Origin: Acidobacteriota bacterium
GTDB taxonomy: Bacteria > Acidobacteriota > Terriglobia > Versatilivoradales > Versatilivoraceae
Assembly (NCBI GenBank): GCA_022616615.1
Contig: JAKEER010000836.1
Coordinates: forward strand, 1 to 45,884
Direction of reading: 5' to 3'
Length of the DNA: 45,884 nucleotides
Position numbers and translations under genes: made by a program. Each line of letters starts with the position of its first letter. Position 1 is the stretch's first letter. The notes beneath the pieces were generated by a model. That model saw only the letters and a list, made by a program, of their open reading frames with translations, had not been told where the DNA came from and ran no database searches. Below are positions 1 to 45,884 of the stretch, in pieces.

Positions 1-99
1 AGAAGAAATTCCGGCTACTGCGGAAAGGCACAGCCTTTCCGCACATCAAGCGGCAAAGCCGCATTGAGACTGGCGTTTCGAGTTTCGCGACAGAAACTA
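1..99. repeat. Right end of a TA-flanked MITE-like element (truncated by window edge)
   Basis: The last bases read CGAGTTTCGCGACAGAAACTA, the reverse of the end sequence of the elements at 5807-6070 and 13429-13748. Positions 1-50 are nearly identical to 5971-6020, and the segment at 40-75 matches the inner left arm of the 5807 element in inverted orientation. The rest of the element lies outside the window. Confidence 0.7.
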
Positions 100-288
100 G
101 TTAGGGGTGTCGCGGCTCCTGCCACTCGTCCTGGCAGAATACTTCTTTCGCCCCGATGCTTGTTGTGTTTTCATTGGTCTTGAGCCTGGCGGGCTTGAAG
201 GTGAAAGACCTGATTCGGTTGTCTGCTGAGCCGCGATGAAAACTTTTACAGGGCTGCTTTTGGCGATTACCGATTTGAGGTTGGTGAA

Positions 289-2667
289 ATGAATCTTTTG
301 CGTTCTCTCCTGCTGTTGCTGGTGCTCGCGCTCCAATGCGAGGCAGCGGGGATCGACGTGCCTTTGACGGTGCAGGAGACGGCGGGTATTGACCGGCACC
401 AGTGGCCGGTTCGAGCCGGTGTGCCGCTGCCCAAGGGCGCCATCAAGAGTGTTGAGAAGCTGCAGATCATGGACGCGCAGGGGCGTTTTGTTCCGGCCCT
501 CTTCGCGGTGGCGAACCGCTGGTGGGAGGATGGCAGCATTCAATGGGTGCATTGCGATTTCGCTGCCACCGTCGCGGCTCACAGGCAGACTGCCTATGTT
601 CTCCGCGAGGTCCTGCCCTTGCCGGAGTTTCCGTCTGCCATGGGATTCATCCCTCGGGGCAAAGACTTCGAGGTCATCACCGGGCCGCTGCGTTTGGTGC
701 TGGGCGGCAGCTCCAACCAGTTGATCGACCAGGTGTGGGTTGATGAAGGCTGGGGTTACAACTTCAATGAACAAACCAAAATCCTCGACAGCGGCAACTT
801 CGACATGGTGTTGACCAGTGGTGGGCGTGCTTTTCGCACTAGCCATTGGACGCAGAACCGGATTGAAGTGGAGGAGCACAACGCCTTGCGTGCCGTGGTG
901 AGAATCACCGGTAGTTTCGCACTGGCGCAGCTGAAGGAAAGGCGACTGGATTATCTGGCCCGCCTGACGGTTTACGGAGGCAAGACTTATTTCAAGCTGG
1001 ACCTCACGCTATTGAATCGGCAGAACAGCGAGATTCCCCTGGACGAGTTGAGCTTGAGTTTCAAGTTGAACGTGGATTTGACTCAACAGAAGTTCATCTT
1101 TGGAGGCGATCCGCAGGATCACACGGGGAATTTTGAAACAGGTTCCCACGCTTCCTTGTCTCAGGACTCTGCCGACCTTTACTCGCTTTCAGGAGCGGTG
1201 CAGGGAAAGGGTTCAGGCAAGAGCGCGAAGGTGGGCTGGGTGGATCTGTTTGACAACGAGCATGGGCTGTCAGCCGTCGTAAGGTGGTTTGGGCAGCTCC
1301 ATCCAAAAGCCTTGGAGGTTCGCAACGACGGAACGCTTGTTGTAAAGCTCTTACCATCACGGCAACGGGCTCAGGCGCTAGCGCCACTCACTGCAAAGAC
1401 TCATGAGCTGATGTTTCACTTTCACGGCAAGCGACAGTTGAGTTCCGGCCAAGTCAAGAACGTGATGTTGGGTTTTCAGAGACCTGTTTACGCCGTGGCA
1501 ACGCCCGCGTGGTACTGCCGCGACACGCAGGCTTTCGGTCGGTTGCTGGATGCCTCACCCGGTTTGTTGAGGCCTGAGTTTGAAAGCCTGCCCGCGAAGC
1601 TGGATGGCTGGCTGACTGCCAGCCGGGATGCGGTGTTGGCGGCTCGCGAGGTCCCAGGGGAGTCCGGAAATCCAGAACCTGGGGGCTATGGCGTTTTTCG
1701 CTTTACCAATCCGCTGCTGGCAATGAAACCACCAGCCGGTGGTCCGGAGAATGTAGAAGGCGCGCCGGCACGCGGAGACTTTGCGCATGCCCTGTATCTT
1801 CACTTCTTCAGAACAGGCGATCTCAAGTCTTTGGAGCTTGCGGAAGAAACGCTAGCCTGGACGGCCGATGCGGGGCTGATTGCGGAAGAACCACCCGAAG
1901 CCGGTGGCCAGAAGGCAGCCGCTTCGTTGAGCACACAACCATCTCGCGTGGAGCCCCACGGCGTTGAAGGGCTGATGGACGCTTATTTCTTCACCGGCAA
2001 CCGCCGTTTTCTGAATGCCGGGCGCTTCCTCGCCGCGCGCATCGCCAAAGAGGGCAGCGCCGGAGGCCCGGACGTGGCAGGCCTGGCCAGCAGGTCGACA
2101 AGTTTGCTGAAGGGGTATGAGGCCACTGGAGACCGGCGCTGGTTCGACGGGGCGAAGGGTTTGATTGAGGCGCTGTATGCCTGGCAAGACGGGGACCTGG
2201 AAAAATTGCGGAAGGTCTCTTCCGGACTGGCCGGGTGCTGGAATGAGAGTTTCAAGGATGGGCTGGGCAAAACCGCTTGGGAATGTGGCGTCGCCTGGAA
2301 CGTACTGCAACACTACCAGAGGCTGAGCGGCGATCGAACCGTATTGGCGCGCCTGCAGCGTTCAGCTGAGTGGCTCTATCGCAATCGGGCCCAGTGGAAT
2401 GCTGAAAGGAAGGATTTCCTTGGCTCTCCGCAGGTCGGAATTGTTTTGGCGCCCGGACTCGCGGCCGTGTCTGAGGAAACCGGCAATCAGGAGTTCTTGG
2501 ACCAGGCGAGGGACACGTTCCAGAAGGCGCTTCAAGCGCCGCCACCGCTCAGCGATCCTGGTCTCTTTGGCACGGTCTTCACCGCCGGCCAATACTTCCC
2601 CTGGTTTCTTTCGAAAGAATTCCAGCCAGGCCCGAAACGGGATGTGAGTGTTCTATCCAAACCTTGA
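289..2667 (+). CDS. Secreted rhamnogalacturonan-lyase-like protein (PcRGLX/YetA-like)
   Basis: This 792-residue protein starts with a signal peptide (about residues 1-19, Leu-rich core, AlaAla before the cut). The next 350 residues are beta-rich and open with a stretch (LTVQETAG, then WPVRAGVPLPKGAI) typical of the RIFT-barrel N-terminal domain of PcRGLX/YetA-like proteins. The C-terminal half, from about residue 420, has repeated helical pairs (for example the segments around PHGVEGLMDAYFFTGNRRFL and ECGVAWNVLQHYQRLSGD) as in an alpha/alpha toroid. Such proteins include exo-acting rhamnogalacturonan lyases, but the substrate here is inference. It is convergent with two genes for galacturonate catabolism, which supports pectin as the target. 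The start is the ATG at 289, with GAGG about 11 bases upstream. Confidence 0.65.
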   Translation: MNLLRSLLLLLVLALQCEAAGIDVPLTVQETAGIDRHQWPVRAGVPLPKGAIKSVEKLQIMDAQGRFVPALFAVANRWWEDGSIQWVHCDFAATVAAHRQTAYVLREVLPLPEFPSAMGFIPRGKDFEVITGPLRLVLGGSSNQLIDQVWVDEGWGYNFNEQTKILDSGNFDMVLTSGGRAFRTSHWTQNRIEVEEHNALRAVVRITGSFALAQLKERRLDYLARLTVYGGKTYFKLDLTLLNRQNSEIPLDELSLSFKLNVDLTQQKFIFGGDPQDHTGNFETGSHASLSQDSADLYSLSGAVQGKGSGKSAKVGWVDLFDNEHGLSAVVRWFGQLHPKALEVRNDGTLVVKLLPSRQRAQALAPLTAKTHELMFHFHGKRQLSSGQVKNVMLGFQRPVYAVATPAWYCRDTQAFGRLLDASPGLLRPEFESLPAKLDGWLTASRDAVLAAREVPGESGNPEPGGYGVFRFTNPLLAMKPPAGGPENVEGAPARGDFAHALYLHFFRTGDLKSLELAEETLAWTADAGLIAEEPPEAGGQKAAASLSTQPSRVEPHGVEGLMDAYFFTGNRRFLNAGRFLAARIAKEGSAGGPDVAGLASRSTSLLKGYEATGDRRWFDGAKGLIEALYAWQDGDLEKLRKVSSGLAGCWNESFKDGLGKTAWECGVAWNVLQHYQRLSGDRTVLARLQRSAEWLYRNRAQWNAERKDFLGSPQVGIVLAPGLAAVSEETGNQEFLDQARDTFQKALQAPPPLSDPGLFGTVFTAGQYFPWFLSKEFQPGPKRDVSVLSKP

Positions 2668-2779
2668 AGCCCAGTAGCCACCGACTAGGAGGCGGAGGGT
2701 GAGAAGACAGATCCCGCTGCGTTGCCTCAGTGGCCGCACGGATTCCTAAGCTGGACAAGCCGGAACCAAAGCCTCTCCT

Positions 2780-2818
2780 TCTCGCGTTCGCGGGAATTCT
2801 GGAGATTGGACATTTTGA
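2780..2818 (+). repeat. Solo copy of the GGAGATTGGACATT repeat
   Basis: In the 200-base gap between the two convergent genes, a GCGGGAATTCTGGAGATTGG stretch followed by ACATTTT matches the inner arms of the element at 43133-43644, where the same block occurs twice in opposite orientations (about 43214-43242 and 43506-43536). No matching second arm is visible here. Confidence 0.5.
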
Positions 2819-2869
2819 TTCCCCTCGGCTGAGGAGGGCGGGTGGCTGGCTTCTTGCACCTGTTTGGCC

Positions 2870-3700
2870 CTAAACGCCCGAGAAGGCCGAAAAACCTCCA
2901 TCGACGGGAACGACGATGCCCGTGACAAAGGCGGAGGCGGCCGAGAGGAGCCAGAGCACAGCGCCCAACAGCTCATCGGGTTCGCCGAACCGTTTCATCG
3001 GCGTGTGGCTGACAATGCTTTGGCCGCGGGCCGTGAGCTGGCCTGTCTGAACATCGGTCAGCATAGCGCGGTTTTGCTCCGTCAGGAAAAAGCCCGGAGC
3101 AATCGCGTTCACCCGGATGCGGGGCGAGTACTCTTGCGCCATGTGCACGGCCAGCCACGCGGTAAAGTTGCTGACACCGGCCTTGGCAGCCGAATAGCCC
3201 ACAATGCGCGTCAAGGGGCGCAAGGCAGCCATGGAGGAGATGTTCAGGATGACGCCTTCACCGCGTTCGGCCATTACCCTTCCGAAGGCCTGGCAAGGAA
3301 ACACGGTGCCCATCAAGTTCAGGTCTACTACGCCTCGAAGTGCATCGCTGGCCAGATCAAAGAAGGACTGATCGGGTCGCGCGGTGGCCTTCGGGTGGTT
3401 GCCACCCGCTCCGTTGATGAGGCCGTCGATTTGGCCAAACTTGCCGACAATCGTTTGAACGGCTTGATCCAAGGCCTTCCGGTCAAGCGCGTCGCTGACG
3501 GCAACCAGGGCGCGTCCAGGGCCCGGAAGACGGGCCGCCAGTTGCTCTCCCTTTTCCTGGTTTCGCACCACCAGCGCCACGTTGGCGCCGCAAGCGGCCA
3601 GCGTCTGGGCCATGCTGCTGCAAAGAACACCCGTTGCGCCAGTGATTACGACCGTGCGCCCGGTGAAGTCGTACATCTTTGTCAGTTCGGAGAGATTCAT
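2870..3700 (-). CDS. SDR-family D-fructuronate reductase (D-mannonate oxidoreductase) candidate
   Basis: This 276-residue classical short-chain dehydrogenase has the nucleotide site TGATGVL near residue 20, an NGAGGN loop, the catalytic pair in YSAAK preceded by NISS, and the C-terminal VDGG. The N-terminal MNLSELTKMYDFTGR and the overall length resemble the SDR-type UxuB/YjmF fructuronate reductases, which convert fructuronate to mannonate with NAD(P)H. The neighbouring tagaturonate epimerase would make its substrate, so the assignment rests partly on context. I chose the ATG at 3700, which has AAGGA five to six bases upstream; a longer reading to 3814 would translate the ATGACGAA repeat. 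It is read in the same direction as 3905-5485 but is separated by 204 repeat-rich bases, so co-transcription is uncertain. A gluconate-type or other SDR is the alternative. Confidence 0.7.
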   Translation of the reverse strand: MNLSELTKMYDFTGRTVVITGATGVLCSSMAQTLAACGANVALVVRNQEKGEQLAARLPGPGRALVAVSDALDRKALDQAVQTIVGKFGQIDGLINGAGGNHPKATARPDQSFFDLASDALRGVVDLNLMGTVFPCQAFGRVMAERGEGVILNISSMAALRPLTRIVGYSAAKAGVSNFTAWLAVHMAQEYSPRIRVNAIAPGFFLTEQNRAMLTDVQTGQLTARGQSIVSHTPMKRFGEPDELLGAVLWLLSAASAFVTGIVVPVDGGFSAFSGV

Positions 3701-3752
3701 GGATGTCCTTGGTTGGAGTTGTGAATTTTTGGGACTGGATTTTGCCTCAGGC

Positions 3753-3868
3753 GGGAATGACGAAGCACGAATGACGAAAGAATGACGAATGACGAAGCCA
3801 CAACTTGTCTTCATTTGGGCTTTGGGATTCTCTTAGACATTCGAGCTTAGTCATTCGTCATTCGCGCC
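3753..3868. repeat. ATGACGAA direct repeats with an inverted partner
   Basis: Four or more copies of GAATGACGAA lie at about 3757-3799, and GTCATTCGTCATTCGC at about 3853-3868 is their inverted counterpart. The block fills most of the gap between the SDR and epimerase genes and could form a stem. It is simple intergenic repeat DNA and codes for nothing recognisable. Confidence 0.6.
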
Positions 3869-3904
3869 CGGTTAGCAGCGAATCGATAGTTCCAAAATCG
3901 AGTC

Positions 3905-5485
3905 CTACAGTGTCACCGCTCCTGCTCCCGTTGCTGCCCGGAACGGGCTCAGATGGCGGTTGAAATGCGTCTCCAGCATGGCGTAATAAACCTCTTCGTC
4001 ACTGCGCAAGGCTGAGAAGAAAGATTCACGAAATGGGGCATGGTTCAGGACAGAGCCAAAAGTCACATGCAGGATCTCCCGGCTGTCGAAGTTGTCAAGC
4101 AGGGCCGTCAACTGGTCGTCGGGAACCGAAGCAGGGCTGGGCATTCTGGAGACTTCCGCGGAAACATGGTAGCTGGCGCGGTCAGTTGGATACCGTCCGG
4201 CCGCGAACGAGGCAATTTCACGAAACAGTCCGGGATTAAGCTTCGCGATGGCGCGCAGAGCTTCGAGATAACTCGTGCCCGCAGTTTTTAGATGAACCAG
4301 TTCTCCTGCCACACGGGCGGCGATCGGATAAACGCTGAACTTGTCGGATCCCGAATGCAAACTGAGCTTGTAAGGCCCGTACGTCTTGGATACGGCGAGA
4401 TGCTGTGCGAACGACTGTTCGAACTCGTCCAGGTTGCCAATGTAATCCACGCCCTTTTCAAATGTGCCGACATAGCGCGGCGCCAGGCTCACGCAGCGCA
4501 CTCCCAGGCGGCGAAGCTCATGTGCAATGTAGAGGTGCTCGGGCAGCGAAGTGACCGCGTCGGTCTCATCCACGCTCATTTCCAATTCGAAGGGACGCGG
4601 GCCCATGACGTGAGCCAGATGGCGATACATCTTTACCGTATGAGCCACAACGCGGCCGTACTTTACGGCGGCCCGCCGCAGTTCCTCGGCGCTGATGGCG
4701 AGCTTGAACTCTCCGAGATCGACCGGTTTTCGGCCAAGCTGGTCTTCCACTGACTTCCAGTTGCTCTCCAGTTCGTTCCAGGGCAGTGCCTCGACCTTCT
4801 GCCGCAGGATCTCGGCAGGCGCACTATTGGCGGCATTGTCGACGTACTCGCCCGGATCAATCGTATAGAACGTATAGCCCGCAGCGGCGCAAAGGTCGAT
4901 GTCGGCGGCTGTTTTCAGATGATCAGCGTCGGCCCCAAAACCATCACGCCAGCCTTCCTGAAAGACGCCAAACAGCGCGTCATCCATGACTTCCTGCGGA
5001 GTGCGTCCGGTCCGCGCATTCTCGCGCATGGATTGCTGAGCGAGAATGGGAGCCAGGTCGAAATGCCGAATGGCTCGAATGTGGCCAGGTGTCGCCAGGC
5101 CCAGGCGGTCGCCACAGCCCGCAGACTTGCGCAATCCCAGCGGCTGGGGGGCGAGGAAGGGCAGGGCGCGTCTCAGCATTGCTGCATTCGATGCCGTAGC
5201 CGGGCCCAGCGTTAAAGCCGCCTCGGTGGCGCCCACGCGCGCCGTGCGTCTCTCGCCGCTGAAGGCGTGAGTTGAACTGGAAGACGCGGCAAGGACTCCG
5301 ACAGATTTGGAGCCATTGTCCTGGCCTAGAAAGAACACAGAGTGATGAGCGGCCGAGATGGAGCGTGGGTACACACGGAAGCCAGCTAAGCTGCCCAGCT
5401 CGCCAGCCAGACGCTGGGCTTCGGACTCGGAGAGTTGGGGCGCGAGGGATTCGTTCTCCAGATAGGCTGCTAGAGAATGTTTCAT
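3905..5485 (-). CDS. uxaE: Tagaturonate epimerase (UxaE family)
   Basis: The 526-residue product matches the UxaE family, which interconverts D-tagaturonate and D-fructuronate and lets galacturonate enter the glucuronate branch. Recognisable features are the GFGADADHLKT and FYTIDPGEYVDNAA blocks near residues 180-215, the FELEMSVDETD block near 300, and LHSGSDKFSVYPI near 375. These are rich in acidic and His residues suitable for metal binding. The length is close to that of the family. The start ATG at 5485 has AGGAG nine bases upstream. With the downstream reductase it gives two consecutive steps, tagaturonate to fructuronate to mannonate. No isomerase (UxaC), mannonate dehydratase (UxuA) or KdgK is in the window. 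Confidence 0.8.
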   Translation of the reverse strand: MKHSLAAYLENESLAPQLSESEAQRLAGELGSLAGFRVYPRSISAAHHSVFFLGQDNGSKSVGVLAASSSSTHAFSGERRTARVGATEAALTLGPATASNAAMLRRALPFLAPQPLGLRKSAGCGDRLGLATPGHIRAIRHFDLAPILAQQSMRENARTGRTPQEVMDDALFGVFQEGWRDGFGADADHLKTAADIDLCAAAGYTFYTIDPGEYVDNAANSAPAEILRQKVEALPWNELESNWKSVEDQLGRKPVDLGEFKLAISAEELRRAAVKYGRVVAHTVKMYRHLAHVMGPRPFELEMSVDETDAVTSLPEHLYIAHELRRLGVRCVSLAPRYVGTFEKGVDYIGNLDEFEQSFAQHLAVSKTYGPYKLSLHSGSDKFSVYPIAARVAGELVHLKTAGTSYLEALRAIAKLNPGLFREIASFAAGRYPTDRASYHVSAEVSRMPSPASVPDDQLTALLDNFDSREILHVTFGSVLNHAPFRESFFSALRSDEEVYYAMLETHFNRHLSPFRAATGAGAVTL

Positions 5486-5661
5486 GAGTGATGACTCCTG
5501 ATAACCGAAGGGTAGGGCGCGGTGCGCTTATCCTGCCGGTCTTGGTTTTCGGCGGCAGCTGTCGACAGCGCTGCCCGACGACAAAGCACTTTGGAGCAAG
5601 ACCGATGTGTCTGACGTTGCTGGTGACGAAGCAGCGGAATGAACGCACAGGTCCGCTCTGG

Positions 5662-5809
5662 CTAGTATTACTTTGTTAAGTCTTGATCGCGTGGCGCATA
5701 CATCGCGCTTTTGACGATATAGGCGCCGCATGGGCAAGATGCCCATGCCACGTGGCACGGGCGTCCCGCCCGTGAAGATTGGCTTCAGGACTTAACAAAG
5801 TAATACTAG
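5662..5809. repeat. MITE-like element, CTAGTATTACTTTG ends
   Basis: The ends CTAGTATTACTTTGTTAAGT (5662 onward) and its reverse complement (ending at 5809) form a near-perfect 21-base terminal inverted repeat around a 105-base GC-rich hairpin core. The right end shares its CTAG with the left end of the next element. The two elements therefore abut, as if one used the other's end as target. Confidence 0.75.
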
Positions 5810-6070
5810 TTTCTGTCGCGAAACTCGAAAACGCCGGGTCTCAATGCGGCTTTGCCGCTTGATGTGCGGAAAGGCTTGCCCTTCCGTTGGGTGCGCCAAC
5901 TTCCAGTTAATGCTTCGTTCGCCTGAAGCCGCGCCTGGGGCGCGGCTTCAGGCGAACGAAGGCGTCTAGAGAAGAAATTCCTGCTACTGCGGAAAGGCAC
6001 AGCCTTTCCGCAAATCGGGCGGCGGAGTCGATCTGTGGAAGCGGGTTTGGGCGTTTCGCGACAGAAACTA
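5807..6070. repeat. TA-flanked MITE-like element, TAGTTTCTGTCGCG ends
   Basis: The terminal inverted repeat is TAGTTTCTGTCGCGAAAC at the left and GTTTCGCGACAGAAACTA at the right, each bounded by TA. The inner arms contain further palindromes (GGCTTTGCCGC, GGAAAGGCACAGCCTTTCC). A TA target and small size fit non-autonomous relatives of IS630/Tc1-mariner elements; this is inferred from the ends only. It carries no gene. Confidence 0.75.
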
Positions 6071-6335
6071 GGATCACTTGCTGCCAACGAAGTTCAAAGT
6101 TCGGTCAAATTCGATAACTCCCTCTCCCGTTTGTGGGGAGAGGGTGGCCAAAGGCCGGGTGAGGGGGCAGGAGCCAACGGAGCCATGTCCCTCGGCGGTC
6201 TGAGGTTGCTCGCTAACCCTAGCTTAGCTAGCGATCACTCAGATGAAAAACTCGAAGTGTTGGCCAGAAGTCTCGTGCTGAACGTCTGAGGACAGCCGGC
6301 GCTACCTCTGGCGCCACCGGCGCCGTCCAGCTCTC
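6071..6335. other. Intergenic stretch with a GC-rich hairpin, no gene seen
   Basis: Nothing coding is recognisable. At 6118-6166 a CTCCCTCTCCCG...GGGGAGAGGGTGGC...GTGAGGGGGC block repeats a type of GC-rich palindrome that also occurs near 10600-10800, 12420-12500 and inside the element at 13429-13748. Confidence 0.4.
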
Positions 6336-6710
6336 TCAGCCTTTCTTCGGCACTCTTGCGCCGGCCAGCGGTGCGGTGCGGCTTTGGGACTGCAGCACCC
6401 AGTCCTTGCGCGGCTCCAGCAGTTGAAAGCCGACCATCCGGCGCACCGCCTTGTAGTCTTCTTTTACCCAGACCACTCGAACTAACGAAACAAAGCCCTT
6501 GGGGCCCGTCAGCTTGAGGGTCGAACCAACTCTGATCTCCCACTTCGTCGCAAAGCTGCCTCCGCTGCTTCCCACATTCTGAGTTTCAATGTGATCTTCA
6601 AACTGGTTGCCATACTGGTCACGGCCTGAAACCTTGAACCGGATCTTCAGATGCACGCGCTTGGATTTTCTAGCGATGAAGTTCTTGATGGGCGGCTTTT
6701 CTTTTTTCAT
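6336..6710 (-). CDS. PilZ-domain protein, probable c-di-GMP receptor
   Basis: This small protein of 124 residues has the two PilZ signatures: an Arg-rich stretch RKSKRVHLKIRFKV near residue 14, and TQNVGSSGGSF near residue 45, which stands for the D/NxSxxG motif. PilZ proteins bind cyclic di-GMP and act on motility, secretion or polysaccharide synthesis. The target here is unknown. The Arg motif and the extra Gly in the second motif are not the exact consensus, so ligand binding is likely but not certain. I use the ATG at 6710 (MKKEKPP); reading further upstream to 6803 would translate the inverted-repeat element at 6787-6958. It stands alone, with repeats on both sides. Confidence 0.65.
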   Translation of the reverse strand: MKKEKPPIKNFIARKSKRVHLKIRFKVSGRDQYGNQFEDHIETQNVGSSGGSFATKWEIRVGSTLKLTGPKGFVSLVRVVWVKEDYKAVRRMVGFQLLEPRKDWVLQSQSRTAPLAGARVPKKG

Positions 6711-6786
6711 AGGTTCGGCTGGACGCCGGCACGGCTGAGCCAGCGTGCGTATCTTAGAGTTTCCAAAAATCCAACTCAAGACAAAA

Positions 6787-6958
6787 GGACGCGCCAGATG
6801 CAACTGGAAATGACGTACAGTCTGAAACTACTTGGACGGGCTCTTGGGTGGAGCGAGCGCTCCTGCGCAAGCTTGTCTCTTGTTCCGGAAACGAAACGCG
6901 CGCGGGAGCGCGCGTTCCACCACTCTGTACGTCACTCTCAGTTGCACCCGGGCGCGCC
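6787..6958. repeat. MITE-like element, GGTGCAAYT-family, member 1
   Basis: The left end reads TGCAACTGGAAATGACGTAC (6799-6818) and the right end is the complement of GGGTGCAACTGAGAGTGACG (6930-6949). Flanks GGACGCGCC (6787-6795) and GGGCGCGCC (6950-6958) match at 8 of 9 bases, consistent with a 9-base target duplication. The match then continues with AGATGC on both sides. The core is a palindrome rich in GAGCGCTC and GCGCGC. Confidence 0.7.
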
Positions 6959-7022
6959 AGATGCGCAAAACCAGAGCCATGGACTAGCATCTTAGGGCCG
7001 TCTGAGTTGTCAGCAGGACAGG

Positions 7023-7181
7023 AATTGGCGCGGGTGCAATTAAAAGTGGCGGGCAGCCCGCAGCGGGCCGGAGCCCTTGCTGACGCGCGGGCTACTGACT
7101 GGCGCCGGCGGTGTCAGTAGCCCGACCGTGAGGGAGGGCTGCAGAGCTTGCCCGCCACTTTTAATTGCACCCAATTGGCGC
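7023..7181. repeat. MITE-like element, GGTGCAAYT-family, member 2, with perfect 9-base target duplication
   Basis: The element runs from 7032 to 7172. Its ends form a perfect 24-base inverted repeat that begins GGGTGCAATTAAAAGTGGCG. The flanking 9-mers AATTGGCGC at 7023-7031 and 7173-7181 are identical, which is good evidence of transposition. The 93-base core is GC-rich and itself self-complementary (AGCCCGC...GCGGGCT). It lies 130 bases upstream of the enolase-superfamily gene. Confidence 0.85.
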
Positions 7182-7314
7182 AGTTGGCTGGCGGGAAGGT
7201 TTGGAATATAAGAATATAGTGCGACGGTAGGGATGTGCAGGCTCTCTCCGTGGCACCTCAGGTTTTGGTTAGCTTCGCATAGTGGATGTCCGATAAGAAG
7301 CAGGAAAGGCTCTA

Positions 7315-8475
7315 GTGAAAGTCACAGACTTGCAGGCATACCTGCTTTCATCACCGCTGCTTGAACCCTTTCGCACAGCGATCGCGGCTGGCGAGTGGGT
7401 CTTCTACAAACAGGATTGCCTGGTGGTCAGGGTTCACACGGATGAGGGACTCAGCGGGTATGCTACAGGGCCGGCCTCGGCGAATCTGGCGCAGTTGATT
7501 AACCGGAACTTGAAGCCGGCGGTCGTGAACATCGATCCGCTGAAGATTGAAGCGCTCAGAAAGAAGGTCTTTGGACGCCGCCCTCAGTTCCCAGGACTGG
7601 CGCAGGCCTTTGGTTTGGTTGAGACAGTGTTGATAGATCTGAAAGGAAAGATCGAGGGGCGTCCGGCGTCAGAGCTGCTCGGCACGCAGGTTCGGCAGCG
7701 CGTTCCTCTAGTGGCCCGGTCAGGGTTATATCTGCTTTCTGAAACCTCTGCGCAGGAAGCCTCTCTGATGGCGGAACGCGGCTTCAATGCTTATCGATTT
7801 CGACTGGGTCTGGGCCTGGCGGGTGACGCGGAGACCTTGAGGCGTGTGCGCGAAGCGTTGCCTGGAGAATGCCGGATCGTTGTCGATGCTCAGGCCTGGT
7901 GGCAGATGGGAAGTGAGGCCTACCCACCTGCAGAATTCGGCGTTTGGGCGGGCGGCTTGGCGGCGCATGTGCCGCTATGGCTTGCCGAGCCATTTCATCC
8001 GGAAGATGACAACGGTTGCCAGCGGCTTGTGAAAGAGAAAACGGTTCCGATTGCGGTCGGAGAGCATGAAACCAGCACCGCGAGGCTGGAAGCGCTGGCA
8101 GAGACAGGTGTAGATATTCTGCAAGTAAACGTCTCACAGCTTGGCGGACTGCTCTCCTGTCGTGTCTGGCTGCAGTCGCTGGCCGAGCGTGGGAAACGGT
8201 TTGTGCTGACGGGCGCAACGACGCCGCTCGAGATTGTTGCGATGGCCCATCTGGCGAGCGGCTTCGGTGACGACGTCTGTCTGGGTATCGACTGGCCCTG
8301 TTTCTGGGACGGCATCATTTCGATCCCGCTGGCCAAGGAACTTCTGAAGGAGCCACTCGCGATAAAGGGCGGAGAAGTGATTGTTCCCGATGGGCCAGGG
8401 TTTGGGGTAGAGTTAGATGAAGCCGTGCTGCATCGTTTTCCCTGGAAGTCGGGTCAGGCCAGTGCCGTCTGTTGA
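7315..8475 (+). CDS. Mandelate racemase/muconate lactonizing enzyme (enolase superfamily), sugar-acid dehydratase-like
   Basis: The 386-residue protein has the N-terminal capping domain (residues 1-125) and the barrel domain of the enolase superfamily. The Mg ligands appear as D191 (VVDAQAWW), E225 (WLAEPF) and E250 (VGEHETS), with later barrel strands VDILQVNVSQLGG and CLGIDWPCFWDG. Members abstract a proton alpha to a carboxylate, most often dehydrating sugar acids. At the position where many members have a Lys-x-Lys base there is RFR (161-163), so the catalytic base must differ. The exact substrate cannot be read from the sequence. Nearby uronate genes make mannonate, galactonate or rhamnonate plausible. 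The start is GTG at 7315 with AGGAAAGG just upstream. Confidence 0.75.
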   Translation: MKVTDLQAYLLSSPLLEPFRTAIAAGEWVFYKQDCLVVRVHTDEGLSGYATGPASANLAQLINRNLKPAVVNIDPLKIEALRKKVFGRRPQFPGLAQAFGLVETVLIDLKGKIEGRPASELLGTQVRQRVPLVARSGLYLLSETSAQEASLMAERGFNAYRFRLGLGLAGDAETLRRVREALPGECRIVVDAQAWWQMGSEAYPPAEFGVWAGGLAAHVPLWLAEPFHPEDDNGCQRLVKEKTVPIAVGEHETSTARLEALAETGVDILQVNVSQLGGLLSCRVWLQSLAERGKRFVLTGATTPLEIVAMAHLASGFGDDVCLGIDWPCFWDGIISIPLAKELLKEPLAIKGGEVIVPDGPGFGVELDEAVLHRFPWKSGQASAVC

Positions 8476-8707
8476 AAATTGGGGGTTCCGTCCGAAATGC
8501 GATCAGGAATGAGATGATCGCCTGACTGAGAGCTGAGGCCCGCCTTTTTGGGCGGTGCAGGCACACCGCCAACTGCGTTATGCTGGGTCCCATGAGAAGT
8601 TCAATTCAGAGTTAAACTATCACGAGCCTGTGGCAACAAAAGTGCCTAGCAGGACTTGCTTAGACGCTAATGACCTCATTTCACAAATCTTCCCAAGGAG
8701 AAATCAC

Positions 8708-10318
8708 ATGGAAAAAATTGTAAACTGCAGGGCTATTTCTGCGCTTGCCAGCTTGCTCCTGGTACCTCAGACAACCTGGGCTCAGCAGACCGAAGGCGGG
8801 AAAAAGCCTGAGCTGGTACAGGCAGTAAAGTCCATCACTGGCACCCGCGAGAGCTTGGCTATCACATACCCAGAAGGAGTGACAATCACCCTCAAGTTTC
8901 AAGGCACGCAACGCCTGCCATTCGCGACAGGCGAGGCCAAAGTGGAGCGCAAACGAGGAACGACGGAGATCGAGATCGAGCTCGACGAGGTAAAGCCTGC
9001 TTCGCTATTTGGCGGTGACTATAACACCTATGTGCTTTGGACGGTCTCACCGGAGGGGCACACGGTGAATGCCGGCGAATTCATTGTGAGAGGCAACCGA
9101 GCCAAGTTGAACGTGACCACTACGCTCGAGACCTTTGGGATGTTTATCACAGCTGAGCCACATTACCTTGTCCCTTACCCTAGCCGTTTTGTCGTGATGG
9201 AGAACACGCGGCCCACCCATAAGTTAGGGGGCGTTGTGAGTACTTCACAGATTAAATATCGTGAGGCGGAGGGTGTTTATAATTTTGAAAAGGAGACTCT
9301 GGCTAAGTCTGCTGAAGCCAAGACAGAAGTCAGAACCGACATTGCACAGGCGCGGACCGCGGTTCAACTGGCTGAGCGAGCTGGCGCCGCCAAGTTCGCC
9401 GCCGACGAGTTAAGCCGGGCCAAGGAGCAGCTGTTGAAGGCGGAGCAGGGGGCTGCGATGGGCACCGGCGTCGGGACCCAGATGACCCAGGGCAAGGAGA
9501 TTGTCCGCTTGGCATTCGAAGCCCAGAAGCTGGCGGAAGAGCGGTCGTTCCAGGCTGCGCTGGATGCTGAGCGCAAGGCCAACGCCGACGAAGCGGCTCG
9601 GCTCGAGAAAAACATTCAGGAAGCCCAAACCGAAGCGGAGAAAGCCCGTCTTTTGGCAGAGCAACGCAAGTTGCAGTTTGAGATGGAAGAGCGAGCCCGG
9701 AGGGCCAGCGAAGAAGCCAAAGCGCAGGCGGAGCGCGATGCGCAAGCAGCTCTATTAGCCAAGCGGCAGGCGGAAGAGGCCGCGGCAAAATCCGCGGCGG
9801 ATGCTGACGCAGCCCGGATGGCTAAGGCTCAGGCGGATGCGGCCGCCCTGGCAGCGCAGCAGCAAGCCGAAGCTGCGAAGCGGCAGGCGGAAGAAGCTTC
9901 CAACAAGATGCAGGCGGCTTTGAGCAAAGTGGTTGAGACGCGTCGCACGGCTCGTGGCATCATTCTCAACCTACCCGACATTCTCTTCGAATTTGGAAAA
10001 GCGAACCTGAAGCCTGAAACGCGTGAAGTGCTGGCGAAAGTTTCTGGCATCCTGATGGTGGCGTCGGGATATCATCTCAGTGTCGAAGGCCACACCGATA
10101 ACGTCGGTTCAGACGAGTTCAATCAAAAGCTGTCTGAGTCGCGCGCTCAGAGCGTGCTCGACTATCTGTTCAAAGCCGGTGTGCCAGGAGATATCATGGT
10201 CACGAAAGGGCTGGGAGAGTCGCAACCGCGTTCGTCAAACGACTCGGCGAAAGGCCGCCAGGAAAACCGGCGGGTTGAGATTGTCATCGAAGACAAAGAA
10301 GGCGATATGAAGCTGTGA
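8708..10318 (+). CDS. OmpA-like cell-envelope protein with long coiled coil
   Basis: This protein of 536 residues has a signal peptide (1-25, ending TTWAQ), a beta-rich N-terminal domain to about residue 190, and a long Ala/Glu/Lys/Gln-rich coiled coil (about 195-415). A typical OmpA C-terminal peptidoglycan-binding domain (about 418-530) follows, with ILFEFGKANLKPET, EGHTDNVGSDEFNQKLSESRA and QENRRVEIVI. It probably links the outer envelope to peptidoglycan. The ATG at 8708 is preceded by AAGGAG, which decides the start over an in-frame reading from 8555. It appears to be a single-gene unit. Confidence 0.85.
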   Translation: MEKIVNCRAISALASLLLVPQTTWAQQTEGGKKPELVQAVKSITGTRESLAITYPEGVTITLKFQGTQRLPFATGEAKVERKRGTTEIEIELDEVKPASLFGGDYNTYVLWTVSPEGHTVNAGEFIVRGNRAKLNVTTTLETFGMFITAEPHYLVPYPSRFVVMENTRPTHKLGGVVSTSQIKYREAEGVYNFEKETLAKSAEAKTEVRTDIAQARTAVQLAERAGAAKFAADELSRAKEQLLKAEQGAAMGTGVGTQMTQGKEIVRLAFEAQKLAEERSFQAALDAERKANADEAARLEKNIQEAQTEAEKARLLAEQRKLQFEMEERARRASEEAKAQAERDAQAALLAKRQAEEAAAKSAADADAARMAKAQADAAALAAQQQAEAAKRQAEEASNKMQAALSKVVETRRTARGIILNLPDILFEFGKANLKPETREVLAKVSGILMVASGYHLSVEGHTDNVGSDEFNQKLSESRAQSVLDYLFKAGVPGDIMVTKGLGESQPRSSNDSAKGRQENRRVEIVIEDKEGDMKL

Positions 10319-10330
10319 AAGAACTGCAAA

Positions 10331-10463
10331 AGCAAACCGCAGAGACGCGGAGAAAAGAGAGACACCTGAGAAGAGTAGCCAATGCCCATTTCTCGTTTGT
10401 CTTCGCCAATCAACGAGCAATGACAACTGACCAATAGCTTTCTACGCGTCTCTGCGGTTTGCG
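10331..10463. repeat. Inverted repeat flanking the 3' end of the OmpA-like gene
   Basis: GCAAACCGCAGAGACGCGG (10334 onward) is mirrored by CGCGTCTCTGCGGTTTGC (10446-10463), 80-90 bases apart. It could fold into a long stem after the OmpA-like gene, but there is no T-run, so I do not call it a terminator. Confidence 0.6.
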
Positions 10464-10597
10464 ATGAGTTCGTCCGTTACTGTTCTGCTTGCCGCTGAAA
10501 CTCAGCGTTTGCAACGGCAGATCTCAAATCTGACATACTATTGAGGATCGCAGAATATAGTGACGAAACTCGTTGTCTCTCGAGAAACTCAATCGAC

Positions 10598-10800
10598 TTC
10601 GGCTCCCCTCGCCCCAACGCGGGAAGAGCATGAAGGCTTGAGAAGCCTTCATGGGGTGAGGGGGCGAGCACACGCCTGGTTTAGCCTGCAGACGATCCAA
10701 ACCCTCATCCAGCGCTGGGTTCCGCGTGCTGATCCACTCCCCCTCACCTCCCCTCACCGCCAACCCTTCTCCCGCGTTAGGGCGCGGGGAGCTGAATCCA
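10598..10800. repeat. GC-rich palindromic intergenic element
   Basis: TTCGGCTCCCCTCGCCC at the left and GGGCGCGGGGAGCTGAA at the right form imperfect arms, with CCCCTCACC-type palindromes inside (AAGGCTTGAGAAGCCTT at about 10632-10648). The block resembles the inner part of the TA-flanked element at 13429-13748. The 570-base gap 10319-10890 holds this and the inverted repeat before it, and no gene that I recognise. Confidence 0.5.
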
Positions 10801-10890
10801 GCCTGCGGCCGCAGCGAATAGGCACACACGGGACTTGTCACTATAATTCGCGATGTTCAGTAATATGAGATTTCCTCAAGGACCCTTCCC

Positions 10891-12192
10891 ATGAAATCAA
10901 TCCAGAAGTCCTTCTTCTTTCTCACCGTGTCAGCGGCGCTCACTCTGCTGGCCAGCTTCCCAATGACTCTCGGCCAGCGCGAAGCCGAGGTTTCAGGCGT
11001 CGTGACAGACCAGGACGGGAAGCCCATCGCCGGAGCGCTCGTGGGTGTTTTGGATCAACTGGCGGCGGGCATGAAGGACGCGAAAACAGATGCGGCGGGA
11101 AAGTTTCGCGTGACCGGCCTGAACGGTGGCGCGATGTATCGCGTGGTGGTTACGAAGTATGGCTACGATCAGGCTACGCTGGCTGATATGAAGGCGTCTG
11201 CTCAAGAGATCCGGGTGCAGTTGAAGCGAGACGAGAAGGTTGTGAGCCGTCCGGCGCCTGCGGCAGCGGCGCCCTCTGAACCCGACGCCAAGGCTCCAGA
11301 GGGCGAGGAGCCGGCTTTTACACTTTCGATCGCTGTTGAGGAAGTCCTGCTCAACATTTCGGTGGAGGATGCTTCGGGCCGGCGGATCACGGATTTGGCA
11401 AAGGAAGATTTTCAGATCTACCAGGATGGTGTTGCCCAGGAGATCAAGTATTTCGGGCATGAGAACGTCCCCATTAGCGTGGTGTTGCTGATAGACACCA
11501 GCGGCAGCATGGAAGGTTCGCCGCTGGTAGAGGCGAAAGTGGCGGCCCTGGCGTTCCTGAATGAGAGTCGCCCGCGGGATGCCGTCAGCCTTGTGTCTTT
11601 TAATGACAAGGTGGAAGTGATTCGCCCGTTCACGTCGGAAATGCTCAAGATTCGCACAGGAGTGCATTCCCTGGCTTCGCGCGGCGGAACAGCACTCTAC
11701 GATGCGCTTTCCAAAGCCGTTGATCTGATGGAGACCGCGCCTCATCCGCGGCATGTCATCGTCCTGCTCAGCGATGGCAAAGACGAAGATAGCCGCGCCA
11801 AGTTTGCCGCCATCGACAAAAAGATTCAGGCGAGCGACGTCGTCCTCTTCTCCATCGGCGAGTACGCCGAGCTCGATCGCAAGCTGTTCATGAGTGGCAA
11901 GAAACACTACAAGCTGCCCGAGTTGGATGTGAACCTCAATCCGATTTGGGTGTTGCGCTACTTCGCGGACCTTTCCGGGGGACGTGCTTACTTCCCCAAA
12001 TTGGGTGAAGCGCTGGAGCCTTTTTTCTCCCGCATTGCGCGCGAGTTGCATCAGCAATATGTCGTCACTTATCAGCCCACAGCCACAAGGGTCAAGGACC
12101 GTTTCCACACAATCGAGGTGCGCGCAAAAAGTTCGCGTTACCCGTCGCTCAAAGTGCGCACACGGAAAGGGTATCTCGACAGCACGCCGTAA
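10891..12192 (+). CDS. VWA-domain protein of the acidobacterial type with carboxypeptidase-regulatory N-terminus
   Basis: The 433-residue product has an N-terminal hydrophobic signal (1-28). A carboxypeptidase-regulatory-like beta domain (about 33-113: EVSGVVTDQDGKPIAGALV, TDAAGKFRVTGL) and an Ala/Pro linker (about 120-140) follow. The von Willebrand A domain starts near 147. Its metal site is visible: DTSGS at 202-206, a Thr in RGGTALYDAL, and the Asp of LLSDGKDED. The arrangement, including LLNISVEDASGR and DFQIYQDGVAQEI before the VWA fold, is that of the VWFA-related domain common in Acidobacteria. Function is unknown, probably adhesion or protein-protein contact outside the inner membrane. 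No partner gene is adjacent. Confidence 0.8.
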   Translation: MKSIQKSFFFLTVSAALTLLASFPMTLGQREAEVSGVVTDQDGKPIAGALVGVLDQLAAGMKDAKTDAAGKFRVTGLNGGAMYRVVVTKYGYDQATLADMKASAQEIRVQLKRDEKVVSRPAPAAAAPSEPDAKAPEGEEPAFTLSIAVEEVLLNISVEDASGRRITDLAKEDFQIYQDGVAQEIKYFGHENVPISVVLLIDTSGSMEGSPLVEAKVAALAFLNESRPRDAVSLVSFNDKVEVIRPFTSEMLKIRTGVHSLASRGGTALYDALSKAVDLMETAPHPRHVIVLLSDGKDEDSRAKFAAIDKKIQASDVVLFSIGEYAELDRKLFMSGKKHYKLPELDVNLNPIWVLRYFADLSGGRAYFPKLGEALEPFFSRIARELHQQYVVTYQPTATRVKDRFHTIEVRAKSSRYPSLKVRTRKGYLDSTP

Positions 12193-12266
12193 GTTTGCGT
12201 AGCGACAGTGGACTTCAATGTGTGGAGGTTCTCTCGACGCCTTGTCGAGCGGTAACCTCCGGGACC

Positions 12267-12570
12267 TCATCGTGTCCCATATCCTTTTTCGCTGGACATG
12301 TGGGTGGGTAGGGAGAGTCGCACGGGGAGCGGCTTTCCAGCCCCAGCGGGGCGCAAGACGGTAGCCCAGGGCAAGGGAGCGAGGCGACCGCCGCCCCGGG
12401 GTCCGGGTGCCCTACATTGAGCCCCTCGCCCCCGCGCTTCCAGGGTGACGACCCAAAACCCGCTCCCAGCGCGGGGGAGAGGGTAGGGGAGAGGGGGCTG
12501 AGGCAAACGCCCCCGGGCAACCGACTGGGAGACCCCCTGTGTCCAGCAAGAAGGATATGGGACACGATCA
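12267..12570. repeat. MITE-like element, TCGTGTCCCATATCC ends, 3-base target duplication
   Basis: The element 12270-12567 has ends TCGTGTCCCATATCCTT (then GCTGGAC) and the reverse complement of the same at 12541-12567, with one small indel. It is flanked by TCA on both sides. The core carries GC-rich palindromes (GGGGCGGGAG/CTCCC-like, AACCCGCTCCCAGCGCGGGGG). There is no coding sequence. Confidence 0.75.
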
Positions 12571-12652
12571 GCTCCAGGGCGCGTACATGGAGATCGCAGT
12601 GTAAGTCACAGCCAAGGGGTCTCTTGTAGCGCGTTTCTTTGCTTGCGTCACG

Positions 12653-12890
12653 ATGGGAGTTTGTCTTTCAATTGGAACCGCTGAACCTCAGGATCAGACG
12701 AAGCTTCCGTGCGAGGAGAAAGACATCCCTCAGAACACAGCTTATCGTGTGCGACAACCGCTTCGCATCAATGGGCAGCTGGAGGAAAAGCAGATGGCAG
12801 TCTGTTCCCCAGTCGTCCCGCTTTATTGATCTCATTAGCGGCCAACCGGCGCTTTATGACAGCGTCGAAAAGAATTGCCACCTGTTCTGA
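12653..12890 (+). pseudogene. Fragment of a CBM9-like (carbohydrate-binding family 9-like) gene, frameshifted and truncated
   Basis: From ATG 12653 the frame reads EKDIPQNTAYRVRQPLRING then QLEEKQ. After that the similarity moves to the next frame, WQSVPQSSRFIDLISGQPAL and YDS, up to a stop at 12890. The joined sequence looks like the N-terminal part of acidobacterial CBM9-like sugar-binding proteins (INGxLEExxWQ...F.DL.SGxPALYD). One extra base near 12796 (AAGCAGATGGCAG) would explain the shift. The rest of the domain is missing, so it is a dead fragment. The family call is from memory of conserved wording and needs a database search. Confidence 0.55.
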
Positions 12891-12958
12891 ATTCTTCTTA
12901 TAATCTGCGCTCATTATTGCGTGTGAAATCTTCACGGAAATCAGTTGGGTGAATCGTT

Positions 12959-13411
12959 ATGAAAGTCACGATTGTTACTGTCTATTCAAATGCTGGCGTG
13001 GTCGATGATCTTGAAGAACTGATTTTTGAAGTCTCTGAAGCCGAGCCGGAGGTCTACACGGAACTGAGCATTCAGCGCTTCGGCGGGGGACTGAGCGCCG
13101 AATGGTTCCATCCGGAATTGGGCGAGAACAATCTCGAGTATCGGGAGAAGCTTTATCAGAAAATCCGGACGATCCTTCCGGCGCCCCATCTGGCCATCAT
13201 CGAGGATGAAGAGAGCCAGGAGATCATGACGATTGGAGACCTGAGCTACTTCAAACAGGTGATCCAGCAAGCCAAGTCGGTCGAGGAACTGGAAGAAGTG
13301 CAGGAACGCATCGACCAGACCGAAATCGGGAACCCTCTCCTGAAGCAGATCCTCAGCAAATCCTACCAATCACGGCTGAATACATTGAACGCATTGAACG
13401 CCAGCGCCTGA
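12959..13411 (+). CDS. Conserved-looking protein of unknown function
   Basis: I do not recognise this 150-residue protein. It has no signal peptide or membrane segment, is strongly acidic (many Glu and Asp in residues 15-35 and 65-75), and ends in a helical region (about 80-135, with VEELEEVQERIDQ) that could form a short coiled coil. Codon use and amino-acid composition look like a real cytoplasmic protein. The ATG at 12959 has no strong ribosome site (GGGTG about 12 bases upstream). It is isolated, between the CBM9-like remnant and an inverted-repeat element. Confidence 0.6.
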   Translation: MKVTIVTVYSNAGVVDDLEELIFEVSEAEPEVYTELSIQRFGGGLSAEWFHPELGENNLEYREKLYQKIRTILPAPHLAIIEDEESQEIMTIGDLSYFKQVIQQAKSVEELEEVQERIDQTEIGNPLLKQILSKSYQSRLNTLNALNASA

Positions 13412-13428
13412 GTTGGATATGGCTAAGC

Positions 13429-13748
13429 TAGTTTCTGGCGCGAAACTCGAAGAGCCTTACTGGTTGCCACTCTCGCGACATTTCGGCTCCCCTCTCCCCA
13501 ATGCGGGAGAGGGGCTGGGGGTGAGGGGGTGCACGCGGGGCGGCGATTTTCGGAAATAACTCAAGAAGCGGAAACAATTCAAGAAGCGCATCCGATGGGC
13601 GACGGCGTGGATCTGTTACTGACGGCGATCCCCCTCACCCCCGACCCCCTCTCCACCGCCTCTCGACCTTCGGGCGAGGGGAGCCGAGGATCGCATCGGG
13701 GCTCAACTCCACACCCGTGCTGCTCTTCGAGTTTCGCGACAGAGACTA
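13429..13748. repeat. TA-flanked MITE-like element, TAGTTTCTGTCGCG family
   Basis: The terminal repeats TAGTTTCTGGCGCGAAACTC and GAGTTTCGCGACAGAGACTA extend to 27 bases with two mismatches, both bounded by TA. The interior holds a second, GC-rich palindrome (GGCTCCCCTCTCCCC...CGAGGGGAGCC), as if one repeat type sits inside the other. No gene is present. Confidence 0.75.
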
Positions 13749-13850
13749 ATGAGTCAGGGAACCGGGTGATCCCAACGGGAGTGCATGCCACCGGGTCAGC
13801 CTCCCTTCAGCAAAAAAGAGGTCCAAGGCCACTTTGGTATGGCCGAAGAC

Positions 13851-16088
13851 TCACGGGTAGAAGCCCAGCACGAATGCCCCGTCGCCGCTGCGCTGCCCGG
13901 GCTGCCCGCCATCGTTGACGACTCCATACACGATGAACGGATTCGATCCAGTAGTTCGCGTCACACGCGCATAGCCTTGCGTAGTCCCCGGCGCATAAGT
14001 GGCCAGCACAGTTCCGATTTGAAGCCACCGGCGGGCGGCCACCGTCACCTCGAAAGTGCTGACCTTTGCTCCGCTGGTCCCGTCGAACAGTTCGACAAAA
14101 AAGCTAACCGGCTGATCGTCAACTTCGCCCGTGTTGACCAGCGCCAAGTTCGAGCGCGTTTCCGCGTTCTGCAGCAGTCCATAGACCCAGCCGCCGGAAC
14201 TACCCGCGCTGTCGGAAGGCACAGCTAGGTAAAACAGACCATAGCGGCCGCCACCGCCAGGCGTGGAGGTGCGAGCGCCCAAGACAATCTCGCTAATATC
14301 CCCACCGTCAACCGTGGCAAAGAGGGCGCCCACATAGCTGGGTCCGGGCGGCCCCGGTGCAGGAGTGGCATTCTGCCGCAGGTATTGGACGAACGTGGGG
14401 AAGATAAATTGCTGCCGCGGCTCCAGCACCAGAGTCAGGCTGGAGGTGGAACGGTCGGCCTGAACCGCATCGGCCACATAAGCCAAGCGAACCGTCTTTC
14501 GGGACGCCGACGTGTTGGTTAGCACCAGTTCACTGTCAAAAAGAGCCGTCTCAACCACCACAGGAAGAGCGAGCGCAGGGCGGCCAATATAAGCGCTTCC
14601 CGGAATGGGCGGGACAAACGAGCCGTCGGAGTTGGCCTGATCGTTGACGACGGCGTAGGCGTAGTAGGGTGCTGTCCCGCTGACGCGTTCCACCCGCACG
14701 TAGCCCTGCGCTAGGGCAAGGCCGTTGGAACTGAGGATGCCAGAGATCTGATAGAACTCCCCGGGGCCCAATGTGATATCTGGAAGTGGGAAGGAACCTG
14801 GTAGCCCAGAACCCCCAGAGAAGACGGTCAAACGCAACACGATGCTGCCATCGTAACCTGTCCCTGCATTCTGAACTGCAACGTTAGACCGATCTGCGGC
14901 GTTCTGCCTCAGGCCGCATAGGTAAGCAGGACCCGTCAACAGAGATTGCGCCGACAGGCCTGAATATGCGAGACCTGCGCGGCCTTCAGGCACGATGGTA
15001 GTCGTTCTGACGGTCACTGCGGCATCAGAAGCAGAGGAAAGCCCTGAGAATCGGACCACCAACGTTCCTCCTCGGTTGCCCGAACCGGGAATGGGCATTC
15101 CCAGACTCCTTAGATGAGCAATGGCATCTGCGACAATGCTTTGCCGCCCAGCTGGGAGCGGAGCAGAGGCGGTGCCACTGCCTCCTCCGAAAGCCGCTAC
15201 ATAATTGAAATCCATCACGGTATCTCTAGATCCGCGATTGGTGAACACGATTTCGGAGCTGAAGAAGGAATTGTTCAGACCGGCAGAGGACAAGATAATT
15301 GGAACAAACAGCGTCGTATTTGCTGAACAGGAAGCGGACACACATTGGAGGGTAAGCGTATAAGCCCCGCTAAACGAGGAGGCGCTCACCAGGATGGTGT
15401 AGGTTCCCGTGAGGTTCAGAGTCTTATCAATTCTTTGGGAAAAGGCATTGACACAGGAAGTGGTGCGGCTGTTATCTGGAGCGATGAGTTCCAGACAGGG
15501 ACGGAGGCTGCTCGTAGGCGTCTTGGTCACCGTCAGTACAATGCTGTCCCCCACACCTCCTCCCAAATAAAACACATCCAGGTCGCCGTCCGGATTAATC
15601 TCGTCGTTTAGCGTCTGGCCGTATTGAATGGGCATCGCAGTAGAAGAAGGCAGGGCAACCCGCTCCAGGGCAAGCGTATAAGGCCCGCTAAACGAGGAGG
15701 CACTCACCAGGATAGTGTAGGTTCCCGTGAGGTTCAGGGTCTTATCGATTCTTTGGGAGAAGGCATTGGCGCAGGAGGTAGTCCGGCTATTATCAGGACC
15801 AACCAACTCCAGACAGGGACGGAGACTGCTCGTGGGAGTCTTGAGCACGAGCAGTACAACATTCTCTCTGGCAATTCCGGAGAATCGAAAAATGTCAGAG
15901 TCTCCAGACTCGATCGTGCAGTTGATCAGCTGACCGTAGGCGATATTCATGTCGACAGGCTCAGCCGGGCAATTCACTCCTTCCGCCGCCGCCCTGCCCG
16001 CAGTGGGGAAGGCGAACGGCAGGGTCAAAGCTAACCACAATGCAACACGAAATGGTCGGACGACCTCCACCGCAGGGGTGTGCCTCAT
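13851..16088 (-). CDS. Secreted repeat protein with two PPC-like domains and a shared 480-residue module
   Basis: The 745-residue protein begins with a signal peptide (ending about residue 35, TAGRAAA). Two near-identical beta domains resembling bacterial pre-peptidase C-terminal (PPC) domains follow; both contain PCLEL, SRTTSC, SQRIDKTLNLTGTYTILVS and YTLxL. From residue about 255 to the end runs a module beginning LFVPIILSSAGLNNS, which is about 75-80 percent identical by eye to residues 280-770 of the protein encoded at 25490-28849. It has no catalytic motif that I recognise. It is probably surface-exposed, perhaps adhesive. The ATG at 16088 has AAGGAGGG eight to nine bases upstream, so the longer reading to 16229 is rejected. 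It lies downstream of the barrel gene 16360-17127 on the same strand, 271 bases away. Confidence 0.75.
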   Translation of the reverse strand: MRHTPAVEVVRPFRVALWLALTLPFAFPTAGRAAAEGVNCPAEPVDMNIAYGQLINCTIESGDSDIFRFSGIARENVVLLVLKTPTSSLRPCLELVGPDNSRTTSCANAFSQRIDKTLNLTGTYTILVSASSFSGPYTLALERVALPSSTAMPIQYGQTLNDEINPDGDLDVFYLGGGVGDSIVLTVTKTPTSSLRPCLELIAPDNSRTTSCVNAFSQRIDKTLNLTGTYTILVSASSFSGAYTLTLQCVSASCSANTTLFVPIILSSAGLNNSFFSSEIVFTNRGSRDTVMDFNYVAAFGGGSGTASAPLPAGRQSIVADAIAHLRSLGMPIPGSGNRGGTLVVRFSGLSSASDAAVTVRTTTIVPEGRAGLAYSGLSAQSLLTGPAYLCGLRQNAADRSNVAVQNAGTGYDGSIVLRLTVFSGGSGLPGSFPLPDITLGPGEFYQISGILSSNGLALAQGYVRVERVSGTAPYYAYAVVNDQANSDGSFVPPIPGSAYIGRPALALPVVVETALFDSELVLTNTSASRKTVRLAYVADAVQADRSTSSLTLVLEPRQQFIFPTFVQYLRQNATPAPGPPGPSYVGALFATVDGGDISEIVLGARTSTPGGGGRYGLFYLAVPSDSAGSSGGWVYGLLQNAETRSNLALVNTGEVDDQPVSFFVELFDGTSGAKVSTFEVTVAARRWLQIGTVLATYAPGTTQGYARVTRTTGSNPFIVYGVVNDGGQPGQRSGDGAFVLGFYP
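15353..15850 (-). repeat. Intragenic duplication encoding the two PPC-like domains
   Basis: About 180 bases at 15353-15530 recur at 15671-15848 with roughly 88-90 percent identity by eye, giving the two domains of the 13851-16088 product. The high DNA identity indicates a recent duplication or gene conversion. Confidence 0.7.
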
Positions 16089-16359
16089 ATTGGATACCCT
16101 CCTTGCACTGCCTCCAGTAGATGTATGCTCGCATTTCGTTTGCAAGCAGAGAGACTGCATCACACGATCTTGGATCTTCGAGCGCAGCCCATGAGGTGTT
16201 TGTGAGAATAGTGCATGCACTCTAGCCATTCCAGATGGACCGTCCCCTTAATCGAAAGGACCTCTCTGACAGCACTCTCACGTGGTCTTGATCTCCCATG
16301 TGCCAGGGGATCAAAGGGGGACTCGGAGTCCCCTCGGCGGCTGCGCTCTCGAATCCACC

Positions 16360-17127
16360 TCAGTCCCTGAACTGTAGCGAAACGACAGGCCCGGAGAATC
16401 GTGGTTTGACGACCTCTGACCGGTTGGTGTCGTGCACATCGATGTCGTGGAAGGCGTAGCCGGCCTGCACGGTGAAGTGTCTGCCAAAGCTGAACCCCAC
16501 GTTGAAGCCAGCCTGTACGTAACGGCCATAGCGCCCCAGCGACATGCCTCTGATTTCGCCATTGAAATTCAGCAGATTACTTGCGGCTAACGGGAAGCCA
16601 CGAAATTCAACTCCAACCAGGGGCAAGGGCGCATCAATGTCTTCTGTTGAACTTCGGCCGGTGGTACTGCTTCGAATCGTCCCTTCGGCATTCAGGTAAC
16701 CCACGCCAGCCTGGATGCCCAGATGGCCACGCTCTCGACTCACGGCGTCGTACTGGTAGCCGCCAAACAGGTAGTTGATCTTGGCTTCAGAGGTCACTTG
16801 CTCTCTGATGTTGTAGGTCTGCCCGGCGTAGTCGATGGTACGGGTGAGAGCGCTGCCACCGTTGAGCCGAAACGGAAGGACGTCAAAGAGAACACGGTGC
16901 TTGCGCGCAGGCTTCAGGACCAGCTTTCCTACAAAATGGGACTTGTTGTTCCTGATGCCCAGATCTGACTCGAGATCCACAGCTGTCGCCCCCGATCGAG
17001 CGCTACCGCTGGTGCTGACAAGCCACCATTGCGGGCTGAACTCGATGTGAAACTCCTCGTAGTCTTCTGCCCAGGCAATTCCCACAACCCCCAACAATGC
17101 CACTGTCGCAAACAAAAGTCGCCTCAT
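16360..17127 (-). CDS. Outer-membrane beta-barrel protein
   Basis: This 255-residue protein has a clear signal peptide (1-20, cut after GIAWA). Its body is made of alternating amphipathic strands with aromatic girdles (HIEFSPQWWLV, VQAGFNVGFSFGRHFTVQAG). The C-terminal residue pattern VVSLQFRD is close to an outer-membrane barrel end. It contains no enzyme motif. It sits in a run of exported-protein genes read in the same direction from 20201 down to 13851. It may be a porin or adhesin; the substrate is unknown. Confidence 0.7.
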   Translation of the reverse strand: MRRLLFATVALLGVVGIAWAEDYEEFHIEFSPQWWLVSTSGSARSGATAVDLESDLGIRNNKSHFVGKLVLKPARKHRVLFDVLPFRLNGGSALTRTIDYAGQTYNIREQVTSEAKINYLFGGYQYDAVSRERGHLGIQAGVGYLNAEGTIRSSTTGRSSTEDIDAPLPLVGVEFRGFPLAASNLLNFNGEIRGMSLGRYGRYVQAGFNVGFSFGRHFTVQAGYAFHDIDVHDTNRSEVVKPRFSGPVVSLQFRD

Positions 17128-17218
17128 CGCTTTGAACTCTTCTCAATAGCGCTTGCGTGCGTCATCCTTCGATGCTCGTTCGGAGGACTCAGAGCCGATG
17201 ACGCGCCCACTCCGCTCT

Positions 17219-17554
17219 TCAGTTTTTTGCTCCGTTTTGGGGCTTCACCGCCGTCGCTTGCCCGCCACGCGCCGCTATGACGCCCGCATTGGCGCTGAAG
17301 GTGGCAGCGGCAATTTCGCCATTGAGTGTTTGCCCGGAGCTAATACTGCCTGCCGCCCTGGACTCTGTCACTCGCGCGCGATTTGACCCGTTAGGTCCAG
17401 GGGATGAGGATTCGGAAGTAATGGTTCTTGGCGTCGGGCGAAGCAGAGAATGCCCACGCACTGCCGCGCACACATCAATGTTCCCACCATCTAGAACCAA
17501 CGGGCGCACCCATAGTGGCAGAGAACCTGCGATAAAAGCCATGCAACACTTCAT
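17219..17554 (-). CDS. Short protein, probably a truncated remnant of a PPC-domain protein
   Basis: The 111-residue reading frame ends with AAGSISSGQTLNGEIAAATF and SANAG. This matches AGSISCGQTLNGEVVAPGQQ and TFSATAG at the start of the gene at 25490-29397, but with the middle of the beta domain deleted and nothing after it. A possible ribosome site (AAGGA) precedes the ATG at 17554, and it lies 54 bases after the barrel gene. It is probably a decayed copy of the glycosidase N-terminus. Whether it is still translated is unknown. Confidence 0.45.
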   Translation of the reverse strand: MKCCMAFIAGSLPLWVRPLVLDGGNIDVCAAVRGHSLLRPTPRTITSESSSPGPNGSNRARVTESRAAGSISSGQTLNGEIAAATFSANAGVIAARGGQATAVKPQNGAKN

Positions 17555-17608
17555 GGACTCAATTCCTTTCCCAGCTTCCGTGATGGCTCCTCTAGCTAGC
17601 CGTGTGAC

Positions 17609-18268
17609 TCACCGGAACCTGAAGAACACACCAAGGCTGGCACGATAGTAAGTGTCGTCTGGAATGCGAACCACCCTGATTTCGGGGCGGATTCCCCATC
17701 GTTCGGAGAGGTCCAAGCGAAGTCCGAAACTTCCATAACCGGCGAGGTCAGTTGAGGAAGCTTCAGTGGGTGCTCCAGGGAAGGTGACCGGAGAAGCTCT
17801 TGCCCTCAAGCGGAAGTGAGAGCCTCCGACCCCCATTCCCAGATAAGGGAAGACCATTGACTGACCGGCCGGCAGGAGAAAGTGCGTCCCGACGGTAAAT
17901 TCGTACAAGCGGGCCTCTAAGCCGAATTCAGCCTGCCTGGTACTTCCCGGTGCCCGCACGCCGTAGGTTGAGTTGCCCAGATGGTTAAAGGCAAACTCTC
18001 CAACCAGCACCACATGCTTGTGGAGGGAGGCGCCGACGCCAGTTCCCGCAAGCCACTTGACCTTTGTACCTTCATTCACGGTGATGTCCCGAATTCCGGC
18101 GAGACGAAGTCCCGATACTACAGGATCAGAGATCGAGAAAAAGTTGCCATTGCTTCCGCCAAACAGGATCAGCTCCACATCCCCGGCTCGCCTCTCTGCA
18201 TAGGTGTCCGGAGCAGCGAAGATCAACAGCAGTAGCCAAAACCCAAATTGCGGTGATTTCCTTTGCAT
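17609..18268 (-). CDS. Outer-membrane beta-barrel protein, paralogue of 31624-32280
   Basis: The 219-residue product has a signal peptide (1-24, cut after DTYA) and a small eight-strand-type barrel ending in YRASLGVFFRFR. It is clearly homologous to the 218-residue protein at 31624-32280. Shared blocks are FFSISDPVVSGLRLAGIRDI (FFSISEPVVSGLRLAGLRDI in the other), KWLAGTGVGASLHKH and RWGIRPEIRVVRIPDDTYYR. The ATG at 18268 has AGAGGAA upstream; reading upstream to 18382 would overlap the preceding gene. It is part of the run of genes starting at 20201. Confidence 0.75.
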   Translation of the reverse strand: MQRKSPQFGFWLLLLIFAAPDTYAERRAGDVELILFGGSNGNFFSISDPVVSGLRLAGIRDITVNEGTKVKWLAGTGVGASLHKHVVLVGEFAFNHLGNSTYGVRAPGSTRQAEFGLEARLYEFTVGTHFLLPAGQSMVFPYLGMGVGGSHFRLRARASPVTFPGAPTEASSTDLAGYGSFGLRLDLSERWGIRPEIRVVRIPDDTYYRASLGVFFRFR

Positions 18269-18356
18269 CAGCGTTCCTCTAGTGTCGCAAATCTCTTCCC
18301 CAGGCTCAGCCCACGCAACTGCTTGTAGTTGCTCGAGTCTCTGCTGAGCTGAAGGC

Positions 18357-19094
18357 TCAGAACACGACGGAAAAGCCCCCACTAATGGAAGTAAAGCGAA
18401 GCTTGTCCGTGAAAGGTTCGAGGAAAGAGCGAATCGGATCGCCAGGTCGGCTCGGAGGTAAAGGCTGCTCTAGAGTGCCATTTAGGCCTATTCTGATCTC
18501 GCGCGCATCGAGCCGCAAGGCCAACCGTTTTGTGATGAACAGCTTCAATCCTCCCCCGTAATTGATCGCCAATGATCCTTGATCGACAAAGCCCATGCCT
18601 CCCGCACCCGCTGTAAGGTAAGGGGCAAAACGTCCTTTCAGCAAGTGAACGACTCCGTTTCCGAAGGCAAAAAAGAGAGCATTCGTATGCTCGGTGGCTG
18701 CCTCAGTGTTGAGATCAAACAGCTGCGCGATATGGTCGTTGGTGGAACCGTCGGCATCCAGCTCAATGCCAACATAGGAGTTGAAGTGGTAGGCCCCTCG
18801 GAACCCAAAGGTGGAACCATCGGTAATCTCACTACGAATCTCTCGCGACCGCAGCCTGTCTAGCACCCGGACTCCTCCCGCACCCCTTCCCGAGTACGTT
18901 CCGCCGTAAGCTCCCAATTCGAATCCCCTGGCGATCTGAGCGAACGATGGCTGAGCCAATCCAGACCACAAGTTCGGAATAGCCACCGACATGAACAGCA
19001 AGCGCCTGAGCGTTCCACGCTCCTTTTGTACGCGGAGCAAGCGGTGCATCAATTCAGAGTTTGGCGAGCGCTGAACCTCGGGAATTGGCTGCAT
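18357..19094 (-). CDS. Outer-membrane beta-barrel protein
   Basis: The 245-residue protein has a hydrophobic export signal (RRLLFMSVAIPNLWSG, cut near PSFAQ) and beta strands typical of outer-membrane proteins (FELGAYGGTYSG, FGFRGAYHFNSYVGIELDA, TAGAGGMGF, ending FTSISGGFSVVF). The real start is unsure: ATG codons at 19094, 19049 and 18992 all precede or fall within the signal, and none has a strong ribosome site. It follows the DUF4410 gene by 41 bases and precedes the paralogous barrel gene, so one transcript from the promoter at 20334 is likely. Confidence 0.7.
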   Translation of the reverse strand: MQPIPEVQRSPNSELMHRLLRVQKERGTLRRLLFMSVAIPNLWSGLAQPSFAQIARGFELGAYGGTYSGRGAGGVRVLDRLRSREIRSEITDGSTFGFRGAYHFNSYVGIELDADGSTNDHIAQLFDLNTEAATEHTNALFFAFGNGVVHLLKGRFAPYLTAGAGGMGFVDQGSLAINYGGGLKLFITKRLALRLDAREIRIGLNGTLEQPLPPSRPGDPIRSFLEPFTDKLRFTSISGGFSVVF

Positions 19095-19135
19095 ACAACC
19101 ACACCATCCTCTCTAATGCCTATGACTCAGGAAGC

Positions 19136-19648
19136 TCAGAAGAACTTGCGCCTGGCTACTTTTGCAACCTCCTTAGCCAGACCACGAGTGGCGCCAATCG
19201 ACTCACCACCGAAAGTTCCGATCCAGACTTTGCCGTCTACATCTTGCCGGAGGACTACTTCACCGGTTGCATGGTCTACAAACTGGATATGAGCTTTGAT
19301 TTTGGTCTTGCCAGCTTCAAACCCAATCAAGTAGCGCTTGGCACGACTCCCAGCCTTGAATTCCGTGATGGTGCCGATCAGGCGAACAGCGGGACCAGGT
19401 AGGGATTCGGATTGCCTTTCCTCTCGAACTACCTGCCTGAATTTCTTGATCTCCTGAAGCTGAGCAATAAGCTCTTCACTCAACGTGGCCAGGTAGTTTG
19501 ATGGAAAGTCAACGCCTTCCTTAATGTCGAAACCGCCAACGAGAATGTTTGAGAACTTGCCACGTATCTCTGCCGCTGCTGGAGCCGCGACGTGAGACAA
19601 AATGCATGCGAGCGCAAACACACATGTGATGACTGTCTTTCTCCTCAT
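19136..19648 (-). CDS. DUF4410-type exported protein
   Basis: This 170-residue protein has a signal peptide (1-26, cut after PAAA). The mature part fits DUF4410: an early VGGFDIKEG, then ELIAQLQEIKKF, then RLIGTITEFKAGSRAKRYLI followed by AKTKIKAHIQFVDHATGEVV-like text. Members are small periplasmic or outer-membrane proteins of unknown role, often made with other envelope stress proteins. The ATG at 19648 has GGGAGG about eight bases upstream. Only 13 bases separate it from the preceding gene, so the two are almost surely co-transcribed. Confidence 0.7.
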   Translation of the reverse strand: MRRKTVITCVFALACILSHVAAPAAAEIRGKFSNILVGGFDIKEGVDFPSNYLATLSEELIAQLQEIKKFRQVVREERQSESLPGPAVRLIGTITEFKAGSRAKRYLIGFEAGKTKIKAHIQFVDHATGEVVLRQDVDGKVWIGTFGGESIGATRGLAKEVAKVARRKFF

Positions 19649-19661
19649 AATTAGCCTCCCT

Positions 19662-20201
19662 CTAACGAGTTGCTTTTCCCCTCAATGAAATTCTTGATCG
19701 GATGAGCCTGTCTCGGCTTGGTTCCTCTGTCTTCACTTCTAAGGTGCTGCGAAACTTCCCCGACGTAACAGGACGAAATCGCAGTGTGATCTCCACCAGT
19801 CTCCCCGGTGTAAGTTCAAATGGGGCTTGGGGGGAGCTGACAATAGAAAAAGCGCCTTCCGAAAGCGAGATCGATGTCACCCGTAGGATCTTGTTCTTCT
19901 TGTTTCTGATTGCAACTACCCGATCACCCTGACTGTCTGTCTTTACGGTTGCGAAGTCGACCTGCGAAGGTTCAATTTCCAACGGATGCCCGCTCCGCGC
20001 CAGAAAAACAACGAGACCTGTAACTCCCCCGACGATTGCGCCGATGGCGGCCCCACGCAGAGCTTCCTTCCCGCGGCTCTGCCCACGGATAGGCTGAGGT
20101 AGTAGCGTGATCGCGAGTCCGACGATGAGCAATACTGCAACAGCCTGCCGGTGCATTTGCCTTGTGAGGAAGTGTGCATTCTGATGTCTATGTCTGGTCA
20201 T
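19662..20201 (-). CDS. Exported Hydin/ASPM-type (choice-of-anchor D) protein with glycine-zipper segment
   Basis: The 179-residue protein has an N-terminal hydrophobic signal (about 18-40), then a Gly-rich segment GAAIGAIVGGVTGLVVF that may insert in a membrane. The Ig-like beta domain of the ASPM/SPD-2/Hydin type begins LEIEPSQVDFATVKTDSQGD, with ISLSEGAFSI, PFELTPGRLVEITLRFRPV and SGKFRSTLEV. Such domains mediate protein contacts. The ATG at 20201 has AGGAGGG four bases upstream. It is the first gene of a five- to seven-gene run ending at 13851 or 16360, with the ECF-like promoter at 20334-20361 about 130 bases upstream. Confidence 0.65.
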   Translation of the reverse strand: MTRHRHQNAHFLTRQMHRQAVAVLLIVGLAITLLPQPIRGQSRGKEALRGAAIGAIVGGVTGLVVFLARSGHPLEIEPSQVDFATVKTDSQGDRVVAIRNKKNKILRVTSISLSEGAFSIVSSPQAPFELTPGRLVEITLRFRPVTSGKFRSTLEVKTEEPSRDRLIRSRISLRGKATR

Positions 20202-20253
20202 GCGACCCTCCTGAGTCTTGAAGCACGTGACGGAAACGGATCAGACTACCCCG

Positions 20254-20268
20254 AAAGCTTCCGTCTGG
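20254..20268 (-). promoter_or_regulatory. Conserved 5' leader element CCAGACSGAAGCTTT (copy 1)
   Basis: The minus strand reads CCAGACGGAAGCTTT, 53 bases before the start at 20201. The same 15-mer with one change occurs at 31326-31340, 40 bases before the start at 31286. Both lie in leaders downstream of the same ECF-like promoter motif. Its function is unknown. Confidence 0.4.
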
Positions 20269-20333
20269 TTTCATGGCTGGAGCGGTCTAATTAATGGTCC
20301 GATCAACAATCTTTTCTGACGTTGATATCCATA

Positions 20334-20361
20334 CATGACCCGTCAGGCGGAAATATTTCAG
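20334..20361 (-). promoter_or_regulatory. ECF-type promoter candidate 1 (GAAATATTTC-N10-GTCATG)
   Basis: On the minus strand CTGAAATATTTCCGC is followed, ten bases after the palindrome, by GTCATG. Two other transcription units in the island (25239-25266, 31371-31398) have the same motif and spacing, and a fourth (31505-31532) has a weaker match. GAAAT and GTC are 15 bases apart, like the -35 and -10 elements of ECF sigma factors. It would drive the run of genes starting at 20201. Confidence 0.6.
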
Positions 20362-20492
20362 TAAGAAGAAATGATTTCGCCGAGGCTGCCGTTGACTTGG
20401 TTGTGCCGCTGGCTAGATTAGTGGCGCGTCTTTCATAGCGTCTGTGTTCAATTGGTGCGCGGGAGCTGCACTGTGAGGGCAAGACTCTAGTC

Positions 20493-20715
20493 TAGTTTCT
20501 GTCGCGAAACTCGGCACTAAGGCTCCCCTCCTTGGATAAGGAGGGGAAGCCACGGCCACAGGCCACGGCGGGGGTGGTTCGAACGGTCGCGGAAAAGCCA
20601 AATCAGTGGCAGGATCGCAGCGACTCGCACCACCCAGTGGCGCTGCGCGCCACATCACCTCCTCAGCCGAGGAAGGGAGTTTTCCTGAAATCTTCCAGAT
20701 TCGAGGCAGAAACTA
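20493..20715. repeat. TA-flanked MITE-like element, TAGTTTCTGTCGCG family, decayed right end
   Basis: The left end TAGTTTCTGTCGCGAAACTC matches the family. The right end keeps only AGAAACTA and part of the arm (ATTCGAGGCAGAAACTA). Both ends carry TA, and the flanks share TAGTCTA. The interior has its own palindrome (GGCTCCCCTCCTTGG.AAGGAGGGG). It lies 70 bases upstream of the promoter of the TPR-CHAT gene. Confidence 0.7.
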
Positions 20716-20788
20716 GTCTAGGTCTCACCTACGAGGCCAACATCGGCCTTCACAAGCCACACAGGACCAACACCGGTCCTAGATCCAG

Positions 20789-20817
20789 TTGACGATCAAC
20801 CTGCCTGCCACTAGAAT
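20789..20817 (+). promoter_or_regulatory. Sigma70-type promoter of the TPR-CHAT gene
   Basis: TTGACG, 17 bases, TAGAAT: a strong match to the housekeeping consensus with ideal spacing, 58 bases before the GTG start. The surrounding sequence is shared with 32711-32739 and more loosely with 39714-39743, so it is conserved between CHAT loci. Confidence 0.7.
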
Positions 20818-20874
20818 TTCAATTCTTGTTTTCCTTGCGCAGCCCATCGATCTTTAGCAAGAGGTGCAGCAGCC

Positions 20875-23800
20875 GTGAAATGTGCGTTGTCGGCCAGACC
20901 ACTTGCAGTATTGCAGGCGACAATGGTGGTGGTCGTTGTTTCCACCGCCTTGATTCTCAAACACCCCATTACTTCCTTGCGACTTTACGCAGAGGATTCC
21001 GTTCTTGGCGAATTGACGAAGGACTCTGCGGCTCATGCGCCCATTTCTAGTGGGCAGGCACACTCCTACTCGATTCGGCTGTCCTCGGGGCAATTCCTTC
21101 GTGTCGAGGTTGAGCAGGCAACCGCCGATTTGGGCCTATCATTGGTGCTGCCCTCGGGCGAAAGCGGAGGTAATTTCGATGGCACGTATTACGGGTCTGA
21201 ACATCTGGCCATGATTGCTTCTTCCGAAGGAGTTTACAAAATCTCCCTCAGGCTGATGCGCTCAGAAAAGGAAGCGCATTATTCGCTTAAGGTTCTGGAC
21301 TTGAGGGAGTCGACGGTCGAGGATTACCGGGGGATCCAGGCACTCCAGGAGATGAGCCTTGCTAAGAAGCTTACCTCCGAAGGCATTGCTGGTTCGTTAA
21401 AGGCAGCCGTTGAGAAGTACGAGAAGCTGCTTCCTCTGTTGCGGTCTCTGGAGGAGAAATTTTACCTGGGCACTGCTTTGAACTCATCGGGATTTATCTT
21501 CACGCAACTGGGTGACTACACCCGTGCTGAGCAGTTCCTTGAAGAAGCCCGGTTGATTCGGAAAGCTATGGGCGATCGATACGGAGAAGGGGAGGCGACT
21601 CACAATCTCGGAGCCGTTTTCTCTTCTCGTGGGGACAAGACGAGGGCGATTGATTACTACCGCACAGCGTTTTCTTTGCGGCAGGCTGTGCAGGACCGAC
21701 GAGGTGAAGCCTCCACACTGGCCAACCTAGGGAGCGTCTATTACTCGCTGGGGGAAAACCGCCAGGCGCGTGAATTTTACGAACGAGCTCATCTGCTGTT
21801 CCATTCGATGAATGACTCCAAAGGCGAAGGAGTGGCCCTAATGAGTCTGGGCGCAATCAGCCATGTCGTGGGCGAAAACCAGCGTGCATTGGGTCATTAC
21901 GAAGATGCCCTTCGACTCTTCCGCTCTGGTGAGGACCGTCGCGGCGCGGCTTACGTTTTGGCAAACCTTGGGAAAGTCTCTGCGCAACTCGGGGACTGGG
22001 ATCGGGCCCTGACCTATTATGGTAGTGCCTTGCCTCTCATGCGCGCAGTGGGGGACCAGAAGGGAGGAGCGGGCGTTCTTCAAAACCAGGCGAATGTCCA
22101 TCTCCAACTTCGCCAGGTGGCGAAGGCCATCGAGAACCTGGAACTGTCACTGGCGATATTTCGATCTCTACCAGACCGGTTTGGCGAAGCCAATGCCCTG
22201 ACGAACTTGGGAACTGCATTCTTGCTTCAAGGAGAATGGAAGAAATCTTTCGAAGTTTATGACGTGGCACTAGCTATCCGAAAATCCACGGGGGATCACA
22301 GGGGAGAAGGCGTGACGCTTCTGAACAAAGGCAATCTGCTGCTAGAGACCGGGAAAGGCCACGAGGCGGGACTTCTGTATGAGAACGCTTTGGCCATCAG
22401 CCGTGAAGTGGGCGATCGCCCGGCCCAGACCGCTGCGCTGCACGGGTTGGCGCGAGTGGCCAAGACGCAGGGCGATTTGCTAAAGGCCGTGGAGCGGAAT
22501 GAAGAGTGTATCCGCCTGGCTGAGTCATTGCGAAGTGATGTCCTTAGCCACAACCTGCGAAGCAGCTTTCTGGCCTCAATCCACGATTATTACCTGTTTC
22601 AGATCGATGTGCTCAGCTCTTTGAATCGCCAGAAGCCGGGACAAGGTTTCAATGCGCTAGCATTGGAATTCAGCGAGCGCGCGCGTTCACAGAGCCTGGT
22701 CGAATCGTTGATGGAAGTGAGGGCAAACCTCCGTGAAGGCGTAGACCCGGAGCTGCTGGAACAAGAACGTCAAATCCAGGAGAGAGTCAATGTCAAGGCG
22801 GAACAGCAAGCCAGGCTGTTTGGCCGCAGCCACACGCGAGAAGAGAGCAGAGCGACCCGGGATGAGATCGAAACGCTCCTTCAGCAATATGAACAGGTTC
22901 AGGCGCAAATCCGCAGCCGGAGCCCTCGCTACGGCGCCTTGACCCAGTTTCAGCCCATCCACGTCCGGGAAATTCAAAGACTACTGGATGAAGAGACAGC
23001 TCTGCTGGAGTTTGCGCTTGGAGAGAAGCGCAGTTTCCTGTGGGTTGTGACTCACAACCGCCTGCTGGACTATCAACTTCCCGGCCGGAACCAGATCGAA
23101 GGTCTAGCTCGCCGAATCTATGACCAAGTAAGCCAGCCCCCCGCGGCCTCCGAGCCCAGCAGGCACGCATCCTCAATGCCAGCGGAGGAAGCCAGCTATC
23201 TTCGGGCTGCCAGTGATTTGAGCAAAATTCTCTTGAAGGATGTTGATCGGCGCGCAATGAAGAAGCGCCTGCTCGTTGTAAGCGATGGTTTACTGCAGTT
23301 CCTACCGCTAAACCTGCTGCCAGATCCCCGGTGCGATGCCCTGCGGGACTGCCCTTTGTTGATCGAAAAACATGAGCTCGTTCGAGTTTCTTCAGCCGCC
23401 ACATTGGCCCTTCTTCGTGGGGAGCACCGGAACGGGCTGTCTCCACGACAGGGGGTCGCTCTTTTGGCCGATCCTGTCTTTGATGAGACAGACACGAGAG
23501 TGGGCCGAAAGGTAGCCGTCTCGCCGGCTGGTATTCTCCCGAAGGCGTCTATGGCTACCCAGCGCTCGCTTCGCTCTGCTGCAGTCGACGTCGGCATCCC
23601 GGCAAACGGGACAGGTTTTCCCCGTCTGGCGTTCACCCGGAGGGAGGCGGAAGCGATCGCATCCCTTGTTCCGCCTCAGCGGGTAAAGAAGTTCATGGAT
23701 TTCGAGGCGAGTCGCGAGGTGGTCCTCGGCCCGGAGTTGGGCCACTATCGCTGGGTCCATTTCGCCACTCACGGCATTCTTAACGCTGTGACCCCGGAGC

Positions 23801-24195
23801 TTTCGGGCCTGGTCCTCTCGCTGGTGGATGCGGAAGGCCAACCACGAAACGGGTTCTTGCGTTTGAACGAAATCTACAATCTCCGTTTGAACGCCGATCT
23901 CGTGGTGCTGAGCGCTTGCCGGACGGGCTTGGGCAAGGAGATCCGCGGCGAAGGATTGATTGGCCTAACACGAGGCTTTATGTATGCAGGTGCGCCCCGA
24001 GTAGTCGTGAGCCTTTGGCAAATCCATGACGAGGCAACGTCTGAGCTGATGAAGCTTTTCTATCGCGGGATGCTGGAAGAACGAATGACTCCAGCGGCCG
24101 CCCTGAGGGCTGCCCAACTGGGTCTCAAGAAGCAGCAAGCCTGGAGCCACCCGTACTATTGGAGCGCTTTCGTTTTGGAAGGGGACTGGAAATGA
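20875..24195 (+). CDS. Exported TPR-CHAT protease
   Basis: This protein of 1106 residues starts with an export signal (hydrophobic stretch about 15-30). A PPC-like beta domain (about 45-150: GQAHSYSIRLSSGQFLRVEV) and about ten tetratricopeptide repeats (about 185-560) follow. The repeats are of the kinesin-light-chain type with GDxxGEAxxLxNLGxVxxxLG motifs. Next come a helical segment with RARSQSLVESL and a C-terminal CHAT domain (about 730-1106). The caspase-like dyad is present: H966 in HFATHG and C1015 in LSACRTG. The last residues, YYWSAFVLEGDWK, are typical of CHAT proteins. CHAT domains are cysteine proteases; the TPRs probably bind the substrate or a trigger. The start is GTG 20875 with AAGAGGTG upstream. 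It stands alone but resembles 36209-39661, which is encoded with a sigma factor. Confidence 0.85.
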   Translation: MKCALSARPLAVLQATMVVVVVSTALILKHPITSLRLYAEDSVLGELTKDSAAHAPISSGQAHSYSIRLSSGQFLRVEVEQATADLGLSLVLPSGESGGNFDGTYYGSEHLAMIASSEGVYKISLRLMRSEKEAHYSLKVLDLRESTVEDYRGIQALQEMSLAKKLTSEGIAGSLKAAVEKYEKLLPLLRSLEEKFYLGTALNSSGFIFTQLGDYTRAEQFLEEARLIRKAMGDRYGEGEATHNLGAVFSSRGDKTRAIDYYRTAFSLRQAVQDRRGEASTLANLGSVYYSLGENRQAREFYERAHLLFHSMNDSKGEGVALMSLGAISHVVGENQRALGHYEDALRLFRSGEDRRGAAYVLANLGKVSAQLGDWDRALTYYGSALPLMRAVGDQKGGAGVLQNQANVHLQLRQVAKAIENLELSLAIFRSLPDRFGEANALTNLGTAFLLQGEWKKSFEVYDVALAIRKSTGDHRGEGVTLLNKGNLLLETGKGHEAGLLYENALAISREVGDRPAQTAALHGLARVAKTQGDLLKAVERNEECIRLAESLRSDVLSHNLRSSFLASIHDYYLFQIDVLSSLNRQKPGQGFNALALEFSERARSQSLVESLMEVRANLREGVDPELLEQERQIQERVNVKAEQQARLFGRSHTREESRATRDEIETLLQQYEQVQAQIRSRSPRYGALTQFQPIHVREIQRLLDEETALLEFALGEKRSFLWVVTHNRLLDYQLPGRNQIEGLARRIYDQVSQPPAASEPSRHASSMPAEEASYLRAASDLSKILLKDVDRRAMKKRLLVVSDGLLQFLPLNLLPDPRCDALRDCPLLIEKHELVRVSSAATLALLRGEHRNGLSPRQGVALLADPVFDETDTRVGRKVAVSPAGILPKASMATQRSLRSAAVDVGIPANGTGFPRLAFTRREAEAIASLVPPQRVKKFMDFEASREVVLGPELGHYRWVHFATHGILNAVTPELSGLVLSLVDAEGQPRNGFLRLNEIYNLRLNADLVVLSACRTGLGKEIRGEGLIGLTRGFMYAGAPRVVVSLWQIHDEATSELMKLFYRGMLEERMTPAAALRAAQLGLKKQQAWSHPYYWSAFVLEGDWK

Positions 24196-24390
24196 TGGGG
24201 GTCCACGCAGATTCTCGCAACCTTCCGTCCTGATGGTCAAAGATCCGAGGAAGGATTCAGGGATCTTCTATCACGCTGGTCTGTTATTGCGAAACGTCCA
24301 CCCCCTCGAGCGATTGGCAGGCCGGTTCAAGATACCCTAACCAGCCGTGCAAGCAGTCGCTCACTGGCTGGTCCCGGGGACTTGACGGAA

Positions 24391-25128
24391 TCAAAACCGC
24401 AATGAAACCGTTCCTCCGAACTGGAACCACTGGTCGGTATCGCTCGAATTCCCAAAACGCGATAGGTAGCCACCGCGCAATCTTGCGCGAGTGAATCTGG
24501 CCATGACTCCAACGCCGACTCGCCGGGAGTCTCCAATCAGGTATTCAAACCGAGTGAGTCCGTAACCGCCTAACCCGTAACGGCGCTCGCAGCTAGCCTC
24601 ACAGAGTTTACCCAGATTGATGCCACCGATCACAACATCGCCTTCGGTGTTGCCTTCATTGTGCACTAAAACGGAGCCACCGCCACCCACACCGATCAGA
24701 ACTCGTTCGGAAAGCAATGGAATCACTAGCCGCAAACCGAAGGGCACTCCCAAGAGCCCTGCGTCGGCTATTCGCACCTCCGTATGGGGCTGGTTAATAA
24801 TCACATTATTCCTCACTCCGCGGCCAACGACGGGACCGCTGAACTCCATACCTGCATCAAGCTGTAAGTGATGGGCGGCACGAAAACCGAAAGGGGTGCC
24901 ACCCCATGCAGACTGTTTGAACAGTGGACGCCCATCCGTAGCCTGCCATGTTCGCATGGAGCCCTTCGGTTGAGTGATGCCCGCGTTTATTTCTACAACC
25001 CACTTGCGGTACGGAATTGATTGCGCGAATGTCGGGGCAGTGACGGACATGACTACTGGTGAGAGAGCGACACCGGTGGTAATCAAATAACGACAGGCAC
25101 TGAAGTATGCAAAAAGTCGAACTGTCAT
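24391..25128 (-). CDS. Outer-membrane beta-barrel protein
   Basis: The 245-residue product has a signal peptide (cut near TAPTFAQ) and repeated amphipathic strands (WVVEINAGITQPKG, FGFRAAHHLQLDAGMEF, LLGVPFGLRLVIPLL, VLIGVGGGGSVLV). It ends FQFGGTVSLRF, with the terminal Phe usual for outer-membrane barrels. Two Cys (CEASC) may form a disulfide. I start at ATG 25128, with AAAGGTAG about ten bases upstream, rather than the in-frame codon at 25188. The ECF-like promoter at 25239-25266 lies 111 bases upstream. It is convergent with the TPR-CHAT gene; the 195 bases between hold only a weak AAGATCC/GGATCTT stem. Confidence 0.7.
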   Translation of the reverse strand: MTVRLFAYFSACRYLITTGVALSPVVMSVTAPTFAQSIPYRKWVVEINAGITQPKGSMRTWQATDGRPLFKQSAWGGTPFGFRAAHHLQLDAGMEFSGPVVGRGVRNNVIINQPHTEVRIADAGLLGVPFGLRLVIPLLSERVLIGVGGGGSVLVHNEGNTEGDVVIGGINLGKLCEASCERRYGLGGYGLTRFEYLIGDSRRVGVGVMARFTRARLRGGYLSRFGNSSDTDQWFQFGGTVSLRF

Positions 25129-25238
25129 TGTGGAGTCTACCTTTCTGGAACCTCGCACTTCAAAACCACAACTTACTGACGCAACCATGCCGGAGGCTTC
25201 TTTTCATCGATAGAATCTTCTGTCGTTCCTAGAACATT

Positions 25239-25266
25239 CATGACTGCAGCGGCGGAAATATTTCAG
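25239..25266 (-). promoter_or_regulatory. ECF-type promoter candidate 2 (GAAATATTTC-N10-GTCATG)
   Basis: The minus strand has CTGAAATATTTCCGCC, then GTCATG exactly ten bases after the palindrome, as at 20334-20361 and 31371-31398. It precedes only the beta-barrel gene 24391-25128, and thus marks that gene as a separate unit from the glycosidase gene upstream. Confidence 0.6.
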
Positions 25267-25489
25267 AGAGGAGATAAAGATTTCTAGCTTGAAATACGAA
25301 GACGGCTGGAGTCAGGCATCGGACTGGCCCGCTATCTCAGCTCTCTTCGAGGCACAGCGTCAGAATCGTGACCACGGCAAATGTGCACTCTGTATTGACC
25401 GTAAGTTTTTCGCACCTGGAGTCCACGATTTTCTCCGAAATGAGGTTAACGTTACAAATGCACGAATATATCGATGCGTTCATGAAGGC

Positions 25490-28400
25490 CTAATTGGCGG
25501 GCTGGTAAGCAGGATCAAAGGCGGCCTTTAGTGTCGTATAGGACTGGCGCGGACGGCGTTCGATGTCCACAATGCCAAAGTATTCCTCGTTGGCGAAGTT
25601 GTCAGGATGAGCATTCATGAACACGAAGCCTCCGGTTTGCTGCGAGCCGGCCGGCTGCACCTTCCACCATTCATCGTTCCACTCAAACACTGCTCCTCCT
25701 AGCACCGCATTGGCCGCATTGGTCGCGGACAGGTTGCGATGGATCTCGTTCCACAAGGAGAGATCCCAGCTGGCCTGCATGACTTCGTCGATGTTGGCAG
25801 CCGGCGGGTTGCTGAGGCTGGTCGAACGCAACGCATCGGTGCCAAATTCGCCCACGAACATGGGCTTACTCGAAATGGACTTCCACTGAGTGAACAGCGT
25901 GCCGAAGGTGATGCCCCGGTATGCATTGATTCCCCAGACATCCACGCTAACGCAGACGTTATTCACGTAATTCTGGGTGTCGACCAACCGCTTTCCCGTC
26001 GTATCGATGTCGATGTCGCCATAACTGGAGGCAACCGGATGGGCCGGGTCTAGCGATTTGATGAGCGCAGCGGCGAGCTGTGTTTTCTGCGCCGCGTCCT
26101 GAACCGAGGATGCAGCGCCGTAATAGTGGTTGATGTTCCATTCGGTCCCCAGCGACCACATCAACACTGCCGCATGATTCTTGTAGAAATTCACTACCTG
26201 CTGGGCCCGTGCCTGGTCATTAATGGCGTTGTCGACGGTCATGATTGCCATGATGCCGTTTCGATAGAGTTCATCCAACACCGCCAGGCCCGAGTTGTCC
26301 GTTCCCGAGTCGATGTACATCCGAACCGTGTTGACGTTCATGCCCTTCATGAGAGCTGCGTCCACTGTCGACCACAAGGCGAACTCTGGCCGTCGGATGG
26401 CGGCGTTGTTCGGGTCTGTCGTGGAAGTGTTGGTACCCTTGCTCGCGGGCGACCAGCTAACACCTTTGATGATGTAAGGCGCGGCGGGAGCCAGCGTCCC
26501 ATCCGGGTTTCTCCGGCTTACCAGAAGCTGACGGCCGTTGACGGCGATTTGGCTCGGACCAAGGTTCGAGATAGGTATGGGCGGGGAATCGTAAGAACCC
26601 GGCACAAACGCCCCGTCACCGCTGCGCTGACCGGGCTGCGCGCCATCGTTGATGACTCCATAGACGATGAACGGATTCGACCCGCGAATCCGGGTTACCC
26701 GCGCATAGCCTTGCGTGGTGGCTGGTGCGTAAATGGCTAGGACCGTCCCGATCTGAAGCCAGTGACGAGCTGCCACGGTAACTTCGAAAGTGCTGACTTT
26801 CGCTCCGTTGCCCCCGTCAAACAGTTCAATCGAAAACGTGTCCGGTTGATCGTCCACCTCGCCGGTGTTCACCAGCGCTAGGTTGGAGCGCGTCTCTACG
26901 TTCTGTTGCAGCCCATAGACCCATCCGCTGGAATTGCCTGCCGCGCCAGATGGCACAGCCAGGTAGAACAGACCGTAACGGCCACCCCCTCCGGGCGTGG
27001 AAGTGCGGGCGCCCAGAACAATCTCGCTAACATCCCCAGCGTCAACCGTTGCGAAAAGGGCCCCGACGTAGCTGAGCCCAGGCGGCCCCGGCGCGGGAGT
27101 ACCGTTCTCCCGCAAGTATTGCACGAAGCTGGGGAGGATAGATTGCTGTCCCGGCTCCAGCACCAGGGTCAGGCTGGAGGTGGAACGGTCGGCCTGAATG
27201 GCATCGGCCACGTAGTCCAGCCGAACCGTCTTTCGATTCGCCGACGTATTCGTCAACACCAGCTCGCTGTTGAAGAAGGCCGTCTCAACGACAGCCGGAA
27301 GCGTAAGGCGGGAGCGACCGGCGTAGGCGTCGTGCGGAATGGGTGGGATAAACGAGCCGTCGGAGTTGGCCTGATCGTTGATGACGGCATAGGCGTAGTA
27401 GGGCGCCGTCCCGCTAACTCGCTCCACTCTTACAAATCCCTGGGCCAACGCCAAGCCGCTGGAGTTGAGGACGCCCGAGACCTGAAAAAACTCCCCTGGG
27501 CCGAGTGTAATGTCGGGCAGCGGAACAGGAACCGCTAGAGGGGGGTCTCCGGAGTATACGTTCAAGCGCAACACGATACTGCCATCGGAGACGGTGCCGA
27601 CGTTCTGGACGGCCACGTTGCTGCGATCTGAGGAGTTTTGCCGCAGTCCGCAAAGGTATGCTGGTCCCGTTAGTGCCGACTGAAGCGGCAGGCCCGCATA
27701 CGCAAGCCCGGCGCGCCCATCTACAACAGGAGTGGTAGTTCTCACGGTGGCCGAGGCATCGGCGGCGGACGCGAGCCCGACAAAGCGAAGGATAAGCGTT
27801 CCGCCCCGGCTCCCAGTGTCTGAGATGGGAATCCCAAGCGACTTTAGGTACGCGATGGCGTCGCCAACAATCCGTTGTTGGCCTGCTGGCAGGACAGTTG
27901 CACTCGCGCCGCTACCCTCCCCAAATGCCGCTACGTAAGTCAGCGAGAGCACTGCGTTCTGTGATCCGCGGTTGCTCATCGCCAGTTCCGAAGTGAAATA
28001 GGAATTGTTTAGCCCCGGAGCCGACAGAACAATCGGCACGAACAGCTTGCTGTCCGCACCGCCAAGCCGGTTTTGAACGACCCAAAAAGCGAACCCGGCA
28101 ATGGTCAGGGTTCCAAGGCGAGCGCTGCCCGTCGAGTTGGCAGGGATGCTAAATCGAACGGTTCCACTGCCGCTGCCACTGCTTCCCGAGGTAACAGTGA
28201 TCCAGCTGGCGTTGCTGGCGGCGGTCCACCCGCACCCGGCCCCCACACTGACGTTCACCGCGCCGCTGCCGCCGGTGGAATCGAAGACTTGGCTGCTTGA
28301 TGAGATCATGAACGGGCTGAGTGGGCCTCCGGTGCAGGCCAAGTTAACGTTGTAGCTGCCCGTGTCGTTGTAGCCGAAATCGCGAACAATGATTGTGTGG

Positions 28401-28849
28401 GTCCCCCCCGTAGACAAGGTGACACTCACAGTAGGCGTGTTGCCGACACCGTTGGTGACGATGAGGTTCCCGGTTGGTCCGTAGAGTTCAGCTCGCGCGG
28501 AAAGAGTTCCGGAGGTGGAGCGCGCTGAAATGACGACCGCTTGGCCTGTCGCGGCGCAGAGCACGTGGGCGTTCTGTTGTGCGCGGCTGGAGAGTGTTGC
28601 GGAAAGCGTTTGACCACAGCCGATGGACGCACCGCAGCGGCCGGAAGTGAACTGGAGGTTGAGATCGTAGGCACCCGGATTCTGCAGCCCAAAGTCACGC
28701 ACCAGAATGGTGTATGTTCCCGTCAAAGTCAGCCGCGCGCTGACCGTGCTCGTATTCCCCACACCGTTAGTGACGACGAGCGAGCCCGAGGGGCCGTAGA
28801 GCTCGACACGCGCCGCCAGCATCCCCGAGGTGGCGACCGCCAAGACCAT
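25490..28849 (-). CDS. Secreted multidomain glycoside hydrolase (main part of a frameshifted gene)
   Basis: Read alone this frame gives 1119 residues, but its ATG at 28849 is internal. Homologous coding sequence continues upstream to about 28968 and then in another frame to 29397. The order is PPC-like beta repeats (to about 165), a BACON-type domain (CGWTAASNASWITVTSGSSG, about 200-260), and the 480-residue module shared with 13851-16088 (about 280-770). A TIM-barrel glycosidase similar to the GH2/GH5 clan (about 800-1115) completes it. The acid/base is likely E903 in WSLGTEWN and the nucleophile E1001 in FVGEFGTD; NTVRMYIDSG and VFEWNDEWW support the fold. A beta-glycanase acting on an external polysaccharide is plausible; the substrate is unknown. 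It ends the run that starts at 31286. Confidence 0.75.
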   Translation of the reverse strand: MVLAVATSGMLAARVELYGPSGSLVVTNGVGNTSTVSARLTLTGTYTILVRDFGLQNPGAYDLNLQFTSGRCGASIGCGQTLSATLSSRAQQNAHVLCAATGQAVVISARSTSGTLSARAELYGPTGNLIVTNGVGNTPTVSVTLSTGGTHTIIVRDFGYNDTGSYNVNLACTGGPLSPFMISSSSQVFDSTGGSGAVNVSVGAGCGWTAASNASWITVTSGSSGSGSGTVRFSIPANSTGSARLGTLTIAGFAFWVVQNRLGGADSKLFVPIVLSAPGLNNSYFTSELAMSNRGSQNAVLSLTYVAAFGEGSGASATVLPAGQQRIVGDAIAYLKSLGIPISDTGSRGGTLILRFVGLASAADASATVRTTTPVVDGRAGLAYAGLPLQSALTGPAYLCGLRQNSSDRSNVAVQNVGTVSDGSIVLRLNVYSGDPPLAVPVPLPDITLGPGEFFQVSGVLNSSGLALAQGFVRVERVSGTAPYYAYAVINDQANSDGSFIPPIPHDAYAGRSRLTLPAVVETAFFNSELVLTNTSANRKTVRLDYVADAIQADRSTSSLTLVLEPGQQSILPSFVQYLRENGTPAPGPPGLSYVGALFATVDAGDVSEIVLGARTSTPGGGGRYGLFYLAVPSGAAGNSSGWVYGLQQNVETRSNLALVNTGEVDDQPDTFSIELFDGGNGAKVSTFEVTVAARHWLQIGTVLAIYAPATTQGYARVTRIRGSNPFIVYGVINDGAQPGQRSGDGAFVPGSYDSPPIPISNLGPSQIAVNGRQLLVSRRNPDGTLAPAAPYIIKGVSWSPASKGTNTSTTDPNNAAIRRPEFALWSTVDAALMKGMNVNTVRMYIDSGTDNSGLAVLDELYRNGIMAIMTVDNAINDQARAQQVVNFYKNHAAVLMWSLGTEWNINHYYGAASSVQDAAQKTQLAAALIKSLDPAHPVASSYGDIDIDTTGKRLVDTQNYVNNVCVSVDVWGINAYRGITFGTLFTQWKSISSKPMFVGEFGTDALRSTSLSNPPAANIDEVMQASWDLSLWNEIHRNLSATNAANAVLGGAVFEWNDEWWKVQPAGSQQTGGFVFMNAHPDNFANEEYFGIVDIERRPRQSYTTLKAAFDPAYQPAN

Positions 28850-29397
28850 GACGGCTTCTCCCGACGTAGCCGTGAACTTGTATGCGCTCTGATAGGCTCG
28901 GCTTGGGACATTGCCACTGACAGTCTGGCCGCAGGCGACGTTCGTGGCGCAGCGCCCGGTGGTGACTGCAGGTTTAGGTCATACCTCCCCGCGTTCGTAT
29001 TATTGAAGTCGCGTACCAGCACAGTGTGGGTTCCAGACTCTGTAAGAACTGCACTGAGGGTGCAGTTGTTTCCGACGCCGTTAGTGACGACAAGCCGTCC
29101 CGACGGGCCGTAGACCTCGGCACGGGCCGCAAGGGCGCCTGTGGTTGCCACGGCGCAAGCCAACACAGCCTCGCCTGCAGTGGCGCTGAAGGTATACGTA
29201 TCTTGCTGCCCCGGGGCGACAACCTCTCCGTTGAGTGTTTGCCCACAGCTAATGCTTCCTGCCACCTTGGCACGCGGGATGTCCTCATCGGCCGGTGTGC
29301 CTTGCAAGCCGCTTGCAAAGGCACCAAGTATCAGGGTGAGTGTCGACAGAGAGTCCTGCAGACGGTTCGGATTTTTCCAGATGACCATAGCTGCCAT
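28729..29397 (-). pseudogene. N-terminal part of the glycoside hydrolase gene, before a frameshift
   Basis: ATG 29397 (or 29388) opens a signal-like segment (LSTLTLILGAFASG) and a PPC-like beta domain (GSISCGQTLNGEVVAPGQQD, then TYTFSATAGEAV) ending GRYDLNLQ. From there the frame gives nonsense, while the next frame continues TTGRCATNVACGQTVSG. The later repeat of the same protein reads YDLNLQFTSGRCG, so the expected text is NLQFTTGRC. Loss of one T in CAG(T)TCACC at about 28968 explains the break. With the base restored, one product of about 1300 residues would result. The cause could be mutation or a sequencing or assembly error. Confidence 0.7.
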
Positions 29398-29492
29398 CCT
29401 CGTTCAATACCCAGCAGTTTGTTCTGTTCAGCACATCGCCAACAATCCCAGTAGACAGCGATTTCAGACCTACCACGGGAGTCTCGATCTAC

Positions 29493-30167
29493 TTACTTCT
29501 TCATGTAGATGAAGCCAAAGGTCGCAACAACTGCTCCCACTGCCACTGTCCCTATGCCTTGGGTGCGCCTTCTCCCGCATTCAAGCTCGCCGGCAAAGAG
29601 CTCCTGCAAAGGCGCGCATTCTTTTGTAGTGGCGATGAGATACGCTCCGGCACCCATGATGCCAAGCCCGGCAAGCCCCAGAATAAGTCCCCCCTTTCGT
29701 ATGCCCTTGCCCGAGCTGGATTGTTGCCGAGCCCAGGGAGGTCGATCGTAAGGGACCTCCGGGAAATGCGACCCTGGCTGTGAGTACTTCCAGAAATCAC
29801 TGGCCAGTTTTTCTCGAAGTGGTTTCTCAGGCAATCTATTTGGCCAACCTTGTGTGTCTGGATCTAGGACTACATGAGCTCCGGGAGTCGAAGAAGCTGA
29901 GGATGTATGACTCCATATATGCTTGCCGAAGATTCCCCTGGGATCTTTCTTCCCGATTTCTGTCAAAGGACAGGAGTCAACAACAGCGGGTTCCCCAAAT
30001 GATCCGGAATTGTTAGTTTGATCGATCAGCTCATGAGAGGGCTCCAAAGCCTGAGCCTTGACCTGGCCAGGAAGACCAATCGCAACTAACGCGGGCATGA
30101 GTAGCCCCACGATCAGCTTGTGGCATTGTCTGGACGCTTTCGAAATTGAGTTCATATTAGCTTGCAT
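29493..30167 (-). CDS. Exported protein of unknown function with C-terminal membrane hairpin
   Basis: I do not recognise this 224-residue protein. It has a signal peptide (hydrophobic 17-33, cut near KAQA) and a Pro/Ser-rich middle without obvious fold. Two Gly/Ala-rich hydrophobic segments near the C-terminus (GGLILGLAGLGIMGAGAYLI and GIGTVAVGAVVATFGFIYM) flank a short loop with two Cys (KECAPLQELFAGELEC). This suggests insertion in a membrane with a disulfide-bonded loop. The ATG has GGAGGAAG upstream. It lies between the DUF2846 gene and the glycosidase gene, all on the minus strand, and probably shares their promoter at 31371. Confidence 0.6.
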   Translation of the reverse strand: MQANMNSISKASRQCHKLIVGLLMPALVAIGLPGQVKAQALEPSHELIDQTNNSGSFGEPAVVDSCPLTEIGKKDPRGIFGKHIWSHTSSASSTPGAHVVLDPDTQGWPNRLPEKPLREKLASDFWKYSQPGSHFPEVPYDRPPWARQQSSSGKGIRKGGLILGLAGLGIMGAGAYLIATTKECAPLQELFAGELECGRRRTQGIGTVAVGAVVATFGFIYMKK

Positions 30168-30299
30168 GATTCTTCCTCCTCAAAGACCCTTGGCTGTTTA
30201 GTCAGCATATGCACTTCCGTCTGCAAATGAGTCCGGAGCGATCGCCGCACATCACAAGCACAAGCTCCATCGGTCGAGTCGGGTTCACTCCGCGCAGTC

Positions 30300-30491
30300 T
30301 TATGGGCTTTTTCGTTTCCAGTCGGCGAAATAGGCCCCGGATGCCTCAAAGGCCACGAGTTCCTTGCTGTGCCTGGCCAGACTGGTTTGCATCTTCCACA
30401 TGCCCATGTGGACGTTTTGCAGGAAGTAATAGTCTTTGCCTGCTTCTAGCTTCATTGGGAATCCGTTGGCGTTCTCGGCCTGCGAAACCAT
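30300..30491 (-). pseudogene. C-terminal end of the DUF2846 gene, cut off by an in-frame TAG
   Basis: Only two codons (TAG CTA) separate this frame from the end of the gene at 30495-31286, and it is the same frame. The joined text VDPGE-stop-LMVSQAENANGFPMKLEA then GKDYYFLQNVHMG matches the run of a DUF2846 domain, where a Tyr or His normally sits at the stop position. A single base change (TAC or TAT to TAG) would suffice. The last 63 residues could be made only by readthrough or by reinitiation at ATG 30491. Confidence 0.6.
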
Positions 30492-30494
30492 TAG

Positions 30495-31286
30495 CTACTC
30501 ACCTGGATCCACGTAGCCGAATGTCCAAGTGCCCATCTTGTTCACAGCTATGACCCGGTCACCAGCATGCAACTTGGACTGGTTTCCCTTTCCAGCCGCG
30601 CGAGCGGAGGGAGTCGGGCAGACAACTACCACCAGGGCCTTGTCCGGCTTGATTTCGGGGAGTGACCGGGCTGCTTTGATGACCTTGACCTCGTGCTTGG
30701 ACTGAAGGTCTTTGAGCGTCTCCTCTCCGAGCTTGTCACCCAACTGGTACTCAGGAGCGGTCACCCTGTCGGCAAAGAGGGTTTTCATTTTGGCCATCAC
30801 CTGCTCTGATGAATCCTTGCCGATCTCCAGGACCAACGGCCGGGTGCCGCCTCCCGGAAGTCGAAGCTCAATGTAACAAAGATAGTCTTTGACTTTCTTG
30901 CCAGCAACAAGCCCGCCCACGATAGCCCCACCCCCGAGTGTTGCAAAGAGGCCCCCTTTGTTCATTCCTCGCATGTGTTGGGTTACCTCGAAGATGACTC
31001 TCTGAACAGCGTCATACGACACCTCATGCGGCCGGTCTGTTTTGATAATGAGCTTGCTGGCCTTGTCGTCGAAGGCAAGGTCGGCTCCCTTGTCGACCAA
31101 CCGCAGGTCTTTCTCGCTTTTATGCTGGCGAACCATTACATCGCGAAAGATCGCTGGTTGAGTTCCCTGAGCTAGGCCAAGCTGAGTTCCGGAAACTGTT
31201 GTCAGCCAGACTAATACAAAAACAAGGCCCGTTGGGAGTCTCCGCCAAGGCCTGTCGTCGATGGCCAATGATCTGTTGTAAGTCAT
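30495..31286 (-). CDS. DUF2846-type exported protein, truncated by a stop codon
   Basis: From ATG 31286 (GGAGGAGGG five bases upstream) the product has 263 residues. It starts with a signal segment (LPTGLVFVLVWLTTVSGTQL), followed by a beta-rich domain (about 55-190) with a glycine-zipper insert GGGAIVGGLVAGKKVKDY, and the first half of a DUF2846 domain (about 205-263: VVVVCPTPSARAAGKG, HAGDRVIAVNKMGTWTFGYV). The domain breaks off at an in-frame TAG, and its remainder follows directly (30300-30491). DUF2846 proteins are lipoprotein-like envelope proteins of unknown role. It is the first gene after the ECF-like promoter at 31371-31398. Confidence 0.65.
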   Translation of the reverse strand: MTYNRSLAIDDRPWRRLPTGLVFVLVWLTTVSGTQLGLAQGTQPAIFRDVMVRQHKSEKDLRLVDKGADLAFDDKASKLIIKTDRPHEVSYDAVQRVIFEVTQHMRGMNKGGLFATLGGGAIVGGLVAGKKVKDYLCYIELRLPGGGTRPLVLEIGKDSSEQVMAKMKTLFADRVTAPEYQLGDKLGEETLKDLQSKHEVKVIKAARSLPEIKPDKALVVVVCPTPSARAAGKGNQSKLHAGDRVIAVNKMGTWTFGYVDPGE

Positions 31287-31325
31287 ATCCCTCCTCCGCC
31301 GTTCCAACTTCGGCTCAACTGATTC

Positions 31326-31340
31326 AAAGCTTCGGTCTGG
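31326..31340 (-). promoter_or_regulatory. Conserved 5' leader element CCAGACSGAAGCTTT (copy 2)
   Basis: The minus strand reads CCAGACCGAAGCTTT, one base different from the copy at 20254-20268. It lies in the same context, a leader between an ECF-like promoter and the first start codon. Confidence 0.4.
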
Positions 31341-31370
31341 ATTTCGAGAATTTCTCGCTGTCGATTCTGT

Positions 31371-31398
31371 TATGACCCAACGTGCAGAAATATTTCAG
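31371..31398 (-). promoter_or_regulatory. ECF-type promoter candidate 3 (GAAATATTTC-N10-GTCATA)
   Basis: The minus strand has CTGAAATATTTCTGCAC, with GTCATA ten bases after the palindrome. It faces the DUF2846 gene (85 bases to the start) and lies back to back with candidate 4, which serves the divergent barrel gene. Confidence 0.6.
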
Positions 31399-31504
31399 CA
31401 ACGAAAAAAGATATCTGGCAGATGCAACGAAACGGAAGCGGCTTCTGGAGACAGGTCACCAACCTCACCCTGATCTCGGTTTTTTGGAGGATTTTTATGG
31501 GTTG

Positions 31505-31532
31505 CTGAAATCTTTTCCCCTGCTTCGACATT
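31505..31532 (+). promoter_or_regulatory. ECF-type promoter candidate 4 (GAAATCTTTT-N10-GACATT), weaker
   Basis: CTGAAATCTTTTCCCCTG is followed by GACATT at exactly the spacing of the other three sites. It differs from them by C for A and T for C in the first block and by A for T in GTCAT. It is 91 bases before ATG 31624, within the range of the other leaders (85-130). Confidence 0.45.
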
Positions 31533-31623
31533 GTTTGGACAGCACACGGAACGTCACGGCTCTGCGCTGGAACAGACTGACGCGTGAGGAGAGCATGGGA
31601 GAGTGAACTCGTGGAGGTGACGC

Positions 31624-32280
31624 ATGAGTCGCAAGTCGTTTCTTCAAAATTGTTGGCTGGCAGTTTTCTGGGCAGCCAGTGCACTGGAGTCGCAAGCGCA
31701 AAGCGGAGAAAAAGGCGCAGAAGTAGCCATCTATGGTGGGGCGAACGGCGGCTTCTTCTCTATTTCGGAACCGGTGGTTTCAGGGCTCCGCCTCGCCGGT
31801 TTGCGAGACATTGTAGTGGATGAGAGCGGAACCAAATGGCTAGCAGGGGCCGGTGTTGGCGCCCAGGTTCACAAGCACCTTATGGTGGTTGGAAACTTCA
31901 GTGTGAATCATCTGGGCTCTCCAACGTTTTCCGTGCGGGTCCCTGGAAGCGTCACGCGTCAACAGTTTACTTTGCGCGCCCGGCTCTTCGAAGTTACCTT
32001 CGGCGCACAGGTTCTCCTGCCCTTTGGAACTTCAAAGGTTGTTCCCTTTCTGGGAGGGGGAATTGGCGGCGCCCATGCAAGGTTCAAGGCAAGTTCTACC
32101 ACGTCATCAATACCCAGTTCCGCGGCCGATGTGATGGCTACGGATCTCACCGCGCACGGCAGTTTTGGGGTTCGATTTCACATTACAGAACGATGGGGTA
32201 TCCGTCCGGAAGTGCAGCTGGTCCGGATTCCCGATGACACTTATTACCGAGCCTGCCTGGGATTGTTCTTGCGCTTTTGA
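31624..32280 (+). CDS. Outer-membrane beta-barrel protein, paralogue of 17609-18268
   Basis: This protein of 218 residues has a signal peptide (1-25, cut near ESQAQ) and a small barrel ending YRACLGLFLRF with a terminal Phe. Nearly every conserved block of the 17609-18268 product is present, including NGGFFSISEPVVSGLRLAGL, KWLAGAGVGAQVHKH, VPFLGGGIGGAHARF and RWGIRPEVQLVRIPDDTYYR. The two form a family made by duplication within this island. The ATG has GGAGGTG six bases upstream. It is read away from the DUF2846 run, from its own weaker ECF-like site. Confidence 0.75.
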   Translation: MSRKSFLQNCWLAVFWAASALESQAQSGEKGAEVAIYGGANGGFFSISEPVVSGLRLAGLRDIVVDESGTKWLAGAGVGAQVHKHLMVVGNFSVNHLGSPTFSVRVPGSVTRQQFTLRARLFEVTFGAQVLLPFGTSKVVPFLGGGIGGAHARFKASSTTSSIPSSAADVMATDLTAHGSFGVRFHITERWGIRPEVQLVRIPDDTYYRACLGLFLRF

Positions 32281-32528
32281 CCTGGTGCTGAATGAGCCGC
32301 TTTAACTTGCGACCACATTCTGCCGGTCCTGGAACGTAATCTTTCAGCGGGTTGGAAATCCAACGCCACGAGCTCGGTCTGAGTCGCGACACACCAGCAG
32401 CCTGCGGTCAGTGGGGAGCGGAGGGGATTCCCAGAGAAATCCATGACTTCGGAAGAGGGTGTCCGCAGCAGCCGCGTCGGCATAATGAAGATGTGATAAG
32501 TTTCTGCCCCCTCTAGGTCAAGCCGCAC
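32244..32528 (-). pseudogene. Possible remnant of a coding region
   Basis: The minus-strand frame reads LEGAETYHIFIMPTRLLRTP then SSEVMDFSGNPLRSPLTAGC and LVALDFQPAERL, text that looks like part of a real protein. It has no credible start, overlaps the end of the barrel gene, and the upstream frame (YSVLYFSQSGFAYTLESAAW at about 32580) is out of register. I do not recognise the family. The gap 32281-32710 otherwise holds nothing that I can name. Confidence 0.25.
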
Positions 32529-32710
32529 TTCCAGGCGGCACTCTCAAGCGTGTACGCGAACCCCGACTGAGAGAAGTACAGCACTGAATAATCGGTCAGG
32601 GCTGTCCAGCAGCCACAGGCCAAGACGCTGCGGTCACTGAACTCCAGAATACTAAGGAGAAAAACTCAGCCAGACTTTCACCGAAGGGGTCGAATCCGGC
32701 CAAATCCCAG

Positions 32711-32739
32711 TTGACGCTGAGCCTGCCTGTCACTAGAAT
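32711..32739 (+). promoter_or_regulatory. Orphan copy of the TPR-CHAT promoter and start region
   Basis: TTGACG, 17 bases, TAGAAT, with the flanks CCAGTTGACG and CCTGCCTGTCACTAGAATT, copies the promoter at 20789-20817. The likeness extends through the leader (TTTTCCTTG, AAGAGGTGCAG) to GTGAAGTGTGCTCTGCTGACC at 32796. That corresponds to the GTG start and first codons of the TPR-CHAT gene. No CHAT gene follows, so it is a remnant of a lost copy. Confidence 0.6.
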
Positions 32740-32744
32740 TCCCA

Positions 32745-32981
32745 TCAAATTTTGGTTTTCCTTGGAGTGCAGCGACAATTCCAAGAGGTGCAGGCGTGAA
32801 GTGTGCTCTGCTGACCCGTGCTTTCGATCGAAATGACTTTGAAATGCCAGTTGTTGTGAGGTGCAATCACTTCGCCTTTGAATTCTTCGGGCCCCGCCCA
32901 AAGCCGTCGTTGAGGGAAAAGGATCAGAAGTGCTGCCACAAAAAGAGGGAGGTAGCGGTGGGCGGAGTTCGTGTTTCTCAT
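32745..32981 (-). pseudogene. Truncated exported protein fused to the antisense of a CHAT start
   Basis: ATG 32981 with GGAGAAG upstream opens a good signal peptide (HRYLPLFVAALLILFPQRRL, cut after WAG), followed by PEEFKGEVIAPHNNWHFKVI. From about STGQQSTLHAC onward the codons are only the complement of the CHAT-like start and leader at 32760-32815. The real gene therefore lost its 3' part at that junction. It follows the beta-propeller gene by 173 bases on the same strand and may have been the fifth gene of the CHAT-sigma operon. Confidence 0.5.
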
Positions 32982-33153
32982 AATCTTCTCCGGTCTCTTC
33001 CAACATCCTTCCACAATCAATGCCCCGTCATCCAAGGCCCACCCAAGAAGGAAACTGATCCTTGCACTTCATGGTGTTCCTGCAATTGGTCGTCGTTCGT
33101 TACACACGGTCACTAATGCCGCTTGCATGGTAGAGGGATCAAATCTATCGCGG

Positions 33154-34575
33154 TTAGCGAATCTCTTCTTCGATAAAGTGGTAGGCCTGCCTCACCTTTG
33201 CATTCCTCTTGGTGGGCCCAGGGTCGCGAGCCATCCAGTAACGCAGCTTGGAGGAATCAATCCATCGGATGGCGAGAAGATCTTCGCCTTTTGTGGGGCC
33301 CTTCACACCATTCACAACTACTGACCATCCTTCTTGGTCCCTTGCTGGAAAGGCCAGGTGCTTGTGATCAGGGGAGGTCTGCCAGAGCTGGGGCAGGTAA
33401 GCAACCTGCAAGAAAGGGCCGAGGGTCTCACCCCGAAACTTGACATACCAATCCGCGCCTGACTTGTAGGCATAGACAATGTCGGCCATGCCTACCACAA
33501 ATGGGCCGGCCATGTCTTCCCAGCCTCCTTCGTCCCCCTCCGGCCTGAACAGACGAAAGCCTTCGCCCACCTTAGCTCCGTATGCCCACGCGGGCCCCTC
33601 GGCAGTCCACGATGTCACAGCAAGCAGGCGCGCATCTGGATAGGGGCCCTTAAGGCTGGTTCCGACTTGGAAGTGCCATTTGCCCTCTTTGTTCTTTGCC
33701 GCGAAAGCTATTTCCTCGCTCAAGGGCGATGTAAGCAGCGCTGGGATTTCCTGGTAGGGACCAGACTCCTGGGGTCCGTGAGAGATAATGAAACGCTTTT
33801 CTCCGCCCTCTCGAATGACTACCGGCACCTGTGACGGCCCGCCCTCTAACACTGAGAGCGGTTTGCTAACTTGCAGGAATGTTTTCCCATCGATATCAAC
33901 CAGCCACTTGCCTTCCCTCATTCTTCCCATTACCAAGCGATTCGAGTCTGTATAGCCGAGAAGCGTCAGCTCCTCGTATGCGTGGGGAAGAGCCTGGCCG
34001 TTCTCGAACAGGGTCCAGCGGCCCTTTTCTTTCACCGCATGGCATCGGCGCTTCCCATCTGGGCTATAGTGCGGCGGTTCAGCGCGCTCATAAGGCCCCT
34101 GCGTTTCGGTCCCGAGAACCAAGTCAAACTTCCTGGCGATGAGACCGGAACCTCTATTCCTCTGGCCGACATAGTTAAGGCTGATTCCGTCTGGAGAAAA
34201 TCGCGGCGCTGAAAGACCCCAGTACTTCTTGTGGCGTTTTCCGTCGAGAACGACCTCGCAAACCGTCTGCAAATTGATGAATGCATACCGTGTCAAATCC
34301 TGCGAAAACACCCAGTTCAAGTCCTGCTTCCCATTGATTCCACCCCCGCCCTCAATCTCCATTACAAACTTTCCCGGCGGACGCGAGAACAAGCCAAACA
34401 CGCCACCGCCGAAGAGATATCGATTCAAAGCTCCAGGCGGGTCATTTCTGAAAACTGTCAGAATTTTCCGGTTCTGCGTGATGCTTCGGTTCAGAGCTGC
34501 GCATTCGGCGGTCTGCATAGCCTGAGCAAACAGAAAACCTGCTAGGACCATTAAGCCCACGACTGCTCTTGCCAT
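33154..34575 (-). CDS. Exported beta-propeller (PD40/WD40-like) protein
   Basis: The 473-residue protein has a signal peptide (1-26, cut near AECA) and at least six repeats of about 60-70 residues. The repeat pattern is SPDG or SPLS, then hydrophobic strand, then GKW or EGW, then a V.G..LGPY turn (for example PHYSPDGKRRCHAV, KEGKWHFQVGTSLKGPY, TSPDHKHLAFPARDQEGWSV). This is the WD40-like/PD40 propeller seen in TolB and similar periplasmic proteins. It may sense or bind a ligand for the system. The ATG at 34575 has AAGGAGGG eight bases upstream. It is the fourth gene of the CHAT-sigma operon, 79 bases after the anti-sigma gene. Confidence 0.7.
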   Translation of the reverse strand: MARAVVGLMVLAGFLFAQAMQTAECAALNRSITQNRKILTVFRNDPPGALNRYLFGGGVFGLFSRPPGKFVMEIEGGGGINGKQDLNWVFSQDLTRYAFINLQTVCEVVLDGKRHKKYWGLSAPRFSPDGISLNYVGQRNRGSGLIARKFDLVLGTETQGPYERAEPPHYSPDGKRRCHAVKEKGRWTLFENGQALPHAYEELTLLGYTDSNRLVMGRMREGKWLVDIDGKTFLQVSKPLSVLEGGPSQVPVVIREGGEKRFIISHGPQESGPYQEIPALLTSPLSEEIAFAAKNKEGKWHFQVGTSLKGPYPDARLLAVTSWTAEGPAWAYGAKVGEGFRLFRPEGDEGGWEDMAGPFVVGMADIVYAYKSGADWYVKFRGETLGPFLQVAYLPQLWQTSPDHKHLAFPARDQEGWSVVVNGVKGPTKGEDLLAIRWIDSSKLRYWMARDPGPTKRNAKVRQAYHFIEEEIR

Positions 34576-34654
34576 TGGATCAACCCTCCTTGCGTGTTCA
34601 GCATCAAGATCCCTTAACAGAGTTCGCTCCACCTGTCGATGGCTCGAAACCTTC

Positions 34655-35641
34655 TCACGGCCGCACCACGCTGAAGTCGTACGAAGGAAGCTTGTCATCC
34701 TGACCGGCGGCAGTCACGCCTCTCAAGGTGATGAAGTAGTGACCCGGCATGAATACGTTCGCTGGGATCAGCAAAGCGATGACTTTCCCCTCGTCCATCC
34801 GAACAGCCTGCAGGCCACCCTGACTCCAGGCTTGCTGGAGTTTCTGGGTTTCTAGTTGTGCCTGAAAGCTTGTGTGGGCATCTTCTTGAGGAAGGAACAA
34901 CTGGAGGCGGACGGTCTGAACCGCTCTTGGGATGACCAGCCGCACGGACTGGTCCGCACCGCCGCGCTCGACCATCGACGGGCGCAGCAAGAACGTTAGC
35001 AATAGTCCACGAGACTGACGCAGTGAAGTCATCTGCTGCTCCAGCTGGGCTCGAACCTCACTTTCTGCCTGAAGACGACTGGCCAATTCGCCGGTTCGCT
35101 CCTTCTCCTGAGCCATCTGTCGCTCCAAGTTCCTCGTTTTTTCTTCAAAGCTCGCCCGCTCGGATCGGATCTCGTTGAGCCGGCCTCGAGAACGAACGGC
35201 TTCGAGACCAAGCCAAGAGAAGGCTACCAGCATCACCAGGGCAGAAGCAGCGAGTGAGACCTGAATCGATCTGGGCTGGGTAGCGAGCAGGTCGAGTAAT
35301 GATTTCCAGAAGGAGCCAGTGACCTTGCGCACCGCCGCCGATTCGCGAAGGGCTGCCATCAGCGCTTTCGTGAAATTCAAGTCGCGGCTGAGGCTGTGTG
35401 ATTTCACAAACAGCTCTTCGAGTCGCGTGCGTTCTGCTTCTGAGAGGTTTCCCCGTAAATAGTCATCCATGAGTCTTCCCTCGACCGCCTGGACGAATTC
35501 AAAAAACTGGTCGTCTGAGAAGTAACGCTCTTCAAGGAGCTTTCTTGCCTCCTCTGACAACTCCCCCAACAAGTACAGTGTAACTGTGCGTTCGTCTTCT
35601 GGCTCCCACCTCGATTCTGGTTGCTGCTTCGTCATGTTCAT
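34655..35641 (-). CDS. Single-pass membrane anti-sigma-like protein
   Basis: Of 328 residues, the first 120 are acidic and helical and contain two related units, LYLLGELSEEARKLLEE (about 22) and DYLRGNLSEAERTRLEE (about 60), the likely sigma-binding part. No Cys/His zinc site of the usual anti-sigma type is seen. A single membrane segment (about 126-147, SLAASALVMLVAFSWLG) follows, then a coiled coil (about 155-205) and a beta-rich C-terminal domain outside the membrane (about 210-328). The position directly after the sigma gene (25 bases) and this topology are the basis of the call. ATG 35641 and 35635 are both possible; neither has a good ribosome site, so coupling to the sigma gene is likely. 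Confidence 0.65.
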   Translation of the reverse strand: MNMTKQQPESRWEPEDERTVTLYLLGELSEEARKLLEERYFSDDQFFEFVQAVEGRLMDDYLRGNLSEAERTRLEELFVKSHSLSRDLNFTKALMAALRESAAVRKVTGSFWKSLLDLLATQPRSIQVSLAASALVMLVAFSWLGLEAVRSRGRLNEIRSERASFEEKTRNLERQMAQEKERTGELASRLQAESEVRAQLEQQMTSLRQSRGLLLTFLLRPSMVERGGADQSVRLVIPRAVQTVRLQLFLPQEDAHTSFQAQLETQKLQQAWSQGGLQAVRMDEGKVIALLIPANVFMPGHYFITLRGVTAAGQDDKLPSYDFSVVRP

Positions 35642-35666
35642 CAATGGCAAAACCAACCGAATTATT

Positions 35667-36212
35667 TCATCTCGCCTTTAAATTTGGTCTTGGAAGCAAG
35701 TCGAGACAATCTCTCAGCCGCTCCTTGATCCGATGAACCCGAACAGTCAGTCCGCTGACCGACAGTCCCAGCCGCCTGGCAAGTCGTTGCTTGCTGGAGC
35801 GGTTTCGTGATTCGTAATACTCCTCCAGTAGCCGGCACTCATCCGTTGTCAAGCGTTCCAGGCATCTACTCACGTGGATCCAATGCTCTGGCAAGGTAGG
35901 TCCGTCGGAAAAATCAGGACCCTCAGTGAGTGACACTGTAGCCTTTCGCTTTTCCTCTCGCAGATTCTCAAGAAATCGCAGATAGGCCACACGGTAGAAA
36001 TAGGCTTCCAGCTTTCCCTCGTAGATTTTTTTCCCTTGCTTGAGTCCCTGCATCACACGAAGAAACACATCCTGCGCCAGATCTTGGTCATTCCCATACC
36101 CTCGCCAGGCAAAGAACTTGACCAGCTTCCGGAAGAGGATTCCGATCTTTTGCTCAGCGCACGCTGGGTCCGGATCAAATAGAAGCAGCAGGCTGTCACC
36201 GTCCTCCGTCAT
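35667..36212 (-). CDS. ECF-type sigma-70 family RNA polymerase sigma factor
   Basis: This short sigma factor of 181 residues has region 2 at about 20-85 (FAWRGYGNDQDLAQDVFLRV, then AYFYRVAYLRFLENLREEKR) and region 4 at about 110-175 (CLERLTTDECRLLEEYY, then RLARRLGLSVSGLTVRVHRI). The second block is the helix-turn-helix that reads the -35 element. There is no region 1 or 3, as usual for ECF factors. The ATG at 36212 overlaps the stop of the TPR-CHAT gene as ATGA, so translation is coupled to the protease. The likely targets are the GAAATATTTC-N10-GTCATR sites in this island; this is inference. Confidence 0.8.
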   Translation of the reverse strand: MTEDGDSLLLLFDPDPACAEQKIGILFRKLVKFFAWRGYGNDQDLAQDVFLRVMQGLKQGKKIYEGKLEAYFYRVAYLRFLENLREEKRKATVSLTEGPDFSDGPTLPEHWIHVSRCLERLTTDECRLLEEYYESRNRSSKQRLARRLGLSVSGLTVRVHRIKERLRDCLDLLPRPNLKAR

Positions 36213-39200
36213 TTCCAATCCCCTTCGACGACAAACGAGGCCCAAAAGTAGGGAGACTCCCACGCCTTCTGCTTCCGGAGTGCAAGTTGAGCAGCCCTGA
36301 GAGCCGCGGCGGGTCGCAGCCGCTGCTTGCCCAACATGCCTTGGTAGAATCGTTTCATCAGCTCGGCCGTGGCTTGATCGTTAACTTTCCAGAGGCTGAC
36401 CACTACGCGAGGGGCGCCGGCATACATAAATCCTCGCGTCAGTCCGATAAGCCCTTCGCCTTTGATGTCTTTACCAAGGCCTGTCTGGCAGGCGCTGAGC
36501 ACCACCAGCTCTGCGTTCAGGTTGAGATTGTAAATCTCGTGCAGCCGTAAGAACCCGTCGAGGGGCGAGCCCCGCTGGTCTACAAGGGACAGGATCAACC
36601 CGGAGAGCTCCGGATGCGTGTTGTTCAGGAGCCCGTGAGTCGCGAAGTGGAGCAGGCGGTAATTGCCTAATTGCGGGTCAGAGGCTGTTTCTCGGCTGGC
36701 CTCGAAGTCGAAAGCCTTCTTGACCATATTTGGAGCCGCCAGAGCCGCAATGGCTTCAGCCTCACGCCGGCTGAAGGGGAGACGGCCAATACGCAATTCC
36801 CCTGCCTCGTGTTCTGTGTCTCTCAAGGCAGTCTGCAGATTCTTCAGCGAAGCCGCGAAACGGGTGGGGTTACCGGCGGCTGACCCCACCGGCACGGCTC
36901 CTTTCTCTGGAGCTACTCGGCTGTCCTGCGAATCAAAGACAGGATCCGCCAGCACTGCAAGCAGTTTGGGAGCAGGCTTTCGGTTGAACTGCTCTTGCCT
37001 GAGCAGAGCAAGAATCGATACGGACGGTGCGCGGACAATCTCGTGTCGAAGCAGCAGCGGCTGTGGGGCTTCCGTGGAGCGGGAATTCAGGCCTGCCGAG
37101 CTTTGTTTGGAACTACTCGATAGAGAGCCGGCAGCTCTGGCAGAAGTTAACGAAGGGGAAGAAGGTGCCGAGGGATCTGGCAACGCTCCGAAGGGAATGT
37201 ATTGCAGTGCACCTTCGGCAACGATGAGCAAACGTTGCCCAAGCAAACGGTCAGCCACTGGACCCAGCAGCGTCTGGCTCAATTGCCCGGCGGAACGCCA
37301 GTAAGCTTCTTCATCCCAGGCGCCAGGAGAAGATGCGATTCGGGGAGCAGAAACGCTCAAGGTCGGTCGGTTTAGCAGACCATATACTTCTCTGGCCAGT
37401 CTTTCGATTACTGTCCGTTTTGGTAGCTCGTATATAGCCAAGCTATGACGCGTGACCGCCCAAAGGTGACTGCGCTCTTCTCCGAGCGCATAGTTCAAAA
37501 GGAGAGTGTCGTCATCCAACACGTCATCCTGGATCTCCGTGACACTGAGGGGCTGTGGCTGGGTCAAAGCAGCGTAGCGAGGACTTCGGGTTCTGATCTG
37601 ACCTTGCACGTGCCGATACTTGTCAAGAAGGTCTTCGATTTCTTTCTTTGACGCTGCCGCCTGATCTTCGGTGTGCTTGCCGCCAAGCAGGCGGGTGTGC
37701 TGCTCCGCCTTTCTGTTGATCTTCTCCTGAAGGCTCCGCTCCTGCTGGAGCAGATCGGGCTCGACATTCCTGCGAATCTCGAAGCGAGATTCTGCCAAGC
37801 TCTCCAACAAGCTGCGCGCCCGGGACCGCTCGCTCTGGTAAAGAGCGAGACGGTCGTAACCTTCCGAGGGCAATCGCTGGTGCAACCGCGAGAGGAGATC
37901 AATGAATAGGTCGTAGTAATTGCGTACGGACGCGATGTAGGAACTGCGCAACTGGTGGCTGGCGATCTCCATGCGCGTGGACTCCACCAGACCAATAGCC
38001 GTTTTGATCAGAGATTCTGCCTGAAGCAGATTGTTCCGATCCCGCTCCAGCGATGCCATGCGATACAAAGTGCGCGCCTCCCCGCTGACGTCGGAAATGG
38101 CCCTCTTCAGTTGGAGCGAATCTGAGAAATAGGTTAGCGCCCTGTCTACCTCCCCGGAGGCCGCGTAGGCGTCAGCGATAGCGCTTAATGTCTGTGACTC
38201 ACCAGAACGATCTTTCACAGCTCGTCTTAGTTCGAGTGCCTGATTGAAGTAGTCTGTAGCCCTGGCTGTCTCGCGAAGATCGGCAGCCATCATTCCTAGT
38301 TGGGTGAGTGCGTAACCCTCACCGTAGCGGTCGCCAATTTTCCTTACGAGGACCAGAGCCTTGAGAAGCTTTTCTTCGGCCTCCTTTTTCTTTCCCAGAA
38401 GCCTGTAAGCCACTCCCAAATTATTGAGTGTGGCCGCTTCACCGCGACTGTCGGCCACCTCTTGATAAATTGGAAGGGCCTGTAAAAGGTAATCGACGGA
38501 CTTCTCTCTTTCGCCCAGTGAATCCAGGACCAAACCAATTCCTGTGAGTGTCTGGGCCTCGCCGCGACGATCTTTCACGGCGCGCCGCACTGAGAGAGCC
38601 TCATCAAAATAATCCAGAGCCTTTTGTCCCTCGCCGAGCAAATGATGGACTCGACCCAGCCCGCTCAGAACCAGACCCTCTCCGACACGATCTCCCACTT
38701 CTCGTTTGAGCGGCAATGCCTGCTGATATACCTCCAGCGCCTTGCGTCTGTCCCCGGTACCGGTGTGGATCACAGCCGTGTTCAACAGCGCCGCGCCTTG
38801 GCCAGACTTGTGGTCTAGGGAACGGAACAGCTCATAAGCTTTGGTATAGTATTCCAGCGCCTTGGGCTTATTGCCTAAATCATCATGAACGACCCCCAGA
38901 CCCACCAGCGTGTGCGCCACGCCGTTTCGGTCTGACAATTCCTGAAAGACCTGCCGAGCATTCTCCAAGCAGGGCAATGCTTCTGTCTTGCTACCCAGGC
39001 GATTGGTGATATAGCCGATGCGGTTGAGGGTGTGAGCTTCTCCATGACGGTCGCCTAGCCTCTGCCATAACGGCAGCGCCTCTTTGAATTTTTCGAGCGC
39101 AGCTGCGAGGGACTTTGCCGTTTCTTCCTGTTGCAATCTCTTCGCTTGCGTGGAGGTTGTCTGTGCAGCCATCCAGCGTTGGTCTTGGTCTGTTGCCCTG

Positions 39201-39661
39201 CGCAACTCGAAGGCTCGAATCTCGTAGGGCAGCGGTGTCATTTGACTCTGAACTGGGGAGAGTTTCAGCCTGTGCTTCCCCTGACGCTGCGCTATGAATG
39301 ACACCGGCTCAAGACCGTAGGGTCGGCCGTCCGCCTGACCGAGCTCTTGCTCTTCTGGGCCAAAGATCGTTATGACCAAGTCATTTTGATTCTGGTCGAC
39401 CGTAACATGGAGGAACTGTCCCGGACTCAGGCTAATCCAATAATACTGGCTGCCTCCGGCGGGAATCATTCCACTGAGCGATTTGCCGGGCACAAGTTCA
39501 GTTGCGGCTGTATCTTTCCCGGGTAGATCTTCTTTGCCATATCCGACTATTAGCGGCAAGAAGACCAGACCAACGAACACGCCAAACAGGCAGCGCAAGG
39601 CGGACCGGCGTCGAAGGTAAGATCTGGATTGGCAGAGACTAGACCTCGACTGAAGAGCCAT
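36209..39661 (-). CDS. Exported TPR-CHAT protease, first gene of a sigma-factor operon
   Basis: The product has 1150 residues. An Arg-rich start and hydrophobic segment (about 25-41) form the export signal. A PPC-like domain (about 50-150: GGSQYYWISLSPGQFLHVTV) and about ten TPRs (about 185-600, LGDRHGEAHTLNRIGYITNR style) follow. A linker contains YQSERSRARSLLESLAESRF, and a CHAT domain covers about 740-1150. The dyad is H1009 (HFATHG) and C1058 (LSACQTG), and the end YFWASFVVEGDWK matches the other CHAT protein. The domain order is the same as in 20875-24195. The next gene, for a sigma factor, overlaps the stop by ATGA. The export signal places the protease on the same side as the C-terminal domain of the membrane anti-sigma, a plausible substrate. 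Confidence 0.85.
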   Translation of the reverse strand: MALQSRSSLCQSRSYLRRRSALRCLFGVFVGLVFLPLIVGYGKEDLPGKDTAATELVPGKSLSGMIPAGGSQYYWISLSPGQFLHVTVDQNQNDLVITIFGPEEQELGQADGRPYGLEPVSFIAQRQGKHRLKLSPVQSQMTPLPYEIRAFELRRATDQDQRWMAAQTTSTQAKRLQQEETAKSLAAALEKFKEALPLWQRLGDRHGEAHTLNRIGYITNRLGSKTEALPCLENARQVFQELSDRNGVAHTLVGLGVVHDDLGNKPKALEYYTKAYELFRSLDHKSGQGAALLNTAVIHTGTGDRRKALEVYQQALPLKREVGDRVGEGLVLSGLGRVHHLLGEGQKALDYFDEALSVRRAVKDRRGEAQTLTGIGLVLDSLGEREKSVDYLLQALPIYQEVADSRGEAATLNNLGVAYRLLGKKKEAEEKLLKALVLVRKIGDRYGEGYALTQLGMMAADLRETARATDYFNQALELRRAVKDRSGESQTLSAIADAYAASGEVDRALTYFSDSLQLKRAISDVSGEARTLYRMASLERDRNNLLQAESLIKTAIGLVESTRMEIASHQLRSSYIASVRNYYDLFIDLLSRLHQRLPSEGYDRLALYQSERSRARSLLESLAESRFEIRRNVEPDLLQQERSLQEKINRKAEQHTRLLGGKHTEDQAAASKKEIEDLLDKYRHVQGQIRTRSPRYAALTQPQPLSVTEIQDDVLDDDTLLLNYALGEERSHLWAVTRHSLAIYELPKRTVIERLAREVYGLLNRPTLSVSAPRIASSPGAWDEEAYWRSAGQLSQTLLGPVADRLLGQRLLIVAEGALQYIPFGALPDPSAPSSPSLTSARAAGSLSSSSKQSSAGLNSRSTEAPQPLLLRHEIVRAPSVSILALLRQEQFNRKPAPKLLAVLADPVFDSQDSRVAPEKGAVPVGSAAGNPTRFAASLKNLQTALRDTEHEAGELRIGRLPFSRREAEAIAALAAPNMVKKAFDFEASRETASDPQLGNYRLLHFATHGLLNNTHPELSGLILSLVDQRGSPLDGFLRLHEIYNLNLNAELVVLSACQTGLGKDIKGEGLIGLTRGFMYAGAPRVVVSLWKVNDQATAELMKRFYQGMLGKQRLRPAAALRAAQLALRKQKAWESPYFWASFVVEGDWK

Positions 39662-39713
39662 GTGCTGCCTCTCGTTTTTTTTGAAAGGAGGAGAGTGTCG
39701 CGTTACTTACGAA

Positions 39714-39743
39714 ATTCTAGTTCGTAGGCGTCAGGGAAGTCAA
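39714..39743 (-). promoter_or_regulatory. Sigma70-type promoter of the CHAT-sigma operon
   Basis: On the minus strand TTGACT, 18 bases, TAGAAT, 53 bases before the ATG at 39661. The context CAGTTGAC...GAACTAGAATTTC resembles the promoters at 20789 and 32711, and the leader has a comparable GAGAGGCAGCA before the start. The operon thus appears to be read by the housekeeping sigma. Confidence 0.6.
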
Positions 39744-39760
39744 CTGGGGCTTGGGCCTTC

Positions 39761-40151
39761 GGTGCAATTGAAACTGACGTGCCGAGACGTGCAGCAGCAG
39801 GAGGCCGGCGTTTCCCCGCTAGTAGTGCGCCACGCCCGTGGCGCTGAAGCCATTGATGTCAACTTAAGGTAGGACGGGCCCACGATTGGCGAAAAGCACG
39901 CCAATCGTGGCTACCCATGCCCTAGGCAGTCGTCTTGGTAGCCATGATTGACGCGCTTTCTGCGCCAATCATGGACGAAACCGCCTTAAGTTGACATCAA
40001 TGCGCTGAAGCACCCCCGCTCTTTACTAGATTAGAACAGGGGCGCGGAAGCACTGGCGTGCTTCACTACGAGCCTGAGCTCCGCTCTCCGCACAGGACGC
40101 CGCGCATCCGCAACGACCGTCAAATGATGTACGTAAGTTTCAATTGCACCC
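39761..40151. repeat. MITE-like element, GGTGCAAYT-family, member 3, split by a nested element
   Basis: GGTGCAATTGAAACTGACGT (39761-39780) and the reverse complement of GGTGCAATTGAAACTTACGT (40131-40150) differ at one base. They are close to the ends of the elements at 6787-6958 and 7023-7181. No target duplication is evident. The nested element at 39851-40002 interrupts it. The right end lies just before the vapB promoter, the left end just outside the CHAT operon promoter. Confidence 0.7.
39842..40011. repeat. Nested 152-base double-hairpin element with 9-base target duplication
   Basis: The element 39851-40002 has perfect 19-base ends CATTGATGTCAACTTAAGG and complement, and is flanked by CGCTGAAGC on both sides (39842-39850 and 40003-40011). 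Each half holds a hairpin of its own: CCACGATTGGCG with CGCCAATCGTGG, and CCATGATTGACGCG with GCGCCAATCATGG. The two halves are inverted copies of each other. Confidence 0.85.
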
Positions 40152-40153
40152 CC

Positions 40154-40181
40154 TTGATTCATTCATTGATTCTCCTATACT
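40154..40181 (+). promoter_or_regulatory. vapBC promoter, leaderless start
   Basis: TTGATT, 16 bases, TATACT. The -10 box ends six bases before the ATG at 40188, so transcription would start at or next to the start codon. There is no ribosome site. The -35 box begins three bases after the end of the inverted-repeat element. Confidence 0.5.
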
Positions 40182-40187
40182 CATAGC

Positions 40188-40454
40188 ATGAGTAAACGAT
40201 TGCAGGTTGTGATGGACGATCAGGAATACCAGTTGCTGGAGCGGCAAGCCCGCCAAGCCCGGCTGACGGTGGGCGAATGGGTTCGCCAGCAGTTGCGCCA
40301 GAGCCAGCGTGAGGTGAGCCGGAGGCCAGCCGCCGAGAAGCTGAAAGCGATTGCCAAGGCTTCCCGGCATGCCTTCCCCTCCGGCCCGGTTGAAAAAATG
40401 CTGGCTGAGATTGAGCGCGGTTATCAGGAGGGCGCTGCCAGTGATCCTCATTGA
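40188..40454 (+). CDS. vapB: VapB-like ribbon-helix-helix antitoxin
   Basis: The 88-residue protein starts with a ribbon-helix-helix DNA-binding motif: strand KRLQVVMDD, then helices EYQLLERQARQARLTVGEWV and RQQLRQSQ. A flexible C-terminal tail (about 50-88) should wrap around the toxin. Such antitoxins neutralise a PIN-domain RNase and repress their own promoter. The vapC gene overlaps it by 14 bases. The ATG lies directly behind a likely -10 box, without ribosome site. Confidence 0.75.
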   Translation: MSKRLQVVMDDQEYQLLERQARQARLTVGEWVRQQLRQSQREVSRRPAAEKLKAIAKASRHAFPSGPVEKMLAEIERGYQEGAASDPH

Positions 40455-40836
40455 CTCGAACATCCCGATGTACCTGGTCGGCGAGCAGCACCCGCTTAAA
40501 GCCAGGGCCATGGAGCTTTGCCAGCAGTTGGCTGCCGAGGGCCGCAAAATGGTGGCCGACGCTGAGGTGATGCAGGAGATCTTGCACCGCTACAGCGCCA
40601 TCCAACCGCGCGATGCTATCCAGCCCTGCTTTGATGCGCTGTATGGCTTGGTGGATGAAATCCTGCCCATCACGGAGCAGACGGTGCTGGAAGCCAGAGG
40701 TTTGCTGTTGGGCTGCCAGGGACTTTCGGCGCGCGATGCTATCCATGCCGCTATCATGAGAGAGCACCGTATCAACGATATTTTGAGTTTCGATGCTGGC
40801 TTTGACAGCCTCGCACCCATTCGTCGGCTTTGTTAG
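40441..40836 (+). CDS. vapC: VapC-like PIN-domain ribonuclease toxin
   Basis: This toxin of 131 residues has the full set of acidic PIN residues: D in ILIDSNIPMY (residue 5), E in MQEILHRY (about 44), D in SARDAIHAAIM (about 99) and D in ILSFDAGFDSL (about 118). PIN toxins cleave tRNA or other RNA with a metal ion. The start is GTG 40441, inside the end of vapB, the usual overlapping arrangement; reading from 40351 in the same frame would overlap most of the antitoxin's C-terminus. Confidence 0.8.
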   Translation: MILIDSNIPMYLVGEQHPLKARAMELCQQLAAEGRKMVADAEVMQEILHRYSAIQPRDAIQPCFDALYGLVDEILPITEQTVLEARGLLLGCQGLSARDAIHAAIMREHRINDILSFDAGFDSLAPIRRLC

Positions 40837-40914
40837 AAAAAGGAGAGGATAACCCCATGACCGCTGCATTGATCTTGTTGATGGCCCAGACTGCTTTCCC
40901 CATGCCTGGCCGCG

Positions 40915-42531
40915 TCAGAGGCTCCAACCCTTGCGATAGTCGCGTTGCAGGTACTGGTTGGCGTCAGCGACGTTCGTAATACTGCCGGTCTCTCCGTCGT
41001 AGTAAATCCTTCTGCCTTGCCCGGTGCGCATTGCCACAACGCCAAGCAGCATTGTTTCGTTCAGCCGTCCGGCGTATTCGAGCGGACACGTCACTTTTTC
41101 CTTGCCCCTGATCGCGTTGACCCAATTCATTCGGTGCTTTGCCGAACGGTTGACATCGTCAGTAGTCTCAATGCGCGGGAACGTCTTCGGCACTTTCTGC
41201 GCCGCTTCCATCAACGATATCGGATAGACCTTCGGATTCGCGCCATAAGTCCCGTGGGTGAGGATGCCTTTTTCGCCGCTGAAGATGACGCCACCGCCAC
41301 GATCCAGCGGCACATCCTCGGGCAGCAGGTCAGGACGCGGCGGCATCAGGCCGCCGTCGTTCCAGATAATCGTCACCGGCGGCTGTAAACCGCGCGCCGG
41401 AAACTTGTAAACGATCTGCGTTGCCAGTGGGTAGCTGACCGGATTGTTCTTGCTGTCGGTCCCCCACGGCGTCGAAGTGGCTTCGATGCTGGCCGGGTAA
41501 GTCAGCCCCAGCGCCCAGTATGGATGATCAATCAGGTGCGCGGCCATGTCGCCGATTGCGCCTGTCCCCCAGTCCAACCAGCCGCGCCAATTGAAAGGAT
41601 GATAGAGCGGATGGTAAGCCACTTCAGGGGCTGGGCCGAGGAACAAGTCCCAGTCTACGCCCGAGGGCACAGCATGCCCGCCTTCCATCGCTGATGCCAG
41701 CGTTCTATTGAGCTGGCGTGACGTCCAGTCATTGCCGAAGTTCCCTCCACCCGCGGCTCCCGGACCTGCACCTGGTCCAGCACCCGGCCCGGCAGCAGTT
41801 CCCGCGCCTGGCGCGCCTGCCCCTGATACCTCCGCCGGTGCTTCCGCTGCGGCTGAAGGCTTTCCGGGACGTGGGATGCCTTGTGGCCAGATCGGGCGAT
41901 TGGTCCAGACGTGGACTTCCTTCACAGGGCCGATCACACCGGCTTGTATCCATTCGTTGATGAGCGCGGCTCCTTCACTGGAATGTCCCTGATTGCCCAT
42001 CTGCGTGACAACTTTGGTGCGCAGCGCCGTTTCGCGGAGGACGCGGGCCTCGTGCACCGACCAAGTCAGCGGCTTCTCCACGTAAACGTGCTTGCCCAAC
42101 TCCATCGCAGCCTTCGCGATGATCGCGTGGGTGTGGTCGGGCGTGGCTACCAAGACTCCATCGATGTCCTTTTGCTGTTCCAGCATCTTGCGGAAGTCAA
42201 CGTAGCGTTTCGCCTTGCTGAAGGCCTCCTGCAACTTGATTGCATTCTGGTTGGGCTGGCCGTCACGGCCTCGAGTTCGCCGAGCCACCGCTTTATCCAC
42301 AAAGCCAAAGTCCACGTCCACCAGCGCCACGATATTCTGGCCCCCAACTACGAGTTCAGTTGTGTCCGATGCGCCCTGGCCCCCGCAGCCAACGACCGCA
42401 ACATTGACGGTGTCGCTAGGGGCCTGGTAACCGGGACCTCCGATCACCTGCCGTGGCACAATCATTGCCCCGACAGCAGCCCCTGTCGTACCGGCCATGA
42501 ATTTCCGCCGCGTGATTCTGTCCTGTTTCAT
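40915..42531 (-). CDS. Tat-exported Gfo/Idh/MocA-family oxidoreductase
   Basis: The 538-residue protein begins with a twin-arginine signal ([20 protein letters not shown]). The Rossmann NAD(P) site [10 protein letters not shown] (44-53), the helper motif [12 protein letters not shown] (about 151-162) and the C-terminal alpha/beta domain with [20 protein letters not shown] (about 325-345) follow. Family members oxidise or rearrange sugars and inositols outside the cytoplasm with a tightly bound cofactor. An Ala/Gly/Pro-rich insert (residues 226-263) with [10 protein letters not shown] repeats is unusual. The ATG at 42531 has GGAGGAG a few bases upstream. It stands alone, convergent with vapC. 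Confidence 0.8.
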
Positions 42532-43132
42532 TTCTCCTCCTCCATCGACCTAGTTGGCAAGAAGATATGTGGGTTGCCAAAATGGAATATTGGATCTTAA
42601 TCCGCGCCACGCCCCAAGCCAAGGAGTCTTTGCAGTATTCAAGGCACTTTCTGACTTCGGCTACGGTGTCTTCGCGCGGGTGTTCTTACTCTCGCCAGGA
42701 TGTCGTACTGCCTCCGTTCCAGCAGTGACGCACCTGTTTTCATCGGCGAGGCGGCCTGCGTTCACGTCGACAGAGGTGTTGACGGCCCTGGGCCGTGTAG
42801 AAGTCAGGAACGATCGATCGGAAGATGTGGGAAGAAGGGCAAGAGACGGGGGACGGTAGGGAAGATAGAGTCAGCTTTTCCTTTTCCTAGAAGTGTCACC
42901 GTTTGTCTACCATGGATTTGAGCTTCGGGCTTACTGACGAAGACGATCAAGACTCCTTGCTTTGCGGAAAGATGTGATGGCTACAGGCAATACTTAATAT
43001 TCTTAAATATGATTTGCCCCCGATCCCACATCCCCAAATAAGGGCCTCGAGCCCCCAGTCTCCTGCGCCATGAGGTTATCTTGCACCTCGCCCGCTTGAA
43101 GAAAGAGCTCATTGAACAACTGAATGAAACCA
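42532..43132. other. 600-base gap without recognisable gene
   Basis: No reading frame here looks coding to me. The short frame ending at 43135 (HEVILHLARLKKELIEQLNE) looks like the tail of a former gene, with no body upstream. AT-rich sequence at about 42990-43015 stands out from the surroundings. Confidence 0.35.
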
Positions 43133-43644
43133 GTTAGAGCGTGTCTGAAAACCCGCTGGGCCGGAGCGGCCAAGGAACCTATGCCCGGTGTGCCTCGGTT
43201 CGTCATTCCCGCGAAAGCGGGAATCTGGAGATTGGACATTTTTTGGAGTGGCGAAGCCCACCCTGGGAGCGCGGGCGTCCCGCCTGGCGTCCCGCCCGCA
43301 ATTGTGGCCGCAGGCCATCGGAGCGGCCTCCGGCTGCTCCGAGGCGGGCGGGACGCCCGCGCTCCCAGGGTGCCACCCAGGGTGCCTGCGTCAAACGCAC
43401 GCTTCGTGTCGAGTCAGTGCGTTCCGCCAGCGAAACCCTTGTTTGGTCACGGCTCTGCACAGACCGCGCTCACAACAACCGAAAAGCCGGCGAAAGACCG
43501 GAAAAAACGTCCAATCTCCAGATTCCCGCGAAAGCGGAATCCAGCCTGGATTCCGGCTCGCGCCGCGCTTGTCCGGAATGACGACGGTTTCCTGCCGACC
43601 CTCAGCCTGCGCCCGCCAGCTAGGTTTTAAGACACGCTCTAACG
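43133..43644. repeat. 512-base inverted-repeat element with three nested palindromes
   Basis: The outer ends are GTTAGAGCGTGTCTGAAAAC (43133 onward) and the reverse complement of GTTAGAGCGTGTCTTAAAAC (ending 43644). Inside, CGCGAAAGCGGGAATCTGGA, GATTGGACATTTT (43208-43242) is mirrored at 43502-43542. In the centre, GGGAGCGCGGGCGTCCCGCC is mirrored by GGCGGGACGCCCGCGCTCCC. No target duplication and no gene are seen. Confidence 0.7.
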
Positions 43645-43692
43645 ATTCGAACCGATTCCCCGACCTTCTTGGCGCGTCTGAAATTCTTCATC

Positions 43693-43878
43693 TCACTTCC
43701 TCCGATAGTCATGGGTGGTGATGCTGATGACCTGCAAAAGTCTGTCCTTCGGCATCACTTTGTAAATCAAGCGGTAGTGTATGCCGAGGCGTGACGAACG
43801 ATGATCCTGCCATTCTCCCCGCAAAGTTTCGTCATGAAACCCTTTGACCAATCGAAGACCGGCCGGACCCGAAATCAT
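43693..43878 (-). pseudogene. RelE/ParE-superfamily toxin fragment
   Basis: The 61 residues SGPAGLRLVKGFHDETLRGE then WQDHRSSRLGIHYRLIYKV and ITTHDYRRK match the C-terminal two thirds of small RelE/YafQ-type mRNA interferases, which normally have about 90 residues. The same frame continues upstream as TQKWKDITM, also toxin-like, but meets a stop at 43927. A neighbouring frame carries KAFETHYRFVATLRN, possibly the missing N-terminus. The gene thus seems frameshifted or decayed. Confidence 0.5.
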
Positions 43879-43926
43879 CGTGATGTCTTTCCATTTCTGA
43901 GTGTCGCAACAAAACGGTAGTGGGTC

Positions 43927-44136
43927 TCAAAAGCTTTGCCGGGCGCCGTTCAAGTTAAGCGGAGCGTGTGATGGAAGATCTATCATCAGGTTGCTTAATG
44001 GTTCCCAAGGGATTTCCTGGGAAAGTTCACGCAAAAATTGTAGTGCTTTGAGGTCATGTCGTTTCTGTAATGAGGTAACGATGAGAAGGGATTTCACCAG
44101 GCGCAAGTCGTCGGTGTAGCTGCTGGATTCTGCCAT
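43927..44136 (-). CDS. Small protein of unknown function, perhaps linked to the toxin fragment
   Basis: I do not recognise this 69-residue frame (DDLRLVKSLLIVTSLQKRHD, then LKALQFLRELSQEIPWEPLS). It is mostly helical with a hydrophobic first half, and lies 21 bases after the methyltransferase gene, in the same direction. It precedes the toxin fragment in the position of an antitoxin, but no DNA-binding motif is clear. Confidence 0.35.
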   Translation of the reverse strand: MAESSSYTDDLRLVKSLLIVTSLQKRHDLKALQFLRELSQEIPWEPLSNLMIDLPSHAPLNLNGARQSF

Positions 44137-44157
44137 TGTTATTTTTGGGAGGGTTGC

Positions 44158-45648
44158 TCAGTTCTGATGAGTAGTAGGTTTTGACCATACGTAGACACAC
44201 TTCCGGATTTCATTCCGACCATGAATGCCCATCTGCTGACTACTATTACCCTTCCCTCGGGAAAGCACCCAAATACAATCGATCGGTAGGCCAGCACGCC
44301 TTGCAAGGTCCGACAAGATCAGGTCTACAGGTATTTCTTCTCCGTAGAACTGAACGTTATCGTTGACCATAACAACATGGCCACCTGGACTGAGGACACG
44401 GGCTAATTCATGGACGATTAAATTCATTTCAAAAAAGTAGTTCTCCACCATAGAGGGAATGTTGTTGTTGTTCAGCTTGCCAGCATCTCGTGCCTCGTAC
44501 AGGATCCCGAGAACTTCGTGAAGAGCGCCTTGCATGCGAAAAGCATCTATCGCGGCAGCGTACGAGGTTTGCTTATCGATGGTCCGATAGTGCTCTGCCA
44601 GCAGTTCACGCTTTGTTTTGTTTTCAACTGTGGCAGAAAGAAGGGACTGTCTTAGCTCTTTAGTTGACTCCTCGCTGTAATCGAGGAAGGCGAGTTCAAG
44701 CGCATACGTCCGAGTGTAATCGTAACGATTGCAGTAGGGCGGTGAGGTGATGACAAGATCAAAAGAGCCGTCACTGATGCGGGGTAATTCTCTAAGGCAT
44801 GAACCCTCGATGATATGGACGTTTCGCGAAAGAGTTTCCCCTTTTCGCCTAGCAATATCATCGAGCATGAGGTGAAGTTTTCTCAAAATTGTAGGTCTGA
44901 AGGGCAGCACGGGGCCTTTAGTGAAATGTGAGTTCAGGCTCTTTCCAGAGCGTGGGTCCCATCGGAGATATTGCCCATCCTTCCTCGTGTAACTGACTTC
45001 TTCCAAGATAGTAAGGCAGGCAAACCAAAAGAGAAATCGAACGTCCTGATTTTCAATCGTGTTGAGAAATGCAAAATAACCCGATAGAGCCTTTTCCGTA
45101 CTGGCCGAGAAGGCGTTTCGGGTGATGCGCAAATGGGGGAATTTGTAAGGATTCTTTCGGGGTGGCTCGAAGGAATACTCTTCAAGACGGCGCAAATAGC
45201 GTTGAAATTTGGAGATGTCGACTGTGTCTGCGTAAAGTCTCGCCCGGATTGCAGCAGTCCCTACAGGTAGCAACTCAATACCTGTCGCCTGACAGCCATT
45301 TCTTGTGGCTGTCGTCAAGGTGGTGCCGGCGCCAGCAAACGGATCTAGGACACGAGCCGCAAAGTTGGGAGCCTTAAATTTGCTTAAAATATAAAGAACA
45401 AATTCTGAAGAGAATGCTTCTTTGTACTTCAGCCACCGGTAGTAAGGAATTGATTTGTTCGCCTGAAAGGAAATGAGCGAGCGGCTAAGTTCTGGGTTAA
45501 TGATTAGTTTCTGTCCGTACTGCTCATGAAGGACGGTGCGCTTCGCGTTTCGGGGTGTGACTAGAACGGGGGAGAGCACTATTGGTTGAAAAGCTATGCT
45601 TAATGCCAATTGCCTTTCGTCGAGCTTCATTTTCCTCTTATCGATCAT
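44158..45648 (-). CDS. DNA adenine- or N4-cytosine-specific methyltransferase
   Basis: The 496-residue enzyme has SAM-binding motif I at 102-109 (LDPFAGAGTT) and the catalytic motif IV TSPPY at 301-305 (DLVITSPPYCNRYDYTR). About 190 residues lie between them, room for a target-recognition region, in an alpha-class-like order. VLSPGGHVVMVNDN (about 425) is a further fold strand. TSPPY fits transfer to an exocyclic amino group of A or C. No restriction endonuclease or specificity gene is visible, so it may be an orphan or its partner may lie beyond the window. ATG 45630 (with AGAGG just upstream) is an alternative start. Confidence 0.8.
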   Translation of the reverse strand: MIDKRKMKLDERQLALSIAFQPIVLSPVLVTPRNAKRTVLHEQYGQKLIINPELSRSLISFQANKSIPYYRWLKYKEAFSSEFVLYILSKFKAPNFAARVLDPFAGAGTTLTTATRNGCQATGIELLPVGTAAIRARLYADTVDISKFQRYLRRLEEYSFEPPRKNPYKFPHLRITRNAFSASTEKALSGYFAFLNTIENQDVRFLFWFACLTILEEVSYTRKDGQYLRWDPRSGKSLNSHFTKGPVLPFRPTILRKLHLMLDDIARRKGETLSRNVHIIEGSCLRELPRISDGSFDLVITSPPYCNRYDYTRTYALELAFLDYSEESTKELRQSLLSATVENKTKRELLAEHYRTIDKQTSYAAAIDAFRMQGALHEVLGILYEARDAGKLNNNNIPSMVENYFFEMNLIVHELARVLSPGGHVVMVNDNVQFYGEEIPVDLILSDLARRAGLPIDCIWVLSRGKGNSSQQMGIHGRNEIRKCVYVWSKPTTHQN

Positions 45649-45703
45649 TTCGCGCGTGGCGCCTGAGTCTTTCGGCTAATTACCTATCACAAAGGCAGCC
45701 CAG

Positions 45704-45884
45704 TCACCACGCCTTGGAGACTGTGATGCCAGGCATTGGGTAGTGTTTCAGGTTTTGTGTGAACAACTGACCACCGGTCAACATTACGGTTGCGGCCAGC
45801 AGAGCGTCAGCGACCCCGATCCCGTGTGAAGGATTCCAGGCTCGGTATAGTACGCCGGCCTCATCGACCACTTCTTGGGCAATA
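45704..45884 (-). CDS. VapC-like PIN-domain toxin, C-terminal part (runs off the window)
   Basis: From the window edge the minus strand encodes about 60 residues ending SKAW. They include GIGVADALLAATVMLTGGQL followed by FTQNLKHYPMPGI, typical of the end of VapC toxins: the third acidic residue in VADALLAA, and the Thr/Asn pair in FTQNLKHY. The N-terminal part and any antitoxin gene lie beyond position 45884. It is read in the same direction as the methyltransferase gene, 55 bases upstream of it. Confidence 0.65.
   Translation of the reverse strand, partial: IAQEVVDEAGVLYRAWNPSHGIGVADALLAATVMLTGGQLFTQNLKHYPMPGITVSKAW

What the first reader, a model, noticed from the sequence alone, without database searches (positions are those of the whole stretch)
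39842..40011. Element within an element: a 152-base double hairpin inserted in a GGTGCAAYT element
The insert has perfect 19-base ends, an exact 9-base duplication (CGCTGAAGC) of the host element, and halves that are inverted copies, each with an internal CGATTGGC hairpin. Nesting gives relative ages: the double hairpin jumped later. On one strand it would fold to a two-armed cruciform, perhaps an RNA when transcribed.
Basis: seen in the sequence. Interest (0 to 1): 0.55.

Follow-up and report, generated by a model that had tools for sequence, protein, structure and literature searches.

The report
Tiny transposon carrying two REP hairpins
The 152-base double hairpin is a small, many-copied jumping element whose ends match an IS4-family transposon in the same bacterium and whose body is two hairpins of another kind of mobile repeat (REP), and this copy landed inside a third mobile element.

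Summary
A 152-bp insert (39851-40002) with perfect 19-bp inverted ends and an exact 9-bp duplication interrupts a 229-bp inverted-repeat element (39761-40150). The same genome holds 40 scored places of the element. Of 43 complete copies measured, 31 have an exact 9-bp duplication and 38 have at most one mismatch. Two host paralogues run straight through the empty site.

The insert is a non-autonomous MITE. Its ends (19 and 24 bp), 9-bp duplication and target type match a single 1647-bp IS4-family insertion sequence in the same genome. The closest named relative found (Nostoc, 53% protein identity) has nearly the same ends and a 9-bp duplication.

Each half carries a GTAG-tagged REP hairpin, GGTAG-CCACG...CGTGG. 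The same REP class occurs about 160 times without these ends in a related Acidobacteria genome; in another it flanks a RAYT transposase gene. About a third of copies sit at one fixed place in a different REP family, so REP-in-MITE-in-REP nesting is common here.

No evidence supports an RNA role. MITEs, REPs and REP-targeting insertion sequences are known; a DDE-transposon MITE with a REP pair as its body is a variant I found described only in outline.

The parts
39761..39850 (+). left part of the host element (GGTGCAATTGAAACT ends); includes the first copy of the 9-bp duplication
40003..40150 (+). right part of the host element; includes the second copy of the 9-bp duplication
39822..39844 (+). 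GTAGT + palindrome GCGCCACG..CGTGGCGC in the host element (REP-like); the insert sits at the foot of its stem
   Evidence: read; partial free copies at L199-L201 and L203
40047..40069 (-). second GTAGT-tagged palindrome of the host element; the two tags face outward
   Evidence: read
39842..39850 (+). target-site duplication CGCTGAAGC, left copy
40003..40011 (+). target-site duplication CGCTGAAGC, right copy
39851..39869 (+). left terminal inverted repeat CATTGATGTCAACTTAAGG
39984..40002 (-). right terminal inverted repeat; with the adjoining bases 24 bp of the family consensus are identical to the right end of the parent IS
39880..39915 (-). REP hairpin 1: GGTAG-CCACGATTGGCG..CGCCAATCGTGG
39937..39974 (+). 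REP hairpin 2: GGTAG-CCATGATTGACGC..GCGCCAATCATGG
39916..39936 (.). 21-bp spacer between the two GGTAG tags (tags face each other); related sequence occurs in a free REP array without these ends (L169)

Best explanation
The 152-bp insert is a non-autonomous MITE of an IS4-family insertion sequence. The DDE transposase encoded by the 1647-bp IS at G000:C618 (or a lost sister) most likely acts in trans on the shared 19-24 bp ends, cuts and pastes the miniature, and leaves a 9-bp duplication. Its body is not a decayed transposase gene. It is a head-to-head pair of GTAG-type REP hairpins with their spacer, probably captured from a REP array of the chromosome. The transposase prefers short GC-rich dyad sites (NGC...GCN), which occur in other REPs, so copies pile up inside repeats. 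The copy in the window landed at the foot of a GTAGT-tagged palindrome inside a GGTGCAATT-ended element. Shown: ends, duplications, copy number, empty sites, parent IS, REP identity of the hairpins, target bias. Inferred: mobilisation in trans, capture from a REP array, independence from a RAYT.
For: Copies: 40 places in the genome (40 of 121 candidates scored); 69 + 66 ends at up to 2 mismatches against 0 + 1 for the control pattern. Of 43 distinct complete copies, 31 have an exact 9-bp duplication and 38 have at most one mismatch. Parent: the IS shares 19 (left) and 24 (right) terminal bp with the MITE consensus, has a 9-bp duplication CGCAGCGCG, and encodes a 415-aa protein, NCBIfam NF033592 IS4 at 170.7 bits against cut-off 115, Pfam DDE_Tnp_1, with Y..R...E......K at residue 294. 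A Nostoc plasmid IS with 53% protein identity has ends CATTGGTGTCAAGTTAAGG and a 9-bp duplication GACTTACTT readable in its flanks. REP identity: GGTAGCCACG...CGTGG hairpins number 49 + 52 in the window's genome, 81 + 81 in G004, 7 + 8 in G006 and 0 in G001, against 1 or 0 for controls. G004 and G006 have no such ends at up to 1 mismatch. In G006 a RAYT gene (NF047646, 107.2 bits against cut-off 80) is flanked on both sides by hairpins of this type, one with the same loop as MITE hairpin 2. Stems differ between REPs yet pair: 93% of cells against 72% after shuffling, 54 distinct hairpins. Source: TIR-free array L169 matches the MITE interior at 81% over 75 bp and 90% over 50 bp. Target: 25 of 38 duplications fit .GC...GC.; 13 of 43 copies sit at the same place in a GGTAG-GGACGCG REP.
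Against: Only one transposase gene was found, and its activity is untested. The RAYT closest to this REP class was found in G006, not in the window's genome, where RAYT-like genes are distant (35-39% identity) and, where examined (C660, C444), sit among other REP classes. The REPs in the MITE face each other, whereas free pairs of this class mostly face apart. L169 could be a damaged MITE rather than its source. The assembly is a 918-contig MAG with 8% estimated contamination.
Confidence: 0.85

Rival explanations
1. An ordinary IS4-family MITE whose internal hairpins are merely old inverted duplications of its own subterminal sequence and only resemble REPs by chance.
For: The two halves are inverted copies at 73% identity, as an inverted dimer would be; internal palindromes are common in MITEs (recalled).
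Against: The same GTAG-tagged hairpin class occurs in genomes that lack the ends, as outward pairs and beside a RAYT; the spacer also occurs in a TIR-free array.
Confidence: 0.07
2. A REPIN or BIME moved by a RAYT as single-stranded DNA; the outer inverted repeats are incidental.
For: REP hairpins, GTAG tags and RAYT genes are present in the family.
Against: Exact 9-bp duplications in 31 of 43 copies, perfect TIRs, and an IS with identical ends, duplication length and target type point to a DDE transposase. RAYT insertions are not expected to leave such duplications (recalled).
Confidence: 0.04
3. A structured RNA gene or regulatory RNA inside a repeat.
For: Strong fold, z = -10.5 as DNA.
Against: No Rfam match above the gathering score (best 28.9 against 80 bits, a microRNA model); no terminator-like site; unpaired stem cells number 22 of 377 in the right hairpin and 6 of 348 in the left, against 24 of 551 in the ends (sums).
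Confidence: 0.03

Closest known systems
IS4-family insertion sequences and their MITEs (nearest named relative found: IS4-family element on Nostoc sp. C057 plasmid NZ_CP040290.1)
   Same: Transposase 53% identical, ends CATTGGTGTCAAGTTAAGG against CATTGATGTCAACTTAAGG, 9-bp duplication.
   Different: The MITE body here is a REP pair, not a remnant of the IS interior.
GTAG REPs, REPINs and RAYTs (PMC3733652 and PMC8266576: passages read)
   Same: GTAG tag next to a palindrome, many copies, inverted pairs, a RAYT gene flanked by the repeats.
   Different: Bounded by DDE-transposon ends with a 9-bp duplication; tags face inward.
GTAG-15 dimers inside long palindromes in A. variabilis (PMC3733652, section 7 read)
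   Same: REP dimers regularly enclosed in an inverted repeat.
   Different: That section gives no transposase, target duplication or empty site; here all three are shown.
Insertion sequences that insert into REPs, e.g. ISRm22 of the IS4 family (Tobes and Pareja 2006, PMC1525189: passages read)
   Same: An IS4-family element preferring REPs as targets.
   Different: Here the inserting element is a MITE that itself carries REPs of another class.

Membership tests
MITE | Short element with terminal inverted repeats and no transposase gene | tested here: met
   152 bp, 19-bp perfect ends
MITE | Target-site duplication of constant length | tested here: met
   9 bp exact in 31 of 43, at most 1 mismatch in 38 of 43
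MITE | Multiple copies and empty sites | tested here: met
   40 places; host paralogues L196 and L197 lack the insert
MITE | Autonomous partner with the same ends | tested here: met
   IS at G000:C618:21886-23532
MITE | Mobilised in trans | not testable with these tools
   needs a transposition assay
IS4 family (parent element) | IS4 transposase by profile | tested here: met
   NF033592 170.7 bits, cut-off 115; PF01609 54.4 bits, cut-off 23
IS4 family (parent element) | Y(2)R(3)E(6)K signature (recalled) | tested here: met
   YRRRWRIEEAFLLTK at 294
GTAG REP | GTAG tag at one foot of a palindrome | tested here: met
   GGTAG-CCACG..CGTGG, both hairpins
GTAG REP | High copy number outside any one larger element | tested here: met
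   81 + 81 in G004, which lacks the ends
GTAG REP | Association with a RAYT gene | tested here: met
   G006:C716, RAYT 107.2 bits, REPs on both sides; no close cognate RAYT was found in the window's own genome
GTAG REP | Binding and cleavage by the RAYT | not testable with these tools
   needs biochemistry
REPIN | Inverted pair in the orientation of free pairs of this class (tags outward) | tested here: not met
   tags face inward in the MITE

The most novel reading that the evidence does not exclude
REP units in this acidobacterial lineage have gained a second means of spread. Packaged between IS4 ends they are copied by a DDE transposase without their RAYT, and the vehicle in turn homes to REPs of other families. 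Several REP classes of the genome (GGACGCG pairs inside CTGTGAAAAAATT inverted repeats, GTAGT pairs inside GGTGCAATT ends) would then travel the same way, and the packaged hairpins might still be substrates of a RAYT.
Probability: 0.25. Interest if true: 0.65.

Novelty: new variant of a known kind. Interest (0 to 1): 0.42.

Why it matters
REPs are generally thought to depend on RAYTs for spread. A DDE-driven MITE with a REP pair as its body shows a route by which REPs can be copied without a RAYT, and explains how mosaic repeat islands (REP in MITE in REP in MITE) build up. It also gives a clean natural series (two, one or precisely lost hairpins) to study how palindromes decay.

Tried and rejected
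A scan of genome contigs with the transposase found no relative. The ends at up to 1 mismatch occur in 1 of 399 genomes of the class sample, the window's own, so wider spread of the MITE could not be shown. Extended dyad symmetry at the insertion centre was tested and is weak beyond the 9-mer (arms of 5 or more in 6 of 38 targets, against 8.6% of matched control sites); the bias towards REPs rests on the shared target class instead. Compensatory change inside the MITE copies was tested and is slight. Outer inverted repeats around free REP pairs: 12 of 33 pairs exceed the 99th percentile of shuffled flanks, 9 of 15 of the GGACGCG class but only 3 of 18 of the CCACG class, so most REPs of the MITE's own class are not packaged. 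The match in G056 (L062) is a 32-bp hit that I left out as a probable chance match. L100 holds a REP pair near an IS200-type transposase, not a RAYT by profile; I did not count it as RAYT association.

Counts: the 43 copies are the distinct end-to-end copies in loci held at that time, not all in the genome (one search counts 135 ends; only the first 100 were listed, and many copies are cut by contig ends). Sites with more than one mismatch in the duplication (5 of 43) were dropped before the target counts. Of the 13 of 43 copies in the GGACGCG REP, 12 have exact duplications; by eye L019 and L087 also belong there but the script's pattern missed them.

Not-in-print statement: six paper searches and three papers read in passages, one of them with one section in full, gave only the GTAG-15 dimers as a like case; subscription papers are mostly not held.

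Full report
What is there. The window is one contig (C280) of a 9.58-Mb, 918-contig assembly, 94% complete with 8% estimated contamination. Two members of its family, G004 and G006, hold REP-bearing contigs of the same length as the records named Acidobacteria bacterium gp11 AA57 and AA58, so the family is probably Acidobacteria group 11 (inference). At 39842-40011 a 152-bp insert with 19-bp perfect ends lies between two copies of CGCTGAAGC. It splits a 229-bp element with 20-bp ends, GGTGCAATTGAAACTGACGT / ACGTAAGTTTCAATTGCACC. The site is intergenic, between a CHAT/TPR protein gene and an ORF without a Pfam match.

Copies. The element matches 40 places in the genome, itself included (40 of 121 candidates scored; the best of the others is 97% identical). 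Its end sequence occurs 69 + 66 times at up to 2 mismatches, control 0 + 1. Among loci then held I measured 43 distinct complete copies: 29 of 148-163 bp (28 scored with two hairpins, L017 with one), 9 of 88-93 bp with one hairpin, 4 of 115-130 bp that lost one hairpin, and 1 of 239 bp that has itself been hit by a GGTGCAATT element. The 9-bp duplication is exact in 31 of 43 and has at most one mismatch in 38 of 43. The ends were found in 1 of 399 genomes of the class sample, this one, and the 152-bp query had no full-length match in the other 60 relatives searched.

Empty sites. The host element without the insert aligns at 90% over 189 bp with C414 and at 87.5% over 192 bp with C320. Both alignments run through the junction with a single copy of the target sequence.

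The parent. G000:C618:21886-23532 is a 1647-bp element with the same 19-bp ends and a 9-bp duplication CGCAGCGCG. Its right end shares 24 bp with the MITE consensus and its left end 19 bp. It encodes a 415-aa protein: NCBIfam IS4 family 170.7 bits (cut-off 115) and Pfam DDE_Tnp_1, with the IS4 signature Y..R...E......K (signature recalled). It is the only copy found in the genome. The closest plasmid-borne relatives are Nostoc IS4 transposases at 52-53% identity. In Nostoc sp. C057 the ends read CATTGGTGTCAAGTTAAGG, and GACTTACTT flanks both sides. A second, more distant Nostoc relative (41%) has other ends. This names the mobiliser independently of the assembly.

The cargo. Each half of the insert holds GGTAG followed by a CCACG...CGTGG stem-loop (CCATG...CATGG in hairpin 2 of this copy), with the two GGTAG tags facing each other across a 21-bp spacer. 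The pattern GGTAGCCACGN{18,34}CGTGG occurs 49 + 52 times in this genome, 81 + 81 in G004, 7 + 8 in G006 and 0 in G001, with controls of 1 or 0. G004 and G006 have none of the MITE ends. There the hairpins often form outward-facing pairs with differing stems. Across 54 distinct hairpins in held loci 93% of stem cells pair, against 72% when arms are dealt anew. In G006:C716 a RAYT gene (NF047646, 107.2 bits, cut-off 80) has such a pair on one side and a related hairpin (tag GGCAG) on the other; one of the pair has the same loop as MITE hairpin 2. In G004:C142 a remnant of the same RAYT (76% over 38 residues) lies beside the same REP. The window's own genome has RAYT-like genes, but the two examined sit among other REP classes: C660 (91.9 bits) among GGTGG-CGCAGACATGGC repeats, with one GGTAG-CCACG hairpin, and C444 (57.5 bits, below cut-off) between GGTAG-GGACGCG repeats.

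Origin of the body. Locus L169 (C538:25200-25530) is a REP array without MITE ends. It matches the MITE spacer plus hairpin 2 at 81% over 75 bp, and hairpin 1 plus tag at 90% over 50 bp, in an order that fits one period of an alternating REP array. The simplest reading is that IS4 ends came to flank one period of such an array. A damaged MITE would look similar, so this step is inferred.

Targets. Of 38 copies with a duplication of at most one mismatch, 25 fit .GC...GC., a pattern like the NGCTNAGCN preference recalled for IS10. The window's own site, CGCTGAAGC, fits only the left half of that pattern. In 13 of 43 copies the site is the same place in GGTAGGGACGCG(GTGCT)CCGCGTCC hairpins, a REP class with 47 + 48 intact copies, many as outward pairs at a fixed 44-bp offset. 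The motif .GC...GC. occurs 0.0087 times per base in 80,046 bp of loci around the copies, about 83,000 sites genome-wide by extrapolation. Some 100 REP sites would therefore attract about 0.1% of insertions if the motif alone mattered, against about 30% seen. Copying of already-hit repeats could inflate this; several different size classes in the same target argue against one founder.

Function of the hairpins. As single-stranded DNA the insert folds strongly, but among 29 copies unpaired cells number 6 of 348 (left stem), 22 of 377 (right stem) and 24 of 551 (ends), summed. Taken together the stems are kept about as well as the ends, not better. With no Rfam family over its threshold and no terminator-like site, I see no case for an RNA product.

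Novelty. Known from the papers seen: GTAG REPs and RAYTs; REP dimers inside long palindromes in A. variabilis (section 7 of PMC3733652); insertion sequences that choose REPs, including ISRm22 of the IS4 family (passages of PMC1525189). What I did not find in six searches is a DDE-transposon MITE with documented parent, duplication and empty site whose body is a REP pair. I file it as a new variant of a known kind.

Noticed in passing
G000:C170:7550-7788 (L049 1281-1519): Reverse nesting: a GGTGCAATT-ended element of about 150 bp lies inside a copy of the double-hairpin family.
   Followed up: partly
L013 1349-1472, L080, L174; L180 by eye: Hairpins lost with the same joint, GGTAG|TGG, in three distinct MITE copies, and a similar joint in a free REP pair (L180, read); palindrome slippage and enzymatic excision cannot be told apart.
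   Followed up: partly
L220-L234 (own genome): GGTAG-GGACGCG REP pairs (69 bp) sit inside larger inverted repeats, AGCTGTGAAAAAATT...; in 9 of 15 pairs of this class tested the outer repeat exceeds the 99th percentile of shuffled flanks.
   Followed up: partly
L104 (G000:C660:1-2907): A RAYT gene over the NCBIfam cut-off among about ten copies of a different REP class (GGTGG-CGCAGACATGGC and relatives).
   Followed up: no
L219 (G000:C444:9400-11300): A RAYT-like gene (57.5 bits, below cut-off) with GGACGCG REPs on both sides, perhaps the mobiliser of the REPs that the MITE hits.
   Followed up: partly
window 7033-7171: A second, different GGTGCAATT-ended element of 139 bp, of the type that interrupts the C170 copy.
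   Followed up: no
several contigs of G000 (e.g. C310, C805, C907, C193, C198): Contigs begin or end inside the 152-bp element, so the repeat breaks the assembly and copy counts are lower bounds.
   Followed up: no
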